Shown: positions 1 to 64,000 of the stretch, piece after piece
Layout: each line of letters begins with the position of its first letter
Position numbering within the stretch: position 1 is the first letter of the stretch
Assembly: GCF_002019635.1 (NCBI RefSeq)
Contig: NZ_KV917371.1
Location: forward strand, 496,001-560,000
Reading direction: 5' to 3'
From: Metabacillus halosaccharovorans
Lineage (GTDB): Bacteria; Bacillota; Bacilli; Bacillales; Bacillaceae
DNA: 64,000 nucleotides
Notes under the pieces: model-generated
What the model was told of the DNA's origin: nothing
The model's database searches: none
The model's input: the letters and a program-made list of their open reading frames with translations, nothing else
Made by a program: the position numbers and the translations under genes

Positions 1-124
1 AGATAACCCATGCTTCCCCGGTTTTTTCATAAGGAATTGTATACCCAAATTCAGTGTGCAGCTTTTGTCCACCCCATATTCTCTCTTGAAAAACAGGCTC
101 TAAAAATATCGGTTCTTTATACAT
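1..124 (-). CDS. manA: Mannose-6-phosphate isomerase ManA, class I (N-terminal part only)
   Basis: Only the first 41 codons lie in the window; the gene runs off its left edge. The visible N-terminus contains EPVFQERIWGG and a following YTIPYEKTGEAW, the opening signature of Bacillus type I mannose-6-phosphate isomerases. These zinc enzymes convert mannose-6-phosphate to fructose-6-phosphate in the cytosol. The ATG is preceded by a GGGGG box at about 8 bases. The gene follows the mannose PTS gene by 21 bases in the same direction, matching the manP-manA order of B. subtilis, so it probably takes the imported sugar phosphate into glycolysis. The metal-binding residues lie outside the window. 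Confidence 0.85.
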   Translation of the reverse strand, partial: MYKEPIFLEPVFQERIWGGQKLHTEFGYTIPYEKTGEAWVI

Positions 125-145
125 TCGGTATCCCCCTATTTAAAC

Positions 146-2065
146 TTAATGAACTTCCTCTAACACCGCCATTGCTTCTTGTTTAGAAGAAACGTTCAAT
201 AGCTGATTTCTAAAATCTTCATCCATTAACTTACGAGACAGCATTTGTAAAATCTTCAAGTGTGCATCACCGGCATTTTCCTCCGGCACAGCAATCATGA
301 AAATAAGCTTTGCGTCTGTACCGTCAAGACTATTCCAATCAACACCATCACGCTTTATACCAAAAGCGACTGCCGGTCTTTTTACAGCGTTTGACTTACC
401 ATGTGGAATAGCAATATTCATGCCAAGTCCTGTTGAGCTTTGTTCTTCACGATTTAGGATTGCTTGTTTATACTCGTCCTTAGAAGTTAATATACCTTGC
501 GAATCAAATTTTCCAATTAGTTCATCAATAACAGCATCACGCGTTGTTCCAGCTAGATTAATATTCATTAACTCCACGTTCGTAATATCAACCAATTTTT
601 CAATTTCCTGCTCTACTTCTTGTTCGGGAGCAATTGTAGTACTTCCCTCTTGTATTTTATCATTAGATACAGTTTCAACATCTTTTTTCAAAAAATTAAC
701 CATAAATGCTGTAACAAGGACACCTGCTATTGCTGCGATAAAGAACATCACAACATGATCCACAGCACCTAATATGGCAACAATAGGGCCGCCATGTGCT
801 ACTTTGCCCCCTACATTTCCAAGCATAGCGATGACAGATCCCACCACAGAACCAGCAACAATACTTGGAATAACACGAATCGGATCTTGTGCTGCAAATG
901 GAATGGCACCTTCTGTAATTCCGAAAAGACCCATTGTGAATGATGCTTTACCAGCTTCCCTCTCGTTAGGAAGATATTTTTTCTTATTCATTAATGTTGC
1001 AAGACCCATCCCAATTGGCGGGATACAGATAGCAACCGCAATTGGACCCATAATTTCATAGTTTCCTTCAGCGATCATGGCAGACCCGAATAGGAAAGCT
1101 ACTTTGTTAAATGGTCCACCCATATCAACTGCGATCATGGCACCAAGGATGACTGCCAATAGAATAGAGCTTGCTCCTTGCATACCAGCAAGCATTGATG
1201 TTAACCCTTCAAAAATCTGGGCAACTGGAGCACCAATAACGAAGATAAATAAAAGCCCAACGATAACAGATGAAAAGATTGGGATAAAGATAATTGGCAT
1301 AACAGGCAGTACTGCTTTTGGAACTTTAATTTTCTTAATGCCCAAGGCAATATAACCTGCCAAGAAACCTGCTATAATTCCTCCAATAAAACCAGCACCT
1401 GCTTCACTTCCGTAAAAGCTTCCGTTTGCTGCAATGTAACCGCCAATCATACCTGGTACTAACCCCGGGCGATCAGCTATACTTACTGCAATAAAGCCAG
1501 CTAATATCGGAATCATAAACATGAAGGATGTTGCACCTAGAGTTTCAATTTGTTTCCAAAAAGAGCCCTCAGGAATGACGATCCCGCCTGGTGTTTGTTC
1601 ACCACCAAGAGTTAAAGCCAACGCGATTAATAATCCTCCTACCACGATGAACGGAACCATATATGAAACACCGCTCATTAAGTGCTTATAGATTGGATTT
1701 TCCTTTTGCTTACTCTTTTGCTTAATTTCACCTACTGACTTCAACTCTGGTCTGTAGAGTGGCACATCACCACTTTTTATTTTTTCGATCAATTCTTTCG
1801 GCTTACGAATTCCATCTTGTACACCTGTAACGATTACTTTCTTTCCAACAAACCGATCCTTTGGTACTTCTTTATCTGCTGCGATGATAATGCCATCTGC
1901 TTCTGCAATATCTTGGTCTGTTAATCCATTTTCAATCCCAATTGAACCTTGTGTCTCTACTTTAATATCAACACCTAATTCCTCGCCTGCTTTTTGTAAA
2001 TTTTCAGCAGCCATATATGTGTGAGCAATCCCGACCGGGCATGCTGTGACAGCTAAGATCTTCAT
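146..2065 (-). CDS. manP: PTS mannose transporter, EIIBCA (fructose family)
   Basis: Membrane phosphotransferase permease that imports and phosphorylates mannose. The 639-residue protein has the order EIIB, EIIC, EIIA. EIIB opens with the fructose-type ILAVTACPVGIAHTYMAAE, whose Cys9 is the phosphorylation site. EIIC spans about residues 130-470 with hydrophobic helices. EIIA is C-terminal and carries the phosphorylatable histidine in IAIPHGK. The B-C-A order is that of B. subtilis ManP, whereas FruA is A-B-C. I start it at the ATG preceding KILAVT because AAGGAGG lies just upstream; the frame stays open further upstream but has no ribosome site there. It lies between manR and manA, and a cre-like box lies in its leader. 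Confidence 0.88.
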   Translation of the reverse strand: MKILAVTACPVGIAHTYMAAENLQKAGEELGVDIKVETQGSIGIENGLTDQDIAEADGIIIAADKEVPKDRFVGKKVIVTGVQDGIRKPKELIEKIKSGDVPLYRPELKSVGEIKQKSKQKENPIYKHLMSGVSYMVPFIVVGGLLIALALTLGGEQTPGGIVIPEGSFWKQIETLGATSFMFMIPILAGFIAVSIADRPGLVPGMIGGYIAANGSFYGSEAGAGFIGGIIAGFLAGYIALGIKKIKVPKAVLPVMPIIFIPIFSSVIVGLLFIFVIGAPVAQIFEGLTSMLAGMQGASSILLAVILGAMIAVDMGGPFNKVAFLFGSAMIAEGNYEIMGPIAVAICIPPIGMGLATLMNKKKYLPNEREAGKASFTMGLFGITEGAIPFAAQDPIRVIPSIVAGSVVGSVIAMLGNVGGKVAHGGPIVAILGAVDHVVMFFIAAIAGVLVTAFMVNFLKKDVETVSNDKIQEGSTTIAPEQEVEQEIEKLVDITNVELMNINLAGTTRDAVIDELIGKFDSQGILTSKDEYKQAILNREEQSSTGLGMNIAIPHGKSNAVKRPAVAFGIKRDGVDWNSLDGTDAKLIFMIAVPEENAGDAHLKILQMLSRKLMDEDFRNQLLNVSSKQEAMAVLEEVH

Positions 2066-2091
2066 GAACCTTTCCTCCTTAAAGCCTTTGA

Positions 2092-2105
2092 TGTAATTGC
2101 TTACA
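2092..2105 (-). promoter_or_regulatory. cre-like site in the manP leader
   Basis: On the minus strand the sequence reads TGTAAGCAATTACA, which matches the CcpA consensus TGWAARCGYTWNCW except for the central CG/Y pair. It lies 27 bases upstream of the manP start, where a bound CcpA would block transcription. Carbon catabolite repression of the mannose operon is known in B. subtilis; binding here is inferred. Confidence 0.45.
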
Positions 2106-2142
2106 TTCATTGTACTAGTCATTAGGTCATGAATTGATTTTT

Positions 2143-2186
2143 ATTTTTACCAGAACTTCCGGTAAAAATAAATTAATACCGGAAGT
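2143..2186. promoter_or_regulatory. Two overlapping inverted repeats between manR and manP
   Basis: One perfect repeat has arms ACTTCCGGTA (2155-2164) and TACCGGAAGT (2177-2186). A second has arms ATTTTTACC (2143-2151) and GGTAAAAAT (2161-2169). They share bases 2161-2164, so as RNA hairpins they exclude each other. They lie about 80-120 bases upstream of the manP start, which is where the activator ManR binds upstream of manP in B. subtilis. A ManR operator is my first reading. A terminator/antiterminator pair after manR is the alternative, although no clear T-run follows. Confidence 0.45.
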
Positions 2187-2201
2187 AAAAAAGAAACCCC
2201 T

Positions 2202-4121
2202 TTATTTTAGCTTCTCCAGAAACTCTTTTACACTGCTTGATCCTATTAAGGAATGAATAAATGACGGGGTTTCACTATAGGCTACAATTTGTCCGACAGC
2301 TTTACGATTTAGTTTTGGATCTTGAGTCGATATAGCTAGCATAAAAACAAGGGAAACTTGCTCATTTCCCCAAATTATTGGTTCCTCCAAAAGAGCAATA
2401 GCAACTGCGGAATGATTAACCATTGTTGGACTTCCATGTGGAATGGCGATTAATCCACCGATCGATGTAGATGACTTTCTTTCTCTTAGAAGTGCACTAT
2501 GAATAAACTCCTTTGTCACGAAACCTTTTTCATATAATATATTACCTAACATTTCGATCACTTGAAAAGGATGCTCTTTATCAACATGTATGTGAACTAG
2601 ATCTCCTCTACTAAGTTGTGTCAGCACCTTCTTTTCATTACTTATTACCTGTTTCTTCTCCATTTCGGTTAAAAACTGATTCAGTTTTTCCTTATCCTTT
2701 GCTTCCAGCAAAGGTGAAATCGTAAGATGAGGAATACTAACCTGTTTTAACTCTACTGTAGAGATGATAAAATCAACGGTTTTCCCCTTCAAATATTCGC
2801 TTAATTCAGCTTGTCCAATACACCCAACAACTTGCATATCTTTGTAATGCTGTTCAATCTTAGCCTGTAATAAATGGGACATACCAACACCCATATGACA
2901 AACAATTAAGGTTCTTCGCTGTTTTCCTCTTTTTTCTTTTAACCGTTCAATTGATGCCTGGAAATGGAGAACTAAGTAAGCTGCCTCATCCTCGGGGACT
3001 TCCAGTTCGTGATTTTCCTTAATTTCATTCAACGCTAGCAACACCATATTAAACAAATATGGGTACATTTTTTTGATATTTGGTAAAAGTGGGTTTGTGA
3101 TAGGAAAACCATATTTAATACGGTTAATGACCGAGTGTACATGAACGATTAACCCGTTTTTTAAAATCGGATCATCTGTAAATGGAAATAATGTCATTGT
3201 ACTAAGTTTTGTTGTTAAGTCTTTAATAACATTTAACAAGAAATTATCCTTAATAAACGGGTCCTCTATTGCATCATTTTTTCTTTTTCCACTAATCAAA
3301 TGCCAAGTAAAATAGATTCGCTCATCTTCAGGAAATTTAACTCGGAAAGCAGACTCAAGCTGTTCAAAAAAGGGAATAGCATATGAATATTCTTTGGAAG
3401 AATAAGCTGCCTCCTTTTCTTTATCCGGAACCGTAACAGGCGACTTTTGACGCGTTCTTTTCATCATAATAAGTGAATGAACAAGTAAACTCTCTATTGC
3501 AGCATCAGTAAATGAAATCGAATTCTTTTGCTGTAATTCATTCAATGCTTTTTTTACGGCCGTTATTTCATAAGGCTGAAACAGTTCAAGTACATAATTT
3601 TTAGTATCTGATACAGAAGAAAGGAGTTCTGATAAATGTGCCAATGCACTGCGTTTTCGTAGTTCGGATCCTTGAACAATATTTCCTAATCTCGGTTTGG
3701 AAATCAGCTCTAGTTGATATGCTTTAAACCATTTCGCAATGCTGTCAAGATCCTTTTTTATCGTAGCCTTTGGAACATAGTACTTCTTCGACAGCTCCTG
3801 CAAAGTAATCGCTTTATTACTTACTAATAAATGATAGGCAATTTCAATGAATCGATCTTCCGGAGTTTTCGGCTCAGTGGATAATAGCTTTTGAAACATT
3901 TCAGACCTGCTCGCTTCTTCAATCTCTAGTGTAATCCCAATCCCCGGTTGCCGACTTAAATAGGCAGATGGATAATCTGCTAAAAGCTCCTCAATTACGT
4001 TCAAGTCATTACGAACTGTCTTTTCCGCACATCTCAGCTGTTCCGACAAATCCCCTATATGTAAAGTTTGTCCATTCTGAACTAATAGCGTTCTTAATAA
4101 TTCTTTTTGTCGATCGTTCAT
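2202..4121 (-). CDS. manR: PRD-containing transcriptional activator of the mannose operon, ManR
   Basis: The 639-residue regulator has the layered architecture of ManR/LicR/MtlR activators: an N-terminal winged HTH (about residues 1-60), a second HTH region, two PTS regulation domains (about 175-390), an EIIB-like domain with Cys in RTLIVCHMGVGMSHLL, and a C-terminal EIIA-like domain with His in IAIPHGSP. In B. subtilis ManR, phosphorylation of the PRDs by HPr activates, and phosphorylation at the EIIB/EIIA sites by ManP inactivates when mannose is absent. The gene lies directly upstream of manP in the same direction, as in B. subtilis. GAGAGGTG precedes the ATG. Confidence 0.85.
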   Translation of the reverse strand: MNDRQKELLRTLLVQNGQTLHIGDLSEQLRCAEKTVRNDLNVIEELLADYPSAYLSRQPGIGITLEIEEASRSEMFQKLLSTEPKTPEDRFIEIAYHLLVSNKAITLQELSKKYYVPKATIKKDLDSIAKWFKAYQLELISKPRLGNIVQGSELRKRSALAHLSELLSSVSDTKNYVLELFQPYEITAVKKALNELQQKNSISFTDAAIESLLVHSLIMMKRTRQKSPVTVPDKEKEAAYSSKEYSYAIPFFEQLESAFRVKFPEDERIYFTWHLISGKRKNDAIEDPFIKDNFLLNVIKDLTTKLSTMTLFPFTDDPILKNGLIVHVHSVINRIKYGFPITNPLLPNIKKMYPYLFNMVLLALNEIKENHELEVPEDEAAYLVLHFQASIERLKEKRGKQRRTLIVCHMGVGMSHLLQAKIEQHYKDMQVVGCIGQAELSEYLKGKTVDFIISTVELKQVSIPHLTISPLLEAKDKEKLNQFLTEMEKKQVISNEKKVLTQLSRGDLVHIHVDKEHPFQVIEMLGNILYEKGFVTKEFIHSALLRERKSSTSIGGLIAIPHGSPTMVNHSAVAIALLEEPIIWGNEQVSLVFMLAISTQDPKLNRKAVGQIVAYSETPSFIHSLIGSSSVKEFLEKLK

Positions 4122-4295
4122 AGCTGCACCTCTCTCAGGTAGTCAAACAGTAGTGTAGCTCATTGTACTCATTAATTCAATCATTGGTATGAGTTTAGTA
4201 TATTATCCACTCTAGCCTTATTTGTAAAATAGCAAAAAATGTTAAGAAGAAAGAGATACATGCTGATATAGTGTATTTAAGGCAGGTGAGGGATT

Positions 4296-5189
4296 ATGGA
4301 TTATGTTAAATGTATACAACGAACGCTTGATTACATTGAAGAAAACCTTGATAAACAAATGACACTGGAAACCTTGGCAGAACTTGCTTGCTTTTCTCCC
4401 TTTCATTATCATCGTGTCTTTCAGACTTTGGTGGGGGAATCTGTGATGGATTATATTAGAAAAAGAAGGCTAACAAATGCAGCAGAGCGTCTATTCTATA
4501 CAGATGAAAAAGTGGTTCATATAGCATTAGATGTTGGTTTTCAATACCAAGAATCCTTCAACAGAGCGTTCAAAAAGGTCTATGGTGTTTCACCGAAGCA
4601 GTATCGCCGTGCCAAGAGCATATCCGGACCCTTATTTGGGAAATCCTGCCTTCATTCAATACCAATATCAGGAGGAGAGAAGATGGAACCAAAAATAGTG
4701 ACTAAATCTGCGTTTAATGTGATTGGATATGAATTATTAACAAAGAATGATAACGGTCAGAACAATAAAGATATCCCTGAATTTTGGCAACAATATATGA
4801 CAAAGAATTTAGGGTGTAAAATTCCTAATCCCTTATACAAGCATGTGGAACTTGGTATTTGCACAGATTTCAACTCTGAAACAGGTGAGTTTGGTTATAT
4901 CATTGGAATGGAGGTGGAAAAGGGATCACAAGCACCTGAAGGTATGGTGTACAAAAGTTTTCCTGAACTGGAATATGCAGTGTTTACTACACCGAAGTCG
5001 GATGAGGAATCATTTACAGCTTCGATTCAGTCCACTTGGAATTATATTTTTACAGACTGGTTTCCACGATCAGGTTATGAACATTATGGTGAAGTAGAAT
5101 TTGAACTGTATGATGAAAGATGCTACGGTTCGGAGAATAAAGAAATTGATATCTACATTCCAGTAAGGAAACAACGTGTGAAATTATAA
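4296..5189 (+). CDS. AraC-family regulator with GyrI-like effector domain
   Basis: The 297-residue protein has an N-terminal AraC double HTH (about residues 1-107; SPFHYHRVFQ in the first unit and YGVSPKQYRR at the end of the second). A C-terminal GyrI-like ligand-binding domain follows (about 130-295; typical GxExxKGSQAPEGM pattern and a final IDIYIPV strand). This is the Rob/SoxS-like plus GyrI arrangement seen in many Bacillus regulators that sense small hydrophobic or cationic compounds. GGTGAGG lies 6 bases before the ATG. It diverges from manR but is probably unrelated to mannose. The ligand and targets are unknown. Confidence 0.8.
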   Translation: MDYVKCIQRTLDYIEENLDKQMTLETLAELACFSPFHYHRVFQTLVGESVMDYIRKRRLTNAAERLFYTDEKVVHIALDVGFQYQESFNRAFKKVYGVSPKQYRRAKSISGPLFGKSCLHSIPISGGEKMEPKIVTKSAFNVIGYELLTKNDNGQNNKDIPEFWQQYMTKNLGCKIPNPLYKHVELGICTDFNSETGEFGYIIGMEVEKGSQAPEGMVYKSFPELEYAVFTTPKSDEESFTASIQSTWNYIFTDWFPRSGYEHYGEVEFELYDERCYGSENKEIDIYIPVRKQRVKL

Positions 5190-5228
5190 GCAGCCTTATC
5201 TGAACACTAACAGAAATTTTTAAAAAAT

Positions 5229-5266
5229 AGCCCTCTCTCAAGTTATAGCGAGAATTGGGCTTTTTG
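5229..5266. terminator. Bidirectional terminator between convergent genes
   Basis: An AGCCC...GGGCT hairpin with an inner CTCTC/GCGAGA pairing is followed by TTTTT on the plus strand and by a T-rich stretch on the minus strand. It lies between the AraC-type gene and the converging membrane-hydrolase gene. Confidence 0.7.
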
Positions 5267-5315
5267 TATCCTGACAAATAATTAAAATATTTGAATCTAT
5301 TACTTATTACACACA

Positions 5316-5942
5316 CTAAAATTCCTTCGAAGAAAAAGGCAAAAAGAATTTAACCCCCCTCTTATTAAATGGTAAAACCTTCATATCAGCAATCAAATGA
5401 CTGCCATAACTAAGTAAGCATGTTAAAAACACACCGTCCACACTGATGGAGGCTTGAAAATAATGAGCAATGAAGGCAAAAAATCCAATCCCTACTAGTG
5501 AGTGGGTGTAGCTTCGGTGAGGAATAAAAGAAGCAACTATTATATAGATCCCTAATAAAATGAGCCACATTTCTTGTAATGAAATTCCTCCTAAAAGGAC
5601 TCCTAATCCGGTAATTGTTAACATATGCCTTTGTTTAATTTGAGAAGCAATTAAAATGATAGCAAGTCCAACGCCAATACCCAGCCATTTTTCTCGACCT
5701 GTTCCTTCAAGAATTGTGTAGACGATCATCATTAACCCGATTAATTGTGCCACAGACCGAATCAATGTATGCGAGAAAGTGATTCTATTACTCAATTTCC
5801 CATCTATATCAATATCAGGAATCAATCCTCCTATGCCACCTATCCCCACTAATAATAAGGTTATTGTCGGGTCAGCTTGCACCGACTGGGCAACGATAAA
5901 CCCTGTTCCGGCCCCTATTGTTCCATGTGCAGTTCCATTCAA
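5316..5942 (-). CDS. Membrane-bound metal-dependent hydrolase, YdjM/DUF457 family
   Basis: The 208-residue membrane protein begins with NGTAHGTIGAGTG and has an acidic metal-type motif GLIPDIDIDG, followed by FSHTLIRS and HRSYTHSLVG. This pattern of histidines and aspartates interleaved with hydrophobic helices is typical of the YdjM (DUF457) family, which is annotated as membrane metal-dependent hydrolase with unknown substrate. I prefer the TTG start preceding AATGGA because AGGTGG lies 6 bases upstream. The in-frame GTG 9 bases earlier lies inside that ribosome site. Expression as a single gene seems likely. Confidence 0.75.
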   Translation of the reverse strand: MNGTAHGTIGAGTGFIVAQSVQADPTITLLLVGIGGIGGLIPDIDIDGKLSNRITFSHTLIRSVAQLIGLMMIVYTILEGTGREKWLGIGVGLAIILIASQIKQRHMLTITGLGVLLGGISLQEMWLILLGIYIIVASFIPHRSYTHSLVGIGFFAFIAHYFQASISVDGVFLTCLLSYGSHLIADMKVLPFNKRGVKFFLPFSSKEF

Positions 5943-6064
5943 TTTATCCACCTATTTCTATGTAAAAATTTCATCAGCATATTATTATACACCAAAAAAA
6001 GCGGGATAAAGGTTGTGTTTAACTTTGGAATAGTTATTTTTATTAAAAACGTAAAACATTCGGT

Positions 6065-6277
6065 TTAAAGACAAACTTTTTTATAAAAGGTCAATATTCT
6101 TTTATATGTTTCCGTACCCACTAAACAACCAATGATCGAGATCCACTCATTATGAGACATCATCTTTAGTCCGTAATAAATACAAGTACTGACTAAAAGG
6201 TCTGTTATTAGAAAGGTTTTAATGGAAGAGCTATGAATAACAAGAAAGAAAAACTGGTTCGACATATTTTTGTCCAT
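6065..6277 (-). CDS. Small hypothetical protein, 70 residues
   Basis: No family is recognised. The frame is preceded by AAAGGTGG at 7 bases from the ATG, a good ribosome site. The product has a hydrophobic stretch near residues 7-35 and a basic end, so it may be membrane-associated. It stands alone between the YdjM-like gene and a divergent small gene. It is supported only by the ribosome site and the absence of any competing gene. Confidence 0.45.
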   Translation of the reverse strand: MDKNMSNQFFFLVIHSSSIKTFLITDLLVSTCIYYGLKMMSHNEWISIIGCLVGTETYKRILTFYKKVCL

Positions 6278-6466
6278 CCTGTTTCCACCTTTTTCATTTT
6301 TACCTATGAGTATGTTTTAGGAGCACTGTCCTATTCATATTGGAAATGCAACAAACCTTAAACACAAAGAATTAAATGTTTTTTTAAAGGATAGTAACCA
6401 TTTAAATCATCCATAATAAAACTGGTGTTCAATCACCCACTTACTTTCGATGTGGAGGGAAATGAC

Positions 6467-6640
6467 ATGAATATTCGCGAAGGCTTAATTCCGACTGCAT
6501 TAGGTTCAGCTGTAACAGCAACTGGTTATGCATTAAAACAAAAACGCGGTTCAAATAAAATGATCGCAAACACAGTTTTTGGATTCGGTTTAGCCCATGT
6601 AGTATTAGGTGCCATTGACCTTGTACAACATCGTCGTTAG
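6467..6640 (+). CDS. Conserved-looking small protein, 57 residues
   Basis: It starts at the ATG after GGAGGG (NIREGLIPTALGS...). It has a glycine/alanine-rich hydrophobic segment (IPTALGSAVTATGYAL), a basic patch (KQKRGSNK), and a second hydrophobic segment ending in DLVQHRR. It is probably a small membrane-associated protein. I have seen similar short Bacillus proteins annotated as hypothetical and assign no function. The frame extends upstream to 6425 but with no ribosome site there. A strong terminator follows at once, so it is a monocistronic unit. Confidence 0.65.
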   Translation: MNIREGLIPTALGSAVTATGYALKQKRGSNKMIANTVFGFGLAHVVLGAIDLVQHRR

Positions 6641-6645
6641 TGATC

Positions 6646-6677
6646 GACGAGCATAATTTTTATGCTCGTCTTTTTTT
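6646..6677 (+). terminator. Rho-independent terminator
   Basis: Perfect stem GACGAGCATAA / TTATGCTCGTC followed by seven T residues, 6 bases after the stop of the 57-residue gene. Confidence 0.9.
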
Positions 6678-6742
6678 GAAGACTAAAATCAATATGTAGA
6701 CAATTAACATAGTATATAAGAGACATAAGAGAGGTGGATATA

Positions 6743-6991
6743 ATGTTGTTTGTTACTTTGTTATTACCGGTCATTGTACCTTATGGATGTCCTGTGACTT
6801 TTTTGGATCCACGGGCTAATTATAAAAGAGAAACAGAATTCTTTACCTGGATAACATCCGTTAAAGAAGAGAGTCCACAATATCCACAAGTACCATTATT
6901 AAAAAGTGAAGAGTTCGAAAAGCATCAAGCTACTTTTATTGAAGGTGAACAAGAAACGCAAACGAAATTTGTCCCTAGCAGGGTATCATAA
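6743..6991 (+). CDS. Small hypothetical protein with hydrophobic N-terminus, 82 residues
   Basis: The ATG is chosen because GAGGTGG lies 5 bases upstream; an in-frame GTG earlier falls inside that box. The N-terminus (LFVTLLLPVIVPYG) could be a membrane anchor or a non-cleaved signal. The rest is polar and rich in Glu and Lys with several Pro residues. No family is recognised. It converges on the malic enzyme gene. Confidence 0.5.
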   Translation: MLFVTLLLPVIVPYGCPVTFLDPRANYKRETEFFTWITSVKEESPQYPQVPLLKSEEFEKHQATFIEGEQETQTKFVPSRVS

Positions 6992-7008
6992 TATGTTTCC
7001 ATGCACTC

Positions 7009-7041
7009 AAAAAAAAGAATGCCCATTAAATGAACATCCTT
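7009..7041 (-). terminator. Terminator of the malic enzyme gene
   Basis: On the minus strand AAGGATG pairs with CATTCTT (one G-T wobble) and is followed by a run of eight T residues, just after the malic enzyme stop. Confidence 0.6.
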
Positions 7042-7056
7042 AGAGTCACATATATA

Positions 7057-8499
7057 TTAGTAAGTTGTTGCTAGTGCATTTTCTTCCTTAAACAAGTCCT
7101 TTCTAGCGACACCTGACTTATATGCCGCTTCAACGACTGCTTCTCTTACTTTCTCTACTACTTTTTGATTAAAGACACTTGGGACAATATATGTTTCACT
7201 TAATTCCTCGTCAGAAACAACACTTGCTATAGCTTTTGCTGTCGCTAACTTCATTTCTTCATTAATTTCAGATGCACGGCAATCAAGAGCACCCCGGAAA
7301 ATTCCTGGAAAACATAAAACATTGTTAATTTGATTCGGATAATCTGATCGGCCTGTCGCTAAGACACGTACAAAAGGTTCGGCTAGGTCAGGGTCAATTT
7401 CCGGTACCGGGTTTGCTAGCGCAAAGACAATTGGGTCATTCGCCATTGTTTTTAAATGACTTTCAGTTAATACTCCTGGTGCAGATACACCGATGAAGAC
7501 ATCCGCTCCTTTAATCACATCACCTAGAGCACCCTTTTCATTATAGGGATTTGTCATATTCGCAAAGTCCGTCCAATTCTGATGATCATATACCTCATCA
7601 CGGTGAAGAGCACCTGCACGATCTACACCAATAATATGCTGAACACCAGCTGCAATCAGCATTTTCGCACAAGCTGTTCCTGCAGCCCCAACACCGTTTA
7701 GAACCACTTTAATCGATTCGATTTTTTTGCCCGTTAACTTAAGTGCATTATAAAGACCAGCCAGCAATACAACAGCGGTCCCATGCTGATCATCGTGAAA
7801 AACCGGGATATCTAATTCCTGTTTAAGTCTTGCCTCAATTTCAAAGCACCTTGGTGATGAGATATCTTCAAGATTGATTCCACCGAACGCTGGTGCAATT
7901 GATTTTACAATGGAAACTATTTCATCAGGATCTCTTGTATCCAAGCAAATAGGAAATGCATCAACACCTGCCATTTGTTTAAATAACATCGCCTTACCTT
8001 CCATAACAGGCATGGCTGCGAGCGGACCAATATCTCCTAATCCAAGAACAGCTGTACCATCTGAAACAACTGCAACTGTATTTCGTTTAATCGTTAAAGA
8101 ATGTGCTTTAAGCGGTTCATCAGCAATCGCACGACACACTTGAGCAACTCCCGGCGTATAAACTCTTGATAAATCATCACGGTTTTTAATTGGATTTTTT
8201 GGTGTTACTTCAATCTTGCCTCCAAGATGTAAAAGAAATGTTCTGTCTGAAACAGAGATGACCTTAACACCTTGTAAGTTTTGAATAGCATCCATTACAC
8301 TCTGTCCATGTTGCTGATTTTTCACCGTGATGGTGATATCTCGTACAGTTTGGACTTTACTAGTGGAGATGACATCAATACCTATAACATCTCCGCCTGT
8401 TTCACCAATGACTTTTGCTATTTCACTAAAGGTAATAATGTTTTTCTGAAAATGTAATCGAATAATGATATTCATGCTTGCATTGCTCAATTGAGACAT
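7057..8499 (-). CDS. NAD-dependent malic enzyme with N-terminal ACT domain
   Basis: Cytosolic enzyme that oxidatively decarboxylates malate to pyruvate. The 480-residue protein has an ACT-like N-terminus (about residues 8-85), then the malic enzyme core: SRVYTPGVAQVC, the substrate region GTAVLGLGDIG and PVMEGKA, and metal ligands in NLEDISSPRCFEIE and PVFHDDQHGTA. The NAD-binding fold carries VLNGVGAAGTA, and a late conserved ALANPVPEI follows. GGAGG precedes the ATG. It is the first gene downstream of a region carrying the TGAACAAA repeats shared with citM, which suggests co-regulation with citrate uptake. The ACT domain implies allosteric control by an unknown ligand. Confidence 0.9.
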   Translation of the reverse strand: MSQLSNASMNIIIRLHFQKNIITFSEIAKVIGETGGDVIGIDVISTSKVQTVRDITITVKNQQHGQSVMDAIQNLQGVKVISVSDRTFLLHLGGKIEVTPKNPIKNRDDLSRVYTPGVAQVCRAIADEPLKAHSLTIKRNTVAVVSDGTAVLGLGDIGPLAAMPVMEGKAMLFKQMAGVDAFPICLDTRDPDEIVSIVKSIAPAFGGINLEDISSPRCFEIEARLKQELDIPVFHDDQHGTAVVLLAGLYNALKLTGKKIESIKVVLNGVGAAGTACAKMLIAAGVQHIIGVDRAGALHRDEVYDHQNWTDFANMTNPYNEKGALGDVIKGADVFIGVSAPGVLTESHLKTMANDPIVFALANPVPEIDPDLAEPFVRVLATGRSDYPNQINNVLCFPGIFRGALDCRASEINEEMKLATAKAIASVVSDEELSETYIVPSVFNQKVVEKVREAVVEAAYKSGVARKDLFKEENALATTY

Positions 8500-8698
8500 G
8501 TTTAACCTCCAAAAGCTTTACCTTTTCTGGGGATATTGAAAACAACCATTCTAATTTTTGTACGTAGCGAAGCTTGTAAGCTTGCTGAAACTAGATTGGT
8601 TCTGTTGGAAGCGTTTTAATATCCTCACTACGATCGTAATACAAATCATGAAGTTTGTAACCGTTCTCTACATTTATTGTTTTAAATTTATTTCAGAT

Positions 8699-8718
8699 AT
8701 TTTGTTCATTTTGTTTAT
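8699..8718 (-). promoter_or_regulatory. TGAACAAA tandem motif upstream of the malic enzyme
   Basis: The minus strand reads ATAAACAAA followed by ATGAACAAA, two 9-bp units in direct repeat, about 200 bases upstream of the malic enzyme start. The same unit recurs upstream of citM and of the 51-residue gene. I infer a binding site for the CitT response regulator, or another regulator of this block. Confidence 0.45.
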
Positions 8719-8730
8719 GGGGTTTCATGT

Positions 8731-9801
8731 TTAGCCGATATCTGCCGCTTCATGCTGATGTTCATTTTTACCGAAGTACCCTCTTAGAAAAATCGGAACA
8801 ATAAATAAGATAAAAAACACCCGAAATAACTGATAAGCTGCTACTAATGACACATCTGCCTGGACAGTATGAGCAGTGACACCCATTTCAGGCAAGCCAC
8901 CTGGGGCAATACATAGAAAAGCAGTAGCGATTGTCATTGGATAAAAAATATGTAACACATAGGCAAGGAAAAAGGCGAAGCCTACGATTGAAAGACCTGA
9001 TAATAGTGTAATGGGTAATAACCTTTTCCAATCTCCCAGCATATCTACCTTCATACTCAAGCCCAGGTATATCCCTAAACACAGCTGAGCTATAAGGTTT
9101 ACAGATGAAGGTAATTCCGACGGTTCCATACCTGTTATTGAAAGAAAAGCTACTGATAGGAGTGGTCCAATAATCCATGGAGTTGGGCATTTATAGTGTA
9201 CAGCTATTTTTGTCACTATAAATATGAGAGAGAGATAAAATAGAGTCTCCAACCCCACAATTGATTGCTCTGCTCCTGAACTTTCTTCCATAGGTAAAAC
9301 TGCTTCTGCACTTGAGAACGTATGAATAGCCAAGGTTGGAACAATAAATATGACAGTTAGCATTCTAATCGTTTGCATGAACGTAACAATTGTAGGTTCT
9401 GCCCCTTTTATTTCTTCACTTAACACCACCATTTGTGATAAACCACCTGGGGTTGTCCCCATCACAGCACTTGGAAAAGAGGTAGTGGTAAATTTTGAAA
9501 TGAGCGTTGCCATGATTAGCCCAAATCCGACCATAAGTGTCGTACTAAGCACCATTGATGGAAACTGATGCAGAATTTGTCTTGCACTTTCTGCTGTAAA
9601 AGATAAGCCCATACTATATCCCAGAACGAACTGACCTCCATTTTTGAATCCAACCGGCCAATTCAACTCCCGTTTGGTAAAAAGTTTCCATACAATCACA
9701 GCTGTTAGTGGACCTAACATCCATGCCAAAGGAAGCTGAAGCATATGAAATAAAAAGCCGCCGCCCATTCCAATTATGACTGTTTCTATAAACTTGAACA
9801 A
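8731..9801 (-). CDS. AbrB-type membrane protein (ammonia monooxygenase-like, PF05145 type)
   Basis: The 356-residue protein has about ten hydrophobic segments arranged as two homologous halves. Each half carries the family pattern: GPLTAVI and TPGGLSQM in the first, GPLLSVA and APGGLPEMG in the second. The family is commonly annotated as AbrB-family transcriptional regulator or ammonia monooxygenase, but the sequence is plainly an integral membrane protein with transporter-like duplication. The start is a TTG 9 bases after GGGGG. It lies between the malic enzyme and citrate genes, so an organic-acid transport role is conceivable. That is inference. Confidence 0.75.
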   Translation of the reverse strand: MFKFIETVIIGMGGGFLFHMLQLPLAWMLGPLTAVIVWKLFTKRELNWPVGFKNGGQFVLGYSMGLSFTAESARQILHQFPSMVLSTTLMVGFGLIMATLISKFTTTSFPSAVMGTTPGGLSQMVVLSEEIKGAEPTIVTFMQTIRMLTVIFIVPTLAIHTFSSAEAVLPMEESSGAEQSIVGLETLFYLSLIFIVTKIAVHYKCPTPWIIGPLLSVAFLSITGMEPSELPSSVNLIAQLCLGIYLGLSMKVDMLGDWKRLLPITLLSGLSIVGFAFFLAYVLHIFYPMTIATAFLCIAPGGLPEMGVTAHTVQADVSLVAAYQLFRVFFILFIVPIFLRGYFGKNEHQHEAADIG

Positions 9802-9847
9802 CTATATCTACCCCCGAGCAAAAACAATTCTAATCTTTTTAACGTAC

Positions 9848-9924
9848 AAAAAAGCCGACTCCAAGAGATAAGTCTCCCTTTGAATGAATGGAGGAGAATT
9901 GACAATCTCTTTAAAGAGTCAGCC
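9848..9924 (-). terminator. Terminator after the 51-residue gene
   Basis: On the minus strand GCTGACTC pairs with GAGTCGGC, with inner GAGAT/ATCTC pairing, followed by TTTTTTG. It separates the small gene from the AbrB-type gene. Confidence 0.7.
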
Positions 9925-9937
9925 TATGGCTCAATAT

Positions 9938-10093
9938 TTAACTAGCTGCTTCTATAAACTGATCATTGAAATAGATAACATGTGAGAGAATTTTACTGCC
10001 TTGTATCTTTTTGATTGATTCTTTTGCTTCTTTCTCATCTTCAAATTCAAACATTTTAATACGATCATCAGCATAAACAGTTATAACCCACAT
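9938..10093 (-). CDS. Small protein, 51 residues, in the citrate block
   Basis: A short frame starting MWVITVYADDRIKMFEFED and ending with FNDQFIEAAS. GGGAGAA lies about 7 bases before the ATG, and a strong terminator follows. The predicted fold is beta strand, acidic helix (EKEAKESIKKI), then two strands, as in tiny alpha/beta proteins. No family is recognised. A copy of the TGAACAAA motif lies about 120-140 bases upstream, the usual distance for an activator site, so it may be part of the citrate-responsive regulon. Confidence 0.65.
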   Translation of the reverse strand: MWVITVYADDRIKMFEFEDEKEAKESIKKIQGSKILSHVIYFNDQFIEAAS

Positions 10094-10212
10094 TTACCAT
10101 TTCTCCCTTATAAAAATCATTAAAAGTCTTCGAAGAAAGATAGTCCTCTGGAAACTTTCCTCCATATCATAAGTCCTTCTCATTCCAATGTAAATAATAT
10201 AACTAATTATTT

Positions 10213-10233
10213 CATTTTGTTCATTTCGTTCAT
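10213..10233 (-). promoter_or_regulatory. TGAACAAA tandem motif upstream of the 51-residue gene
   Basis: The minus strand reads ATGAACGAA, then ATGAACAAA, then ATG: two full 9-bp units in phase and the start of a third. It lies just after the yflP stop and upstream of the small gene, and it shares its unit with sites before citM and the malic enzyme gene. Confidence 0.45.
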
Positions 10234-10247
10234 CAGAAGAATCTTAC

Positions 10248-11207
10248 CTAGTGAACGCCCATAAGCTGCTCATACATCATACTTTGCTCCTCAAGATACT
10301 TATATGTTTCTTCACTATCTTTATAAAAGTCTTCCCACATAAAATGTTCCAACGTTTTTTTCCACGCTTCTGTTTTAACCATTTCCCCAAACACATGGTC
10401 CCAAAATTCAATTTCTTCTTTTGACATATTAGGGGGACCCATAATTCCCCTCCAGTGTTGAAAAACAATATCAATTCCTTCTTCTTTCCAAGTTGGGAGT
10501 TCGGGTAATTCCTTTAATCGTTTATCCGAGGAAATCACAAGCAGCTTTACTTGATCACGATCATAATATTTTTTCGCTTCGGAAATGGACATTGTCGCCA
10601 CTTCTATTTCCTTGGATATGAGCGCCTTGACAACTTCGTCACTATTTTCATAGATTCGGAATTGTAAGTTTTTTGGTTGAATTCCATATTGTTTGCTAGC
10701 TAAAACAAAGGAGAGCTGGTCATCATTCCCCAGTCTTGGTGAAATCCCGATTTTATACTGTTCTGGAGCTTGTTTTATTTCAGATAATAATGTATTCGCA
10801 CGATTAATACTGGAGTCCTTTGACACAATGACGACTTCCCATTCTTTTGCTAAAGTGGCAATAGGGGTAAAATCTTCAAACGTTAATTTGCTTTGACCTA
10901 ATAAATGATTTGTAATAATTAAACTTGAATTCATTGCCAGTACATTTTCTTGTTGTTGATAGGTATATTTCCAACCTAACTCTCCTCCGGCACCAACTTT
11001 ATTGATGACTTCTATATCATCTAATATGTTTTCCTGTAGAAGAATCTTCTTAATGGCTCTTGCCGTCACATCCCAGCCTCCACCTGTAGAACTGGGTGCA
11101 ATGATTGTGACCTCTTTATCAAATTCACGTTTTACACCTTCTTCATTTGCACAACCGGTTAGGAGCAAGAAAATGAGTGTGGATACAAGCAACGGTTTTA
11201 CTTTCAT
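10248..11207 (-). CDS. yflP: TctC/Bug-family tricarboxylate-binding lipoprotein, YflP-like
   Basis: The 319-residue extracytoplasmic solute-binding protein has a lipoprotein signal peptide (lipobox LLTGC, Cys at about 19). The TctC fold follows, with the substrate-loop motif IIAPSSTGGGWDVTAR near residue 40 and VGAGGELGW, both typical of Bug proteins that bind citrate and other carboxylates. No TctA/TctB membrane genes occur here. In B. subtilis the homologue yflP also lies with citST and citM, so it may deliver ligand to CitM or act as a co-sensor for CitS, as proposed for some Bug proteins. It starts 17 bases after citT and shares its operon. Confidence 0.8.
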   Translation of the reverse strand: MKVKPLLVSTLIFLLLTGCANEEGVKREFDKEVTIIAPSSTGGGWDVTARAIKKILLQENILDDIEVINKVGAGGELGWKYTYQQQENVLAMNSSLIITNHLLGQSKLTFEDFTPIATLAKEWEVVIVSKDSSINRANTLLSEIKQAPEQYKIGISPRLGNDDQLSFVLASKQYGIQPKNLQFRIYENSDEVVKALISKEIEVATMSISEAKKYYDRDQVKLLVISSDKRLKELPELPTWKEEGIDIVFQHWRGIMGPPNMSKEEIEFWDHVFGEMVKTEAWKKTLEHFMWEDFYKDSEETYKYLEEQSMMYEQLMGVH

Positions 11208-11224
11208 GTTAGTACCTCAACCAT

Positions 11225-11905
11225 CTATTTTTTTAAATAGTATTTCCTTTCAGGTCTACCTACAATGCCATATTCATGCTTTGCGATACAAATATTAATA
11301 GAGACAAGATATTCCAGATATCTTCTTGCGGTTGTTCTAGAGGCACCCATCTTTTCTCCCATTTCCTCAATTGATATTCCTGAATCCAGAGTATGTAACA
11401 CCTCTTTTACTTTTTGAAGTGTTAAACGGTCAACTCCGGATGGAAGGTCTTTTTGATTGAATGACAACTGATTTACTGAAGTACCAAAGTACTGATCTAT
11501 AATAGATTGATCAACTTCTTCACGATTATGAAGCAGTTTTTTTCTCTTTATATAGCTTTCAATTGTTTCAATAAATTTTTCCATTGTAACCGGCTTTAAC
11601 AAATAATGAAATACTCCTTGGCGAATTGATGTTTCAAGCATTGCCTTTTCGGTTGCTGCCGTTATCATAATAATATCAATTTCCGGGTAATTCTCCCGTA
11701 TATGGGGTAATAAATCAGTACCAAGACGATCCGGCAAATAAATATCTAATAATATAAGATCAACTGTTTGTTTTTTTAACAAATTGATCGTATCCTCTGC
11801 ATTCAACGCTTTGCCGACTACTTGAACGTCTGGTATTTTTTGTAGAAACCCTTCTTGTACTTGTGCAATACGAAAATCATCCTCTACAATTAACACCTTA
11901 ATCAT
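11225..11905 (-). CDS. citT: Response regulator CitT (CitB/DcuR family)
   Basis: Cytosolic response regulator of 226 residues, the length of B. subtilis CitT. The receiver domain is at residues 1-120, with acidic pocket ED(D) at 8-10, phospho-acceptor Asp54 in LLDIYLPD and a conserved Lys in LLKPVTMEKF. A C-terminal helix-turn-helix follows, near residues 165-215 (ISIEEMGEKMGASRTTARRYLEYL). The ATG is chosen for AAGGAG just upstream; a longer frame reading back into citS has none. It overlaps citS by 8 bases, implying translational coupling. It should activate citM when citrate-metal complexes are present. Confidence 0.85.
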   Translation of the reverse strand: MIKVLIVEDDFRIAQVQEGFLQKIPDVQVVGKALNAEDTINLLKKQTVDLILLDIYLPDRLGTDLLPHIRENYPEIDIIMITAATEKAMLETSIRQGVFHYLLKPVTMEKFIETIESYIKRKKLLHNREEVDQSIIDQYFGTSVNQLSFNQKDLPSGVDRLTLQKVKEVLHTLDSGISIEEMGEKMGASRTTARRYLEYLVSINICIAKHEYGIVGRPERKYYLKK

Positions 11906-13523
11906 GTAGATTGTCTCCTTCTCTATTTTGTATCTTTTTTGGCAGAAACACAGTAAAAATTGCTCCACCATGTTTACGATTCGTTACTTCAATTGTTCCA
12001 TTTAAAGCTTTCACAATTCGCATGACATTATATAGCCCAAAACCTCTATGACTGCCTTTTGTGGAGGACCCTATCTTGAACAATTCTTCAAACTGTTCCG
12101 AGGAAATGCCGGGACCATTATCTGTTACCTCAATAATGATTTCATTGCCAATGCCCATAATGGAGAATGTAACCATTTTCTCTTTTTGTGACATAACTGC
12201 TTCAAACGCATTGTCGATTAGATTTCCTATAATAGTTATACTATCTGTTATTTCAATATGATCTGGCAGAGGATCTACATAACTATCAACATCAATGATC
12301 AGCTCTATTTTCTTCTCTGATGCTTTTCCGAGCTTTCCTAACAAAATAGCCTGTACATTAGGATCTTGTATCTGATTGAATAAAATTTTGGTCTGGTATT
12401 GATGGACATAAGACTCCTTCTGAATAAAATCAAGGGCATCTTGATATCTTTCCAATTGCATAAGACCGGACAATAAATATAATTTATTTGAGTACTCATG
12501 AGTTTGGGCCCGTAATCCATCAGAATATTCCCGTACTTCTGAAAGAGTTTCAACCAATTTTTTCAGTTCTGTTTTATCTGTGAAGCTTGCTACAACACCA
12601 ATGACCTGTCCGTTTTCTAAAATAGGAATGAAATTAAAAATAAACACTTTATCATTAATCGCAACCTCAGCATGATGAACGATTTCACCCGTCTCAAGAC
12701 CTTGGTCAATTTGTAACGAAGGCAGGACTTCACTAATATGCTTGTGAATATAATTTGAATCATCTAAATTCAACATATTTTTTGCTGAATGATTAATCAT
12801 TGTAATGAATCCCTGCCTGTTTATAGCAACAATACCTTCTTTTATTGAAAGTAAAATCGCATTTCTTTCTCTGTACAGAGAGGCAATTTCATGTGGTTCT
12901 AACCCTAATGTATCTTTTCGAATATTTTTTGTTAAATACACTCCACCAATGATTCCCAAACATAGCACAACCAGTGAGGCAAACAGTATGGTCTTTAGTT
13001 TTTGATATAAATTTTTATAAATATTTTCTTCTGGAAATTCAACAGCTACTGTTCCGATCACTGAATCATACTGTTCAAAACTTGCTATTATTGGTACTTT
13101 TCCAACAAGTACATCACCATTTTCACGAACGACCTCAAAGTTATAAGATCCACCAAAGGTAAGCACCTGTTCATTTGCATCATGATGAATTCCTGTACCG
13201 ACCTCACTTGGATCAATATGAGAGTAGATGATCGTTTCACGATCTTCTACTATGATATTTGAGGCATGGATTTGATCCTTTACCTGTTCGGCAATCGGCC
13301 GAAATGTCTCCTCTAATTCATTTTCTTCAATCGCTTCATGAAGTTCAGGCATAAGTGCGATTGTTTTAGCCGTTTGCAGCACAAGCTGTTCCACCTGATT
13401 TCTGGAATCAACGAACAATACATAAGAAGAGATTCCGACTAATAAAAGGATGATCATGACGATTAACCCTGTAATTAATGTCAGTATTTTAAGTTGTAGG
13501 GGAATTTTTTTATACGTTCTCAT
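11898..13523 (-). CDS. citS: Citrate sensor histidine kinase CitS
   Basis: Membrane sensor kinase of 541 residues in the CitA/DcuS family. It has an N-terminal helix (about 12-35), an extracellular Cache/PDC-type sensing domain (about 40-170), and a second helix (about 175-198). A cytosolic PAS domain follows (about 210-320), then a SpoOB-type phospho-acceptor region with His in RAQTHEYSNKL, and an ATPase domain with NLIDNAFEAV (N box) and DNGPGI (G1). It lies directly upstream of citT and overlaps it. I start it at ATG 13523, with AAAAAGG upstream; an in-frame TTG three codons earlier is possible. The ligand is inferred from the adjacent citM and yflP genes. Confidence 0.85.
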   Translation of the reverse strand: MRTYKKIPLQLKILTLITGLIVMIILLLVGISSYVLFVDSRNQVEQLVLQTAKTIALMPELHEAIEENELEETFRPIAEQVKDQIHASNIIVEDRETIIYSHIDPSEVGTGIHHDANEQVLTFGGSYNFEVVRENGDVLVGKVPIIASFEQYDSVIGTVAVEFPEENIYKNLYQKLKTILFASLVVLCLGIIGGVYLTKNIRKDTLGLEPHEIASLYRERNAILLSIKEGIVAINRQGFITMINHSAKNMLNLDDSNYIHKHISEVLPSLQIDQGLETGEIVHHAEVAINDKVFIFNFIPILENGQVIGVVASFTDKTELKKLVETLSEVREYSDGLRAQTHEYSNKLYLLSGLMQLERYQDALDFIQKESYVHQYQTKILFNQIQDPNVQAILLGKLGKASEKKIELIIDVDSYVDPLPDHIEITDSITIIGNLIDNAFEAVMSQKEKMVTFSIMGIGNEIIIEVTDNGPGISSEQFEELFKIGSSTKGSHRGFGLYNVMRIVKALNGTIEVTNRKHGGAIFTVFLPKKIQNREGDNLHD

Positions 13524-13552
13524 CTTTCGCAACCTTTTTTTGATGTTGTCTA

Positions 13553-13599
13553 AAAGAGCAAAGGGTCAGACTCCATATTCTGAGCCAAACCCCTTTAGT
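13553..13599 (-). terminator. Weak terminator/attenuator between citM and citS
   Basis: On the minus strand AAAGGGG and GGCTC pair imperfectly with GAGTC and CCCTTT, followed by GCTCTTTTAG. It could partly end citM transcripts and lower read-through into citST. Confidence 0.4.
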
Positions 13600-13612
13600 G
13601 ATTATTTATATA

Positions 13613-14923
13613 TTATATGGAAATGACTCCAATTACTATAGATACAACTAACATGACAAGAGACGTACCGACTGTCCACTTTATCGTGAATTTTTGAAAG
13701 TCACCAAATTCGACCTTTGACATCCCTACAAGTAAATATGTTGAAGCAACTAACGGGCTTAATAAGTGGACCGGCTGGCCTAATAAAGAAGCTCTGGCAA
13801 TCTCAACCGGATTGATTCCATAGGCTGTTGCTGCTTCAGCGATGATTGGAAGCATGCCAAAATAATAAGCATCATTGGACATAAAAAAGGTAAATGGCAT
13901 ACTTGTTAAAGCTGTGATAATTGGAAGATAAGAACCTAAAGCATCCGGTATTAATGCAACTAAACTATTTGCCATCGCATCAACCATTTCCGTACCTGAC
14001 AGGATACCTGTAAATGCACCAGCTGCGAAAACAAGAGACACTACAGCTAAAACATTGCCGGCATGTGCTTTAATCCGTTCTTTTTGTTCATCTAAATTAG
14101 GATAGTTGATCACGATAGCAATCGCAAATCCGATCATAAATAAGGCAGGCAGTGGCATCACACCTAAAATAAGTCCGATTAGAAGGAGAACCGTCAAAGC
14201 AAAGTTTACCCAAATAAGCTTTGGCCGTTTTTCACTCTGTACCTCCAATGTTGCTGCATGTTGAGTAAATGGTGAGCTTTGGTGACCCGGCAGCTTATCC
14301 AATTCCAGGATACCTACTCTTTTTCTTTCTTTCATACCAAATAAATAGGCAACAAAAATAACCCACAGTGCCCCGCCAACCATCGCCGGGATCAAAGGTA
14401 CAAACACATCAGACATATCAAGACTTAATGCGCTTACAGCCCTAGCCGTTGGACCACCCCATGGTGTTAGATTTGTTACTCCAACACCCATGATCGCAAC
14501 ACATGGAAGAATTAACGGATTCATTTTTAACCTCTGATAAAGAGGAAGCATTGCCGAAATAGTAATCATATAAGTAGTCGTCCCATCTCCATCAAGTGAC
14601 ACAACTAATGCAAGGACAGCCGTTCCAACGACGATTTTCATCGGGTCTCCTTTTACTGCCTTTAAGATGGCTCCTACAACAGGATCAAATAAACCTGCAT
14701 CTATCATTATACCAAAATACAAAATAGCAAACATTAGCATCACGCCGGTAGGAGCTAACTGATTAATTCCATCAATTAACATAGGACCCAAATCAGCCCC
14801 AAACCCACCTATAATCGCAAACAATACAGGAATAATGATCAATGCAATTAATGCAGATAGCCTTCCTGTCATAATCAGAAACATAAATACAAACACCATG
14901 AGAAAACCTAATATCGCTAACAT
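13613..14923 (-). CDS. citM: Metal-citrate secondary transporter, CitMHS family
   Basis: The 436-residue integral membrane protein has about 12 hydrophobic segments and family signatures VSLDGDGTTTYMITISA in the first half and FFMSNDAYYFGMLPII in the second. It cotransports citrate complexed with divalent metal and protons. CitM (Mg-type) and CitH (Ca-type) cannot be separated by sequence here; the adjoining citST and yflP favour citM. AAAGGGGG precedes the ATG. The upstream region holds a near-perfect cre site and a TGAACAAA repeat, matching the known CcpA repression and CitT activation of B. subtilis citM. Confidence 0.85.
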   Translation of the reverse strand: MLAILGFLMVFVFMFLIMTGRLSALIALIIIPVLFAIIGGFGADLGPMLIDGINQLAPTGVMLMFAILYFGIMIDAGLFDPVVGAILKAVKGDPMKIVVGTAVLALVVSLDGDGTTTYMITISAMLPLYQRLKMNPLILPCVAIMGVGVTNLTPWGGPTARAVSALSLDMSDVFVPLIPAMVGGALWVIFVAYLFGMKERKRVGILELDKLPGHQSSPFTQHAATLEVQSEKRPKLIWVNFALTVLLLIGLILGVMPLPALFMIGFAIAIVINYPNLDEQKERIKAHAGNVLAVVSLVFAAGAFTGILSGTEMVDAMANSLVALIPDALGSYLPIITALTSMPFTFFMSNDAYYFGMLPIIAEAATAYGINPVEIARASLLGQPVHLLSPLVASTYLLVGMSKVEFGDFQKFTIKWTVGTSLVMLVVSIVIGVISI

Positions 14924-14938
14924 AATAGCCCCCTTTAT

Positions 14939-14952
14939 TGAACGCGCTTACA
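14939..14952 (-). promoter_or_regulatory. cre site in the citM promoter region
   Basis: The minus strand reads TGTAAGCGCGTTCA, agreeing with TGWAARCGYTWNCW at 13 of 14 positions. It lies 16 bases upstream of the citM start, a position that fits roadblock repression by CcpA. CcpA repression of citM is established in B. subtilis. Confidence 0.75.
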
Positions 14953-15063
14953 TAAGTAATTGTTTGAATAATTAAAATGTTATTTCAACTATAAATGAAG
15001 GGCTACCAAGCGTAAATATTACGTATTATTTAGACTTAAAAAACTATATGAATGTATTATTCT

Positions 15064-15082
15064 TTTTGAACATTTTGTTCAC
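15064..15082 (-). promoter_or_regulatory. TGAACAAA repeat upstream of citM
   Basis: The minus strand reads GTGAACAAA then ATGTTCAAA, two 9-bp units; the inner part is also an inverted repeat TGAAC-N5-GTTCA. It lies about 140-160 bases before the citM start, comparable with the distal CitT-protected region known in B. subtilis. Confidence 0.5.
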
Positions 15083-15114
15083 GGAGGTTCTACTGATCTA
15101 TGAATACAGATACT

Positions 15115-15146
15115 AAAAAGCCTATAGGGGATCCTATAAGCTTTAA
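15115..15146 (-). terminator. Terminator after the Cys-His-Asp protein gene
   Basis: On the minus strand AAAGCTTATAGG pairs with CCTATAGGCTTT (one mismatch) followed by TTTAG, 33-65 bases after the stop of the next gene. Confidence 0.55.
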
Positions 15147-15178
15147 TAAAATACTCAATTAACAATTTAGACCGTTAT

Positions 15179-15946
15179 TTAAAGTTTACCTTGAATATCC
15201 GTATACCTGTTCAATGCATCAAACAAAAATCCCTTATGATACCCAGTCTTTTGATGAATTTTTTCTACCCACTCTTCAATCCCTATTAATTTAGGCTCTT
15301 CTACTATGCCTTCACTTGTACTTAAAAAGCTTTCCCAGTTGTAAAATTCCCAATGTGCTGTTTCAGATTTAAGGGGTATTCTGCATTCCAGCAATGGATT
15401 AGGGTGAATGAGGTTTTGACAATATTCAGCTGCCCCTAAAAAGTCATGTAAATCTATTGGCTCTGTTTGAAACATTTGTGATGAGACTTTGCCATTTGGT
15501 CGATGGTAATGGATCTGCAATTGATGATGTTTCTCTTGAACTTGTACCTTCGCAGCGGGAAAAAAGCCTTCCACTTTTTCATCAGTATAATCCGGACTAT
15601 TTTTATCAATGAGGATAGGACACAGCCATTGATCACCTAAATCACAAAAATATCGGTTACCATGCTCATTGACAGCGATCACTGCCACATGTGCATGTTC
15701 GGAACTAAGATCATGACCAATTGGGTATGCTTCAACGCCATCCCTTTTAAATTCATCCAGTAGCCAAAGTGCCAAATCAAAGCAATTACCGGTTATGCCA
15801 TATGCTTGTCGATGTTCCCTCATAAGAGATACTTCCCGTTGCTTCTTCGCGTATCCTTTGGCGTTATACCAAACTTTCGTTAATGTTTCCATCGGAAAAT
15901 CATAAAACTTCTCCCAAGTTGAAAGTATGCTTTGTGTCGGATGCAT
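15179..15946 (-). CDS. Protein with Cys-His-Asp triad, arylamine N-acetyltransferase/transglutaminase-like
   Basis: Not firmly recognised. The 255-residue protein carries GITGNCFDLALWLLDEF (Cys55), then HAHVAV (His86) and RYFCDLGD (Asp102). This order and spacing is that of the NAT/transglutaminase papain-like fold, where Cys is the nucleophile. It is close in length to bacterial arylamine N-acetyltransferases but lacks their full N-terminal pattern, so acyl transfer or amide cleavage is a guess. AAGGTGATC precedes the ATG. It lies 22 bases after a methyltransferase gene on the same strand, probably in one transcript. Confidence 0.55.
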   Translation of the reverse strand: MHPTQSILSTWEKFYDFPMETLTKVWYNAKGYAKKQREVSLMREHRQAYGITGNCFDLALWLLDEFKRDGVEAYPIGHDLSSEHAHVAVIAVNEHGNRYFCDLGDQWLCPILIDKNSPDYTDEKVEGFFPAAKVQVQEKHHQLQIHYHRPNGKVSSQMFQTEPIDLHDFLGAAEYCQNLIHPNPLLECRIPLKSETAHWEFYNWESFLSTSEGIVEEPKLIGIEEWVEKIHQKTGYHKGFLFDALNRYTDIQGKL

Positions 15947-15968
15947 ATGATCACCTTCTATACCAATT

Positions 15969-16733
15969 TTATGTGGCTCTAGCTTTTAATACAAAACGAT
16001 GTTGTTTCACATCAAAGAAACCGTTTGTTTGAATAGACTTGTGAATATCTAATAATCTCTTTTCATATGTTAATACTTCAAAATCCGGTATTTGCCAGGG
16101 TATCGCCTTTAAGTAATAAACAAGTGCTCCAACATCATAAAAACGCTGGATCGGGTACTCCTCTTTGCTAAACAACACTTCAAATCCACTGTTTTCAAGC
16201 TCTTGCTTTGCAGTCGTTACATTCCAGTTTTCAAACTCATGGTTGTAAGGTGCCTCTAATGCTTCGTTAATTCCCCAACAATCAGTTCCCCCAACCTGCT
16301 GTGTTAAAAATACCCCATTTACCTTCATCATTCTTCTGACCTCTTTAGGAGAATATGATTCATGTTTATTTAAAATCAAATCGAATTGATGGTTATCAAA
16401 GGGCAGATTGTGATCATCTTCAATAGCTGCCACCTTCACTCCTAAAGGCTCTAAACGTTTTTTTGCAATTTCTACATTAGGCTTATAACCTTCTGTTGCG
16501 AAAACGGCTTTAGGAAATGGTCTCAGCATAGATAAAAATTCTCCTCCACCAGTCCCCATATCCAGCATTGAGCTGGCAGAGCCGATTAGCTGCTTTGCCA
16601 TACTTCCATAAGACCATGAAAGTATATCACTTCTCACACGGTCTGTATCTGTAATATATGAAAAATCCCATCCTGAAAAAGGCTTGCTTCCATCTTTTAT
16701 TAAATGTAAAAATTGAAGATCTTTTTTCATCAT
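15969..16733 (-). CDS. Class I SAM-dependent methyltransferase
   Basis: The 254-residue cytosolic protein has a Rossmann methyltransferase core: motif I SMLDMGTGGGEFLSML near residue 55, the acidic end of strand 2 in FATEGY, DDHNLPFDNHQFDLILNKHESY (motifs II/III) and NGVFLTQQVGG. Homologues are usually annotated as generic methyltransferases; the substrate is unknown. AAGGGGATA precedes two adjacent ATG codons. It is co-oriented with the following Cys-His-Asp gene, so the two may act on one small molecule; this is inference. Confidence 0.8.
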   Translation of the reverse strand: MMKKDLQFLHLIKDGSKPFSGWDFSYITDTDRVRSDILSWSYGSMAKQLIGSASSMLDMGTGGGEFLSMLRPFPKAVFATEGYKPNVEIAKKRLEPLGVKVAAIEDDHNLPFDNHQFDLILNKHESYSPKEVRRMMKVNGVFLTQQVGGTDCWGINEALEAPYNHEFENWNVTTAKQELENSGFEVLFSKEEYPIQRFYDVGALVYYLKAIPWQIPDFEVLTYEKRLLDIHKSIQTNGFFDVKQHRFVLKARAT

Positions 16734-16772
16734 TATCCCCTTATATTAGAATATGATAGTAGCAATCTGGTC

Positions 16773-18266
16773 CTACAAAAATGTTGCATCACCAACATCA
16801 ACAAACATAGCTTCCCCTGTCATTGCATCAATGGCTCTTACGTGACCAACCGTTGCCGGGAATGACGGTGAATAGCTTAGCTTATAAATTGCTTTTTCAT
16901 TTTCATCATAATCACGAGTAAAGACCAGCTCCATTTCAAGCTGATTTTTATAAATTCCCTTTGCTTCATCATATGAAATCTTTGGGCTTGTTAGAAGATG
17001 TGTGTATAACTCTGGAGCTGGAATATCCAAATCAAAGCTTGTGATTTTCCCGGTGAATTTACCTATGTCCAAGGTGGATACATGCTGATCGACCCTAATG
17101 CCCTGATGATAGAGATGGAAATAGAATGTGTAGGTTTGTTCATGTTCGATATATTCTTCCTCATCTAAATCTTCGTCTTCTATGTCAAAATCTTCTTCAA
17201 AATAATCGTCTAGATCAAATTCGTCTTCAGATTCATCATCCATTTCTTCATCTTCAAACTCCTCTTCATCATCGAATTCCTCAAGAACTTCTATATGAAA
17301 TCTCTCATTCGCATCAGGAAATAGTTTAAACATGAAATCTATTGCGTGTTTCTTGGCATCCTCTAAGCAGATTTCTTCTCCATCATTTTCAAATTCTTCC
17401 CCACTGAAAACACCAAGTAGACTTTCTGTTTGTTCGTCAAATTTAAGCTTTACAACATGATTTTCAGGCTCATCCATCTCGAAAGATCCAGAATCAAGTA
17501 ACTTGTTTTTTGTCCATACTTCTGTTTTCTTTCCTTCTTCTTTTAAACTATCTAAAAGTCTATATTCAGATGTGATTCCCACTAACTCATATACACTCTT
17601 ATTCGGAGGATCCTGTAAAGGGATATTACACTCACCCTTATTCTCCTCACGAATACTAAATGGGTCAGACCCATCAACTGGTACATCTGTGATATGCTCA
17701 ATTAAACTGTATGATAGATGGTATAGGGAATCACCATTTTTATACACTTCATGATCATAATGTTCAATGGTTAGGGCAAAGTCCAGCTGATTTATATATT
17801 GCTTTAATGCTTCTTCTTTTGTTATGACATGATCATCGTTTTGAATCTCGTACTCTTCCTCTGAATAGTGAAATTGGGTTACTTGTCCAGCTGATGATAC
17901 GGAAACAACGAATCCCATACTATGCAAAAACAACCCGTAGGTTTCATCTCTTTTTTCATAGACGACCATGTATGGATTATCTAAATCCAGAATCGCTGAA
18001 AGCTCGTACTCTTTCTTTGTTGGATGAAAAGTTTTAAGAAACTTGTCAGCAATAGCTGCAATTTCATCCTTTACGACATCGCCTTGTGTTGTTTCATCAA
18101 AAAGAGAAAAACTCACAAGCTCACCATGTTCATTAACTGAATAAGATCCAATCTCTTCGTCAGTCTTTTCATCAATGATGTCAAAAGTCATTTCTTCATA
18201 TTCTGATACTCTAGCAATAGCTTTAGAAGGTAAAAAAGGGATTAGTTGTTCAATTATGTTATTCAT
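16773..18266 (-). CDS. YcdB/YcdC-domain (PepSY-like) protein with acidic insert
   Basis: The 497-residue protein has no signal peptide and contains two regions of the YcdB/YcdC PepSY-like type: about 5-190 (EEALKQYINQLDF, YHLSYSLIEH) and about 285-495 (AKKHAIDFMFKLFPDANERFHIEV, DEAKGIYKNQLEMELVFTRDY). Between them, near residues 335-385, is a run that is mostly Asp and Glu. The ATG preceding AATAAC is chosen because GGAGAAG lies 4 bases upstream; the ATG four codons earlier overlaps that box. The function is unknown; family members are usually tied to envelope peptidase regulation. Confidence 0.7.
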   Translation of the reverse strand: MNNIIEQLIPFLPSKAIARVSEYEEMTFDIIDEKTDEEIGSYSVNEHGELVSFSLFDETTQGDVVKDEIAAIADKFLKTFHPTKKEYELSAILDLDNPYMVVYEKRDETYGLFLHSMGFVVSVSSAGQVTQFHYSEEEYEIQNDDHVITKEEALKQYINQLDFALTIEHYDHEVYKNGDSLYHLSYSLIEHITDVPVDGSDPFSIREENKGECNIPLQDPPNKSVYELVGITSEYRLLDSLKEEGKKTEVWTKNKLLDSGSFEMDEPENHVVKLKFDEQTESLLGVFSGEEFENDGEEICLEDAKKHAIDFMFKLFPDANERFHIEVLEEFDDEEEFEDEEMDDESEDEFDLDDYFEEDFDIEDEDLDEEEYIEHEQTYTFYFHLYHQGIRVDQHVSTLDIGKFTGKITSFDLDIPAPELYTHLLTSPKISYDEAKGIYKNQLEMELVFTRDYDENEKAIYKLSYSPSFPATVGHVRAIDAMTGEAMFVDVGDATFL

Positions 18267-18341
18267 GGGCTTCTCCATTCACATAAAATTTTCCACTTCC
18301 TGTCATACGAATTTTACCTGTTAAAAGTTTCATTTAATTAG

Positions 18342-18377
18342 AAAAACACGACTTACCGCCAAGAATGGCGGAAGTCG
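18342..18377 (-). terminator. Strong hairpin with T-run upstream of the YcdB-like gene
   Basis: CGACTT and CCGCCA pair with TGGCGG and AAGTCG around an AGAA loop; the minus strand then reads GTGTTTTTC. It lies about 75 bases before the YcdB-like start and after the MFS terminator, so it may be a backup terminator or a leader attenuator. Confidence 0.55.
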
Positions 18378-18429
18378 ATGTCCTTTCTTATACTATCATC
18401 CATAAAATTTATATACTTTATGATAGTAC

Positions 18430-18462
18430 AAAAAAGATGACTGCTCATATTGAACAATCATC
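18430..18462 (-). terminator. Terminator of the MarR-MFS operon
   Basis: On the minus strand GATGATTG pairs with CAGTCATC followed by six T residues, 25-57 bases after the MFS stop. Confidence 0.8.
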
Positions 18463-18486
18463 CATTGATTTCCTATTCTTATCTCA

Positions 18487-19665
18487 TCAAATATATAATT
18501 TCGCTTTTCGTCCATGTAATACATAATATAGAGGAATACATACTAAAATAACCGGCAGCATCCATAAGAAAATGGTGCGATACCCGACAAAAGGAATGAA
18601 TAACCCTAATAAATATGGTCCTAATCCCAGTCCAATATCATAAAAAATAAAGTATGTTGATGTCGCAAATCCGAAACGATGGGGCTCTGTTACTTTTACC
18701 GCAATCGTTTGTGCGATGGAATTGAAGTTACCAAACCCAAGTCCGATTAACGCAGCAGCAACTAACAGCATCCAACTGCTGCTGGCATCACTAAACATAT
18801 ACATACCAACAGCAAACAGCACGATACAAGGATAGACAATGATATTAGGCCCTTTTCGATCCATTAAACGTCCGGTAAAAGGACGTGTTAGAATCGTGGC
18901 AACAGCATATACAATGAAGAAAAAACTTGCCGCATCAACTAAATGAATTTCTTCTGCAAAGAAAGATAAAAACGACATAACTCCTGAATAAGCAAAGCCT
19001 ATTAATAAGGCAATAAATGAAATTGGTATCGACTTTGGCTCCATAAATTTTGCAATAAATGATTCGTTTGTTTCTTTATGCTCACCAGTACGAAACATGG
19101 ATGAATCTAATTTCATAAAAACTAATGCGAGAATCATAATAGCTGATAATAATACATTAAATCCAAAAATATACGTATTCCCATTCTGGAATTTCATTAA
19201 GAATATCCCGATAAACGGTCCAATTGCAGTTGCAAGAATAACACTTAAACTGTAATATCCAATCCCTTCCCCTTTTCTGGAGGCAGGGAGGATCGAGGCA
19301 ATAATCGTTCCTGCGGCCGTTCCTATTATTCCAACAAAAATCCCCTGGATAAAACGGTTAAATAATAAAAATCCAATATTGATTTCAATAAAGTACAAAC
19401 ATGCACTAATGAAAAATAATAAAACACCCATCGTCAATATTTTTGATGGACCTAATTTGCCGATGAATCGCCCTGTAACGAGCCTTCCAACCAATGCTCC
19501 AATTACATAAATACTTGAAACCAGACCGGCAATACTTGTTGATACATGATAGGTTTCGATTGCATAGCTGGCAATTGTTACGATTAATAAGTAAAACATT
19601 AAAATCGATAAAAAATTAATTAATGAGATCACAATAAAATTTCTTGACCATATCTTATCCTTCAT
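18487..19665 (-). CDS. MFS transporter, drug-efflux type
   Basis: The 392-residue membrane protein has about 12 transmembrane helices in two halves. The loop 2-3 motif appears as GRLVTGRFIGKLGPSKIL near residue 60 and again in the second half as TRPFTGRLMDRKGPNII, a standard major facilitator signature. It is similar in plan to the YfkF/YwoG-type Bacillus efflux proteins. It overlaps the marR-family gene by 11 bases, so the two are translated together, and the regulator probably responds to the exported compound. The substrate is unknown. Confidence 0.82.
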   Translation of the reverse strand: MKDKIWSRNFIVISLINFLSILMFYLLIVTIASYAIETYHVSTSIAGLVSSIYVIGALVGRLVTGRFIGKLGPSKILTMGVLLFFISACLYFIEINIGFLLFNRFIQGIFVGIIGTAAGTIIASILPASRKGEGIGYYSLSVILATAIGPFIGIFLMKFQNGNTYIFGFNVLLSAIMILALVFMKLDSSMFRTGEHKETNESFIAKFMEPKSIPISFIALLIGFAYSGVMSFLSFFAEEIHLVDAASFFFIVYAVATILTRPFTGRLMDRKGPNIIVYPCIVLFAVGMYMFSDASSSWMLLVAAALIGLGFGNFNSIAQTIAVKVTEPHRFGFATSTYFIFYDIGLGLGPYLLGLFIPFVGYRTIFLWMLPVILVCIPLYYVLHGRKAKLYI

Positions 19666-20071
19666 ATTTCTTTAATCGCTCCTCCAACACCATTACCTGT
19701 TCTGTCCATTCTTTGATCATTTCATCCAGGAACGGCTCTGTGACGAATGATTGAAGCTGCATCACTTTGTCTGATACTTTTTGGCATAGAATATGTCCTT
19801 CGTCAGATAGTGATAAGTACTTTTGTCGTTTATCTTCACCACTTGTGAATTCTAGGAAACCTTGTTCGTTTAACTTACGGACTAATGAAGAAACAGTTGG
19901 TTTTTCAACTGACCATTCTTTGACAATATCCATACTAGTACAGCCTTCATTTTTATAGACGTGCTGCAACACAAGCCATTGTACGGCTGTAATGCCATTT
20001 GCTGAACAAATCTCTTGAAGACGAAGTACATACAACTTATTAAAACGGTAGATGATTGAAAATAAGTTCAT
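19655..20071 (-). CDS. MarR-family repressor
   Basis: The 138-residue regulator has the MarR winged helix: TAVQWLVLQHVY, recognition region CTSMDIVKEWSVEKPTVSSLVRKLNEQGFLEF, wing SGEDKRQKYLSLSDEG, then C-terminal dimer helices. AAGGAGGTAAGC leads to the ATG. It is the promoter-proximal gene of a two-gene operon with the MFS transporter. A perfect inverted repeat in the leader is a probable autoregulatory operator. Confidence 0.85.
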   Translation of the reverse strand: MNLFSIIYRFNKLYVLRLQEICSANGITAVQWLVLQHVYKNEGCTSMDIVKEWSVEKPTVSSLVRKLNEQGFLEFTSGEDKRQKYLSLSDEGHILCQKVSDKVMQLQSFVTEPFLDEMIKEWTEQVMVLEERLKKYEG

Positions 20072-20085
20072 GCTTACCTCCTTGG

Positions 20086-20104
20086 TAGTTAGTATCCCTA
20101 ACTA
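20086..20104. promoter_or_regulatory. Probable MarR operator
   Basis: Perfect inverted repeat TAGTTAG-tatcc-CTAACTA between the ribosome site of the marR-type gene and an upstream TATAAT-like -10 region, so occupation would block transcription of the operon. Confidence 0.6.
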
Positions 20105-20281
20105 ACTATATAATAACATATCTTTTTTGTAAAGTTTTTAGCTTGATATGCAGATTTTATAAACTTTATTTGACGTAAGGAAAAGGTCCGTTCCATTGCG
20201 CTAACATTTCAAAACTGGTTTCTAGTGCACAAAAAAGACATCTTCTCATCATTAATGAAAATGCCTTTAAGGTATACTGAT

Positions 20282-20536
20282 TTACATAAACATTGCTGAC
20301 AAGCCCAGAAACACTAAAAATAAAATGATTAGCTGAAGAACAATCCCAACTATACTGCAAATTCTCCCTGCTACAGCAAGCCCGTATCCATTTTGATGGT
20401 GAGCTCTTATTTCAGACAAAGCCTTTGATGATAGAATGACACCAATAATACCTAATATAAAACCTATATATGGTATAACAATTGCTAGTATTCCTAAAGT
20501 TAAGGCTGCTATTGATTTACTATTTACCTGCTCCAT
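20282..20536 (-). CDS. DUF4190-type small membrane protein
   Basis: The 84-residue protein has two hydrophobic helices (SIAALTLGILAIVIPYIGFILGIIG and GRICSIVGIVLQLIILFLVFL) separated by SSKALSEIRAHHQNGYGLAVAG. This loop is the DUF4190 signature of short Bacillus membrane proteins of unknown role. The ATG is chosen for AGGTGG just upstream; the longer frame to 20584 overlaps the preceding gene and has no ribosome site. It follows the frameshifted DUF4275-like gene. Confidence 0.7.
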   Translation of the reverse strand: MEQVNSKSIAALTLGILAIVIPYIGFILGIIGVILSSKALSEIRAHHQNGYGLAVAGRICSIVGIVLQLIILFLVFLGLSAMFM

Positions 20537-20553
20537 AAATGACCACCTATTCT

Positions 20554-20984
20554 CTATTCTTTCCTTGCAAAATAAGGACCACACCAGCCCTTTTCATGGG
20601 TTACAACAAAGGTCCATGTAAACTCTTTGTCTACTATGTATACATCTTCTTCCTCAATTAAATCTATTGCTTTTATAGCTGAGGCATTTTTAATTAAGAG
20701 AGCATGGTCGTAGTGTTGATAAAACAGGTAACAGAATTTTTTGGGTTCCATATTAAAAGCTTTCTCCGCTTTTTCCTTCTCTAAGCATTTCTTTTTCTCA
20801 TAACTAAAAATATGCCAGAGGTAACCACATAATCCACCATCATCGTAGAGAAAGATTGATTCTTTCTCCTGATGAGTAAGATGTGCTAAAATTCCTCATC
20901 CCAACGATTTCGTAAATAGGCACCCCAAGCAGGGATTTCTTTTGCTTGTATCTTTTTGTTTTTTAAAATCTCGACTATATCCAT
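20554..20984 (-). pseudogene. DUF4275-like gene broken by a one-base deletion
   Basis: An ATG after TAGGAGGAAGTT opens a frame (MDIVEILKNKKIQAKEIPAW...RNRWDEEF) that stops after 32 residues. The reading continues in another frame as ILAHLTHQEKESIFLYDDGG..., running to GWCGPYFARKE at 20554. The break lies at a run of four T residues (minus strand, 20888-20891); one more T would give DEEF-LAHLTHQ and restore a single frame of about 143 residues. The C-terminal FVVTHEKGWCGPYF suggests the DUF4275 family, which has no known role. A sequencing error in the homopolymer is equally possible. Confidence 0.65.
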
Positions 20985-21009
20985 AACTTCCTCCTACATA
21001 CCTGAAAGA

Positions 21010-22173
21010 CTAATCATCATTTGAAAACAAGTAATCTTTTTTCTTCAAAGAAATATTTAAAACCAATCCTAATGCTATCATGCATGACATGACCGAGCTT
21101 CCTCCATAACTAAGTAGGAGTAAAGGAATACCCGTAATGGGCAAGAGTCCTGATACCATCCCAATATTCTGGAAAACATGAAATGTAAATAACGTTGCAA
21201 CCCCAATACAAATCAATGTATTAAATAGATCTCCTCTTGAATAAATTGCTATTACTATTAATCTATATACAAGCAAAAAATAAAGGGCAATAACAATACT
21301 TGCTCCAAAAAAACCAAATTCCTCAGACAAAATCGTAAAAATGAAATCTGAATGGGCTTCTGGTATATAGACCTCACTATTCAAATACCCTTTTCCATCT
21401 AACATACCTGAACCAATCGCTAATAACGATTGTTTTAATTGATATCCAATATCTTGTGAGTTTTCAAACGGATCAAGCCATGAGTATATTCTGTTTAACT
21501 GATATTCTCCAAAGAAGTTCAATAGAAACTCCGGATAAAATATAAATAAAACAACAAGTAAACCAATCCCAGTTATGGCGATTCCTATAAATGCCATTAT
21601 TATTCGCCAATTCATATCAGAAGCAAAAACAATACCTGAAGTAATGACAAGCATCACAAGTGATGAGCCAAAATCATTTTGCTTCAACACTAATAAGATT
21701 GGTATTAAGGCAACAAACGCAATTTTTAAAAGAAGGAAAAAATCTTGCTTAATATGATGGTTTGGGGCATTTTCATCGTGTTTTTTTATAACATGCGAAA
21801 GCATTAGTATTAAAAATATTTTCATATATTCCGAAGGCTGTATAGAACCTATTCCAGGTACAATATACCACGACTTTGCTCCATTGCGATAAGGTGCAAT
21901 TGATTCCGGCGCAATGAGAATTCCGAGCAGCAAAACCACTCCTAATCCATAAAGATAAGGGGTGATCTTTTGAATTTGTTCACTATCAAAAAGAAAGATA
22001 AACATAGCGATTACCGTACCTAGAACAAACCAAATCAACTGTTTCATCATGAAATCTTCACTGTATTGAGCGTATTTTTCTGCACTTGAAATGGCCACAC
22101 AGCTACAAATCATAATAAGGAAAATGAAAAATACAAGTGTATAATCGAAATAATTTCTATCTTTTGTAAACAT
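21010..22173 (-). CDS. SEDS-family peptidoglycan polymerase-like protein (FtsW/RodA/SpoVE)
   Basis: The 387-residue membrane protein has about ten transmembrane helices. SEDS signatures are IAPYRNGAKSWYIVPGIGSIQPSEYMKIF (the W and the QPSE motif), KQNDFGSSLVML (with the conserved Asp), the GMLDGKGYLNSE...HSDFIFTILSEEFGF region, and GLLPITGIPLLLLSYGGSS near the end. SEDS proteins polymerise glycan strands from lipid II, usually with a partner class B PBP. No PBP gene is near, so it looks like an accessory RodA-like paralogue. The start is the ATG after GGTGAT at 22173; the frame is open upstream to 22230 without a ribosome site. Confidence 0.85.
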   Translation of the reverse strand: MFTKDRNYFDYTLVFFIFLIMICSCVAISSAEKYAQYSEDFMMKQLIWFVLGTVIAMFIFLFDSEQIQKITPYLYGLGVVLLLGILIAPESIAPYRNGAKSWYIVPGIGSIQPSEYMKIFLILMLSHVIKKHDENAPNHHIKQDFFLLLKIAFVALIPILLVLKQNDFGSSLVMLVITSGIVFASDMNWRIIMAFIGIAITGIGLLVVLFIFYPEFLLNFFGEYQLNRIYSWLDPFENSQDIGYQLKQSLLAIGSGMLDGKGYLNSEVYIPEAHSDFIFTILSEEFGFFGASIVIALYFLLVYRLIVIAIYSRGDLFNTLICIGVATLFTFHVFQNIGMVSGLLPITGIPLLLLSYGGSSVMSCMIALGLVLNISLKKKDYLFSNDD

Positions 22174-22269
22174 AACATCACCATTATTCTTTTTGACTAA
22201 ATTCTTACATAACCTTACAAATTTTAACATAACTCTTATTATTTTTGTTCAATATTTTAAAACTGATAG

Positions 22270-22304
22270 AAAAAAGCACCTACAAATTTTTGTAGATGCT
22301 TTTC
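22270..22304 (-). terminator. Terminator of the sugar ABC operon
   Basis: On the minus strand AAAGCATCTACAAA pairs with TTTGTAGGTGCTTT around a two-base loop, followed by further T residues, about 47 bases after the permease stop. Confidence 0.85.
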
Positions 22305-22350
22305 ATAATTAGTTAGTAGCTTTTTCACCGTTAGTCGATGTTACAGACCT

Positions 22351-23244
22351 TTATTCTTTTACAGAACCAACAACAATACCTGTAATAAAATATTTCTGTA
22401 AAATTGGATAGATGAGTAATAATGGAATAGTGGAAATAACAATTTTTGCAGCATTTAAATTTCTATTTGAAACTTCCATTACATTCTCCAATTGACTTGA
22501 GTTTGCACCTGCTTTTAACATATCTTGAATATCAATTGATAATGCTTGAATATATGTCATTAACGGGTAATTGCTCACCTTTGTCATATAAATCAATCCT
22601 GAGAAAAAGTCATTCCAGTTTCCAACAATACTAAATAATGCAACGGTTGCTAGTGCTGGTAGAGAGACAGGAATATACACCTTTATCAACACTTGCCACG
22701 GGTTTGCGCCATCCATAATCGCTGCTTCTTCTAACGATTTTGGTACACCTATAAAGAAGTTCATGACCAAAATAATGCTAAAGATCTGGACTGCACCAGG
22801 TAATACCAAGGACCATATAGTATTAAGGAGATCTAAGTTTTTCACTATTAAATAAGTAGGAATCATCCCCCCATTAAACAACATGGCAAAAATAATAAGA
22901 TTCATATAGATATTTCTGCCTCTAAAATGTCTTTTAGACTTAGAAAGCGGGTATGCCATCAAGACAATTAAGATCATATTAATAATGAGCGAAAGAACCA
23001 CTCGTTGAATCGAGATAGAAAATGAGCGCCAAAATTGGCTATCCTCCATGATCATTGTATAGGCTTTTGTTGTAAAATTGATAGGTGTTAAACCTACAGC
23101 ATTTGCGGCAACAGCCTCACTACTACTAAAAGAAATAGCAACAATATTCCATAATGGCAGGAGACAGATTAGTCCTAAAAATAGGACGATTGTATAGATG
23201 ATCACTTTTCCTAAACGCCCTGAAAAAGTCTTATTCTGTACCAC
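22351..23244 (-). CDS. Carbohydrate ABC transporter permease, LplC/YtcP type
   Basis: The 297-residue inner-membrane permease has six predicted helices and the cytoplasmic EAA loop EEAAIMDGANPWQVLIKVYIPVSLPALATV, which contacts an ATPase. It is close in plan to the LplC/YtcP group that pairs with YesMN-type regulators. The start is GTG with AAGGAGG upstream. No ATP-binding gene occurs in the cluster, as is common for this family, which can share a multi-sugar ATPase such as MsmX. It is the last gene of the three-gene ABC operon. Confidence 0.85.
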   Translation of the reverse strand: MVQNKTFSGRLGKVIIYTIVLFLGLICLLPLWNIVAISFSSSEAVAANAVGLTPINFTTKAYTMIMEDSQFWRSFSISIQRVVLSLIINMILIVLMAYPLSKSKRHFRGRNIYMNLIIFAMLFNGGMIPTYLIVKNLDLLNTIWSLVLPGAVQIFSIILVMNFFIGVPKSLEEAAIMDGANPWQVLIKVYIPVSLPALATVALFSIVGNWNDFFSGLIYMTKVSNYPLMTYIQALSIDIQDMLKAGANSSQLENVMEVSNRNLNAAKIVISTIPLLLIYPILQKYFITGIVVGSVKE

Positions 23245-23258
23245 AATCCTCTACCTCC

Positions 23259-24209
23259 TTAAAATAACTTTCGATCTGTGTATTTTTTAGCAGCATTGTT
23301 TGCTGATAAGATTAAAATTAATCCTATTAATGACTTAAATAAGCCTACTGCTGTACCAAAGCTATATTCACGGCCGAGTAGTCCAATTCTGTATACATAA
23401 GTATCCAGAATGTCTCCTGTTTCATAAACCATAGGTGAATAAAGATTGTAAATTTGGTCAAAACCGGCATTCAATATATTAGGAAGACTGAGAATAGCTA
23501 ATAAAAGAATGATAGGCAGCATACCTGGAAGTGTTATGTGCCAAACCCGCTTCCACCAACTGGCTCCATCCATACTTGCTGCTTCATGAAGCCCGGGGTC
23601 TATTGCTGTTATTGCAGCTAAATAGACAATGGAATTAAATCCAAATTCCTTCCAAACATCTGTCCCAATGATTAACGGTTGAAATAGCTTATTACTTCCA
23701 AGAAAGTTGAGCTTTTCAAAACCCAGAAAAGTTAAAATTTGATTTACCGTTCCGTCAAGGTTAAACATATTTACCACAACAGATGCCAATACAACCCATG
23801 ATAGAAAATGAGGTAAATAGACAACGGTTTGAATTGATTTTTTTAACAGCTTAACCCTGACTTCATTTAATAAAATGGAAAATACAATTGCCATTACAGT
23901 TCCTATGATGATTTTCCCAAGTGCGATGACAAGTGTGTTTGAGAATATTTGACCGATATCAGGTAATGAAAACATATACGTAAAATGATCAAATCCAACA
24001 AATTCAGACCCTAGCATTCCCTTTGCTGGAATATAATCTTGAAAGGCCATGATGATCCCAAACATTGGGATATAACTAAATATGAATAAAAAGATCATCC
24101 CGGGCAACAGCATAAGATGATACGAAGCTTCTATTTTAGTCAATCTTCTTCTTTTTTTCTTTTGATAGATGGACTCTAAATTTGTATTTGCATGCTCTAT
24201 CTGTTTCAT
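23259..24209 (-). CDS. Carbohydrate ABC transporter permease, LplB/YteP type
   Basis: The 316-residue permease has six helices and the EAA loop HEAASMDGASWWKRVWHITLPGMLPIILL, typical of the LplB/YteP group. A basic N-terminus (KKKRRRLTK) precedes the first helix. The ATG is set by AAGGAGGGAG upstream; an in-frame extension to 24395 runs into a dispersed repeat and has no ribosome site. It forms a heterodimer with the following permease and is fed by the lipoprotein encoded upstream. Confidence 0.85.
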   Translation of the reverse strand: MKQIEHANTNLESIYQKKKRRRLTKIEASYHLMLLPGMIFLFIFSYIPMFGIIMAFQDYIPAKGMLGSEFVGFDHFTYMFSLPDIGQIFSNTLVIALGKIIIGTVMAIVFSILLNEVRVKLLKKSIQTVVYLPHFLSWVVLASVVVNMFNLDGTVNQILTFLGFEKLNFLGSNKLFQPLIIGTDVWKEFGFNSIVYLAAITAIDPGLHEAASMDGASWWKRVWHITLPGMLPIILLLAILSLPNILNAGFDQIYNLYSPMVYETGDILDTYVYRIGLLGREYSFGTAVGLFKSLIGLILILSANNAAKKYTDRKLF

Positions 24210-24233
24210 GACATATTCTCCCTCCTTATAGAA

Positions 24234-24436
24234 TAAGGACTGCCAGGCAGCCCTTACAGGTTGTAGACCAAGTATAATTACTAGCCCCCAGATTGATTGA
24301 AAACGCTTGTCTTTCGAGGCACGAAGCCTTGTGAGGAGCGGAGTTACCGGGGTTGGTAATGAGCACCGCAGCAAGGTGAGTAACAAAGAAAGCAAGCGTT
24401 TGCCAACAGTCTGTAAGGACTGCCAAGCAGCCCTTA
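24234..24436. repeat. Structured intercistronic repeat inside the ABC operon
   Basis: Two 23-bp near-identical, near-palindromic boxes (TAAGGACTGCC-R-GGCAGCCCTTA type; 24234-24256 and 24414-24436, one difference) lie exactly 180 bases apart. Between them is a GC-richer module bounded by AACGCTTGTCTTTC (24302-24315) and its inverted partner GAAAGCAAGCGTT (24388-24400), containing a GAGGAGCGGAGTTACC stretch. I recall similar modules recurring in Bacillaceae intergenic DNA, often giving spurious small ORFs. It lies between the binding protein and permease genes, where REP-like structures can set unequal expression. Confidence 0.7.
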
Positions 24437-24447
24437 TTTAGGATTCC

Positions 24448-26130
24448 TTACTCCTCTTCAGCAAGGACCTCTTCTATTTCAGCAATGATCTCATCTCCAC
24501 CTTGACTTTTCCAATTGGATACAAAGGTATCAAAATAATCAAGAGGCTCTGCACCTGTGACAATTTTAATGAAGTCTTCTTCTTCTAGTTTCAGAAGGTT
24601 CGCTCCTTTTTTCTCTAATGTCTCCGTATTTCCGTAGTACACCGGAGTTACCCAATTGAATTTATCCTCTTTTGTCAGTTTATCGATCATGCCCATCCCT
24701 TTTACTCGAGAATGATATTTTGACCAATCCGCTGTATCAGCTTCTGCAGGATTTTCTGTATATTTCATAATACTTGTCGCTGCATCCCTTGCCTCAGATG
24801 ATGCGATTTCTTCCATCTCAATTTCACCATTAACTGCACCCATTATATTTGAATAATCGAATAATAAATTATCAGATTTTAACACTTCAATATTAAACGG
24901 TCTTGTTGAACCATCAACACCCAGTTCTTTGTATTCTGCAACCTCTGGATAATCAGTTGCTAAATCTTTCGAATTTGCAAGCTCATCATAGAAAAGATTC
25001 AATATCTCTATGGCTAATTCAGAATGTTCATAGTCTTTTCTGACAACGATAAATGCGCCAGTTGGGTTCGTATGAGCAACATTTACTTTTCCATTTTCAT
25101 CTTCTAATGTATAAGCTTCGAAATTTGCATTCTTATCCATTTCTCTTACAGTTGATAATCCCCAGTCAGGAATATGCCATGGACCAGTTACAATACCTGT
25201 TTGTCCGTTTGTTACAAGAGCCATAATGTCATCCCATGTTCTTGTTCCAAACTGTGGATCAAGGATTCCTTCTTTATACCACTCAGACAAGACACCTAGT
25301 GCCTGCTTTGTCCCCTCTGTTATGGAGCCATTCGTGATATTTCCATTTTCATCTTCCAGCCAAAATCTAGGATACGCATTAAATATTCCGGCAATAGATG
25401 TCATATTAAGCGCAGAGCCTCCGTAGCTTTCGGAATTTAACCAGTAAGCCATTGGAATTCCGATAGGATTGCCCGTTCCTCCAGGATCTTTTTCAATAAA
25501 TGCCTTTGCCGTTTTTTCTAGTTCATCTAATGTAATGAGACGGTCACCATCAGCATCAATTTCCAGTCCCAGCTTTTCTGTCCAGTCTTTACGAATCCAA
25601 ATCATATTAGGAGCTTCATCCCCAATTGTCGCCGGAAGCGCCATTAGCCGCCCGTCAAATGATGCATCTTCTAAACTTCTTCCATCATATGAATTGTATA
25701 TATCTTTAATGTAATCGCTTGCATTTTCATCATATACATCCGATAAATCTGCTATTAAGTCATTCTCAACTAATTCTTTCAATTCTTCTCTTGAATCAAC
25801 CCGCATCATATCCGGTAGTTCTCCAGAAGAAATAGCAAGTGCAACCTGTCTTGTATAATCTTCTCCTTCACCTTCAAATGCATTTACTATTTTTGCACCT
25901 AATTTCTCTTCTACTAGACGAGTATAGGCATTATCCTCATACGTATCACCTTCAGGTAATTTTGGATTTGCTGACGTTACACGTCCCATTTTTATGACTT
26001 TTTCTCCATTCTCTGACGCAGTATCTGCTGCATTTGATGGTTCTTTCTCTACACATGCCACTAAAGAAACTGTCATAACAGATACTATGGATAGCATGGT
26101 AATCCGTTTAAATACTGAGTTACGCTTCAT
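24448..26130 (-). CDS. Extracellular solute-binding lipoprotein, LplA/YtcQ type
   Basis: The 560-residue sugar-binding protein has a lipoprotein signal (lipobox VSLVAC, Cys near residue 26) followed by an acidic linker. The long SBP fold shows ISSGELPDMMRVDSREELKELVENDLIADLSD, the pattern of LplA/YtcQ binding proteins, and an EF-hand-like DADGDRLITLDELEKTAKAF calcium loop near residue 180. GGGGGAG precedes the ATG. It is the first gene of the operon with the two permeases and is divergent from the two-component genes, which probably control it in response to an extracellular oligosaccharide. Confidence 0.85.
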   Translation of the reverse strand: MKRNSVFKRITMLSIVSVMTVSLVACVEKEPSNAADTASENGEKVIKMGRVTSANPKLPEGDTYEDNAYTRLVEEKLGAKIVNAFEGEGEDYTRQVALAISSGELPDMMRVDSREELKELVENDLIADLSDVYDENASDYIKDIYNSYDGRSLEDASFDGRLMALPATIGDEAPNMIWIRKDWTEKLGLEIDADGDRLITLDELEKTAKAFIEKDPGGTGNPIGIPMAYWLNSESYGGSALNMTSIAGIFNAYPRFWLEDENGNITNGSITEGTKQALGVLSEWYKEGILDPQFGTRTWDDIMALVTNGQTGIVTGPWHIPDWGLSTVREMDKNANFEAYTLEDENGKVNVAHTNPTGAFIVVRKDYEHSELAIEILNLFYDELANSKDLATDYPEVAEYKELGVDGSTRPFNIEVLKSDNLLFDYSNIMGAVNGEIEMEEIASSEARDAATSIMKYTENPAEADTADWSKYHSRVKGMGMIDKLTKEDKFNWVTPVYYGNTETLEKKGANLLKLEEEDFIKIVTGAEPLDYFDTFVSNWKSQGGDEIIAEIEEVLAEEE

Positions 26131-26294
26131 TGTTCTCCCCCTCGTATTTCCCTTTTTGTAAGCCATGTCTTTGGCACACTTTTAGTGTAATGGTTTTAGC
26201 TTTCTTCAAAAATATTAAATAAACCGTTTTCATGTACATTTTTCCGGAACATTTTTCACTAATTGTCCTCCAAAAAAACTCAATGATATAATGA

Positions 26295-26320
26295 ACAAAA
26301 GCGCTGGAGCTGGATGTCAA
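26295..26320 (+). repeat. Short deleted copy of the dispersed GCGC repeat
   Basis: ACAAAAGCGC is joined directly to TGGAGCTGGATGTCAA. Both pieces occur at the two ends of the full element at 34123-34274, where a hairpin of about 98 bases separates them. The copy looks like an internal deletion between GCGC repeats. It lies between the divergent SBP and response-regulator genes. Confidence 0.65.
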
Positions 26321-26393
26321 CGCGCTTATCCACAGTACAAGAGTTTTATAATTTCCTATACTTGAACAAATATTATATCTCGGAGGGAAAAAT

Positions 26394-27950
26394 ATGTATC
26401 GAATCTTAATTGTAGATGACGAAAAAGACGAACGAAACGTTATTCGTTTTCTTCTCAATAAATACCGTTTTCAACTTGATATAATGGAAGCAAGTAATGG
26501 AAAAGAGGCTCTTACTCTATTAAGGAAACAACCTGTTCATATTTTATTTACAGATATTAAAATGCCTTTTATTGATGGGATTGAGTTAGCTACAAAAGCG
26601 CGAGAACTTTATCCTGCTATTCAAACCATCTTTTTTAGTGGTCATGATGATTTTGACTATATAAAAAAAGCTCTATCATTACGAGCTGTTGACTATATTT
26701 TGAAACCGGTAAAACCTGATGAATTTCTACAAACACTTCGTTCAGTCATACAAAATATTAAAACTCTGGAAAAAGACCTAGCAGAAATAGAAGCAAATAC
26801 AGAACTCTTAAAAACCCATATTCTTAATCGTCTTATAAATAAGACTCCTTTGCAAAAACTTAAAAATGAATACCCTTCCATCAATTTCGACTTTTTATGT
26901 GATTATTCATACATGATTTTAATGCAGTTTGATGAACCTTTTTTCGATCGGCTTCCTGAGGAAAAAGATACTCTATTTTTCTACCATACAATCGAAAAGG
27001 CTATTCCAAATTTCTCATGCAACTTTATTGATCTTAATCCTTTTCAAATTCTATTGTTAGTTAAGAAAAACGGAGAGAACTGCTTACACACTAAGCAGAC
27101 TGCAACAAGCATTCAAAAACAAATTCATGAAGAATACGGTATAAACTGTTTTACCTCGATCAGCACGAAACTGTCATCACCTAGTGAGATGCCAAAGTTC
27201 TACGAGGAGTTGGAGAAGGATATCGAAGACCGTTTTTTCTATTCTGACACCTATGTATTTCCAAAAGAAGCCATACAAATCGAAGATAAAGGATATCCTG
27301 AAGGAGATGATGCCCTCCTTCTTGCCATAAAAAATGCTGTTACATTTGCTGATATTGTTAGTTTTAAACAAAATATGAACCTTTTGTTCGAAAAGTACCG
27401 CTTAAATTTGGAAATATCTCATATCTATGTGAGATTTTTATTTTCAAAACTATTACAGCTGCTAGTGTGTGATCTGCCCTTATATGATAAAAAAACCATT
27501 AATAAAAAAATGGAGACAATATATTCCTGTCATCATTTTTCTGATATTGAAGAGATTTTAACATCCGTACAAAATGAGATCATAAAAAAATTGGAGGATG
27601 AGAGAAAATCTCCAAAACATGTGATCCAAATTGTAAAAAAATATATACAAGAACATTACCAGGAAGATTTATCTTTGAATTTATTATCTGAACAAGTCTA
27701 CTTATCACCAGGATATCTAAGTGAAATATTCATCCAGGAAACAGGTTGCGGGATCAATAAATATATTAAGAATCTAAGAATGGAAGTTGCTAAAGATCTA
27801 CTCAATAATACAAATATGAAAGTGAATGATATATGTCATAATGTTGGCTATCAAAATCTCTCATACTTTGTTAGGAGTTTTCGGGAGCATTTCGGAGTAA
27901 GTCCGGAAAAGTACCGTCAAAGGGATAAAAAAATGAAAGAGAACTCATAA
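26394..27950 (+). CDS. Response regulator, YesN type (receiver plus AraC HTH)
   Basis: The 518-residue regulator has a receiver domain (1-120; acidic pocket DDE at 8-10, Asp54 in FTDIKMP, Lys in ILKPVKPDEF), a middle linker region (about 130-400), and a C-terminal AraC double HTH (about 415-512; LLSEQVYLSPGYLSEIF and VGYQNLSYFVRSFREHFGVSPEKYRQ). This is the YesN architecture, used to activate sugar ABC operons next to it. CGGAGGG precedes the ATG. Its stop overlaps the kinase start (TAATG), and it faces the divergent ABC operon, its likely target. Confidence 0.88.
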   Translation: MYRILIVDDEKDERNVIRFLLNKYRFQLDIMEASNGKEALTLLRKQPVHILFTDIKMPFIDGIELATKARELYPAIQTIFFSGHDDFDYIKKALSLRAVDYILKPVKPDEFLQTLRSVIQNIKTLEKDLAEIEANTELLKTHILNRLINKTPLQKLKNEYPSINFDFLCDYSYMILMQFDEPFFDRLPEEKDTLFFYHTIEKAIPNFSCNFIDLNPFQILLLVKKNGENCLHTKQTATSIQKQIHEEYGINCFTSISTKLSSPSEMPKFYEELEKDIEDRFFYSDTYVFPKEAIQIEDKGYPEGDDALLLAIKNAVTFADIVSFKQNMNLLFEKYRLNLEISHIYVRFLFSKLLQLLVCDLPLYDKKTINKKMETIYSCHHFSDIEEILTSVQNEIIKKLEDERKSPKHVIQIVKKYIQEHYQEDLSLNLLSEQVYLSPGYLSEIFIQETGCGINKYIKNLRMEVAKDLLNNTNMKVNDICHNVGYQNLSYFVRSFREHFGVSPEKYRQRDKKMKENS

Positions 27951-29662
27951 TGATGCACAATATAAACAAATGGTTTAAAAACCTAAAATTTAGAAATAAA
28001 ATCTTATTTATCTGTTTACTATCCGGTCTACTCCCAGTCATTACATTAGGAAGTTTCTGGTATAATCAGGTACAACATTTATTCATTACACGCGAAAATG
28101 AAGTGTTGGATGAATCTCTTAATCAGGCAATCTCAAGCCTTGATTATAAAGTAAACACTTATTTTGATGCAATGAATCATATTGTTTGGAATGAAGATGT
28201 AAAAAGAGGTGTTACATCTACTTATGATAATAACTATGAAATGTTTTTATTTTATCACTATACACTTGATCCACTATTAAGCACTTCGAAGTTTTTACAA
28301 ACAGATATTAATAGAATTACGATTTATAGTAACAATAAGATGCATTCACACGGTGAGAGTCTCAGACCTTTAACAGATATTAAACAATACAGTTGGTTTG
28401 AAAGCATTTCGGAAACATCCACACCAACATTAATCGTATCAGCTAAAGAGAAATCATTCGAGGTTGCCAGCCAATTATTTGATCGTCACCATAATACAAC
28501 CAATATTGTTTACATGGATATCGATTATGAGAATGTGTTTGAATCAATGTCTACCTTATATGAAAATAATTACGGACTCATTATTCTTGATGAACATGAT
28601 AAACCAGTGTTTCAAATAAACCAATTTTCAGAAACAAATATGTCTTATGCGCTAACAGAAAACGAATTGTTAAAACAAGTACGTGAGGATACATTAAAAA
28701 AACACTATATCTATAAGAAAGCTGAACTTACCCCTTATAACTGGACAGCCTATCTTTATCGTCCGTATGGTACAGTCTCCGCTTCTTCTTTCGGACTTGA
28801 GCTTACTTTTTTTATCGTTGTTCTTTCTTCCATCCTGATTCTGTTTTTATCTATTTATTTTCTTTCAAAAGTGGTCGTACGACCGTTAATCATGTTATCT
28901 AAAAATATGGAACAGGTTGAAAAAGGGGATTTGGTCGTAACTGTGACCAACACTGCATCTGATGAAATCGGTCACTTAATTCAAAAGTTCGGGAATATGG
29001 TTCATAAATTAAATACAATGATTAATGAAGTATACAAAAGTAAAATTGCTCGCCAAGAATATGAAATGAAAGCATTACAAGCCCAAATTAATCCTCACTT
29101 TTTCTATAACAGCCTGTCTCTGATCAACAGCAAGGCAATTATGGCTGATCAAGAGGATATTAGTCAAATGGCTCAATATCTTTCAACATTTTACCGTACG
29201 ACATTGAATCAAGGAAAGCATACTATATCTATTAAAGATGAACTTAAAAATACAACTTCCTATATTCAAATTCAACGAATGATGCATTCTGATTCATTTG
29301 AGGTTCATTGCGAAGTAGAGAAGGATATTCTTGATTACACGATGATTAATCTTCTTTTACAGCCGTTAGTGGAAAATGCAATCAATCACGGAATTGACCA
29401 CAAAGTAACGCCCGGTAAAGGAATCTTAACCATATCAGGTAAACAAACTGAGGATCACTTAATTTTCACAGTTTCTGATAATGGTTGTGGGATAGAACCT
29501 GAAAAGCTGGAAACCATTTTAACCAACAAAACAAAGGGTTATGGAGTAAGGAATGTCCACCACCGTGTACAACTTTCCTACGGGCAGGAGTTTGGTTTAG
29601 CTTATCAAAGCGAAGTCAATAAAGGAACAACAGTAACCCTTACGATTCCTAAAAGGCGGTAA
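27950..29662 (+). CDS. Sensor histidine kinase, YesM type
   Basis: The 570-residue membrane kinase has an N-terminal helix (about 17-35), an extracellular dCache-like sensor (about 40-275), and a second helix (about 280-303). A HAMP segment (about 304-356) follows, then the His_kinase domain with the phospho-acceptor His in LQAQINPHFFYNSLSLINS and an ATPase with VENAINHGID and DNGCGIEPEKL. These are the YesM/LytS-type signatures. It overlaps the response regulator stop by one base, with a second ATG directly following. It should sense an extracellular sugar or its binding protein; the ligand is unknown. Confidence 0.88.
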   Translation: MMHNINKWFKNLKFRNKILFICLLSGLLPVITLGSFWYNQVQHLFITRENEVLDESLNQAISSLDYKVNTYFDAMNHIVWNEDVKRGVTSTYDNNYEMFLFYHYTLDPLLSTSKFLQTDINRITIYSNNKMHSHGESLRPLTDIKQYSWFESISETSTPTLIVSAKEKSFEVASQLFDRHHNTTNIVYMDIDYENVFESMSTLYENNYGLIILDEHDKPVFQINQFSETNMSYALTENELLKQVREDTLKKHYIYKKAELTPYNWTAYLYRPYGTVSASSFGLELTFFIVVLSSILILFLSIYFLSKVVVRPLIMLSKNMEQVEKGDLVVTVTNTASDEIGHLIQKFGNMVHKLNTMINEVYKSKIARQEYEMKALQAQINPHFFYNSLSLINSKAIMADQEDISQMAQYLSTFYRTTLNQGKHTISIKDELKNTTSYIQIQRMMHSDSFEVHCEVEKDILDYTMINLLLQPLVENAINHGIDHKVTPGKGILTISGKQTEDHLIFTVSDNGCGIEPEKLETILTNKTKGYGVRNVHHRVQLSYGQEFGLAYQSEVNKGTTVTLTIPKRR

Positions 29663-29692
29663 GGGTTACGAATTAGGTATTGCTGAATTATT

Positions 29693-31253
<1,561 letters not shown>

Positions 31254-31436
31254 TTAAATGGAACGTAAACGAGTTAGCTGGAAATAGTTTTTTGTCACAC
31301 CATTTGGAATTTGTTCCACATATGTAACACTGTGTTTCTAAAAATCCACCTCCACTTCATGGATCACCTTTACTTCAAGTAAAAAAATATACTAATATGG
31401 AGTGTATTAGATTTCACTATATTTGGAGGATATAGA

Positions 31437-32576
31437 TTGAACGTTATCGAAACAAAGGACAAAAAAATGAAAAATAGACAAGTTATTTTATATCTACTAT
31501 TAATACTAGCTTTTGTGGCATCGCTTATTTTTGTTACCAACAATTATTCATTTTACGATCGTCCAATCGCTGAAGTTACACAAACAGAAGCAACAGACTC
31601 AACTGAAGTGATCGATCTATATGATAATAAAGATGAACTTTTCACTCAGCAGATTACCGCTGAATTAAAAAACGGTGATCATAAAGGACAGCTTATCCAT
31701 CTGTCAAATGAATTTTCAAGTTCAAAAGCTTATGATCAAGAATTTAGAGTAGGACAAAAACTGTTCGTTTCAATTGATGAAAACAACGGGAAACATGCCC
31801 TTTTAACAGGCACAATTAAAGATCTAAAACGTGATACTTACGTGTTAATTGCTGCTTGGATTTTTGCTATTATCGTGTTAATTGTCGGTCGGAAACAAGG
31901 TTTCTTTTCTCTCATCAGTCTAGTCGTAAATGCCGTGATCTTGTCGTATGCATTAGATCTTTATCTTGATCAACCAGATCGAAACTTAATCGTAATTTGC
32001 AGCATAGCTGTTATTTTATTTACAGTGATCTCTTTGTTACTTGCAAACGGATTTAACGAAAAAACCTATGCAGCGATCATCGCTACATTACTAGGAACGT
32101 TTCTGTCTCTGTTTATCTCCTATCTCGTTATTTGGCTAACCTCTGAAGAAGGACTCCGCTATGAGGAGCTTCAATTTATAACCCGTCCTTACCAGATGGT
32201 TTTTATGGCAGGATTATTTCTAGGTTCGTTAGGAGCAGTAATGGATGTCGCGATTACCATGTCTTCTTCCATTTTTGGGTTGTACGAAAAAAATAACAAT
32301 ATTGCTGTAAAAGCACTAAAAAAATCAGGAATGGAAATAGGGAAAGATATTATGGGAACAATGACTAATATTTTGTTTTTTGCTTATATTAGCGGTTCAA
32401 TTCCTATGTTGATTTTATATTTAAAAAATCACTCACCATTGGGATACACTCTTTCCATGAATCTTTCACTAGAATTAGCCAGAGCACTGGCTGGCGGGAT
32501 TGGAATTGTCATCACCATTCCTATTGGTCTATTTACAACGATATTTTTCATTAATAGAAAGAGGGCAAAATTATGA
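31437..32576 (+). CDS. YibE/F-family membrane protein (longer subunit)
   Basis: The 379-residue membrane protein has a first helix (about 18-36), an extracytoplasmic domain (about 37-135), and about seven further helices. The family signatures are the AVMDVAITMSSSIF and EIGKDIMGTMTNILFFAYISGS stretches. The start is TTG, chosen because GGAGG lies 7 bases upstream. It overlaps the next gene by 4 bases, and both belong to the YibE/F family, so they probably form one complex. The family has no settled function; transport is assumed from topology. Confidence 0.8.
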   Translation: MNVIETKDKKMKNRQVILYLLLILAFVASLIFVTNNYSFYDRPIAEVTQTEATDSTEVIDLYDNKDELFTQQITAELKNGDHKGQLIHLSNEFSSSKAYDQEFRVGQKLFVSIDENNGKHALLTGTIKDLKRDTYVLIAAWIFAIIVLIVGRKQGFFSLISLVVNAVILSYALDLYLDQPDRNLIVICSIAVILFTVISLLLANGFNEKTYAAIIATLLGTFLSLFISYLVIWLTSEEGLRYEELQFITRPYQMVFMAGLFLGSLGAVMDVAITMSSSIFGLYEKNNNIAVKALKKSGMEIGKDIMGTMTNILFFAYISGSIPMLILYLKNHSPLGYTLSMNLSLELARALAGGIGIVITIPIGLFTTIFFINRKRAKL

Positions 32577-33337
32577 ATGCACTAGTAGTACTTGCAGCTA
32601 TCTTATTTCTATTAATGGCGCTAATTGGAGGAAAAAAAGGGATACGTTCCTATTTAGCATTGTTCTTCAACTTTGCTGTCATTTTTATCCTTCTTTTCTT
32701 TTTGAATGATCCAAATATCGATCCGATCATTTTTACGATTATGGCAAGTATTGTTATTAGCTGTATTAATCTTTTTTATATTAATAAAGTGAACAATACA
32801 ACGATACCTGCATTTATTTCGACGATTATATCGATTGTAGTTCTTCTTTTATTTATTATCTTTCTTACTAAGAATGCAATGATTCAAGGCTTCGGTGAGG
32901 AAGAAGTAGAAGAGTTAAGTATTTTCTCTCTTTATATTGGAATTGATTTTACCAAAATCGCTGCATCTGTCATGATCATGAGTACAATCGGTGCCATTAC
33001 GGATACAGCAATCGCCGTGTCATCACCTATGCGGGAAATCCATTTTCACAATCCAACTATTACCCGAAAGGATTTATTCACATCAGGATTAAGCATTGGA
33101 AAAGATATTTTAGGCACAAGTACGAACACACTGTTTTTTGCATTTTTCGGAGGATATTTAGCCCTGCTTATTTGGTTTAAAGATTTATCTTATTCTTTAG
33201 GTGAAATTGTAAATTCCAAAATATTTAGTGCTGAGATGCTTACATTGCTTTGTGCCGGCATCGGTGTAACGATGGTTATACCAATAACCTCCTGGATTAC
33301 ATCATTGTATTTACTTAAAAATCAAGAAAAAGCGTGA
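32573..33337 (+). CDS. YibE/F-family membrane protein (shorter subunit)
   Basis: The 254-residue protein has about seven helices and the same signatures as its upstream partner: IGAITDTAIAVSSPMREI and SIGKDILGTSTNTLFFAFFGGY. It lacks the extracytoplasmic N-terminal domain. The ATG overlaps the preceding stop region, so translation is coupled. A terminator follows. Confidence 0.8.
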   Translation: MNALVVLAAILFLLMALIGGKKGIRSYLALFFNFAVIFILLFFLNDPNIDPIIFTIMASIVISCINLFYINKVNNTTIPAFISTIISIVVLLLFIIFLTKNAMIQGFGEEEVEELSIFSLYIGIDFTKIAASVMIMSTIGAITDTAIAVSSPMREIHFHNPTITRKDLFTSGLSIGKDILGTSTNTLFFAFFGGYLALLIWFKDLSYSLGEIVNSKIFSAEMLTLLCAGIGVTMVIPITSWITSLYLLKNQEKA

Positions 33338-33345
33338 TTAAAATG

Positions 33346-33382
33346 ACGGTATATCTCAATCAATGAGGTGTACCGTTTTTTG
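33346..33382 (+). terminator. Rho-independent terminator after yibEF-like genes
   Basis: ACGGTATATCTC pairs with GAGGTGTACCGT around a short loop, followed by TTTTTT. Confidence 0.8.
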
Positions 33383-33479
33383 TATGATAAAACGTTCCGG
33401 ACAGAAAATACCTTTCTTCACCTTATATATATAATAAAGAAATTTTATCTGTAGAGATAATAGAAAAAGGGTGACGATA

Positions 33480-34124
33480 TTGAAGATGAACGAAGCAGTA
33501 GAGATGCTCACAAAAGCAGGAGTCTCTGAAAATATAAGAACACTCACCATCAGAAAATGGATAAAAGAAGGAAAAATTACGTCGGATGATACAAATGGAG
33601 CCAGCATCGATCACCAAAGAACTGAACTTAAGCACCATAGTTTCCGAGATGAGAAAAAAGAAATGATTAGACAGTTTCAATCACAATTAAAAGTACAAGA
33701 AGGATATATTGAGGGAATCAAGGCTCTTCATGAAAATTCTATAAAGCAAAGAGAACAGTTGCATCAGGAAATTTCACTTCTCAAAAAAGAAAAGAATGAT
33801 TTACAAAAGGAAGTGGATTCTTTGCTAAAAGAAAATATCCGACTAAGAAATGAAATAATTCAGCACAAAGAAAATTCCATACATACTAATTCTAGTAAAG
33901 CCCAAGAGCCAAAAAAGGAAACAGCCCCTCTACAAATGCGTTTTCCATTACAGGATTATCGCGATAAATTAGGTCTATCAAAAGTGTCTGGAAAAAAAGA
34001 AGTAATGTCTGCCTATAAAGAATTATTAAAGCTATCCCATCCCGATCACGGCGGACAGCTTAAATCCTTTCAATACATTAAAGCAGACTTTGATCAGTTT
34101 AAGAAGGATTTTAAAACTAGATAA
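33480..34124 (+). CDS. MerR-like HTH, coiled-coil and J-domain protein
   Basis: The 214-residue protein has three parts. Residues 1-40 resemble a MerR/excisionase-type winged helix (EMLTKAGV...TLTIRKWIKEGKI). About 55-140 is a heptad-rich coiled coil (QREQLHQEISLLKKEKNDLQ...). About 160-214 is a J-domain-like end with the catalytic HPD tripeptide in LLKLSHPDHGG and following helix FQYIKADFDQFKK. DNA binding plus a DnaK-stimulating motif in one protein is uncommon; the N-terminal half recalls RacA-type proteins. Starts TTG 33480 (AAGGGTGA upstream) or ATG 33486 are credible; the gene stands alone. The role is unknown. Confidence 0.65.
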   Translation: MKMNEAVEMLTKAGVSENIRTLTIRKWIKEGKITSDDTNGASIDHQRTELKHHSFRDEKKEMIRQFQSQLKVQEGYIEGIKALHENSIKQREQLHQEISLLKKEKNDLQKEVDSLLKENIRLRNEIIQHKENSIHTNSSKAQEPKKETAPLQMRFPLQDYRDKLGLSKVSGKKEVMSAYKELLKLSHPDHGGQLKSFQYIKADFDQFKKDFKTR

Positions 34125-34274
34125 GGACTCAACAAAAGCGCAAGCGCCTTGAACAGCCCCGACAAGCATAAGACGCAAATGAATAGAAGACGTTCTTTGT
34201 CTTCAATTCATTTGTGGCTTATGACCTCGAGGGGCTAGGCGCTGGAGCTGGATGTCAAGCCTTCCCAAGTCCTT
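34123..34274. repeat. Dispersed hairpin repeat, full-length copy
   Basis: The element is bounded by AAGGACT (34123-34129) and its inverse AGTCCTT (34268-34274). Inside, GCGCC and AGCCCC pair with GGGGCT and GGCGC, AAGCATAAG roughly with CTTATG, and CAAATGAAT with ATTCATTTG around AAGAC...GTCTT, making one long stem-loop. The tail GCGCTGGAGCTGGATGTC also occurs in the deleted copy at 26295-26320. It abuts the stop of the J-domain gene and could terminate it. I recall such GCGC-type elements as common in Bacillaceae intergenic DNA. Confidence 0.7.
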
Positions 34275-34291
34275 TAATATAATGACATCCT

Positions 34292-35206
34292 CTAGAATTC
34301 CCTTGAAGTAAATTCCTTCATTATCAAATCGTGATTGATACCAGCTGCCGCTCGAACACCTTGGCCCGCTGCGATGATTAGCTGTGAAGGGCCGGAAAAT
34401 GTGGTATCTCCTGCAGCATAGACTCCCTCAATATTTGTTCTGCCAAAATCATCAACAATAATTCCATTCGTATTATTCAGCTCACATCCAAGGGAGATAG
34501 CTAGATTATTTGGCTGCTGAAGATCAGTTGTAACAAAACCTCCCACTCGGTTCATCGTTGTACCGTCTTCAAAAATTACTTTTTCTAATTTACCATTTGT
34601 TCCTGATAATGTTTCTATTCTCTCTTTCTTTATGATCAATCCTTTCCTTTTAAGTAGGAGTTCATCATCTTCTTCTAGAATTGGGTTACCGTTTGTACAC
34701 ACGACTAAGTCATGGCTCCATTGATAAATCATTTTTGCCAAATGAGAGGTATTGCTATTTTCACCGATTAATACTAAAGGTTGATCTCTCAATTCCCACC
34801 CGTCGCAGTACGGACAACTGAAGAGGCTCTTTCCATAGTACTCGTTTATTCCTTTTACTCTTGGTAAATTCTCCTTAAGACCTGTTGTTAACATTACCTT
34901 TTTGCATGTGAACACTTTTCCTTCTTCAGTCGTTACTGTAAATAGGTTGCTGCTTTCTTTCTTGATTTCAATAACTTTTACTCTCTCTACTTTTACTGAT
35001 GGATATTTACTAATATCATGATGTGCCAACTCCCTGAATTCACTAGGTGAAACACCATCTCTTGTAATAAAGCCGTGTGATTCCTGAGTAACTTTATTTC
35101 TCGCTTGATTATTGTCAAACAATACAACCTTTCTCTTTGCTCTCCCTAAGACAAGAGCAGCATTTAAGCCAGCAGGTCCCCCACCGATAATTGCACAATC
35201 TAACAT
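34292..35206 (-). CDS. Thioredoxin-reductase-like FAD/NAD(P) flavoprotein
   Basis: The 304-residue flavoprotein has an N-terminal FAD-binding GGGPAGLNAALVLGRAKRKV, a redox-active CPYC in SCPYCDGWELRD, a NAD(P)-type second Rossmann segment that is degenerate (LVLIGENSNTSH), and the FAD-binding VYAAGDTTFSGPSQLIIAAGQG. The length and CxxC place it beside thioredoxin reductases, but the NADPH GxGxxA motif is altered, so the physiological donor or acceptor is unclear. It follows an Rrf2-type regulator on the same strand, and both have near-identical operator-like boxes upstream. Confidence 0.78.
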   Translation of the reverse strand: MLDCAIIGGGPAGLNAALVLGRAKRKVVLFDNNQARNKVTQESHGFITRDGVSPSEFRELAHHDISKYPSVKVERVKVIEIKKESSNLFTVTTEEGKVFTCKKVMLTTGLKENLPRVKGINEYYGKSLFSCPYCDGWELRDQPLVLIGENSNTSHLAKMIYQWSHDLVVCTNGNPILEEDDELLLKRKGLIIKKERIETLSGTNGKLEKVIFEDGTTMNRVGGFVTTDLQQPNNLAISLGCELNNTNGIIVDDFGRTNIEGVYAAGDTTFSGPSQLIIAAGQGVRAAAGINHDLIMKEFTSREF

Positions 35207-35244
35207 TTGTTTTCCTCCTCGTATTAAATGTCCCTCAATTATAG

Positions 35245-35258
35245 ATATTACAGATATT
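35245..35258. promoter_or_regulatory. Operator-like box upstream of the flavoprotein gene
   Basis: ATATTACAGATATT differs at one position from the complement of the box before the Rrf2-type gene (ATATCACAGATATT). It lies about 40 bases before the flavoprotein ATG, so the Rrf2-type regulator probably controls both promoters. Confidence 0.6.
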
Positions 35259-35284
35259 CATAGTCTCTAATTGGATTAAAAAAA

Positions 35285-35725
35285 TTAATTTGCGATAGAA
35301 TTTATATTTTCTGCCATTTTTCCATCGACCTTTTTGACCAGATCTTCAATCGTTTGTGACCCTAGATAATCCTCCATCTTTCGTTCAGCTTCATTCATTA
35401 CTTTTTCAATTAAGCAATTTTCCCGATTGTGCTGGGTATGATCTAAACTGCAATTGAATAATGATGATGTTCCTTCTATGGCATGGATGATATCCAGGAA
35501 AGATATATCTTTCACATCTTTTATTAATTTATATCCACCGTTTACACCCGTTACAGATTCGATAAAACCGGATTTAACTAAAGTTGTTAATACTTTTGAC
35601 AAATAAGTTGGCGAAACCTTTTGTACCTCCGCTAAAGGTTTTACCCCAATTGATTTTCCAGATGGTACTATTGCCAAATAAACAATTGTATGGAGGGCAT
35701 AATTCGTTGCTTTGGAATATTTCAT
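35285..35725 (-). CDS. Rrf2-family transcriptional regulator
   Basis: The 146-residue regulator has the Rrf2 winged helix (MKYSKATNYALHTIVYLA, VSPTYLSKVLTTLVKSGFIES, GVNGGYKLIKD) and the family helix DIIHAIEGTSSLFNC. Two cysteines (FNCS and ENCLI), not the three of IscR/NsrR, lie in the cluster loop, so an Fe-S cluster is uncertain and thiol redox sensing is plausible. GAGGTGAG precedes the ATG; a TTG three codons earlier is less likely. It lies upstream of a thioredoxin-reductase-like gene and shares a palindromic box with it. Confidence 0.82.
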   Translation of the reverse strand: MKYSKATNYALHTIVYLAIVPSGKSIGVKPLAEVQKVSPTYLSKVLTTLVKSGFIESVTGVNGGYKLIKDVKDISFLDIIHAIEGTSSLFNCSLDHTQHNRENCLIEKVMNEAERKMEDYLGSQTIEDLVKKVDGKMAENINSIAN

Positions 35726-35761
35726 GTTTCTCACCTCTAATTAAAGACTTAATAAATCTAT

Positions 35762-35776
35762 AATATCTGTGATATT
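35762..35776. promoter_or_regulatory. Palindromic operator upstream of the Rrf2-type gene
   Basis: Perfect palindrome AATATC-tgt-GATATT about 40 bases upstream of the rrf2-type ATG; a one-mismatch variant precedes the flavoprotein gene. Confidence 0.6.
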
Positions 35777-35825
35777 AAGATATGTCAATGTTGAAGCTCC
35801 TCTATCTATTTGTATATCATGTTAA

Positions 35826-36377
35826 TCAATTTTCGATTTCCTTTAGAAAAGATAAAAGCTTTTCCATCCATCGTATATTCTCTTCTGATTGACTAAAAGC
35901 ATGTTCACTAATAAAATGCACAGCTTTCTTTTGTTTATCATCTAATCGTTCCATTCTATTTTTTATTTTTTCACTATTTTTTGACTCCCTATATTCAACC
36001 CAACGTTTCTTTTCCTGGTTAATAGCATCTTCAAGCAAAAAGACTGCTTTAAGTGGATCAATGAACTTAATTAAATAAATGGATATATATAAATCTTTCA
36101 AATTAGATACTTCTTTAAAACTATGATAAATCTCTTGTTCAAGAAACTCTCTTCCAATCTTGGTTATTTTATAAAGAGTCTTATTTGGACGATTTTCTAT
36201 TTGGATGGATTCTACCGGTTCTATATATCCCTTTTTTTGCAGTGCCTCAAAATTATAATAAAATTTCCCCTCACTCATCCTATTTATAGGTAATGCATCA
36301 AGTAAATCTTTCTTTAATTTGTATGGATGACTATTTTCATCGGCTAAGCTCCCTAGTATAAATAATGAAACAGACAA
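35826..36377 (-). CDS. PadR-family transcriptional regulator
   Basis: The 183-residue regulator has the PadR winged helix: FILGSLADENSHPYKLKKDLL, EGKFYYNFEALQKKGYIEPVE, the wing NRPNKTLYKITKIGREFL, then long C-terminal dimerisation helices (about 100-180). The start is TTG with AAAGGAG upstream. It diverges from a cytochrome P450 gene across 266 bases, which suggests it represses that gene in response to a hydrophobic or phenolic compound. The target assignment is inference. Confidence 0.8.
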   Translation of the reverse strand: MSVSLFILGSLADENSHPYKLKKDLLDALPINRMSEGKFYYNFEALQKKGYIEPVESIQIENRPNKTLYKITKIGREFLEQEIYHSFKEVSNLKDLYISIYLIKFIDPLKAVFLLEDAINQEKKRWVEYRESKNSEKIKNRMERLDDKQKKAVHFISEHAFSQSEENIRWMEKLLSFLKEIEN

Positions 36378-36564
36378 GAGACATTCTCCTTTTTGATCAT
36401 AAATTCCTTCTCATATCCTTTTTGATACAACTGGTTCTATTTTCACTCTATTCATTATGGCATAAAGTGACTGTGAGATAATAGTCGGTTAAAGAATAGT
36501 CTATTGAAATCAAAAATATTGATTTATAGGATGACTTCCCTATTATGTATTACTCTTTTTAAAA

Positions 36565-36580
36565 TACTCCAATTAGAGTA
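36565..36580. promoter_or_regulatory. Inverted repeat in the PadR-P450 intergenic region
   Basis: TACTC-caatta-GAGTA lies about 65 bases before the P450 start, with further TACTC (36551) and GAGTA (36614) half-sites nearby. A PadR operator is possible, but it does not match the classic ATGT-N8-ACAT pattern. Confidence 0.25.
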
Positions 36581-36643
36581 GATTATAAATAGAAAGTTAA
36601 TCAACATCTATAGGAGTATTTATTCTTAAGGAGGAATAAGACG

Positions 36644-37876
36644 ATGATTAAAGAAGTTATTCCAATTAAAGAAATTACCAATTTCCATTCACGTACAGAA
36701 GAGTTTTTCCCTATTAATTGGTACAAAGAAATGCTGCAAAAACATCCTGTATACTATCATGAAAAAACGAATACATGGAATGTATTTAAATATGAGGATG
36801 TTAAACAAGTATTAAGCAACTATAAATACTTCTCAAGTGAAGGATCGAGAACAACTATTTTTGTTGGATCTAATCATAAACAGGCAAATCCTTCATCTAT
36901 CACAAACATTACAAATGTGGATCCACCTCAGCATAGAAAAAGCCGCTCTTTGTTAGCAGCAGCTTTCACTCCCCGTAGTTTAAAAAATTGGGAACCCCGT
37001 ATTTACCAGATTGCATCCGAACTCGTTGAAGAAATAAATGAAAATTCAGTTGTTAATATAGTCGATGCTCTGGCTGCTCCTTTTCCAAGCTTTGTAATAG
37101 CTGATCTTTTTGGCGTGCCCATTCAAGATCGTTATCAATTTAAAGAATGGATCGATATCCTTTTCCAGCCTTATGACGAAGAAAGACTTGAAGAAATCGA
37201 ATTGCAAAAACAAAAGGCCGCACAAGAATACTTCCAATACCTATATCCTATTGTTATTCAAAAGAGGATGAACTTAACTGATGATATAATATGTGACTTA
37301 ATTCGTGCTGAAGTAGATGGAGAAAGATTTACAGATGAAGAAATTGTACAAGTCACCATGTTGTTATTAGGTGCAGGTGTTGAAACAACAAGCCATGCCA
37401 TCGCCAATTCTTTCTATTCATTACTCTATGACGATCCATCGGTATATGGAGAGCTAAGAAATAATGAAGAACTCATTCCAAATGCTGTCGAAGAAATGCT
37501 TCGCTATCGATTTCATATGTCAAGAAGAGACCGAACTGTAAAGCAGGATAATAATTTATTAGGTATTGAATTAAAAAAAGGGGATGTCGTCATTGCTTGG
37601 ATGAGTGCCTGCAATATGGATGAAGACATGTTTGAAAACCCGTTTTCTTTAGACATACATCGTCCAAACAATAAAAAACATCAAACGTTCGGAAATGGTC
37701 CACATTTTTGTTTAGGGGCACCTCTCGCACGATTAGAAATGAACATTGTACTTGAGGTCTTCACACAAAAATTTTCCCACATTGAACCAGTGAACGGGTT
37801 TGAACTGGAAAAAAATCTTACGGTTTCCGCTACAGGACAATCCCTTACGAATCTACCGATGAAGGTCCGTATGTAA
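36644..37876 (+). CDS. Cytochrome P450
   Basis: The 410-residue soluble P450 has an I-helix oxygen-activation motif GAGVETTSHAIANS near residue 245, the ExxR pair in ELIPNAVEEMLRYRFHMSRRDR, and the heme-ligand loop HQTFGNGPHFCLGAPLARLEM near residue 350, whose Cys binds heme. The size and absence of a reductase domain indicate a class I bacterial monooxygenase that needs separate ferredoxin partners, none of which are nearby. AAGGAGGAATAAGACG precedes the ATG. The substrate is unknown. It is divergent from the PadR-type gene. Confidence 0.88.
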   Translation: MIKEVIPIKEITNFHSRTEEFFPINWYKEMLQKHPVYYHEKTNTWNVFKYEDVKQVLSNYKYFSSEGSRTTIFVGSNHKQANPSSITNITNVDPPQHRKSRSLLAAAFTPRSLKNWEPRIYQIASELVEEINENSVVNIVDALAAPFPSFVIADLFGVPIQDRYQFKEWIDILFQPYDEERLEEIELQKQKAAQEYFQYLYPIVIQKRMNLTDDIICDLIRAEVDGERFTDEEIVQVTMLLLGAGVETTSHAIANSFYSLLYDDPSVYGELRNNEELIPNAVEEMLRYRFHMSRRDRTVKQDNNLLGIELKKGDVVIAWMSACNMDEDMFENPFSLDIHRPNNKKHQTFGNGPHFCLGAPLARLEMNIVLEVFTQKFSHIEPVNGFELEKNLTVSATGQSLTNLPMKVRM

Positions 37877-37893
37877 GCAATAAATGAACGATG

Positions 37894-37929
37894 AAAAGAG
37901 AACAGCATATCCTTGTTGTTCTTTTTTTT
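37894..37929 (+). terminator. Terminator of the P450 gene
   Basis: AGAACA pairs with TGTTCT, followed by a run of seven or more T residues. Confidence 0.75.
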
Positions 37930-37974
37930 GAATAAAACCACTCATCTATCACATCCTAAGAAAAAACCCTAAGG

Positions 37975-38451
37975 ATGAGTAAGTTGATAGCTACTTTTTT
38001 TAGAATAGTAAACGCGATCTTTCTTTGGACAGGTGTCATCAAGTTTCTTCCCAAACAATCTTTTAAACGATATTTACCTGTTACATTATTCTGTTCTTGT
38101 CTTTTATTAATCCAAACGCTCCTCAACCCCATTTTCAATTGGTGGAAGGTAAAAGGCGGAACAAAATATATGGTTTTTGATGCATTAGCGTTTATTTTCG
38201 GACCCTTTTTTACTATTAATTTGTGGGTATTTCATTTTACATACGGTAAATTTTCTTTGTATGCACTTTGTAATTTTATCATGGATGTCATTTTTGCTTA
38301 TTTCTTTAGTCCAATTTTCCAAAAGATTGGACATTACAAATTAAAAAAATTCAATTCCACAACCCTTTTCTGTATTTCTTTTTCACTCGCTCTTTTGAAT
38401 TATGGTTTTCAAAAAATAATTGAAAAAATAGACTCCAGCAACTCTATTTAA
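37975..38451 (+). CDS. CBO0543-type small membrane protein (first of two)
   Basis: The 158-residue protein has about five hydrophobic helices and a WWKVKG segment. It resembles the CBO0543 family of clostridial and Bacillus membrane proteins of unknown function. Shared features with the protein at 42821-43312 are the KSFKRY motif, an IFGPFF/SIGPYM helix, the L(K/T)-FHFTYGKF / LKVSYGNF stretch, and a C-terminal YGFQ..IEKI(D/K)S. The ATG is very close to AAGG; TTG at 37984 is an alternative. An imperfect CATCCT/AGGATG hairpin covers the start region. Confidence 0.6.
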   Translation: MSKLIATFFRIVNAIFLWTGVIKFLPKQSFKRYLPVTLFCSCLLLIQTLLNPIFNWWKVKGGTKYMVFDALAFIFGPFFTINLWVFHFTYGKFSLYALCNFIMDVIFAYFFSPIFQKIGHYKLKKFNSTTLFCISFSLALLNYGFQKIIEKIDSSNSI

Positions 38452-38484
38452 TTCAATTTATTAATAAATGGTCTCTCATTTATC

Positions 38485-38516
38485 AAACCGTCTTGAAATA
38501 AAATAGGCGGTTTTTA
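38485..38516 (+). terminator. Terminator after the first CBO0543-type gene
   Basis: AAACCGTC pairs with GGCGGTTT (one wobble) followed by T residues. Confidence 0.65.
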
Positions 38517-38612
38517 TTACTTTTACAATCACCTCACACTCCAAAATACTTTAAACTAGTAAATATGTTAAAATTAACCGAACAGATCATAATTTGTTAT
38601 GGAGTGAAAAAG

Positions 38613-39269
38613 TTGTCAAGAAACACCTCCCCTTTTTATAGTGCTGATAATCAGTTTGGTGAATCATTACCAGAACAGATCGCTAAATATATATTAGAAA
38701 AAATAATGAAGGGTGAAATTGGTCCGGGACACAAAATTGTCGAAGAGCATTTTGCCCAAGAACTTAAAACAAGTCGTGCTCCTGTAAGGGAAGCTTTATA
38801 TTTATTGCAAATAAGTAATATTGTCGAAAGAATTCCAAGGAAAGGTACCCTCGTTAAATCTTTTTCTCGCACTGAAATTCGTGAATATACAGAAGTCATG
38901 ATTGGGCTTATCCAAATGGCATTAGAGCTTTCTAAAGAAAAATGGACAAAGGATTCTCTTCAATCACTAGATGAAAAGCTTACCCTTATGTCGAATAAGT
39001 TTCTAGCTAGTGAATTACTAGCTTACCAGGAGTCATCATCCATCTTAACGAAGTATCTTTTTGAAGTTGCCGGTAATAAGGCTCTTAGCAAGTTTTATGA
39101 TGAATCAGTATATATTCTTAATGTGTTTGCTAAAGTTAAATGGACTATTGAAACGATGAATCATTTCCACCCAAAGATGTTGGAAGTGGTCGCTTGCATA
39201 AAAGAAAATAATATAGGTCAAGCCAAGGAAATCATTCCAGGTCTATTACTTGATACCTTAACAGAATAG
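38613..39269 (+). CDS. GntR-family regulator, FadR subfamily (FCD domain)
   Basis: The 218-residue regulator has an N-terminal GntR winged helix (LPEQIAKYILEKIMKGEIGPGHKIVEEHFAQELKTSRAPVREALYLL...VERIPRKGTLV) and an all-helical C-terminal FCD-like ligand domain (about 85-210). The TTG preceding TCAAGA is chosen because GGAGTG lies 6 bases upstream; an ATG 16 codons earlier lacks a ribosome site. It is followed by an SDR gene, with a clear operator palindrome in the gap, so it probably controls that gene. Confidence 0.8.
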   Translation: MSRNTSPFYSADNQFGESLPEQIAKYILEKIMKGEIGPGHKIVEEHFAQELKTSRAPVREALYLLQISNIVERIPRKGTLVKSFSRTEIREYTEVMIGLIQMALELSKEKWTKDSLQSLDEKLTLMSNKFLASELLAYQESSSILTKYLFEVAGNKALSKFYDESVYILNVFAKVKWTIETMNHFHPKMLEVVACIKENNIGQAKEIIPGLLLDTLTE

Positions 39270-39293
39270 AAGGTTTTTCCTTCTAAAACAAAA

Positions 39294-39310
39294 TTGTCGA
39301 CAATCGACAA
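39294..39310. promoter_or_regulatory. GntR-type operator upstream of the SDR gene
   Basis: TTGTCGA-caa-TCGACAA is a perfect inverted repeat, and within it ATTGTCGACAAT (39293-39304) is a perfect palindrome of the TNGTNNNACNA type bound by FCD GntR proteins. It lies between the regulator stop and the SDR ribosome site. Confidence 0.65.
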
Positions 39311-39356
39311 TAATAGCGATAACATATATATAACAAACCTAAAGGGGGAAATAGAC

Positions 39357-40127
39357 ATGAGTTTTACAGGAAAAGTTGTATTAATTACAGGAGCAGCTAA
39401 TGGCATCGGACTTGCTGCAGCAAAAGCATTTGCCGCTGAAGGAGCAAAATTGGCACTTGTTGATTTAAAATTAGGTGCGTTGGAAAAGGCTGCTAGTTCA
39501 ATTAAAGCAGATGATGTTTTATTATTGGCGGCTGATGTATCCAAGGAGGAAGAAGTACAACAATATGTTACAGAAACAAAAAATAAATATGGACAAATCG
39601 ATGTTTTTATTAATAACGCCGGTATTAACGGAAAATTTGGTTTGTTAGATGATCAAACAATGGACAATTATCAGGCAGTCTTTGGTGTTAATGTTCTTGG
39701 TGCATTCCTTGGATTGAAACATGTCTTACCTATTATGAAGGAACAAAAAAGTGGTGCGGTTGTAAATACAGCATCAAACGGAGGATTACTAGGAGCTCCT
39801 GGTATGGGGCTTTATGTTGCATCTAAGCACGCGGTATTAGGCTTAAATAAAACAGCTGCACTAGAAGCTGCCGATTATGGCGTTCGGGTAAATGCTGTAG
39901 CGCCATCAGGAGTAGATACACAAATGATGAAATCAATTGAAACAAATGCTATGCCTGGAAAAGAAGGTGAAGCTCGCACTGCATTTGAAAACAGCGTTCC
40001 TTTGAAACGCTACTCAACTCCTGAAGAAATTGCAGATCTCATGGTTTTCCTTTCTTCTGATAAAGCTTCCTTTATCTCCGGATCTTATTATCGAATTGAT
40101 GGTGGACAAGGAGCTACATCGGCTTAA
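39357..40127 (+). CDS. Short-chain dehydrogenase/reductase (classical SDR)
   Basis: The 256-residue cytosolic oxidoreductase has the cofactor motif TGAANGIG near residue 12, a LALVDLK acidic residue after strand 2 that favours NAD, the NNAG motif, catalytic Ser in NTASNGG, and YxxxK in YVASKHAV. The final helices have the usual FISGSYYRIDGGQGA. AAAGGGGG precedes the ATG; the frame is open upstream through the operator. The substrate is unknown; the adjacent GntR-type regulator may sense it. Confidence 0.88.
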   Translation: MSFTGKVVLITGAANGIGLAAAKAFAAEGAKLALVDLKLGALEKAASSIKADDVLLLAADVSKEEEVQQYVTETKNKYGQIDVFINNAGINGKFGLLDDQTMDNYQAVFGVNVLGAFLGLKHVLPIMKEQKSGAVVNTASNGGLLGAPGMGLYVASKHAVLGLNKTAALEAADYGVRVNAVAPSGVDTQMMKSIETNAMPGKEGEARTAFENSVPLKRYSTPEEIADLMVFLSSDKASFISGSYYRIDGGQGATSA

Positions 40128-40144
40128 ATATATATATGACAATA

Positions 40145-40178
40145 AAGCACATCTTTTTTGAGATGTGCTTCTTATATT
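40145..40178. terminator. Terminator between SDR and ABC permease genes
   Basis: AAGCACATCT pairs with AGATGTGCTT around a T6G loop; both flanks are AT-rich, and the genes converge. Confidence 0.7.
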
Positions 40179-40179
40179 C

Positions 40180-40968
40180 TTACTCATGATGATATTTTTT
40201 AGTAGAAATCCAATAATACGTTATATAGAAAGTCAGGATTATCCAAAAAAACACTGCCGCCAAATGAATCCATACATCTGATTTAAGAGATCCGAATATT
40301 AATAACTCCATGGCATGAATACTCATACTAGCTGGATTAAAGAGATCAATAACTGGATGAATAGTAACTATTATTCTACATCCAATTAGGAAGACAATTG
40401 AAATTAATGCAATGATGCCTTGACTATTAAAAATCGTACTGACCATCATAGTAAAAAAAACAATAAAGAGAACCCATACAAGATATAATAATAAGGCAAT
40501 AAGCATAAGTGAAAATGGCACATTTGAAAAAAGATTAAGAACATATAAATACGAAGTAAAATATCCCAAAGCTACACTAATCACTGCTATTAAATAATTT
40601 GATACTACTTTACCACCTATATATGAAAGAACTGAGACAGGTCTTGTTAAAATAAATGCCAACATACCGTTTGTTTTATCTGCTTGAATTATTCCCATCA
40701 TTGAAATGGCTAGAATCATTAGTCCCATCTGATCAAATTGAGAACCCAATGTGCTTGCGAGGACCTCTCCACCTTTTTGATTAGCCAAGCCCGGATTTAT
40801 GGTAACCCCCTGACCACCGCCTAATGCTTGTAAAATCGATGGCAAATAGTAAGTTACAACTGGCTGCGTTATGCCTAAAAAGATAAACACGATCGGCAGC
40901 CAAATAACTTTAAAATCGCGAATCATTTGAACAAACTCTTTTTTAGCCAATACAATACTACAATTCAT
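40180..40968 (-). CDS. ABC-2 type transporter permease, YxlG-like
   Basis: The 262-residue membrane protein has six predicted helices. The N-terminus LAKKEFVQMIRDFKVIWLPIVFI and the segment QFDQMGLMILAISMMGIIQADKTNGMLAFILTRPVSVLSYIGGKV mark ABC-2 permeases. It overlaps the ATPase gene by 4 bases (ATGA). Together with the ATPase and the small PLDc_N-type protein it mirrors the order yxlE-yxlF-yxlG of the B. subtilis sigY operon. A resistance or export role is inferred; the substrate is unknown. Confidence 0.8.
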   Translation of the reverse strand: MNCSIVLAKKEFVQMIRDFKVIWLPIVFIFLGITQPVVTYYLPSILQALGGGQGVTINPGLANQKGGEVLASTLGSQFDQMGLMILAISMMGIIQADKTNGMLAFILTRPVSVLSYIGGKVVSNYLIAVISVALGYFTSYLYVLNLFSNVPFSLMLIALLLYLVWVLFIVFFTMMVSTIFNSQGIIALISIVFLIGCRIIVTIHPVIDLFNPASMSIHAMELLIFGSLKSDVWIHLAAVFFWIILTFYITYYWISTKKYHHE

Positions 40969-41870
40969 TGTTCCACCACCAATTTCAAGAAAATTTCTTC
41001 TAACGTATCTTTATTCATTTCAAATTTAACAATGTCAACTCCATGATCAAGTGCGTGTTTCAATAATAGATTTTTGTTTTTTTCAATATCTTCTATTTTG
41101 ATTTTAACTTTTTGTCCAGTTACCTCTACTTCTTTTACGTAAGAAATTTTTTTCATAACTTCTATCCATTCTTGATCTTTTGCTGTAATTTCAACATACA
41201 GTTTATTATCACTATTTCGACTTAACAATTGTGAAATAGTTGTATCTTCAATTTTTGATCCACCTTTTATCATAACAAAACGTTCACATATTTCTTCTGC
41301 ATCACTAAGTATGTGGGTTGATAATAATATGGTTGTATCTTTTTTTATTTCTTTTATGAGATTTATCACTTCTCTTCGTCCAATAGGGTCTAATGCCGAT
41401 ACAGGTTCATCCATGATAATTAGTGATGGCTTATGCAATAATGCCTGTGCAATCCCCAGTCTTTGTTTCATTCCCCCTGAAAATGTGCCTACCTTAGAAT
41501 TTTCTTCTTCTTTCAGCCCAACTTTCACTAAATTCTCTGGTATTAAATCAATCAATTCTTTCTTTGGCAAACCGGATAGCTGCCCCATAAATAAAAGAGT
41601 TTCCTTAGCAGACATCCAATGATAAAAGTTAGGATACTGAGGCAAATATCCAATTTCCTTTTTCATCATGGATATGTCCCTTCCATTCAGTAAAACCTCA
41701 CCGCCGGTAGGATTTATGATATCTGAAATAACATTTAATAAGGTTGATTTTCCCGCACCGTTTGGTCCGATTAACCCCACACATTCACCTGATTGTAATT
41801 CCATCGAAAATTTGTTGACTGCCGTTTTTCTTTTATAAGTTTTTGTCACATTTTTAACTTCCAGTTTCAT
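40965..41870 (-). CDS. ABC transporter ATP-binding protein, YxlF-like
   Basis: The 301-residue ATPase has Walker A GPNGAGKST (about 36-44), the Q-loop YLPQYPNF, ABC signature FSGGMKQRLGIAQAL, Walker B SLIIMDEPVSALDP and switch His in LLSTHIL. A C-terminal extension (about 220-301) is typical of ABC-2 exporters such as YxlF and BcrA. AAAGGAG precedes the ATG, which overlaps the upstream small gene by 4 bases. It energises the permease encoded next. Confidence 0.88.
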   Translation of the reverse strand: MKLEVKNVTKTYKRKTAVNKFSMELQSGECVGLIGPNGAGKSTLLNVISDIINPTGGEVLLNGRDISMMKKEIGYLPQYPNFYHWMSAKETLLFMGQLSGLPKKELIDLIPENLVKVGLKEEENSKVGTFSGGMKQRLGIAQALLHKPSLIIMDEPVSALDPIGRREVINLIKEIKKDTTILLSTHILSDAEEICERFVMIKGGSKIEDTTISQLLSRNSDNKLYVEITAKDQEWIEVMKKISYVKEVEVTGQKVKIKIEDIEKNKNLLLKHALDHGVDIVKFEMNKDTLEEIFLKLVVEQ

Positions 41871-42112
41871 AGTCTTTTACTCTCCTTTCTTCCTATTACG
41901 AAATACAGGATAGGACCCAAAGTATTAACAAAAAGAATGACCACCATCCAGATTAGCGCATTTTCCCTCGTTTTTCTGTGTCGATAAAGATCAAATAACG
42001 CAAGGAAAACCAAAATTGCTCCAACTGCCATTACCGGTAATACAATCGGTAGAAAAACCATAAAATCAATGTCTTTAAGATCTTTTATTCCATAATGTAG
42101 TTCCATTTTCAT
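41867..42112 (-). CDS. Small PLDc_N-type membrane protein, YxlE-like
   Basis: The 81-residue protein has two hydrophobic helices (FMVFLPIVLPVMAVGAILVFLALFDLYRH and ALIWMVVILFVNTLGPILYFVIGRKE). The second ends in the GPILYFVIGR motif of the PLDc N-terminal (YxlE) family. In B. subtilis YxlE precedes YxlF/YxlG and helps restrain SigY. Two ATGs are credible (42112 with GGAGG at 4-5 bases, 42106 at 10). It is the first gene of a three-gene operon divergent from an ArsR-type regulator. Confidence 0.7.
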   Translation of the reverse strand: MKMELHYGIKDLKDIDFMVFLPIVLPVMAVGAILVFLALFDLYRHRKTRENALIWMVVILFVNTLGPILYFVIGRKESKRL

Positions 42113-42130
42113 TATTCCTCCTATCTCATT

Positions 42131-42154
42131 CTCGTTATCAATAATGATAACGAG
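42131..42154. promoter_or_regulatory. Palindrome 1 between ABC operon and ArsR-type gene
   Basis: Perfect inverted repeat with arms CTCGTTATCA and TGATAACGAG and a 4-base spacer ATAA. It is nearer the ABC operon start, and with the similar palindrome 24 bases further on it probably forms the operator region for both divergent promoters. Confidence 0.6.
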
Positions 42155-42177
42155 TTTCCTCACTCATTGCAATCATT

Positions 42178-42201
42178 ATTCTCATTATTTATAATGAGAA
42201 T
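42178..42201. promoter_or_regulatory. Palindrome 2 upstream of the ArsR-type gene
   Basis: Perfect inverted repeat with arms ATTCTCATTA and TAATGAGAAT around TTTA, 27 bases before the regulator start. It has the same length and spacer size as palindrome 1 (arms of 10, spacer of 4), so one dimeric protein may bind both. Confidence 0.6.
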
Positions 42202-42228
42202 TAAAACAACTAAATTTAGGTGAGAATC

Positions 42229-42771
42229 GTGAGTAATAAAGTTGAGATTTTAATGCACCCTGTCAGAATGAAAATTTGCCAAACTTTAATGAGACATAAA
42301 GAAAATGGGCTAACCCCATTGGAAATGGTAAAATTAATAAAAGATATCCCTCAAGCAACTCTCTATCGACATATTCAAATTATGGCAGACGCTGATATTA
42401 TTCGGATTATTAAAGAAAAGAAAGTAAAGTCTGTTTTAGAAAAATATTATGCTTTAAATGAAGCAGAGGCAAAGCTTGATGTTGAGGAGTGGAAGAGAAT
42501 TCCCAACGAGGAAAAACTGGACTATATCTCTTACTATCAACTATCTCTGATGACACAATATCAAGCTTATTTGGAAAATTTAGAGGAAAACAGACAGGAG
42601 GATCAAGCCACTTTTACTGTTGTAGAATTAAACTTAGGTGAGGAACAATTTCAATCATTTCAGAACGAATTAAACAATTTGATGAATAAATACTACAACA
42701 CTTCAAGCGAAAGTAACGGATCAGAAGCCTCTGTTCGTACCATTGGAATTACGATTATTCCAAATGCTTAA
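42229..42771 (+). CDS. ArsR-type winged-helix regulator
   Basis: The 180-residue protein has an N-terminal ArsR-like winged helix (ILMHPVRMKICQTLMRHKENGLTPLEMVKLIKDIPQATLYRHIQIMADADIIRIIKEKK) and a C-terminal helical effector or dimer region. The GTG preceding AGTAAT is chosen because AGGTGA lies 5 bases upstream; an earlier in-frame GTG overlaps that box. No metal-binding Cys pair is visible, so it is probably not a metal sensor. It faces the YxlEFG-like operon across two palindromes and is its likely repressor. Confidence 0.78.
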   Translation: MSNKVEILMHPVRMKICQTLMRHKENGLTPLEMVKLIKDIPQATLYRHIQIMADADIIRIIKEKKVKSVLEKYYALNEAEAKLDVEEWKRIPNEEKLDYISYYQLSLMTQYQAYLENLEENRQEDQATFTVVELNLGEEQFQSFQNELNNLMNKYYNTSSESNGSEASVRTIGITIIPNA

Positions 42772-42788
42772 ATGATTGGTCCTAAATG

Positions 42789-42822
42789 AATAGGCGTGAA
42801 CTTCTAGGTTCACGCCTATTTT
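42789..42822. terminator. Bidirectional terminator
   Basis: AATAGGCGTGAAC pairs perfectly with GTTCACGCCTATT around TTCTAG, followed by TT on the plus strand; it serves converging genes. Confidence 0.8.
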
Positions 42823-43312
42823 ACACGGTTTCCTGAGTCCGTTTGTATGAGAGAAAGCTTTTTATTTTCTCTAACAAATACTGAAAACCATATAATAGAT
42901 ATGCCTTATAGTGTATATAAATAAAAAACTGGATACGATTCAACCTGTTTAGGCGTATGATCTTAAACTTTTTTAAAATATCCATAACAATAAAAGCAAA
43001 AATCCCATCTGAAATAACATTAAGCATAATATACTTTTTAAAGTTTCCATATGAAACCTTTAATAACCACATGAAAAGAGGCATATAAGGACCAATACTA
43101 AAAGGAAGTTCATCTTTTATGAATAATTTCCGCTTATCATAAAACTTCCACCAGCCTCTCCTATTTCCATACAAATGATTAATGATTTCAAACAGAACAA
43201 CAAAAATACCTGCCCATGAATACCGCTTAAAACTTTTCTTACCTATGAATAACAATGTTAACCACGGAAAGATGATAATTGATAGATTAAATAGTAAATG
43301 CCTCTTAGTCAT
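42821..43312 (-). CDS. CBO0543-type small membrane protein (second of two)
   Basis: The 163-residue protein has about five hydrophobic helices; it carries KKSFKRYSWAG, a basic NRRGWWKFYDKRK loop, FSIGPYMPLFMWLLKVSYGNF and YGFQYLLEKIKSF. It parallels the protein encoded at 37975-38451 in length and order of motifs, so the two are paralogues of the CBO0543 family of unknown function. The ATG follows GAGGTGG by 8 bases; a GTG four codons earlier is possible. Confidence 0.6.
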   Translation of the reverse strand: MTKRHLLFNLSIIIFPWLTLLFIGKKSFKRYSWAGIFVVLFEIINHLYGNRRGWWKFYDKRKLFIKDELPFSIGPYMPLFMWLLKVSYGNFKKYIMLNVISDGIFAFIVMDILKKFKIIRLNRLNRIQFFIYIHYKAYLLYGFQYLLEKIKSFLSYKRTQETV

Positions 43313-43550
43313 AGATAACACCACCTCAACTCCTTTACACTCTCATACAGAATATCCAAAATCTACTAAAAACAACGCATGATAAAGGATTTATTACAAA
43401 AAAAGAAAAAGTCAAATCCAAGATGAGACAATATCTTTAATTATCATAATCTTATTATTCTTTAGTCATTGAGAAGTAAATAAAAATCGATATCATTATA
43501 TAAGTGGACCGACCTATTATCTTACCCATATGATGGAGGCAGAAAAAAAA

Positions 43551-44540
43551 GTGAAATTCAAAAGAGCATTAAAACGAATCGCTATCTTTTTCATTCTATT
43601 GGTTTTATTTATTTTTCTTAATAACAGTTCTATGTTTACAAAAGATCGTGAAGATGTTGATCCCTACTTGCTTGCCCACAGAGGACTTGGACAAACATTT
43701 AGTATGGAAGGAATTGAAGGGGATACATGTACAGCAGAGCGAATCTTTGAACCCGAGCATCCTTACCTTGAGAACACCATTCCTTCAATGGAAGCAGCAT
43801 TTGATGCCGGAGCCGATATGGTTGAGTTTGATATAAAACCCACAAAAGATGGACAGTTTGCCGTATTCCATGACTGGACACTAGAATGTCGAACAAATGT
43901 TGAAGGAACAACGAAAGACTATACAATGGCAGAATTGAAGAAAATTGATATTGGCTATGGATACACAGCTGATAAAGGAAACACCTATCCGTTTCGAGGA
44001 AAGGGTGTAGGACTCATGCCTTCTTTAGAGGAGGTCTTGTCCCACTTTCCAAATGAGTCATTATTAATTCACATGAAAAGTAATGACCCGGAAGAGGGAA
44101 TTCAACTGGCTGAATATCTATCTAAGTTACCGAAAGAACGTATAAGTCAATTGACCATTTACGGAGGGGATGAACCAATTGCATCTGTAAAAGAACAAAT
44201 TCCTGAGTTACGTGTCATGTCAATGGCTACCATGAAAAGCTGTATGATTCCGTATATTGCTATTGGTTGGACTGGTTATATTCCTTCCTCTTGTGAACAT
44301 ACACAATTACATTTACCAGAAAGTATTGCACCTTGGATTTGGGGATGGTCAGATAAATTTTTAAACCGAATGGAAAGCGTTGATACACGGGTTATTACTG
44401 TTGCAGGTGATGGTGGCTGGTCAGAAGGATTCGATCATCCACAGGATTTGGAAAGACTACCTTCAGACTATTCCGGCGGCATATGGACAAATCGCATTGA
44501 TAAGATTTCCCCAGTTTTTGAAGATGGACCCATACATTAA
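43551..44540 (+). CDS. Membrane-anchored glycerophosphodiester phosphodiesterase-like protein
   Basis: The 329-residue protein has an N-terminal helix (about 9-26) and a GDPD TIM barrel outside. Catalytic features are YLLAHRGLG (His-Arg), ENTIPSMEAAFDAGADMVEFDIKPTKDGQFAVFHDWTLECRT with the metal-binding Glu/Asp and the second His, and a late GGIWTNRID. Such enzymes release glycerol-3-phosphate from glycerophosphodiesters or teichoic-acid-like polymers. GTG 43551 is chosen because GGAGG lies 11 bases upstream; ATG 43530 lacks a ribosome site. The substrate is not determined. Confidence 0.8.
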   Translation: MKFKRALKRIAIFFILLVLFIFLNNSSMFTKDREDVDPYLLAHRGLGQTFSMEGIEGDTCTAERIFEPEHPYLENTIPSMEAAFDAGADMVEFDIKPTKDGQFAVFHDWTLECRTNVEGTTKDYTMAELKKIDIGYGYTADKGNTYPFRGKGVGLMPSLEEVLSHFPNESLLIHMKSNDPEEGIQLAEYLSKLPKERISQLTIYGGDEPIASVKEQIPELRVMSMATMKSCMIPYIAIGWTGYIPSSCEHTQLHLPESIAPWIWGWSDKFLNRMESVDTRVITVAGDGGWSEGFDHPQDLERLPSDYSGGIWTNRIDKISPVFEDGPIH

Positions 44541-44565
44541 TCGTTAAAAATCTGCCTAACTATTT

Positions 44566-44609
44566 ACACCAAACTCTTACTTATATGTCTAGTAGGAGTC
44601 TTGGTGTTT
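44566..44609 (+). terminator. Hairpin after the GDPD gene
   Basis: ACACCAAACTC and TTAC pair with GTAG and GAGTCTTGGTGT; the following T-run is weak. Confidence 0.5.
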
Positions 44610-44660
44610 GAGTTCCATTGCTCTTACTGTACTTAATCCATTAGAGAATTATATAGCAAT

Positions 44661-44697
44661 AAAAAAGTCCTGTAGAACAGAACTTGCTCTACAGAAC
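44661..44697 (-). terminator. Terminator of the nine-gene sugar operon
   Basis: On the minus strand GTTCTGTAGA pairs with TCTACAGGAC and is followed by six T residues, 45 bases after the last gene of the lacI-to-hps operon. Confidence 0.8.
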
Positions 44698-44741
44698 CTA
44701 TCTAAGAATCCATTTTACTATATGGTTTCTGGCACCAGCAT

Positions 44742-45353
44742 CTAAATTCCCTTCATTTTTGCGGCTGCGAGTGCTGGTTTTTCTGCTCCTGTGATGGAGC
44801 TGCCGGCAATAATAATATCCGGTTGATGTGCAGCAATCTCACGTATGTTTTCTAAGTTAATTCCACCCGCCACTGCAACTTCAAAATTGAAGTCCTCAAC
44901 AAGGGAAAATAATGTTGTATCAAACGTTCCTTCAGTTTGCTTGTCCTTTCCAACATGCAGACTGACAAGCTTTACATCGAGTTCTTTGAGCTCTGCAATT
45001 CGATCTCTAGAATGAATCTCTAATAAATCAATCATGACTTGCTTTCCCATTTCTTTTGCGACCTGTAATGTATCTTTAATCGTCAAATCAGATGAGAAGG
45101 CCATAACGGTCGTAATGTCAGCTCCTGCTTCAAATGCTTGGCGTGCTTCGTGTTTTCCAGCATCACATGTCTTCATATCAGCAAGGATTAGCTTGTCAGG
45201 GAAAAGTGAACGCATTTCCCTGATAATTGACATCCCGTACTCTTTAATTACCCCTGTTCCTATCTCAATGATATCAATGCTTTTTTCTGTTTCCTTCGCG
45301 ATGCGGATACAATCCTCTTTGGTTAGGCGATCTAATGCTAACTGTAAGTTCAT
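44742..45353 (-). CDS. 3-hexulose-6-phosphate synthase / KGPDC-family enzyme
   Basis: The 203-residue TIM-barrel enzyme of the orotidine decarboxylase suprafamily has the opening LQLALDRL, then EIGTGVIKEYG, the metal/phosphate motif ADMKTCDAGKHEA (DxKxxD), LHVGKDKQTEG and a phosphate-binding VAGGI...AGSSITGA. The HVGxDxQ form is closer to HxlA, which joins ribulose-5-phosphate and formaldehyde, than to keto-gulonate-6-phosphate decarboxylases (HRxRDAQ). A decarboxylase role is not excluded. GAGGTG precedes the ATG. It is the last gene of the operon; its usual partner, the hexuloisomerase, is the second gene. Confidence 0.75.
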   Translation of the reverse strand: MNLQLALDRLTKEDCIRIAKETEKSIDIIEIGTGVIKEYGMSIIREMRSLFPDKLILADMKTCDAGKHEARQAFEAGADITTVMAFSSDLTIKDTLQVAKEMGKQVMIDLLEIHSRDRIAELKELDVKLVSLHVGKDKQTEGTFDTTLFSLVEDFNFEVAVAGGINLENIREIAAHQPDIIIAGSSITGAEKPALAAAKMKGI

Positions 45354-45422
45354 TTTAACACCTCATTTTATCTTCGTCCCAGGTCCGTCACCCAATTTTC
45401 AAATGAGCTGTTACCTAGTTCT

Positions 45423-46373
45423 TTATCGTTCAATCCGTTCTACTTCCCCAAGTCTTGCCTGAACATCTACCAAATATGGCAATCCCTCATTATCACCTTT
45501 GACACTGACAACCATCGAACCAATTGTGTTGGCAAAGTGAAGTGTTTTCTCAAGGGACCACTCATGTAAAATCCCATAAATGATGCCAGCATTAAAGCCA
45601 TCTCCCGCACCAACCGTGTCGACCACCTTAGAAGCCTTCACAGGAGCTGACGTTACTATCTCACCATTAAAATAACCGACAGAACCTTTTTCTCCTTGTT
45701 TAATGGCAATAAAAGAAATCCCTAAGTCTTTCACTTTTTCGATAATAGTCGCCGGATTCTTCTCTCCGATAATAATCTCCATTTCTTCGTCACCGACAAG
45801 TAAAATATCAACATGTGGCAAAATCTCTGACAATACTTTCCGTGCTTCTTCCTTACTCCACATGCGAAGTCGGATATTTGGATCGAAGGAGATTTTTAAA
45901 CCATTTCTTTTTGCAAGTTCAATAGCCTTGTAGATGACTTCTATGTTCCTCTCGCCAATTGCAGGATAGATGCCTGTAATGTGTAGTATTTTTGTTTGTT
46001 GGAAATAAGCCTCATCTAAATCATCGGCCGTCATCGTGAGAGTCGGAGATTTATCCCGGTAATAAAATGTCCGGACATTTCCATCTTCCATAATCTCTTT
46101 AAAATTCAAGGAAGTTGGATACCCATCAACAAACTCTACTTGGGAAACATCGATCCCTTCCCCGCGGGTAAAGTTATGAATGTAGCTTCCAAACTCATCG
46201 TTTCCTAACCTGCTAATATACCCTGCTTTTAACCCAAGGCGCGCGCAGCCAATCGCAAAATTCAACTCCGCCCCGCCAATCTTTTTCTCAAATCCATTAA
46301 CAAACTTCATCGGTCCCGTTGCAGTTGGGTTAAGAACGACCATTGCTTCCCCAACCGTGATGATATCCTTCAT
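45423..46373 (-). CDS. kdgK: PfkB-family sugar kinase, 2-keto-3-deoxygluconate kinase type
   Basis: The 316-residue cytosolic kinase opens DIITVGEAMVVLNP and has the ribokinase glycine pair in KKIGGAELNFAIGCARLG, the KDG-kinase-like FYYRDKSPTLTMTADDLD, FDPNIRLRMWS, and the catalytic DTVGAGDGFNAGI with its base Asp. The YRDKS and RLRMWS stretches are typical of KdgK enzymes that phosphorylate 2-keto-3-deoxygluconate. The ATG is set by GGAGG; the frame extends six codons upstream without support. It lies beside a KDPG-aldolase-family gene in the operon, which fits KDG catabolism. Confidence 0.8.
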   Translation of the reverse strand: MKDIITVGEAMVVLNPTATGPMKFVNGFEKKIGGAELNFAIGCARLGLKAGYISRLGNDEFGSYIHNFTRGEGIDVSQVEFVDGYPTSLNFKEIMEDGNVRTFYYRDKSPTLTMTADDLDEAYFQQTKILHITGIYPAIGERNIEVIYKAIELAKRNGLKISFDPNIRLRMWSKEEARKVLSEILPHVDILLVGDEEMEIIIGEKNPATIIEKVKDLGISFIAIKQGEKGSVGYFNGEIVTSAPVKASKVVDTVGAGDGFNAGIIYGILHEWSLEKTLHFANTIGSMVVSVKGDNEGLPYLVDVQARLGEVERIER

Positions 46374-46458
46374 TCTAACTCCTCCAAACACTTTTCCGAT
46401 TATCTAAGAAATGAAAGCAGCTCCCTTTCGCTCGATTGGGGCAAAAGGAAACGACCTA

Positions 46459-47130
46459 TTAAGTTCTTGAATACAGTTCTATTTCTCCATTTCGGGCAAC
46501 AATCACTTTATCTGCCATTCCAGCAAATATCCCTGTATCTATTACTCCAACCATCTGAATCAACTTTTCATGTAAGGTTCCGGCATCATCGATTGGCCCA
46601 AAGGAGCAATCGATGATATAATTTCCGTTATCCGAGACAAAGATTTGATCGTCTTTCCTTCTTAAAGTTGGAATCCCTCCAAGCTTTTTAATATTCTCTA
46701 CAGTCACTTCAAACCCAAATGGAAGAACTTCTATTGGCAGTGGGAATGTTCCTAGCTGTGAGACCATTTTCGTTGCATCGGCAATGATGATCAATTCATC
46801 GGCACAAGCATCGACTACTTTTTCTCTAACTAGTGAACCCCCGCCTCCCTTTATTAGGTTTAAAGAGCTATCAATTTCATCAGCTCCATCAATCGCCAAA
46901 TCAATATGTGTAGTTGCCGAAAAATCGATTAGCGGAATGCCAAGTTCTTTCGCCAACTTTTCGGTTTTTTTAGAGGAAGGAATTCCTTGAATTTGAAGCC
47001 CTTCTTTAACCCGTACACTCAGCTTACGAAGAAACCAATTGACCGTAGAGCCTGACCCCAAACCAAGCGTCATTCCATTTTTCACGTATTTTACGGCTTC
47101 TTCTGCCGCAATGACTTTATCAACCTTCAT
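46459..47130 (-). CDS. rpiA: Ribose-5-phosphate isomerase A
   Basis: The 223-residue enzyme interconverts ribose-5-phosphate and ribulose-5-phosphate. Signatures are GLGSGSTVNWFLRKL, IDGADEIDSSLNLIKGGGGSLVREKVV with catalytic Asp, Lys and Glu residues, and GIFAGMADKVIV at the end. The ATG is set by GAGGTG 9 bases upstream; an in-frame GTG lies within that box. An rpiA inside a sugar-acid operon is unusual and suggests that the pathway makes or uses ribulose-5-phosphate, in line with the hexulose-phosphate synthase gene downstream. Confidence 0.9.
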   Translation of the reverse strand: MKVDKVIAAEEAVKYVKNGMTLGLGSGSTVNWFLRKLSVRVKEGLQIQGIPSSKKTEKLAKELGIPLIDFSATTHIDLAIDGADEIDSSLNLIKGGGGSLVREKVVDACADELIIIADATKMVSQLGTFPLPIEVLPFGFEVTVENIKKLGGIPTLRRKDDQIFVSDNGNYIIDCSFGPIDDAGTLHEKLIQMVGVIDTGIFAGMADKVIVARNGEIELYSRT

Positions 47131-47147
47131 AAAAAAATACACCTCTT

Positions 47148-48434
47148 TTAAAATAATCCTGGATTAATAGCTTTTGGAATGAAAAATGCAATATCCGGGA
47201 AAAATGCGATAAATAACAAGACGATAATGATAATGACAATATACGGAATGACTGCCACAAAGGACTTTTCAATTGACATGTCACCAATTTTTGCTGCAAG
47301 TAAAAGACAGAGACCATATGGCGGTGTAATCAAACCAACAGCTAGAGTAATAACAACAATTAACCCTAAGTGGACCGGATCAATTCCAAATTCCAAGGCT
47401 GTTGGCAAAATCACAGGGACGAATAATATCATAGCTGGTATCGCATCCATAAATGTTCCAATAAACAGGAAGAACGCAATAATAATAACGATAAACAACC
47501 ATTCTGCACCAACATTATTTGTAAAGAACTCCTGAGCCATTGTTCCTAATTGGTAATAACTCATTAATTCCCCAAGTGCACTTGCGCAAGCCAAGGCGAA
47601 TAGTGACAGAGAACTTAATGACAACGTATCCATTAAAATTTTCGGCAAATCTTTGACTTTTAACGTTTTATAATAAAACATACAAACAATTAAGGTGTAC
47701 AGTGATGCAACAGCTGCAGCTTCTGTAGCAGTAAAGAATCCTGTAATGATTCCTCCAATAATAATAATTGGAGTGAGTAACGCAGGTATTGCTTCAATGA
47801 ACAACTTTGCAAAATCTTTCACTTCTACACGTTCAGAACGCGGGAATTTTTTCTTCACTGCAAGAATATAAACAAAAACCATCATGCCAACCCCAATTAA
47901 GATTCCCGGTATAATTCCGCCAAGGAATAATGCACCAATGGAGGCATTTGTTAAACCCGCAAAGATAATCATTGGAATACTAGGAGGGATGACAACACCT
48001 ACTGTGGAAGATGCAGCAGTAACCCCAACAGCCATTTCTTTGTCATAGCCCTTTTTGAGCATGCTCGGAATAAGAATCTTACCAACACCGGCTGTATCTG
48101 CTTGAGAAGCGCCGGATACACCTGCAAACATCATCGATACAAGAATATTCGCATGGGCCAATCCCCCACGAATCGGTCCAACAAGTGCGAGTGCCAAGTT
48201 AATTAGTTTTTCAGAAATTTTTCCAGCGTTCATTAAGTTTGCCGCAAGAATAAATAATGGTACCGCTAACAAAACGAATGAATCGAGACCATTGACCATT
48301 TTCATTGGTACAGTGGCTTCAGGAGTATAAGGGATTCCAAATATACCAAGTAATGCGACGATTCCGATGACAAAGGCAATTGGTACACCGATTAACATTA
48401 AGACAATAAATAATCCAAGAAGTAAAAATCCCAT
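47148..48434 (-). CDS. dctM: TRAP transporter large permease, DctM/SiaM type
   Basis: The 428-residue protein has about 12 hydrophobic segments; the TRAP-M signatures are VPLFILAANLMNAGKISEKLINLALALVG, ASQADTAGVGKILIPSMLKKGYD, STVGVVIPPSIPMIIFAGLT and a late LAVGLITPPYGLCLLLAAKI. It is the ion-coupled translocation subunit. The ATG overlaps the dctQ stop by one base; a longer frame back to 48536 lies within dctQ and is not used. With DctP and DctQ it imports a carboxylate, probably a sugar acid given the neighbouring kinase and aldolase. Confidence 0.9.
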   Translation of the reverse strand: MGFLLLGLFIVLMLIGVPIAFVIGIVALLGIFGIPYTPEATVPMKMVNGLDSFVLLAVPLFILAANLMNAGKISEKLINLALALVGPIRGGLAHANILVSMMFAGVSGASQADTAGVGKILIPSMLKKGYDKEMAVGVTAASSTVGVVIPPSIPMIIFAGLTNASIGALFLGGIIPGILIGVGMMVFVYILAVKKKFPRSERVEVKDFAKLFIEAIPALLTPIIIIGGIITGFFTATEAAAVASLYTLIVCMFYYKTLKVKDLPKILMDTLSLSSLSLFALACASALGELMSYYQLGTMAQEFFTNNVGAEWLFIVIIIAFFLFIGTFMDAIPAMILFVPVILPTALEFGIDPVHLGLIVVITLAVGLITPPYGLCLLLAAKIGDMSIEKSFVAVIPYIVIIIIVLLFIAFFPDIAFFIPKAINPGLF

Positions 48435-48919
48435 TATCCTCTTACCTCCTTCGCTTTTTGTGATTGGATATGATGAATCAAATGAGAGACAGAGTAAATG
48501 ATCATGGTCCCAGCCATAATCGGAATGGCAATCCAAATGTATCCCATTTTCATGTCAGGAAGTGTTGCCCATGTGTAATTCCAAAACTCTTTTACGACGA
48601 TCAATCCAAGGAAGAAAATACAAACATTAAATGCAATTAAAACAAGGTCATTAAAAACATTGAGGGATACTTTCTTTTTTCCCGTTAATTTTCTGATGAT
48701 AAAGTCAAAGTTAAAATGTTCACGACGATTTACCATCACTGCTGCTCCCATGAAAATTGCCCAAATAAAGGAATAGTTTGCAACCTCTTCGGTCCAGAGT
48801 ATCGATATTCCTAAATATCTTGTAATGATTTGCAGTAAAATCACTAAAAAGAACACTGTTAAGAATAAAATACCGATCGTAATTTGTAGTTTTTCAAGTG
48901 CCTGCACAAAACGCTTCAT
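48434..48919 (-). CDS. dctQ: TRAP transporter small permease, DctQ type
   Basis: The 161-residue protein has four transmembrane helices with the DctQ pattern RYLGISILWTEEVANYSFIWAIFMGAAVMVNRREHFNFDFI in the first half and helix FWNYTWATLPDMKMGYIWIAIPIMAGTMIIYSVSHLI in the second. AAGGGGG precedes the ATG. It is the small membrane subunit between DctP and DctM in the operon. Confidence 0.88.
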   Translation of the reverse strand: MKRFVQALEKLQITIGILFLTVFFLVILLQIITRYLGISILWTEEVANYSFIWAIFMGAAVMVNRREHFNFDFIIRKLTGKKKVSLNVFNDLVLIAFNVCIFFLGLIVVKEFWNYTWATLPDMKMGYIWIAIPIMAGTMIIYSVSHLIHHIQSQKAKEVRG

Positions 48920-48936
48920 CTCTATACCCCCTTAGA

Positions 48937-49959
48937 TTATTCCAAATCAATAATCTTCTGTAGTAAATCTTCTACTTCGATTTCTTTAGCCAAATCTTCT
49001 AAAATAGGTCTAGCGATATCAATAAATGGTTGTGTATCAATATCATTTACAATCGCTCCTTCAGCAACGGCCTTTTCCTTATATTCTATATCTTGAGAAT
49101 TAGTAGCCTCACGCTCTGCTTTCACTGAAGCTTCCGCTGCATTTAGTAAAATCTCTTGATGTTCTTCAGAATATTGATCAAATTTTTCCCCATTGATTAA
49201 TAAAAAGCGTGTGGTGTAGTCATGACCTGTTTCGGTAATGTACTTCCCGTTTGGTGTTGTGTGATGAGACTGTTGGACAAAAAATGGGTAAGCGTTTTCA
49301 GATGAATCAACAACGTCCTGTTGTAACCCTTGATAAAGCTCTCCCCATGAGATCCCTGATGGAATCGCTCCAGTTGCTTCCCAGAAGTCGGAGACAACAC
49401 CTGATGTTTGTGTCCTTAATGAAACACCTTTTAGGTCATCTACGGTGTTCAGCGGTTTCTTTCCATAATAATGTCGAACACCGGCAGACCAATAACCTAA
49501 TAGTTTAAAAGAGTTATTAGATTTCTCGTTAATGATTTCTGCCATCTCTTTTCCCACTTCCCCATCCACAGCGCTTAGCCAATGGTCATAGCTTGTAAAC
49601 AGATAGGGTGCAGAAAATAAATCTACTTCTCTAATTCCTGTTTGGGTCATAAATCCAGGGGAAACGAGTACCACATCTGCAGCACCTAATTGAAGTTTTT
49701 CAACAAGCTGAGATTCCTCTGTTCCAATTGTTCCTGCGTGTACTTCGACTTCAATACTTCCATTTGATTCGCGCTCCGCCACTTCTTTAAACTTCAACAT
49801 TCCTGTTTGATAAGGATTGTCTGGAGACGTTTGATTATGTGCAGCGATTATTTTAATTTTGCCATCTCCATTTGTTTCAACAGCTGTATTATTACACCCG
49901 GTTAATAGTCCAATGGTTACAATAACGAGTAATAGAAAAGTATATTTAGATTTCAGCAT
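48937..49959 (-). CDS. dctP: TRAP transporter substrate-binding lipoprotein, DctP/UxuA-type
   Basis: The 340-residue binding protein has a lipobox LLTGC (Cys near 22), then the DctP fold: IIAAHNQTSPDNPYQTGMLKFKEVAERESNGSIEVEVHAGTIGTEESQLVEKLQLGAADVVLVSPG, the conserved substrate-carboxylate Arg region VSLRTQTSGV near residue 165, and VDSSENAYPFF. It captures an organic acid outside the membrane. The Arg supports a carboxylated ligand; which sugar acid it binds cannot be told from sequence. AAGGGGGATG precedes the ATG. Confidence 0.88.
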   Translation of the reverse strand: MLKSKYTFLLLVIVTIGLLTGCNNTAVETNGDGKIKIIAAHNQTSPDNPYQTGMLKFKEVAERESNGSIEVEVHAGTIGTEESQLVEKLQLGAADVVLVSPGFMTQTGIREVDLFSAPYLFTSYDHWLSAVDGEVGKEMAEIINEKSNNSFKLLGYWSAGVRHYYGKKPLNTVDDLKGVSLRTQTSGVVSDFWEATGAIPSGISWGELYQGLQQDVVDSSENAYPFFVQQSHHTTPNGKYITETGHDYTTRFLLINGEKFDQYSEEHQEILLNAAEASVKAEREATNSQDIEYKEKAVAEGAIVNDIDTQPFIDIARPILEDLAKEIEVEDLLQKIIDLE

Positions 49960-49979
49960 GCTCCCATCCCCCTTATGCT

Positions 49980-50612
49980 TTAAAGTTCTGTCACCTTAGC
50001 AACATATTGTTTCGCGCGTTCCGTTAATTGCTTGTAATCATCTTCAGAGTTTAACGATGCAGCATTCACCAAATTACTCCCGATTCCAACTGCCTTGCAG
50101 CCTTTTGATAAATACTCATTCATATTGTCTAAGGTTATTCCGCCTGTTACCATTGCTTGAACATGTGGAAGCGGTCCTAAAATATTTTTCACATAATTTG
50201 GTCCAAATGCATCTGCCGGGAACACTTTTACCATTTGTGCACCGTGCTCATAAGCAGTTTGGATTTCCGTTGGCGTCAAAACTCCCGGAATGTTTAAAAC
50301 TCCATACCGATTGGTTAATGTCATTGTTTCGAGATTTAGTGTAGGCGATACAATGAAGGTCGCCCCTGCCATAATCACCTGACGAGCTGTTTCAGGGTCA
50401 AGCACTGTGCCTGCACCAATGTTTACTTGATCCCCTATATGTTTAACGGCAGTCTCTATGATTCTAGTGACATTTGGTGTTTCCGCTGTAATTTCAACAG
50501 AAGTGACTCCACCCTTTGCCAACGCTTCTAAAATCGGGACAATGTTTTCTTCGTTTGCTTTACGGATAACTGCAACAATTTTATTCTCTTTAATCTCATC
50601 TATTAAACTCAT
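49980..50612 (-). CDS. eda: KDPG/KHG-aldolase family protein
   Basis: The 210-residue TIM-barrel aldolase has the catalytic Glu in VEITAETPNV (Glu40), IGAGTVLDPE, IVSPTLN, PGVLTPTEI and the Schiff-base Lys129 in VKVFPAD, then TGGI and GIGSNLVN for phosphate. It should split KDPG to pyruvate and glyceraldehyde-3-phosphate. The Arg of the usual (L/V)E(V/I)TLRT motif is Glu44 here, so the substrate may differ from KDPG. AAAGGGG precedes the ATG. It lies between the hexuloisomerase and TRAP genes. Confidence 0.82.
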   Translation of the reverse strand: MSLIDEIKENKIVAVIRKANEENIVPILEALAKGGVTSVEITAETPNVTRIIETAVKHIGDQVNIGAGTVLDPETARQVIMAGATFIVSPTLNLETMTLTNRYGVLNIPGVLTPTEIQTAYEHGAQMVKVFPADAFGPNYVKNILGPLPHVQAMVTGGITLDNMNEYLSKGCKAVGIGSNLVNAASLNSEDDYKQLTERAKQYVAKVTEL

Positions 50613-50629
50613 TTTTTTAACCCCTTTCC

Positions 50630-51187
50630 CTATTCTAAATTTGCATGTTTTTGATTTAAGCTTGAATGACTTTTACCTTCCGGCTTTTGCAGTAAAAGAT
50701 AAACAATAATAGCATCTAAAAGTAAATGAGCGGATTGGTCAAACTGACTTCCAAGCGGCTGAATCGTATCAGGCTCTGAAGCAAGCCGCTTTTTTGTGGC
50801 AGCTGGAATTGTAATCGTGCAATCGCTAAGCTCCCCAATAACAGAATCTTTATTCGTTGTAACCAAGGCCACTTTTGCGTCAATTTTCTTTGCTTTTTTA
50901 GCATATTGGACTAGCGAACCTGTGCTTCCTGAACCAGAAATCGTCAACAATAAATCCCCTGTTTCAATACTTGGAGTAATCGTTTCACCGACAACATACA
51001 CAGGGTATTCACTATGCATCATTCGCATCGCAAATACTTTTCCGATTAATCCGGAACGTCCTGTACCTGCAATGAAAATACGCTTTGCGTTTTGCAGTTC
51101 ATTAGCCAATTTAGCGGCTTCATTTTCGTCAATTTGTGCTAATACTCCAGAAATTTCTCCAGCAATAGTTTCAATAATTTTTTTCAT
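50630..51187 (-). CDS. hxlB: 6-phospho-3-hexuloisomerase, HxlB type (SIS domain)
   Basis: The 185-residue SIS-domain isomerase has FIAGTGRSGLIGKVFAMRMMH with the sugar-phosphate loop, VGETITPSIETGDLLLTISGSGSTGSL, and the HxlB-specific C-terminus TIQPLGSQFDQSAHLLLDAIIVYLL ending in HANLE. It interconverts 3-hexulose-6-phosphate and fructose-6-phosphate in the ribulose monophosphate pathway. AAAGGTG precedes the ATG. It is the second gene of the operon, separated by seven genes' length from the synthase-like gene, whereas RuMP genes are normally adjacent. Confidence 0.82.
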   Translation of the reverse strand: MKKIIETIAGEISGVLAQIDENEAAKLANELQNAKRIFIAGTGRSGLIGKVFAMRMMHSEYPVYVVGETITPSIETGDLLLTISGSGSTGSLVQYAKKAKKIDAKVALVTTNKDSVIGELSDCTITIPAATKKRLASEPDTIQPLGSQFDQSAHLLLDAIIVYLLLQKPEGKSHSSLNQKHANLE

Positions 51188-51211
51188 CTTTAATCACCTT
51201 TCTAATAAAAA

Positions 51212-52216
51212 TTAACAAGATTCTCGTACAATTAATTTTGGCTCAAAACGGTAGATTTTCGCTTGATTGATTATATCTTTCGTTTGAATTCTTTCGAATA
51301 AGAGATTCGCTGCCTTTGCCCCCATTTCAAAAGACGGTTGGGCAATGGTCGTTAATGATGGACTGTAAATATCTGCAAAAGAGACTTCATCAATCCCAAT
51401 CACCCCGATTTCTTCAGGAATACGCATTTGATTTTTTTTTACATAAGTTAATAGCTCCATTAGAACGTGATCATTTGTTGCCAGAATGGCTTTAGGCGGA
51501 TCTTTTAAATGGATTAATTTTTCAATCAAACTTTGCATTTCTGAAGTCTTTCCACTAACGATATATTCCTCATTAAGCGGAATTTGATACTCCAGTAAAG
51601 CGTTCTTGTACCCCTTAAGTCGTTCCATACGTGGGGTGATCGCATGTTCGAAAGGTGGAGATAACAAGGCTATTTTTGAATATCCATTCTTCACCAATGT
51701 TTCAACCGCTATAAATGCAGCCTTTTCATTATCTAGTAATACTGTGTTTGTTTCGATCCCTTCAATTAAGCGATCGATAAAAACGATGGGATAGTTCTCT
51801 CTTACTAAATCTTGATATAATGCTATATTTCCCCCTGTTGGAAAAGCGATAATGCCATCTACTTGCTTTGCTCTTAACATTTCAATATATTTCTTCTCTT
51901 TTTCCGGTTGATTATCGGCATTACAGATAATCACGTGGAAATCCTTTTCATTGCAAACATCCTCAATTGCTCGGATCACCTGTGTAGAGAAGACATGCAA
52001 AATGTTTGCAACGATGACCCCAATCGTTGTGGTTGACTTTTGTTTTAAACTTCTTGCTAGAATGTTCGGTCTATAGCCAAGAACATTAATGGTTTCTTCA
52101 ATGCGCGCTTTCGTTTGCTCTCCCATATAGTCGTAGCGCTGGTTTAAATATTGGGATACAGTGCTTTTTGAAACACCTGCATGTTGGGCAACATCTGCAA
52201 TCGTAACCTTTTTCAT
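51212..52216 (-). CDS. LacI-family repressor of the sugar operon
   Basis: The 334-residue repressor has an N-terminal LacI HTH (TIADVAQHAGVSKSTVSQYLNQRY...TKARIEETINVLGYRPNILARSLKQ, including the hinge helix) and a periplasmic-binding-like effector domain (about 60-334; TIGVIVANILHVFSTQVIRAIEDVC, IGIDEVSFADIYSPSLTTI). It is the first gene of the nine-gene operon and diverges from a sugar isomerase gene. Three operators of the TAAAYCGRTTTA type lie between them, so it probably represses both units. The effector is unknown but is likely a pathway intermediate. Confidence 0.85.
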   Translation of the reverse strand: MKKVTIADVAQHAGVSKSTVSQYLNQRYDYMGEQTKARIEETINVLGYRPNILARSLKQKSTTTIGVIVANILHVFSTQVIRAIEDVCNEKDFHVIICNADNQPEKEKKYIEMLRAKQVDGIIAFPTGGNIALYQDLVRENYPIVFIDRLIEGIETNTVLLDNEKAAFIAVETLVKNGYSKIALLSPPFEHAITPRMERLKGYKNALLEYQIPLNEEYIVSGKTSEMQSLIEKLIHLKDPPKAILATNDHVLMELLTYVKKNQMRIPEEIGVIGIDEVSFADIYSPSLTTIAQPSFEMGAKAANLLFERIQTKDIINQAKIYRFEPKLIVRESC

Positions 52217-52261
52217 CTATTGGACTCCTAAGTAATATGATTATTTTTAGATAAGTTTGAG

Positions 52262-52287
52262 TAAATCGGTTTAGTAAATCGGTTTAG
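52262..52287. promoter_or_regulatory. Tandem LacI-type operators upstream of lacI
   Basis: TAAATCGGTTTAG occurs twice head to tail with no gap. Each is a near-perfect palindrome centred on CG (TAAATC/GGTTTA) and matches the perfect operator at 52424-52441. They lie about 46-71 bases before the lacI-type start. Confidence 0.75.
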
Positions 52288-52304
52288 TGAAATTATAAAA
52301 CAAT

Positions 52305-52319
52305 TGTAAGCGTTTTACA
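52305..52319. promoter_or_regulatory. cre-like site in the lacI-isomerase intergenic region
   Basis: TGTAAGCGTTTTACA keeps the TGTAAGCG half of the CcpA consensus and is palindromic overall, with one extra T in the right half. It would place the operon under carbon catabolite repression. Confidence 0.5.
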
Positions 52320-52423
52320 ACCCCTTTTTAAAAAATGAAATAGAAAAGCAAGGAACGGAATAATGAATATTTTTTACATATTGTGGGACGCTTTCCTTCA
52401 TGTTATAGTGTTGTAAATGCATC

Positions 52424-52441
52424 TACTAAACCGGTTTAGTA
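52424..52441. promoter_or_regulatory. Perfect LacI-type operator before the isomerase gene
   Basis: TACTAAACCGGTTTAGTA is an 18-bp perfect palindrome 25 bases upstream of the isomerase start, sharing its core with the tandem operators on the lacI side. Confidence 0.8.
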
Positions 52442-52465
52442 ATAGTTCATCTAGGAGGTTGAATG

Positions 52466-53182
52466 ATGACGAAGGTTATTTTACCTACACTCATTTTTAA
52501 TAAACCTATTTCTATAGAGAAACAGGTTACAAAAATTAAAGAATACGGTGCTGATGGAATAGAAGTACGACGGGAGTGTCTAACAGATGTCTCAACAGAA
52601 TTGGGGATATTAAAACGATCGATTGCAGCTTCTAACTTGGACCCAGTTATCTATTCGGTTCCAATAGAGTTATGGCTAGACTCTTATTCCCTGAATCCGA
52701 TTGCAGAGACATCCATTAAGGAGGCTGCGTTTCTAAATGCTACCCATATAAAGTTTTCCCTTGGAAAGTTTGATGCGAACAAGGCTGACACAGACACTTT
52801 TGACAAATGGCTGAAAACCAATCTGCCAAAAAATTTGAAAATGTTAATTGAAAACGACCAATCCACATATGGAGGAACGTTACTTCCAATCCTATCCTTT
52901 TTCCAATGGAAGAAAGAAATATCTGTCGGCATGACGTTTGATGCTGGCAATTGGACAGTCAATCAAGAGGATTGGCTTCATGCTTATCATTCATTAAACA
53001 CATGGATTGAATACCTCCACTTAAAATCAGTTACTAAGTTGAAAGAAGGATGGGTAAGCATACCTCCCTCTAATGAACACTTAAAGATCTCTTTTCCAGC
53101 CTTTACAGCCATTGAATTTCCATTAGCCAATCCTAATAGTGAAGCTCCACAATGGATGAACAAACTCAGAAAAAAACACTAA
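52466..53182 (+). CDS. Sugar phosphate isomerase/epimerase-like TIM-barrel protein
   Basis: The 238-residue cytosolic protein is of the xylose-isomerase-like/AP endonuclease 2 type. KIKEYGADGIEVRREC gives the first metal-type Glu, MLIENDQSTYGG the second, VGMTFDAGNWTV an Asp, and WIEYLHLKSV plus AIEFPLANP late barrel strands. It is shorter than typical members (about 260-280). ATG 52466 is chosen for the 7-base distance from GGAGG; ATG 52463 is adjacent. It shares the LacI-type control region with the operon opposite and probably prepares or epimerises its substrate. Confidence 0.72.
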   Translation: MTKVILPTLIFNKPISIEKQVTKIKEYGADGIEVRRECLTDVSTELGILKRSIAASNLDPVIYSVPIELWLDSYSLNPIAETSIKEAAFLNATHIKFSLGKFDANKADTDTFDKWLKTNLPKNLKMLIENDQSTYGGTLLPILSFFQWKKEISVGMTFDAGNWTVNQEDWLHAYHSLNTWIEYLHLKSVTKLKEGWVSIPPSNEHLKISFPAFTAIEFPLANPNSEAPQWMNKLRKKH

Positions 53183-53213
53183 AAACGCAGAGGTATTACA
53201 CCTCTGCGTTTAC
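53183..53213 (+). terminator. Rho-independent terminator
   Basis: AAACGCAGAGGT pairs perfectly with ACCTCTGCGTTT right after the isomerase stop. Confidence 0.8.
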
Positions 53214-53280
53214 CTTTCGGGTTTTACCCTGTTACGGTAAATCCAAACGTCATTTAACTTATAACAAAAAAATCGAAATA

Positions 53281-54162
53281 CTATAGAAACTTCATTTTAT
53301 ACTCGGCTTTAAAAACGCCACCCATTTCAATCTTATTTATTCCAAGTTTCTCCTCCAGTTTTCCGGATGTATGATATGTATCTGCAATGCCATACCATGG
53401 CTCAATACATACAAACGGTGCCATCGTATCGAAGTCCTCCATATATTTCGACCATATTCCTACAAACGGAAATGCTTCAAACATGACTTCTACACCGTGA
53501 CCTGATTTAGTTGAAATCAATTTAATATGATCAATATTACTGTAAACAAGAGCATCATCTTTAAAGAGAGAATTAGAAAGCTTAATCATTGAAATATCAT
53601 TAGCCGTTCTTTTCTCATGAATGAGCGAATCTATTAGCTCATATTCAATCACATTCTTATTTGTAGATGGCGTAAAGTGTAAACTATAGTCCTCAATTGC
53701 TTCATTTTCTAAAAGTGGCACCTTAAATGCAGGATGCGCACCAATAGAAAAATACATATCCTCTTTGTTTTCGTTTAGAATTTCCCATTGAACAATGAGT
53801 GAATCTTCTTGAAGTTCATAATGAATAAAAGCTTTAAATTCAAAAGGAAAAATCGAAGTATACTGTCCTGCAGACTCAAAAACAAAAGAAACATTCGTAT
53901 CCGATTTAGCATGCAGTTCAAATGTAACATCACGCAAAAAGCCATGTTGGGACATTGAGTAGGTCTGACCATTAAATTCATATTGGTCTTCTTTTAATCG
54001 TCCGACTATCGGGAATAAGACCGGAGCAACGCGTCCCCAGTATTTATCATCTCCTAACCACATATAATCGAGTCCCGTTTTCTTATGTGTTACTTTACGT
54101 ACTTCTGCTCCATTGCTTAAAAACTCTACTTTCAACCAATCATTTTCAATTCCAATTACCAT
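53281..54162 (-). CDS. Aldose 1-epimerase-like protein, LacX type
   Basis: The 293-residue galactose-mutarotase-fold protein has NGAEVRKVTHKKTGLDYMWLGDDKYWGRVAPVLFPIVGRL, SQHGFLRDVTFEL with the catalytic-type His, YFSIGAHPAFKVPL with the second His, and MAPFVCIEPWYGIAD with the Glu base. It matches LacX/YihR-like epimerases that act on aldoses or hexose phosphates. GAGGG precedes the ATG. It is transcribed towards the sugar operon and may be functionally related; no operator links them. Confidence 0.8.
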   Translation of the reverse strand: MVIGIENDWLKVEFLSNGAEVRKVTHKKTGLDYMWLGDDKYWGRVAPVLFPIVGRLKEDQYEFNGQTYSMSQHGFLRDVTFELHAKSDTNVSFVFESAGQYTSIFPFEFKAFIHYELQEDSLIVQWEILNENKEDMYFSIGAHPAFKVPLLENEAIEDYSLHFTPSTNKNVIEYELIDSLIHEKRTANDISMIKLSNSLFKDDALVYSNIDHIKLISTKSGHGVEVMFEAFPFVGIWSKYMEDFDTMAPFVCIEPWYGIADTYHTSGKLEEKLGINKIEMGGVFKAEYKMKFL

Positions 54163-54316
54163 CTTTAAACCCTCATCTCTATCTCATATTCGTACCCTAA
54201 TTATACCCTTAACGATATATATCGCTAATAAAGAGATAAAAACTTTTTATTTTTAATGAACTTTTTTTCCTCTTCATTTGTATAGTTAGTAAAGATATTG
54301 ATGGGAGATGTTACAA

Positions 54317-54688
54317 ATGGATACTGGTTGGATTGTTTCTCTTATTGTTGCAGGTTTTTTAATGATTTTTATTTTAGTAATTGCCATTCCAATGGATCGT
54401 AAATATGTTGTCCGTGAAAATGGTAAAGTCAATTATAAGAAAACGAACATATATTTAAGATGGAACGTTTTTGATACACTAACCCTAGGACTATCAATAT
54501 ATTCCATTATTTGTGTTCAAGCTCTTAATTTTTTGGTTTCTAGTGGTGAAACGATTGAAAATGATTTTGTACAATTTTTTACAAACCAAGGACAGGTATG
54601 GACACTTGTCTCAATATTGTACTTAATAAGTAGGGTATCTATGACATTGAAAGCTATTAAGGAACGCTGGGGCGATGAGATTGAGTGA
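54317..54688 (+). CDS. Small membrane protein preceding an ECF sigma factor
   Basis: The 123-residue protein has a first helix (WIVSLIVAGFLMIFILVIAIPM), a polar stretch, and two further hydrophobic segments (DTLTLGLSIYSIICVQALNFLV and VWTLVSILYLISRVSMTL). No family is recognised. GGGAG lies about 9 bases before the ATG. Its stop overlaps the sigma factor start by 14 bases, so the two are translated together; it may be part of the control of that sigma factor. Confidence 0.6.
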   Translation: MDTGWIVSLIVAGFLMIFILVIAIPMDRKYVVRENGKVNYKKTNIYLRWNVFDTLTLGLSIYSIICVQALNFLVSSGETIENDFVQFFTNQGQVWTLVSILYLISRVSMTLKAIKERWGDEIE

Positions 54689-55220
54689 ACGCGAAGACGA
54701 ATTGATGATCGCTTATCAAAATGGTGATGAAGAAGCGTTAGAAAGAATCTATACCCTATTAAGACAGCCTCTTTATTCGTTTATTTTTCGTTATTCTAGA
54801 GATGAGCAATTAGCCATTGATATCGTTCAAGACACATTTGTTAAATTACAACGCTATAAGCATGACTACAATCCAAGGAAAGGCAAACTCAAGTCCTATC
54901 TTTTTCAAATTGCTTATCGACTAATGATCACAAAATTAAACCGCCGTAAGAAATGGAGATCTCTATTACCCTTTCTTACTCCAATACAAAAAGAGGAATT
55001 TCTTTATATTGAAAAAATGACAATTCGGGAGGCCGTTGCGAACCTACCTGAAGGACAGCGTGCAGTTGTATTACTTTTCTACTATCACGATATGCTGCAA
55101 GAGGAAATAGCCGAAATCCTGAGCATACCTAAAGGGACGGTGAAATCAAGATTACACATGGCAATCAAACGATTAAGAGAAGAATTGGAGGAAGAGGAAT
55201 ATGAGACAGGATCTAAATAA
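54675..55220 (+). CDS. ECF-type RNA polymerase sigma factor
   Basis: The 181-residue sigma-70 family protein has region 2 (LERIYTLLRQPLYSFIFRYSRDEQLAIDIVQDTFVKLQRYK...GKLKSYLFQIAYRLMITKLNRRKK) and region 4 (AVANLPEGQRAVVLLFYYHDMLQEEIAEILSIPKGTVKSRLHMAIKRLREEL), with no regions 1 or 3. The overlapping membrane-protein genes on both sides form a compact three-gene operon, the usual setting for an ECF factor and its membrane anti-sigma. The signal and regulon are unknown; I cannot assign it to a named B. subtilis sigma. Confidence 0.85.
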   Translation: MRLSEREDELMIAYQNGDEEALERIYTLLRQPLYSFIFRYSRDEQLAIDIVQDTFVKLQRYKHDYNPRKGKLKSYLFQIAYRLMITKLNRRKKWRSLLPFLTPIQKEEFLYIEKMTIREAVANLPEGQRAVVLLFYYHDMLQEEIAEILSIPKGTVKSRLHMAIKRLREELEEEEYETGSK

Positions 55221-55443
55221 GGATCATCATCTGCGTAAGAGATTAGATGAATATCACGTAAATATACCCAATTTCCCAATGAAAACTAATCGGTGGGAAC
55301 GATTCATTCACTTTCTTGCTTCACCTACAAAAGATCCGCTTGATCCATTAATTTCAACACCTAATGGACTTTTAGTTCTAAAACTTGTTCCAATAATCGG
55401 AACCACTGCAATTGCATTCATACAAGTTTTACTTTTTTTATAA
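55201..55443 (+). CDS. Small membrane protein, candidate anti-sigma factor
   Basis: The 80-residue protein has a soluble N-terminal half (residues 1-55: HHLRKRLDEYHVNIPNFPMKTNRWERFIHFL) and one C-terminal transmembrane segment (VLKLVPIIGTTAIAFIQVLLFL). It starts inside the sigma gene (20-base overlap, GGAGGAAGAGG upstream). The position and one-helix topology with a cytosolic domain suit a membrane anti-sigma or sigma-modulating protein, but no anti-sigma motif is recognised, so this is inferred from context. Confidence 0.6.
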   Translation: MRQDLNKDHHLRKRLDEYHVNIPNFPMKTNRWERFIHFLASPTKDPLDPLISTPNGLLVLKLVPIIGTTAIAFIQVLLFL

Positions 55444-55461
55444 AAGATATAAACAATAATT

Positions 55462-55513
55462 CATTTTAAAGGAGTACACACCATTAACATAAAATGGTAT
55501 ACTCCTTTAAATG
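55462..55513. terminator. Long hairpin after the sigma operon
   Basis: Arms of about 22 bases, CATTTTAAAGGAGTA and ACACCATT, pair with AATGGT and TACTCCTTTAAATG. No long T-run follows; it probably ends the sigma operon or stabilises its 3' end. Confidence 0.55.
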
Positions 55514-55669
55514 GATTACACTATACACTATGATTTTCCTCAATTCTTGCCAATACATTACTCCTTTGATATCCCTTTATTTCAGAATGATAAATATTTT
55601 GACATATTTTTATTAAAAATGGGAAAAGTAATCAAGATGTTAATTATACTTTTTGAAAGGGGATTTCCC

Positions 55670-55954
55670 ATGAATAATAAGTGGATTCTTATGTTAGTAG
55701 GAATAGTTTTTTCAGCAATGATTGCTGCCGGTTGTAATGCTGAACCAGATCCTGCACCTCCTGCAGATGATCAAAATCAGGTAGATGAAGAAAATGGTAC
55801 AACTGATAATAATGGTGACACAGATGACAATTTACCTGGTGTTGATGAAGATGATACAATGACAAAAGATGATGAAAATGATGCAGACCCTGATCCGGAA
55901 GATGTAATTGAAGATGTAGAAGATATGGGAGATAAAAATAATAAAGACGAATAG
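55670..55954 (+). CDS. Small acidic lipoprotein
   Basis: The 94-residue protein has a lipoprotein signal (ILMLVGIVFSAMIAAGC, Cys near 22). Almost the whole mature part is Asp, Glu, Asn, Pro and Gly (DQNQVDEENGTTDNNGD and so on), a low-complexity surface tail seen in small Bacillus lipoproteins of unknown use. AAAGGGG precedes the ATG; the frame is open upstream to 55511 without support. It is monocistronic. Confidence 0.7.
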   Translation: MNNKWILMLVGIVFSAMIAAGCNAEPDPAPPADDQNQVDEENGTTDNNGDTDDNLPGVDEDDTMTKDDENDADPDPEDVIEDVEDMGDKNNKDE

Positions 55955-55968
55955 AAGATAGTACTTGT

Positions 55969-56142
55969 AAAAAAGAGGCTGGGACAAAACTAAAATGTTC
56001 ATTACTAATGACGAATAATTTTGGTTAGAATAGGCCCTTAATAGAAAAAATCCGAACTAATTCAACATTCTAATCGTAGAATCATGAATTATAGTTCGGA
56101 TTTTTCTTTGGCTAAAATACTTTTGTCCCAGCCTCTTTTTTT
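55969..56142. repeat. Large nested inverted repeat (GAGGCTGGGAC type)
   Basis: Outer arms AAAAAAGAGGCTGGGACAAAA and the inverse TTTTGTCCCAGCCTCTTTTTTT bound 174 bases. An inner pair, AAAAATCCGAACTAATTCA (about 56046-56064) and TGAATTATAGTTCGGATTTTT (56084-56104), forms a second stem. I recall the GAGGCTGGGACA arms as a recurring intergenic element in Gram-positive genomes. It lies between converging lipoprotein and fra genes and would end transcription in both directions. Confidence 0.75.
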
Positions 56143-56153
56143 AAAGAATTGTA

Positions 56154-56525
56154 CTATTCCCGCCAAAATTTGGTATATTCAGCTTTATCCTGGATATTAA
56201 ATTCAATCATTTTCTCAAGCAATTCGTAGTTTACCGGCTTTTTCCATGGAATTCGAAATAAACCTTTGGTAGCACTGTAGCCCGCTTGTGCAATGTCGTC
56301 AGAAAAGCGTGTAATGCCTACTTCTTCGGGTGAAACGCTCATATGTTGCTTCGCTGTGGAAAAGCCGATAATATATGTGCCATGATCTGTAAACATTGGG
56401 GTATTCCACTTTATTTGCCCTTCCAAATTAGGAAACCTATCCGCAACCCACGCTAATACTTCCTCTGTCCGCTCACGGTGGTCGGGATGATCAATACCTG
56501 CTAAATATTTCGCAAAAACATCCAT
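56154..56525 (-). CDS. fra: Frataxin-like iron chaperone Fra (YdhG, DUF1801 type)
   Basis: The 123-residue cytosolic protein has the YdhG signature from end to end: [64 protein letters not shown], and a final FWRE. In B. subtilis Fra supplies iron for Fe-S cluster and heme synthesis. Length and motif order agree with that protein. GGAGGAGGAAG precedes the ATG. It is monocistronic, followed by the large inverted repeat. Confidence 0.85.
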
Positions 56526-56892
56526 ACACTTCCTCCTCCACTATTACTATAACAATTGCTACTTCATTTCTAAAAGTTAAGCCAGCATTAATTTTTCCGT
56601 TCTACTTCACTGCTTTATAAAACAAATTATATCATGATTCCACATGTATTAAATATTCTGCTTATTATTTCCGAAAATTAGTTACATATTATGGCAAGCT
56701 GTTTTTGATACTTTGTATTTTCAAATGTAAATATAAAGGTAAAAATGAGTTCGTTAATAAAATATTATAAGCAACGATGTATGTGAAAACAGTCTAATTA
56801 AATGAAACGAACAGTTTATTATTAGTAGTTTTACATGCTAGAATTGAAGATGCCATTATAAAAAATTAACTTAGATTTAGAAGGTGCTGTTT
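56526..56892. other. Gene-free AT-rich stretch
   Basis: These 367 bases between divergent genes hold no supported frame. They must carry the promoters of fra and of the membrane-fused flavoprotein gene. I see no palindrome, cre box or leader hairpin in them. Confidence 0.6.
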
Positions 56893-58728
56893 ATGCCGGA
56901 CTGGTCTTATCATCCATTAAAAAAACTCTTACTCAATAAGCTACATGCAAAAACAAGCCGGGAGTTTCTTCATAAATCAATGAGTACAATAGCATCCACT
57001 CCTGGAGGTAGGTCTGTTATTGGATTTTTGGGACATATGAACCCTCCACGGGAACTTCAACAGAATATTTATCGTACAAAATTTTCTTCTCCTATTGGGT
57101 TAAGTGGCCATATTGATCCAAATATGTCAGGTTTAAATGCCTTTCAAGAATTGGGCTTCGGATTTTTAGAAATAGGACCCATTGTGTTATATGGACCTTC
57201 GGATAAAAAAGAACCGAAGTGGGAAAAAGGAAAACTTTTGTTTTCAAATCAGCAGGAAAAGGTTCCTCTGAAACTGGTAATTAAAAAATTAACAAGACTG
57301 AATATCCGTATTCCCATAATTGCTAAAATAGATGCACAAGTTACTAGAAATGAGTGGGAGATCATTGTGCAACATTTAACGCCATATGTAGACGCATTTA
57401 TTGGAACACCCAAGCAAATACACTCATATATCACAACTAATAGGTCACAGTGTTTGGATCGTTCTTTTTATATGTCTTTTTCTCCTGATGAACTAGATAA
57501 TAACAACATACAATTGAAAGATTTAACACAACATTCATGTATTGGTGGCGTAGTGATAAATGCACCACGTCAAACTGAGGGCAGCTATTGGTATGAAGCC
57601 ACACATGCAAATGAGCTTTTAACAAAAACAATAAAACGGGTCAAAGCTCTATTTCCTGAGCTAATAGTTATAACCTCAGGTGGAGTGGAGACACCAGAAG
57701 ATGCTTTTTCTTTAGTTCGTGCCGGTACAGATTTGTTCATGTTAACAGATGGCTATGTAAAAGCTGGACCAGGACTGCCGAAGCGAATTCATGAAAGATT
57801 ATTATATGAAGAAGTTCAACCATTGAATAACCAGAACTGGTATTGGTCATTTCTGTTTGGACTCTCCATCTTAATTGGAGGTATCATTGCCTTATATTTT
57901 GCCATTACAAGTATTATCCTTCCTTATGATGAAGCCTTTATTGGACTGACTAAAGCAGATATCTTACAAGTAAATCCACTTATCCTGGCGTTTATGTCCC
58001 ATGATAGAATGGCGTTAGCAGGCACAATGATATCCGGCGGTATCATCTATATTCAGCTTGCACGACATGGAATTAAATATGGTATGCATTGGGCTAAAAT
58101 TACGTTTCATAGTGCAGCAATCATAGGTTTCCTTGGAATTTTTCTATTTATCGGCTTTGGGTACTTTGATTGGCTACATGGTTTGTTTTGGCTTGTCTTA
58201 TTACCTATCTATTATTTCAGCTACAGAGAAGGAAAAAAGATTATCGATTTCCCTGCTTCTAGTCATGGTAAGAATGATAGAACATGGAAACTTGGTCTTT
58301 ATGGACAACTCATGTTTATTATTCTGGGCTTTTCGATCATTGTTGGAGGTATCGTTATTTCTATAATAGGTGTGACAAATGTGTTTATAACAACAGACGT
58401 AAGCTTCCTGTGTATGTCACCACAAATGATCGATACTTTAAGTAACAATTTAATTCCTGTTATCGCACATGACCGAGCTGGATTTGGAAGTGCACTAGTA
58501 AGTGTTGGTTTACTTGTTTTAATGCTCTCATTATGGGGGTTCAGAAAAGGAGAGCACTGGATTTGGAATACCCTTGCGATTGGAGCATTACCTGCATTTA
58601 TAGCTGGAGTAGGAACACATTTCTATATCGGTTATACAACCTTTATCCATTTACTTCCTGTTTACTTTTTAATCATCTTATATTTTACAGGTCTAGTATT
58701 ATCTTATCCTTTCTTAAAGAAAAAATAA
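56893..58728 (+). CDS. Dihydroorotate-dehydrogenase-like domain fused to a membrane domain
   Basis: Residues 1-300 resemble a class 2 DHODH-type FMN barrel: FSSPIGLSGHIDPNMSGLNAFQELGFGFLEIGPI near the start, and ELIVITSGGVETPEDAFSLVRAGTDLFMLTDGYVKAGPGLPKRIHERL at the end for FMN phosphate. The central catalytic segments are divergent (IIAKIDAQ, VVINAPRQTEG), so pyrimidine synthesis is doubtful. Residues about 310-611 hold about eight hydrophobic helices in two halves, each with an AHDR/SHDRM-(A/G)-(F/L)G element (FMSHDRMALAGTMISGG, VIAHDRAGFGSALVSVG). AAGGTG precedes the ATG at 56893. A membrane redox enzyme is my reading; the substrate is unknown. Confidence 0.7.
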   Translation: MPDWSYHPLKKLLLNKLHAKTSREFLHKSMSTIASTPGGRSVIGFLGHMNPPRELQQNIYRTKFSSPIGLSGHIDPNMSGLNAFQELGFGFLEIGPIVLYGPSDKKEPKWEKGKLLFSNQQEKVPLKLVIKKLTRLNIRIPIIAKIDAQVTRNEWEIIVQHLTPYVDAFIGTPKQIHSYITTNRSQCLDRSFYMSFSPDELDNNNIQLKDLTQHSCIGGVVINAPRQTEGSYWYEATHANELLTKTIKRVKALFPELIVITSGGVETPEDAFSLVRAGTDLFMLTDGYVKAGPGLPKRIHERLLYEEVQPLNNQNWYWSFLFGLSILIGGIIALYFAITSIILPYDEAFIGLTKADILQVNPLILAFMSHDRMALAGTMISGGIIYIQLARHGIKYGMHWAKITFHSAAIIGFLGIFLFIGFGYFDWLHGLFWLVLLPIYYFSYREGKKIIDFPASSHGKNDRTWKLGLYGQLMFIILGFSIIVGGIVISIIGVTNVFITTDVSFLCMSPQMIDTLSNNLIPVIAHDRAGFGSALVSVGLLVLMLSLWGFRKGEHWIWNTLAIGALPAFIAGVGTHFYIGYTTFIHLLPVYFLIILYFTGLVLSYPFLKKK

Positions 58729-58731
58729 AAA

Positions 58732-58780
58732 CTCCCCTTAAGATAAGCAGTTGTTCATGTTTAACCTATCTTAAGGGGTG
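58732..58780. terminator. Hairpin between converging genes
   Basis: CTCCCCTTAAGATA pairs with TATCTTAAGGGG around a 21-base loop just after the flavoprotein stop. Confidence 0.65.
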
Positions 58781-58834
58781 CTTAACAAGCTTTATTCTCA
58801 TTGAATTACACTTTTCGTATACCTTCTTGACATT

Positions 58835-59623
58835 TCAATCGTCATTTTCATTATATAAAGCTTCCATCACTCTTCCTATTTCCAATAAGTAGGCTTCTTC
58901 TTTAGGTGTTAATAAAGTAGGAAACTGAAAATTTATGACATCTGATTCCATTACTTCCTGTGCTTGTACAAGTTGATCTGCAAGCTCTTCTTTATTTTCG
59001 ACATGTTTTGTTGCCAATTCAGTTAGTTTAACAAGAACATCAAATGCTTCTGGCGATTGTGGTGAAACTTCATCTTTCATCAATTTTTTCACCGTTGCCA
59101 ACCAATCTAACATTTCAACATCTAATTGTTGACGCTGTTTTTTGGGAAGAGAAAAAAATTGATTCGCAATGTCATCTGAAAAATATTCTTTTACCCATTC
59201 CATTTGGTCTTGTTCATGTTCCATCTGAAAAAGTAAAGAACTTAAAACCGTCCACGTGATCGACTTTCCATTTTCGATTAAAAATTGAACTCGCTCTACT
59301 GCTTCGATTGCACGATTTAACTCGTTTCTCTTTTCTGTCAGAAGATTATGTTGCAAGGGTAAAGATTTATTCAGTTGAGTAACAGCATCCGTATCGTTTT
59401 CAATTAATTTTTTTATTTCCTGTAAAGAGTATCCTAAAAATTTTAGAGACTGAATTTGTTGCAGTTTCGCTAATTCAGTTAATCCGTATAACCTGTGGCC
59501 AGAGCTGTTTTGTTGTGTTGGTTTCAATACTCCGATTTCTTCATAAAACCGTAAAGTTCGTACCGTGATCCTTGCTCGTTTTCCAAACTCACTAATAGTA
59601 AAAAACGGTTCTTGATTTTCCAT
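58835..59623 (-). CDS. MerR-family transcriptional regulator with long effector domain
   Basis: The 262-residue regulator has an N-terminal MerR winged helix (FTISEFGKRARITVRTLRFYEEIGVLKPTQQNSSGHRLYGLTELAKLQQIQSLKFLGYSLQEIKKLI), a coiled-coil dimer helix (about 85-120), and an all-helical C-terminal domain (about 130-262) of TipAS-like size. No metal-binding Cys are present, so a drug- or organic-ligand sensor is likely. GGAGGG precedes the ATG. No partner gene is adjacent on the same strand. Confidence 0.8.
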   Translation of the reverse strand: MENQEPFFTISEFGKRARITVRTLRFYEEIGVLKPTQQNSSGHRLYGLTELAKLQQIQSLKFLGYSLQEIKKLIENDTDAVTQLNKSLPLQHNLLTEKRNELNRAIEAVERVQFLIENGKSITWTVLSSLLFQMEHEQDQMEWVKEYFSDDIANQFFSLPKKQRQQLDVEMLDWLATVKKLMKDEVSPQSPEAFDVLVKLTELATKHVENKEELADQLVQAQEVMESDVINFQFPTLLTPKEEAYLLEIGRVMEALYNENDD

Positions 59624-59808
59624 TATTCGTCATCCCTCCATAAATTTAGGTTAGCATATGACGTAAGGGAGGGAGCAAGACAAAAACAAATTTGGCGTAT
59701 AAAATTCCACTAATTAGTTGAAAGACCCTCACAACCTACCCGCATTAGACTTCATGAATAATGTAACATTAGTTGGATAGCGATTTTTTCACTTTGGCTA
59801 TATATTAA

Positions 59809-59834
59809 AACCCTCAATCCAAAGATTGAGGGTT
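59809..59834 (-). terminator. Terminator of swrC
   Basis: AACCCTCAATC pairs perfectly with GATTGAGGGTT around CAAA; the minus strand continues with TTTTAATAT. Confidence 0.85.
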
Positions 59835-59849
59835 CTCGTCATTCCAAGA

Positions 59850-62800
59850 TTAATTTTCTTCTACTTCTTTACGATTTTTCTTCAACATTTTTGAAAGTAC
59901 CTCATATACAATCGGCACAATGACTAATGTTAAAATGGTTGACGATGTGAGACCACCAATTACTGTGATGGCTAATCCTTTTGATATTAGGGCTGATCCT
60001 GCACCCTCAAATACCATTGGAATCATCGCGCCAATCGTTGCAATAGCTGTCATTAAGATTGGGCGTAGTCTTGTAGCTCCTGCTTCAATAATCGCATCAC
60101 GTAATGACATTCCATCGCGTTCCATATGAATAATACGATCCACAAGAACAATCGCGTTTGTCACAACAATACCGATTAACATCAATAGCCCCATCATAAC
60201 CGATACAGAAATTGTTTCACCGGCGATCCATAGCCCTACAAAGGAACCAATTACGGCAAATGGTAATGAGAAAAGAATCGCGAATGGTGCTAAACCTTCA
60301 CCGAATGTGACAACCAAGATAAAGTAAACAATGAGAATTGCTGCAATCATTGCGATACCTAGTTGTGTAAATGTTTCTTGCATGTCTGCTGCAACACCAG
60401 CAACTCCAGTTTCTACACCTTTAGGTAAATCCAAATCATTAATCTTCTCATCCGCTTCGGTTGTTGCCGTAGAAACATCATCAGTCATTACTGTACCAGA
60501 AACAGTTGCATAGAATTCCCCTTTACTACGGGATAGTGTGTTATAAGTCGTACCCTCTTCTGTTTTAACTAGCTCAGATAAAGGCATTGTGGAACCTGTA
60601 GCAGTAGGGATTTCTGTTTCAAGTAGTTCATCAATTGATGTTGCGTCCATTTTTTCTTCGCGTTGAACGATAACATCTATTTCTTCTCCGTCATTTTCCA
60701 CTGTTGTTAACACTTCTTCAGAGCCTGTAGCTGATAATGTTCCAACGATTTGTCCAGTTGTTAAACCATATTGCATAATATCCTCGTGATCTATTTTCAG
60801 CACATGTTCAACATATGGATTTTCCATATCAGATTCTACATCTTCAAGGTTTTCTACCTCTTTTAATGCGCCCTCTACTTGATTAACTGCCTTATTTAGA
60901 TCATCTAAGTCTTCACTATACAGTGTATAGCTTACTTCGTTTGTTGCCATTCCTCCGCCCATCATGTCCTGGGATTTCCATTCACCTGATTGGCCAATGT
61001 TAAAGACATACTCTTCAACTTCTTCTTTTACATCGGAGAAGTTTTCCGTATCTTCATTAAAGAATAGATACATTAATGCACCGTTTCCTCCACCCATCAT
61101 CATCGTGGATGCGTCTGCACTATCACTATTGTTAAATGATAATTGAACAGTCTCCAGATCATCACGCTTCATTAATTCTTTTTCGACTTCTTCAAGATTT
61201 TTTAACGTTTCATCTTCAAGTTCACCTGTAGCTGGTGTATAAGTCAAATAGATTACTTTTTCTTCTTCAGACCCCATAAAACTGAAACCAATTAGTGGAG
61301 TCAGCGCAAGTGAGCCAACTAATAATACGATCGCAATTAAGGATGTAATGATTTTATGATTTAGTACTTTTTCTAGAACACCTTTATACCAAGTTGCAAT
61401 TCTTCCAACCTCTTTATGCTTCGATGCTTTTTTCTCTCCGTATAATTTCTTACGGAATAAGAAGTGAGAGAGCGCCGGCACAATTGTGATTGCAACAAGC
61501 AATGATGCACCAAGAGCAAATGTCATTGTTAAAGCAAATGGTCTAAATAATTCACCAACCATCCCGCCCACTAACATAAGTGGTGCGAATACCGCAACTG
61601 TTACAAGTGTGGAAGAAAGAATTGGTTTAAACATTTCAATTGTTGCTTCACGGATTAACGCACGTCCTCGAAGCTTCTCTTCTTCAAGGTGCATCCTTCT
61701 ATATATATTTTCCACTACAACAATCGAGTCATCGATAACCCGGCCAATCGCAACCGTAATCGCACCCAATGTCATAATGTTTAATGTTATATCAAGCCAA
61801 TTTAACAATAAAAATGCCATAAAGATGGATACTGGAATTGATATAATCGAAATAATCGTTGATTTGATATCACGAAGGAATAAAAGAATAATGATGATCG
61901 CGAACAAACCACCGAATAATGCTTTTTCTACCATCGTGAAAACGGAATCTTCAATTGGTTCCGCTTGGTCTAACGTAACATCGATAACTAAACCATCTAT
62001 GTCCTTTTCTTGTTCCGCAATTAAATCTTTCACAGCGTTCACAACGTCTACTGTGTTTGCCTGTTGTCCTTTTGTTATTTGGACAGAAATGGCTTCTTCC
62101 CCATTTGTACGCGAAATAGATTGTACCTTACCAACTGTTTCTATCTTTGCAATATTACCTAGTTTTACAAATGGATTTGGATTTTTCTCTGATGGTGTAA
62201 CAGGTATTAGCAGCTCTTTTAATTGCTCAACAGTTTTAATATCACCGTCAATAGAAAGAGCTTGTTCACCTTCTTTATATTCCTGCAGGCCTAGAGATAA
62301 GGCCATATCACTTGCTTGGACCATTTGCTTAACAGTATCCTCAGTTAAGCCTAACTCTTCCATTTTTGCATGGTCGTAAGTGAATTGTACTTCCTCAAGA
62401 TGTTGACCGGTAATCGTTGTAGATCCAACTCCATCTATTTTTTCTATTTCCGGGAGGATTGTTTCTTCAACGGTTGTAGATAAGTCAACAATATCACCCT
62501 CTGTGCTGCTGATAGATAACGCAACAACCGGCATCATATTCATACTAAGAGCCATTATTGTTGGTTCTTCAGCATCCTCGGGCAATGAAATATTATCAAT
62601 TGCTGCTTCAAGTTCACGTTTTTTCTCATCCATATCTACGCCATATTCATACTCGATCTGGACTTGAGCCACGTTTGCTGAAGAATTTGAATAAACAGCC
62701 GCAACATCTTCAAGGCCCTCTATATTCTGCTCCATTGGCATCGATATTTCATCCATTACTTGCTCAGCCGTTGCCCCTGGATAAACCCCCATCACAATTA

Positions 62801-62936
62801 AATACGGTATGGATACATCCGGAATACTTTCCATTTTCATTTTTGTCCCGGAATATAAACCTGCAACAGTTATAATAATCGTTAATAACCATACAGCAAG
62901 TTTATTTTTCAGGACGAAGTTGACTAAACTTTTCAA
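59850..62936 (-). CDS. swrC: RND efflux transporter, SwrC (AcrB family)
   Basis: The 1028-residue membrane pump has 12 transmembrane helices, two large external loops and the RND signatures MGVYPGATAEQVMDEISMPMEQNIEGLEDV, GRVIDDSIVVVENIYRRM (with the proton-relay Asp residues) and GIVVTNAIVLVDRI in the second half. The Gram-positive homologue SwrC (YerP) exports surfactin-like lipopeptides and confers resistance in B. subtilis. TTG 62936 is chosen because GGAAGGTG lies 6 bases upstream; GTG 62945 overlaps that box. A divergent TetR-type gene and two operator-like boxes lie upstream, as for yerO-yerP. Confidence 0.85.
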   Translation of the reverse strand: MKSLVNFVLKNKLAVWLLTIIITVAGLYSGTKMKMESIPDVSIPYLIVMGVYPGATAEQVMDEISMPMEQNIEGLEDVAAVYSNSSANVAQVQIEYEYGVDMDEKKRELEAAIDNISLPEDAEEPTIMALSMNMMPVVALSISSTEGDIVDLSTTVEETILPEIEKIDGVGSTTITGQHLEEVQFTYDHAKMEELGLTEDTVKQMVQASDMALSLGLQEYKEGEQALSIDGDIKTVEQLKELLIPVTPSEKNPNPFVKLGNIAKIETVGKVQSISRTNGEEAISVQITKGQQANTVDVVNAVKDLIAEQEKDIDGLVIDVTLDQAEPIEDSVFTMVEKALFGGLFAIIIILLFLRDIKSTIISIISIPVSIFMAFLLLNWLDITLNIMTLGAITVAIGRVIDDSIVVVENIYRRMHLEEEKLRGRALIREATIEMFKPILSSTLVTVAVFAPLMLVGGMVGELFRPFALTMTFALGASLLVAITIVPALSHFLFRKKLYGEKKASKHKEVGRIATWYKGVLEKVLNHKIITSLIAIVLLVGSLALTPLIGFSFMGSEEEKVIYLTYTPATGELEDETLKNLEEVEKELMKRDDLETVQLSFNNSDSADASTMMMGGGNGALMYLFFNEDTENFSDVKEEVEEYVFNIGQSGEWKSQDMMGGGMATNEVSYTLYSEDLDDLNKAVNQVEGALKEVENLEDVESDMENPYVEHVLKIDHEDIMQYGLTTGQIVGTLSATGSEEVLTTVENDGEEIDVIVQREEKMDATSIDELLETEIPTATGSTMPLSELVKTEEGTTYNTLSRSKGEFYATVSGTVMTDDVSTATTEADEKINDLDLPKGVETGVAGVAADMQETFTQLGIAMIAAILIVYFILVVTFGEGLAPFAILFSLPFAVIGSFVGLWIAGETISVSVMMGLLMLIGIVVTNAIVLVDRIIHMERDGMSLRDAIIEAGATRLRPILMTAIATIGAMIPMVFEGAGSALISKGLAITVIGGLTSSTILTLVIVPIVYEVLSKMLKKNRKEVEEN

Positions 62937-62998
62937 AAATGACACCTTCCTCTTCCTTTTGATTAAGGTTGATTACTCTGATATAATGTAAATGTTAA

Positions 62999-63012
62999 TG
63001 ACCAGTTAGTCA
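62999..63012. promoter_or_regulatory. TetR-type operator 1
   Basis: TGACCAGTTAGTCA has TGAC/GTCA arms around a 6-base centre and lies 63 bases upstream of the swrC start. It shares TGACC and GTCA with the box 32 bases away. Confidence 0.55.
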
Positions 63013-63030
63013 CAATAAACTTAATATAAC

Positions 63031-63044
63031 TGACCAACCAGTCA
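63031..63044. promoter_or_regulatory. TetR-type operator 2
   Basis: TGACCAACCAGTCA repeats the pattern of the neighbouring box at a centre-to-centre distance of 32 bases, about three helical turns, in the gap between swrC and the TetR-type gene. Confidence 0.55.
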
Positions 63045-63164
63045 TACGTCAATTTTTTTGTTAGGCCATTTGTCATTATTTACGGCTATGATTAACAAAA
63101 GTTTCACATTTATTCCGTATTCGTTATAATATAAGTTCGAACTTGGGATCCGGGGGTTATTTTT

Positions 63165-64000
63165 ATGAAAGCGAAAGATATGCAAATTATAGAAGTTGGG
63201 ATGAGACTTTTTGCGAGTAAGGGATTTTCTGCAACCTCCGTTCAAGAGATTGCTTCAGAAAGTGGCATTTCCAAAGGTGCTTTTTACTTACACTTTAAAT
63301 CAAAAGATGATCTATTGTTAGCCATACTACAACATCATTTTGATATGATTCATAAAGCATTTTCCGAAGTAACAAAAGACATTCAAAATCCTCGCGATAA
63401 GTTAATCCGGGAACAAATGGCTCTGTATTCTCATTTTATTACCCATCGGGAACTTCTCGTCATGCTGGCTAAAGAGCAGGCTATCCCAAGAAATGACACG
63501 ATTAAACAGCTTCTATTTGAAAAGCAAATGGAATCACATCAGCATTATCGAAAAAGAATCATTGAGATTTACGGACCGGAAGTTGAGCCGTTCTCATGGG
63601 ATATTACCATTATCCTTGAAGGAATAGTTAAATCGTATATGGGTGTTCTATTGTTTTCAACACATGATTTTGATTTGAAAAGCCTGACCGAATTTTTGCA
63701 TAATAGGCTGGACAGTATCGTAAAAGACATTCATAAAGACAAACCCTTCTTAACAAAGGATAAAGCAGAATCCATTTTGGCTAATTTTTTATTCTCTGAT
63801 CATCCATCCATGTCAAATGTACTGAAGAATCTTGAAGAAGAAATAGAAAAACTAGGGTCAGATGAATTAGTCATTACTTTTCAAGTATTAAAAGAGGAAA
63901 TTGGAAAGGAAAAACCTAGATTACCAGTTATTCATGGTATGTTATCAAATTTCGATGGTTATCCAACTCTTGATTCATATCGATCTTTTATTTCAGAATA
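63165..64000 (+). CDS. TetR/AcrR-family regulator, YerO-like (cut at the right edge)
   Basis: The open frame runs off the window after 278 codons. The N-terminus is a TetR HTH: IIEVGMRLFASKGFSATSVQEIASESGISKGAFYLHFKSKDDLL, followed by a long helical ligand domain. GGGGG lies 9 bases before the ATG. It is divergent from swrC with two operator-like palindromes between, the same partnership as YerO and YerP/SwrC in B. subtilis, so it probably represses the pump. The C-terminus is not visible. Confidence 0.85.
   Translation, partial: MKAKDMQIIEVGMRLFASKGFSATSVQEIASESGISKGAFYLHFKSKDDLLLAILQHHFDMIHKAFSEVTKDIQNPRDKLIREQMALYSHFITHRELLVMLAKEQAIPRNDTIKQLLFEKQMESHQHYRKRIIEIYGPEVEPFSWDITIILEGIVKSYMGVLLFSTHDFDLKSLTEFLHNRLDSIVKDIHKDKPFLTKDKAESILANFLFSDHPSMSNVLKNLEEEIEKLGSDELVITFQVLKEEIGKEKPRLPVIHGMLSNFDGYPTLDSYRSFISE

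Follow-up and report, generated by a model that had tools for sequence, protein, structure and literature searches.

The window, a stretch of 64,000 nucleotides from Metabacillus halosaccharovorans, contains a gene whose product joins a barrel of the dihydroorotate dehydrogenase (DHODH) type to a predicted eight-helix membrane domain (Table 1). The gene stands alone, with a divergent DUF1801 gene on one side and a convergent MerR-family gene on the other. Downstream and convergent to the fusion, on the reverse strand (58835-62945), this MerR-family regulator adjoins a 1031-aa AcrB-type RND transporter. In the upstream comparison the ribosome-binding site AGAAGGTG is retained across much of the window's clade, and ACATGCTAGAAT is present in 10 of 24 upstream regions from that clade; the extended -10-like TGCTAGAAT is a candidate for the gene's own promoter. 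A promoter consensus scan by itself gave nothing above chance, nor did a terminator scan, which did not score the inverted repeat after the stop codon as terminator-like. Most relatives open with [ML]PDWSYH at the same point. The N-terminal MPDWSYH (56893..56913, + strand) is near invariant, yet residues 2-6 are the sole segment with pLDDT <50 in the AlphaFold model of the window protein, a low confidence that would fit a segment binding something else.

Table 1. Features of the fusion gene, in positions of the window; residues are those of the encoded protein.
Feature	Position	Strand	Basis
Whole gene, 611 aa and stop	56893..58728	+	ORF: ATG at 56893, last sense codon ends at 58725
Ribosome-binding site AGAAGGTG before ATG	56879..56886	+	sequence and upstream comparison
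Extended -10-like TGCTAGAAT, candidate own promoter	56836..56844	+	upstream comparison
DHODH-type barrel, residues 1-312, active-site motifs lost	56893..57828	+	PF01180, AlphaFold model, motif alignment
TSGGVETP, residues 261-268, phosphate-binding motif remnant	57673..57696	+	motif alignment
GPGLPKRIHE, residues 292-301, strongly conserved, runs into TM1	57766..57795	+	motif alignment
Membrane half 1, residues 313-454, TM1-TM4	57829..58254	+	model and hhalign
HDR 1, residues 370-372	58000..58008	+	family alignment
Invariant His429 of GYFDWLH	58177..58179	+	family alignment
Membrane half 2, residues 455-611, TM5-TM8	58255..58725	+	model and hhalign
HDR 2, residues 526-528	58468..58476	+	family alignment
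Invariant His576	58618..58620	+	family alignment
Invariant His586 of IGYTTFIH	58648..58650	+	family alignment
Inverted repeat CCCCTTAAGATA...TATCTTAAGGGG after stop, possible terminator	58734..58778		read by eye

Both sequence and predicted structure place the barrel with DHODH, as the original prediction had done. DHO_dh was the sole Pfam match of the window protein (PF01180, cut-off 27 bits; the protein as a whole scored 33.8, its best single stretch alone 24.5), and all 61 aligned family members matched it at E<=1. On the NCBIfam quinone-DHODH models the best score was 68.5 bits, far below the cut-off of 267. The AlphaFold model of the whole protein reached a pLDDT of 89.0 (61 sequences). 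Its closest PDB fold was H. pylori DHODH (6b8s_B; Z 30.3, rmsd 2.7, 302 aligned residues, 16% identity), with DHODH structures at Z 27.6-30.3 among the 50 fold matches listed. The N-terminal helices, which in class 2 DHODH form the quinone tunnel, align with those of the E. coli and H. pylori enzymes. Barrels of the GGGP/PcrB, IMPDH, FMN_dh and HisA/HisF types gave weak matches in some members (2-20 of 61); the Pfam FMN_dh match was found in 15 of them (best 1.4e-07), and that of the GGGP synthase models covers residues 236-282, the phosphate motif of the window protein. The family shares with class 2 DHODH (PF01180/TIGR01036) the barrel fold, the N-terminal helices, GLxxxxD, E-x-G, GG and GP. 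It differs in lacking three loops (catalytic Ser, substrate and FMN) and the Lys, in carrying eight extra helices and in sharing its genomes with another DHODH. Moreover, class 2 DHODHs associate with the membrane peripherally, whereas the models, with eight long helices after the barrel, predict that the window protein is integral.

Active-site motifs were counted in 61 family members, namely the window protein and 60 of the 80 named loci (alignment A3, from which the broken loci L072 and L096 and near duplicates were left out), aligned with eight DHODHs from the same searches that we take, judging by their motifs, to be class 2 enzymes; a ninth DHODH locus (L037) was left out of this alignment. 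The residues concerned serve catalysis and FMN contact in DHODH. In the catalytic Ser loop NxSSPNTP, 61/61 members have gaps at the second Ser and at PNTP, which 8/8 DHODHs possess, so that the last five residues of SSPNTP are missing throughout the family. The Lys of LDK is kept in none of the 61 and is Pro in 57, and of the substrate loop NRMGFNN the residues N, R, M, G, F, N and N are kept in 0, 0, 0, 0, 3, 2 and 0 members, respectively. The FMN-contact motifs fare no better (N of VNIG in 1/61, K of VKIAPD in 0/61, TGGLSG in 0/61). The LDK Lys, the N, R and G of NRMGFNN, the end of SSPNTP, the VKIAPD Lys and TGGLSG are all present in 8/8 DHODHs, save for the T of TGGLSG (6/8). The catalytic segments that had been noticed as altered in the window protein are thus missing from every aligned member. 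Since the FMN-contacting Asn and Lys and the TGGLSG loop are gone, bound FMN seems unlikely, and a noncanonical flavin site is possible. Other landmarks are retained: Gly69, Asp75, Glu93, Gly95 and GP in 61/61 members and the GG pair of the phosphate site in 59 and 54 of them, and of that site mainly GG and GP remain. Because the barrel keeps GG and GP and is also under purifying selection, it may do more than hold its fold. In the divergent members L135-L139 the catalytic loops are absent too and the phosphate region is, to the eye, closer to that of DHODH, and L140, a more divergent member outside the 61, has kept LDK; L135-L140 are possible intermediates of barrel decay.

An ordinary DHODH accompanies the fusion in the genomes tested. 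A full-length DHO_dh match with an E-value of 2.9e-98 or better was found in 40/40 other fusion genomes tested, which were hand-picked among the genomes with a strong fusion match. The window's genome has a separate full-length DHO_dh gene inside a pyrimidine cluster, with neighbouring ORFs that we take to be pyrK-, pyrF- and pyrE-like. A second PF01180 match about 10.5 kb beyond the end of the window (L124), whose look suggests a gene of the Old Yellow Enzyme type, was set aside as unrelated to the fusion. Together with the lost motifs, the coexisting DHO_dh genes agree with the earlier view of the fusion as a separate, membrane-integral protein and not an ordinary class 2 DHODH, and it is very likely that the gene product has a job other than the pyrimidine-synthesis one under which a related record is labelled.

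The membrane domain comprises residues 313-611 and forms eight long helices according to DSSP of the AlphaFold models, the number originally proposed. Modelled alone it reached a pLDDT of 91.7 (55 sequences), the seventh helix being broken at residue 565, and a simple hydropathy scan (threshold 1.6) marked five of the eight helices. Comparison of the two halves with hhalign (probability 98.3, E 2.3e-14, score 87.1) far exceeded the controls, which scored 15.7 with a reversed half and 22.0 in the best of 30 column shuffles. By this profile evidence, the domain is an internal duplication of a four-helix unit, and the duplication read from the window alone was confirmed. An HDR(M/A)xxxG element had been claimed for both halves, and the HDR part of it held well: HDR occurs in each half in 100 of 101 distinct family sequences (114 with identical ones collapsed, including the readable parts of L072, L096 and L144), the exception being L144, which is split between frames. 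The two HDRs are 156 residues apart in 99 sequences and 155 in one. The xxxG part fits half 1 only, where HDRMALAG agrees with HDRMxxxG; half 2 reads HDRAGFG, with Ser at the place of half 1's last Gly. As half 2 deviates after HDR, the core common to both halves is HDR itself.

Conservation is concentrated in the membrane domain. In a wider set that includes Mycobacterium (n=24), the invariant residues are a Tyr-Asp (YD) pair, both HDRs, His429, Gly-Gln 471-472, Asp502, His576, Tyr581 and His586. Identity to the window protein is higher in the membrane domain than in the barrel in 60/60 relatives (means 65.4% versus 42.5%), and invariant residues number 68 of 299 in the membrane domain and 26 of 312 in the barrel. 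Omega over seven pairs was 0.045-0.091 for the membrane domain versus 0.187-0.325 for the barrel, and by these ratios both domains are under purifying selection. Searches of the membrane domain of 24 members against Pfam and NCBIfam gave scattered weak matches only (best 0.08 and 0.0074, respectively).

The orientation of the domain was judged from loop charges. Mean K+R on the side taken as inner was 3.07 in the TM2-3 loop, 5.18 in TM4-5, 1.64 in TM6-7 and 1.48 at the C-terminal end, while the outer loops averaged 1.75, 0, 0.97 and 0, with D+E exceeding K+R in each of them. Since Lys and Arg are concentrated in the TM2-3 and TM4-5 loops, and less so in TM6-7 and at the C-terminal end, the barrel and the C-terminal end are predicted to be inside. 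This would put the HDR motifs and the FDWLH and TTFIH segments outside the cytoplasm, on the opposite side of the membrane from the barrel. Contrary to the predicted topology, the outer TM1-2 loop (1.75) averages slightly more K+R than the inner TM6-7 loop (1.64), and acidic residues outnumber basic ones at the junction that leads into TM1 (K+R 2.13, D+E 3.23).

Among the fold matches listed for the membrane domain one stood out, chain O of 8xqw from the Chlamydomonas Ycf2-FtsHi import motor. VIA gave Z 16.9 with an rmsd of 3.9 over 247 aligned residues, the next match being at Z 8.2, while helical models can reach Z 13-14 through arrangement alone. Foldseek gave a non-significant E of 0.19, with a probability of 0.99, TM-scores of 0.53/0.50 and an rmsd of 8.0. 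The likeness lies in the eight-helix arrangement over those 247 residues, but chain O is eukaryotic, has 10% identity and showed no sequence kinship in the searches; comparison of the membrane domain, including that of the M. branderi protein described below, with PDB chain sequences gave no convincing match. No subunit name for chain O was found in the literature search, which included PMC13399175. We treat this model-based match as a lead.

The family reaches beyond Bacillales in Mycobacterium. A hypothetical protein of 505 aa encoded on plasmid pJCM12687 of Mycobacterium branderi (WP_083132801.1) matches the membrane domain at 38-39% identity and resembles the window protein in having both HDR motifs, an N-terminal PDWTYHP and EIGPV; VPDWTYH is its counterpart of MPDWSYH. 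It differs in the region preceding the membrane domain, which is shorter by about 110 residues and has no PF01180 match. This one intact protein suggests that much of the barrel can be lost in the family without loss of the N-terminal motif or the membrane domain. A plasmid of Mycobacterium intracellulare carries a 74-residue ORF (L134:2501-2725) whose first 61 residues are 69% identical to the M. branderi N-terminus; it may be a remnant or an N-terminal piece in its own right.

In a collection with one genome per species, 186 of 202 pattern matches encode a relative of the membrane domain, and the best 80 of these 186 relatives are the named loci. Open, full-length fusions were found at 78 of the best 80 loci, and L072 is frame-broken. 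L096 (Neobacillus novalis, 6900-9000) is interrupted after KRIN, where an in-frame stop separates the barrel from the membrane domain and two open frames result; error, decay or a natural split are possible. A sample of the order gave a match in 101/397 genomes, of which 97 were strong, including one copy split over two frames (G497), and four were weak (G066, G072, G074 and G672). Within the genus, 13/21 genomes have a full-length copy, the window's own counted, and two more have C-terminal remnants only (L024 in G015 and L023 in G017), a sign of gene loss. No full-length copy was found in 39 genomes of other genera of the same family. Across the phylum, sampled evenly, the membrane domain occurred in 2/398 genomes, one of them the window's own.

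The nearest relatives by membrane domain, Bacillus sp. J37 (99%) and Metabacillus niabensis (98%), are also the nearest rows in a quick tree, where the window's clade (26 rows, SH-aLRT 97) contains Oceanobacillus, Domibacillus, Lysinibacillus, Ureibacillus, Neobacillus, Cytobacillus, Metabacillus malikii and others. The copies of M. bambusae, M. litoralis and M. crassostreae fall in another clade. This spread of Metabacillus copies over different clades suggests that transfer or differential loss shaped the family. A viral or mobile origin was considered and rejected, since no relatives were found in viral contigs or phage records, no defence-system model matched and a viral fold search gave no good match. 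PHROGs gave one match of unknown function over the C-terminal part of the barrel (E 4.9e-07) and weaker ones. Literature listings searched for the family itself gave nothing.

The protein is not a DHODH, and we think it probable that it is a pseudoenzyme barrel capping a membrane domain, with a putative outward His/Asp/Arg site as the working part. In this family of Bacillales membrane proteins a class 2 DHODH-type barrel has lost its chemistry, as the motifs absent in 61/61 members indicate, and would now be a cytoplasmic cap, docking or sensing domain. The duplicated eight-helix domain would do the work, to which its repeat, its stronger conservation and its survival in the Mycobacterium protein point. 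If the loop charges are read correctly, the outer side holds both HDRs, the Tyr-Asp pair, Asp502, His429, His576 and His586, which most likely form one putative ligand pocket at the outer leaflet. Its ligand may be a metal, heme, or the head group of an anionic lipid or metabolite, which would be transferred, sensed or modified there, and what is left of the barrel's phosphate motif may still bind a phosphorylated regulator. A bolder version, which we regard as a long shot, would make the HDR domain a new membrane module acting at the outer face, with a fold common to bacteria and a chloroplast AAA+ import motor, for which the dead barrel would serve in the cytoplasm as a sensor or docking platform.

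Among the alternatives, the protein could be a membrane scaffold or assembly factor in which the eight helices pack against other membrane proteins, as the fold neighbour does in the chloroplast Ycf2-FtsHi motor, the dead barrel offers a place for docking and HDR is structural. Pseudoenzymes often act as platforms and the sole outstanding fold match comes from the Ycf2-FtsHi motor, which would suit such a role. Yet that match is not significant in Foldseek (E 0.19, rmsd 8.0), Z 13-14 is reachable by helix arrangement, no PDB chain gave a convincing sequence match to the membrane domain and the number of invariant polar residues speaks for a site more than for packing, so we consider a scaffold rather unlikely. 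The original prediction was that the fusion may be a separate redox enzyme that passes electrons to quinone; a flavin barrel would oxidise a substrate and the membrane domain would hand on the electrons. The class 2 DHODH fold with its still aligned quinone-tunnel helices, the histidine-rich membrane domain and the weak FMN_dh matches in 15/61 members are in line with this. Since most FMN-holding residues are not conserved (1, 0 and 0 of 61 for the three contact motifs), it is rated low, the catalytic loops are lost as well, the HDR motifs are predicted across the membrane from the barrel, and the Mycobacterium relative keeps the membrane domain with a shrunken barrel; electron transfer to quinone is therefore quite improbable.

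A working dihydroorotate dehydrogenase anchored through the membrane domain is more doubtful still. The whole-protein PF01180 score lies above the cut-off, and a relative on the 690-kb plasmid of Cytobacillus spongiae (L130:4080-5852) is annotated as 'dihydroorotate dehydrogenase', but the catalytic Ser loop is absent in 61/61 members, the best NCBIfam quinone-DHODH model gives 68.5 versus 267 bits and another full-length DHO_dh match is present in 40/40 genomes. The lost motifs and the coexisting DHODH lead us to reject this role as highly improbable. A chance ORF, a pseudogene or an assembly fusion could be read from the broken relatives (L072, L096 and L144) and the C-terminal fragments in G015 and G017. 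This reading is refuted by the family data, namely 78 of the best 80 loci that are open and full length and purifying selection on both domains, and its likelihood is negligible.

The family provides a natural example in which an enzyme barrel has been retained as a likely non-enzyme. A common Bacillales protein can carry the name of a pyrimidine enzyme despite lost active-site motifs, as in the Cytobacillus record, the one such record seen, and counts of DHODH genes based on PF01180 would be misled. The protein should have its own name in place of the DHODH label. Its strictly conserved membrane domain is without a model in Pfam or NCBIfam, and its function can be approached through deletion in a tractable member of the Bacillales.

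The gene neighbourhood was compared over the best 80 loci with a simple ORF caller, and no recurring neighbour was found over the family. The largest cluster, of the response-regulator type, covered 13 loci with its members scattered in position. Several smaller clusters (5-6 loci) kept constant places, each limited to few related loci. An operon or partner gene was rejected on this basis. A permease gene, by its look presumably a nucleobase permease and without an NCBIfam match at E<=1e-10, occurs in 10 of the 80 loci. It is directly downstream on the same strand, at 26-344 bases, in six of them (L104, L106, L114, L115, L117 and L118), at 1.7-1.9 kb in three and far upstream in one. As nine of the ten loci belong to one tree clade, we read the adjacency as local synteny, though it is a lead and could hint at a nucleobase-linked role of the family.
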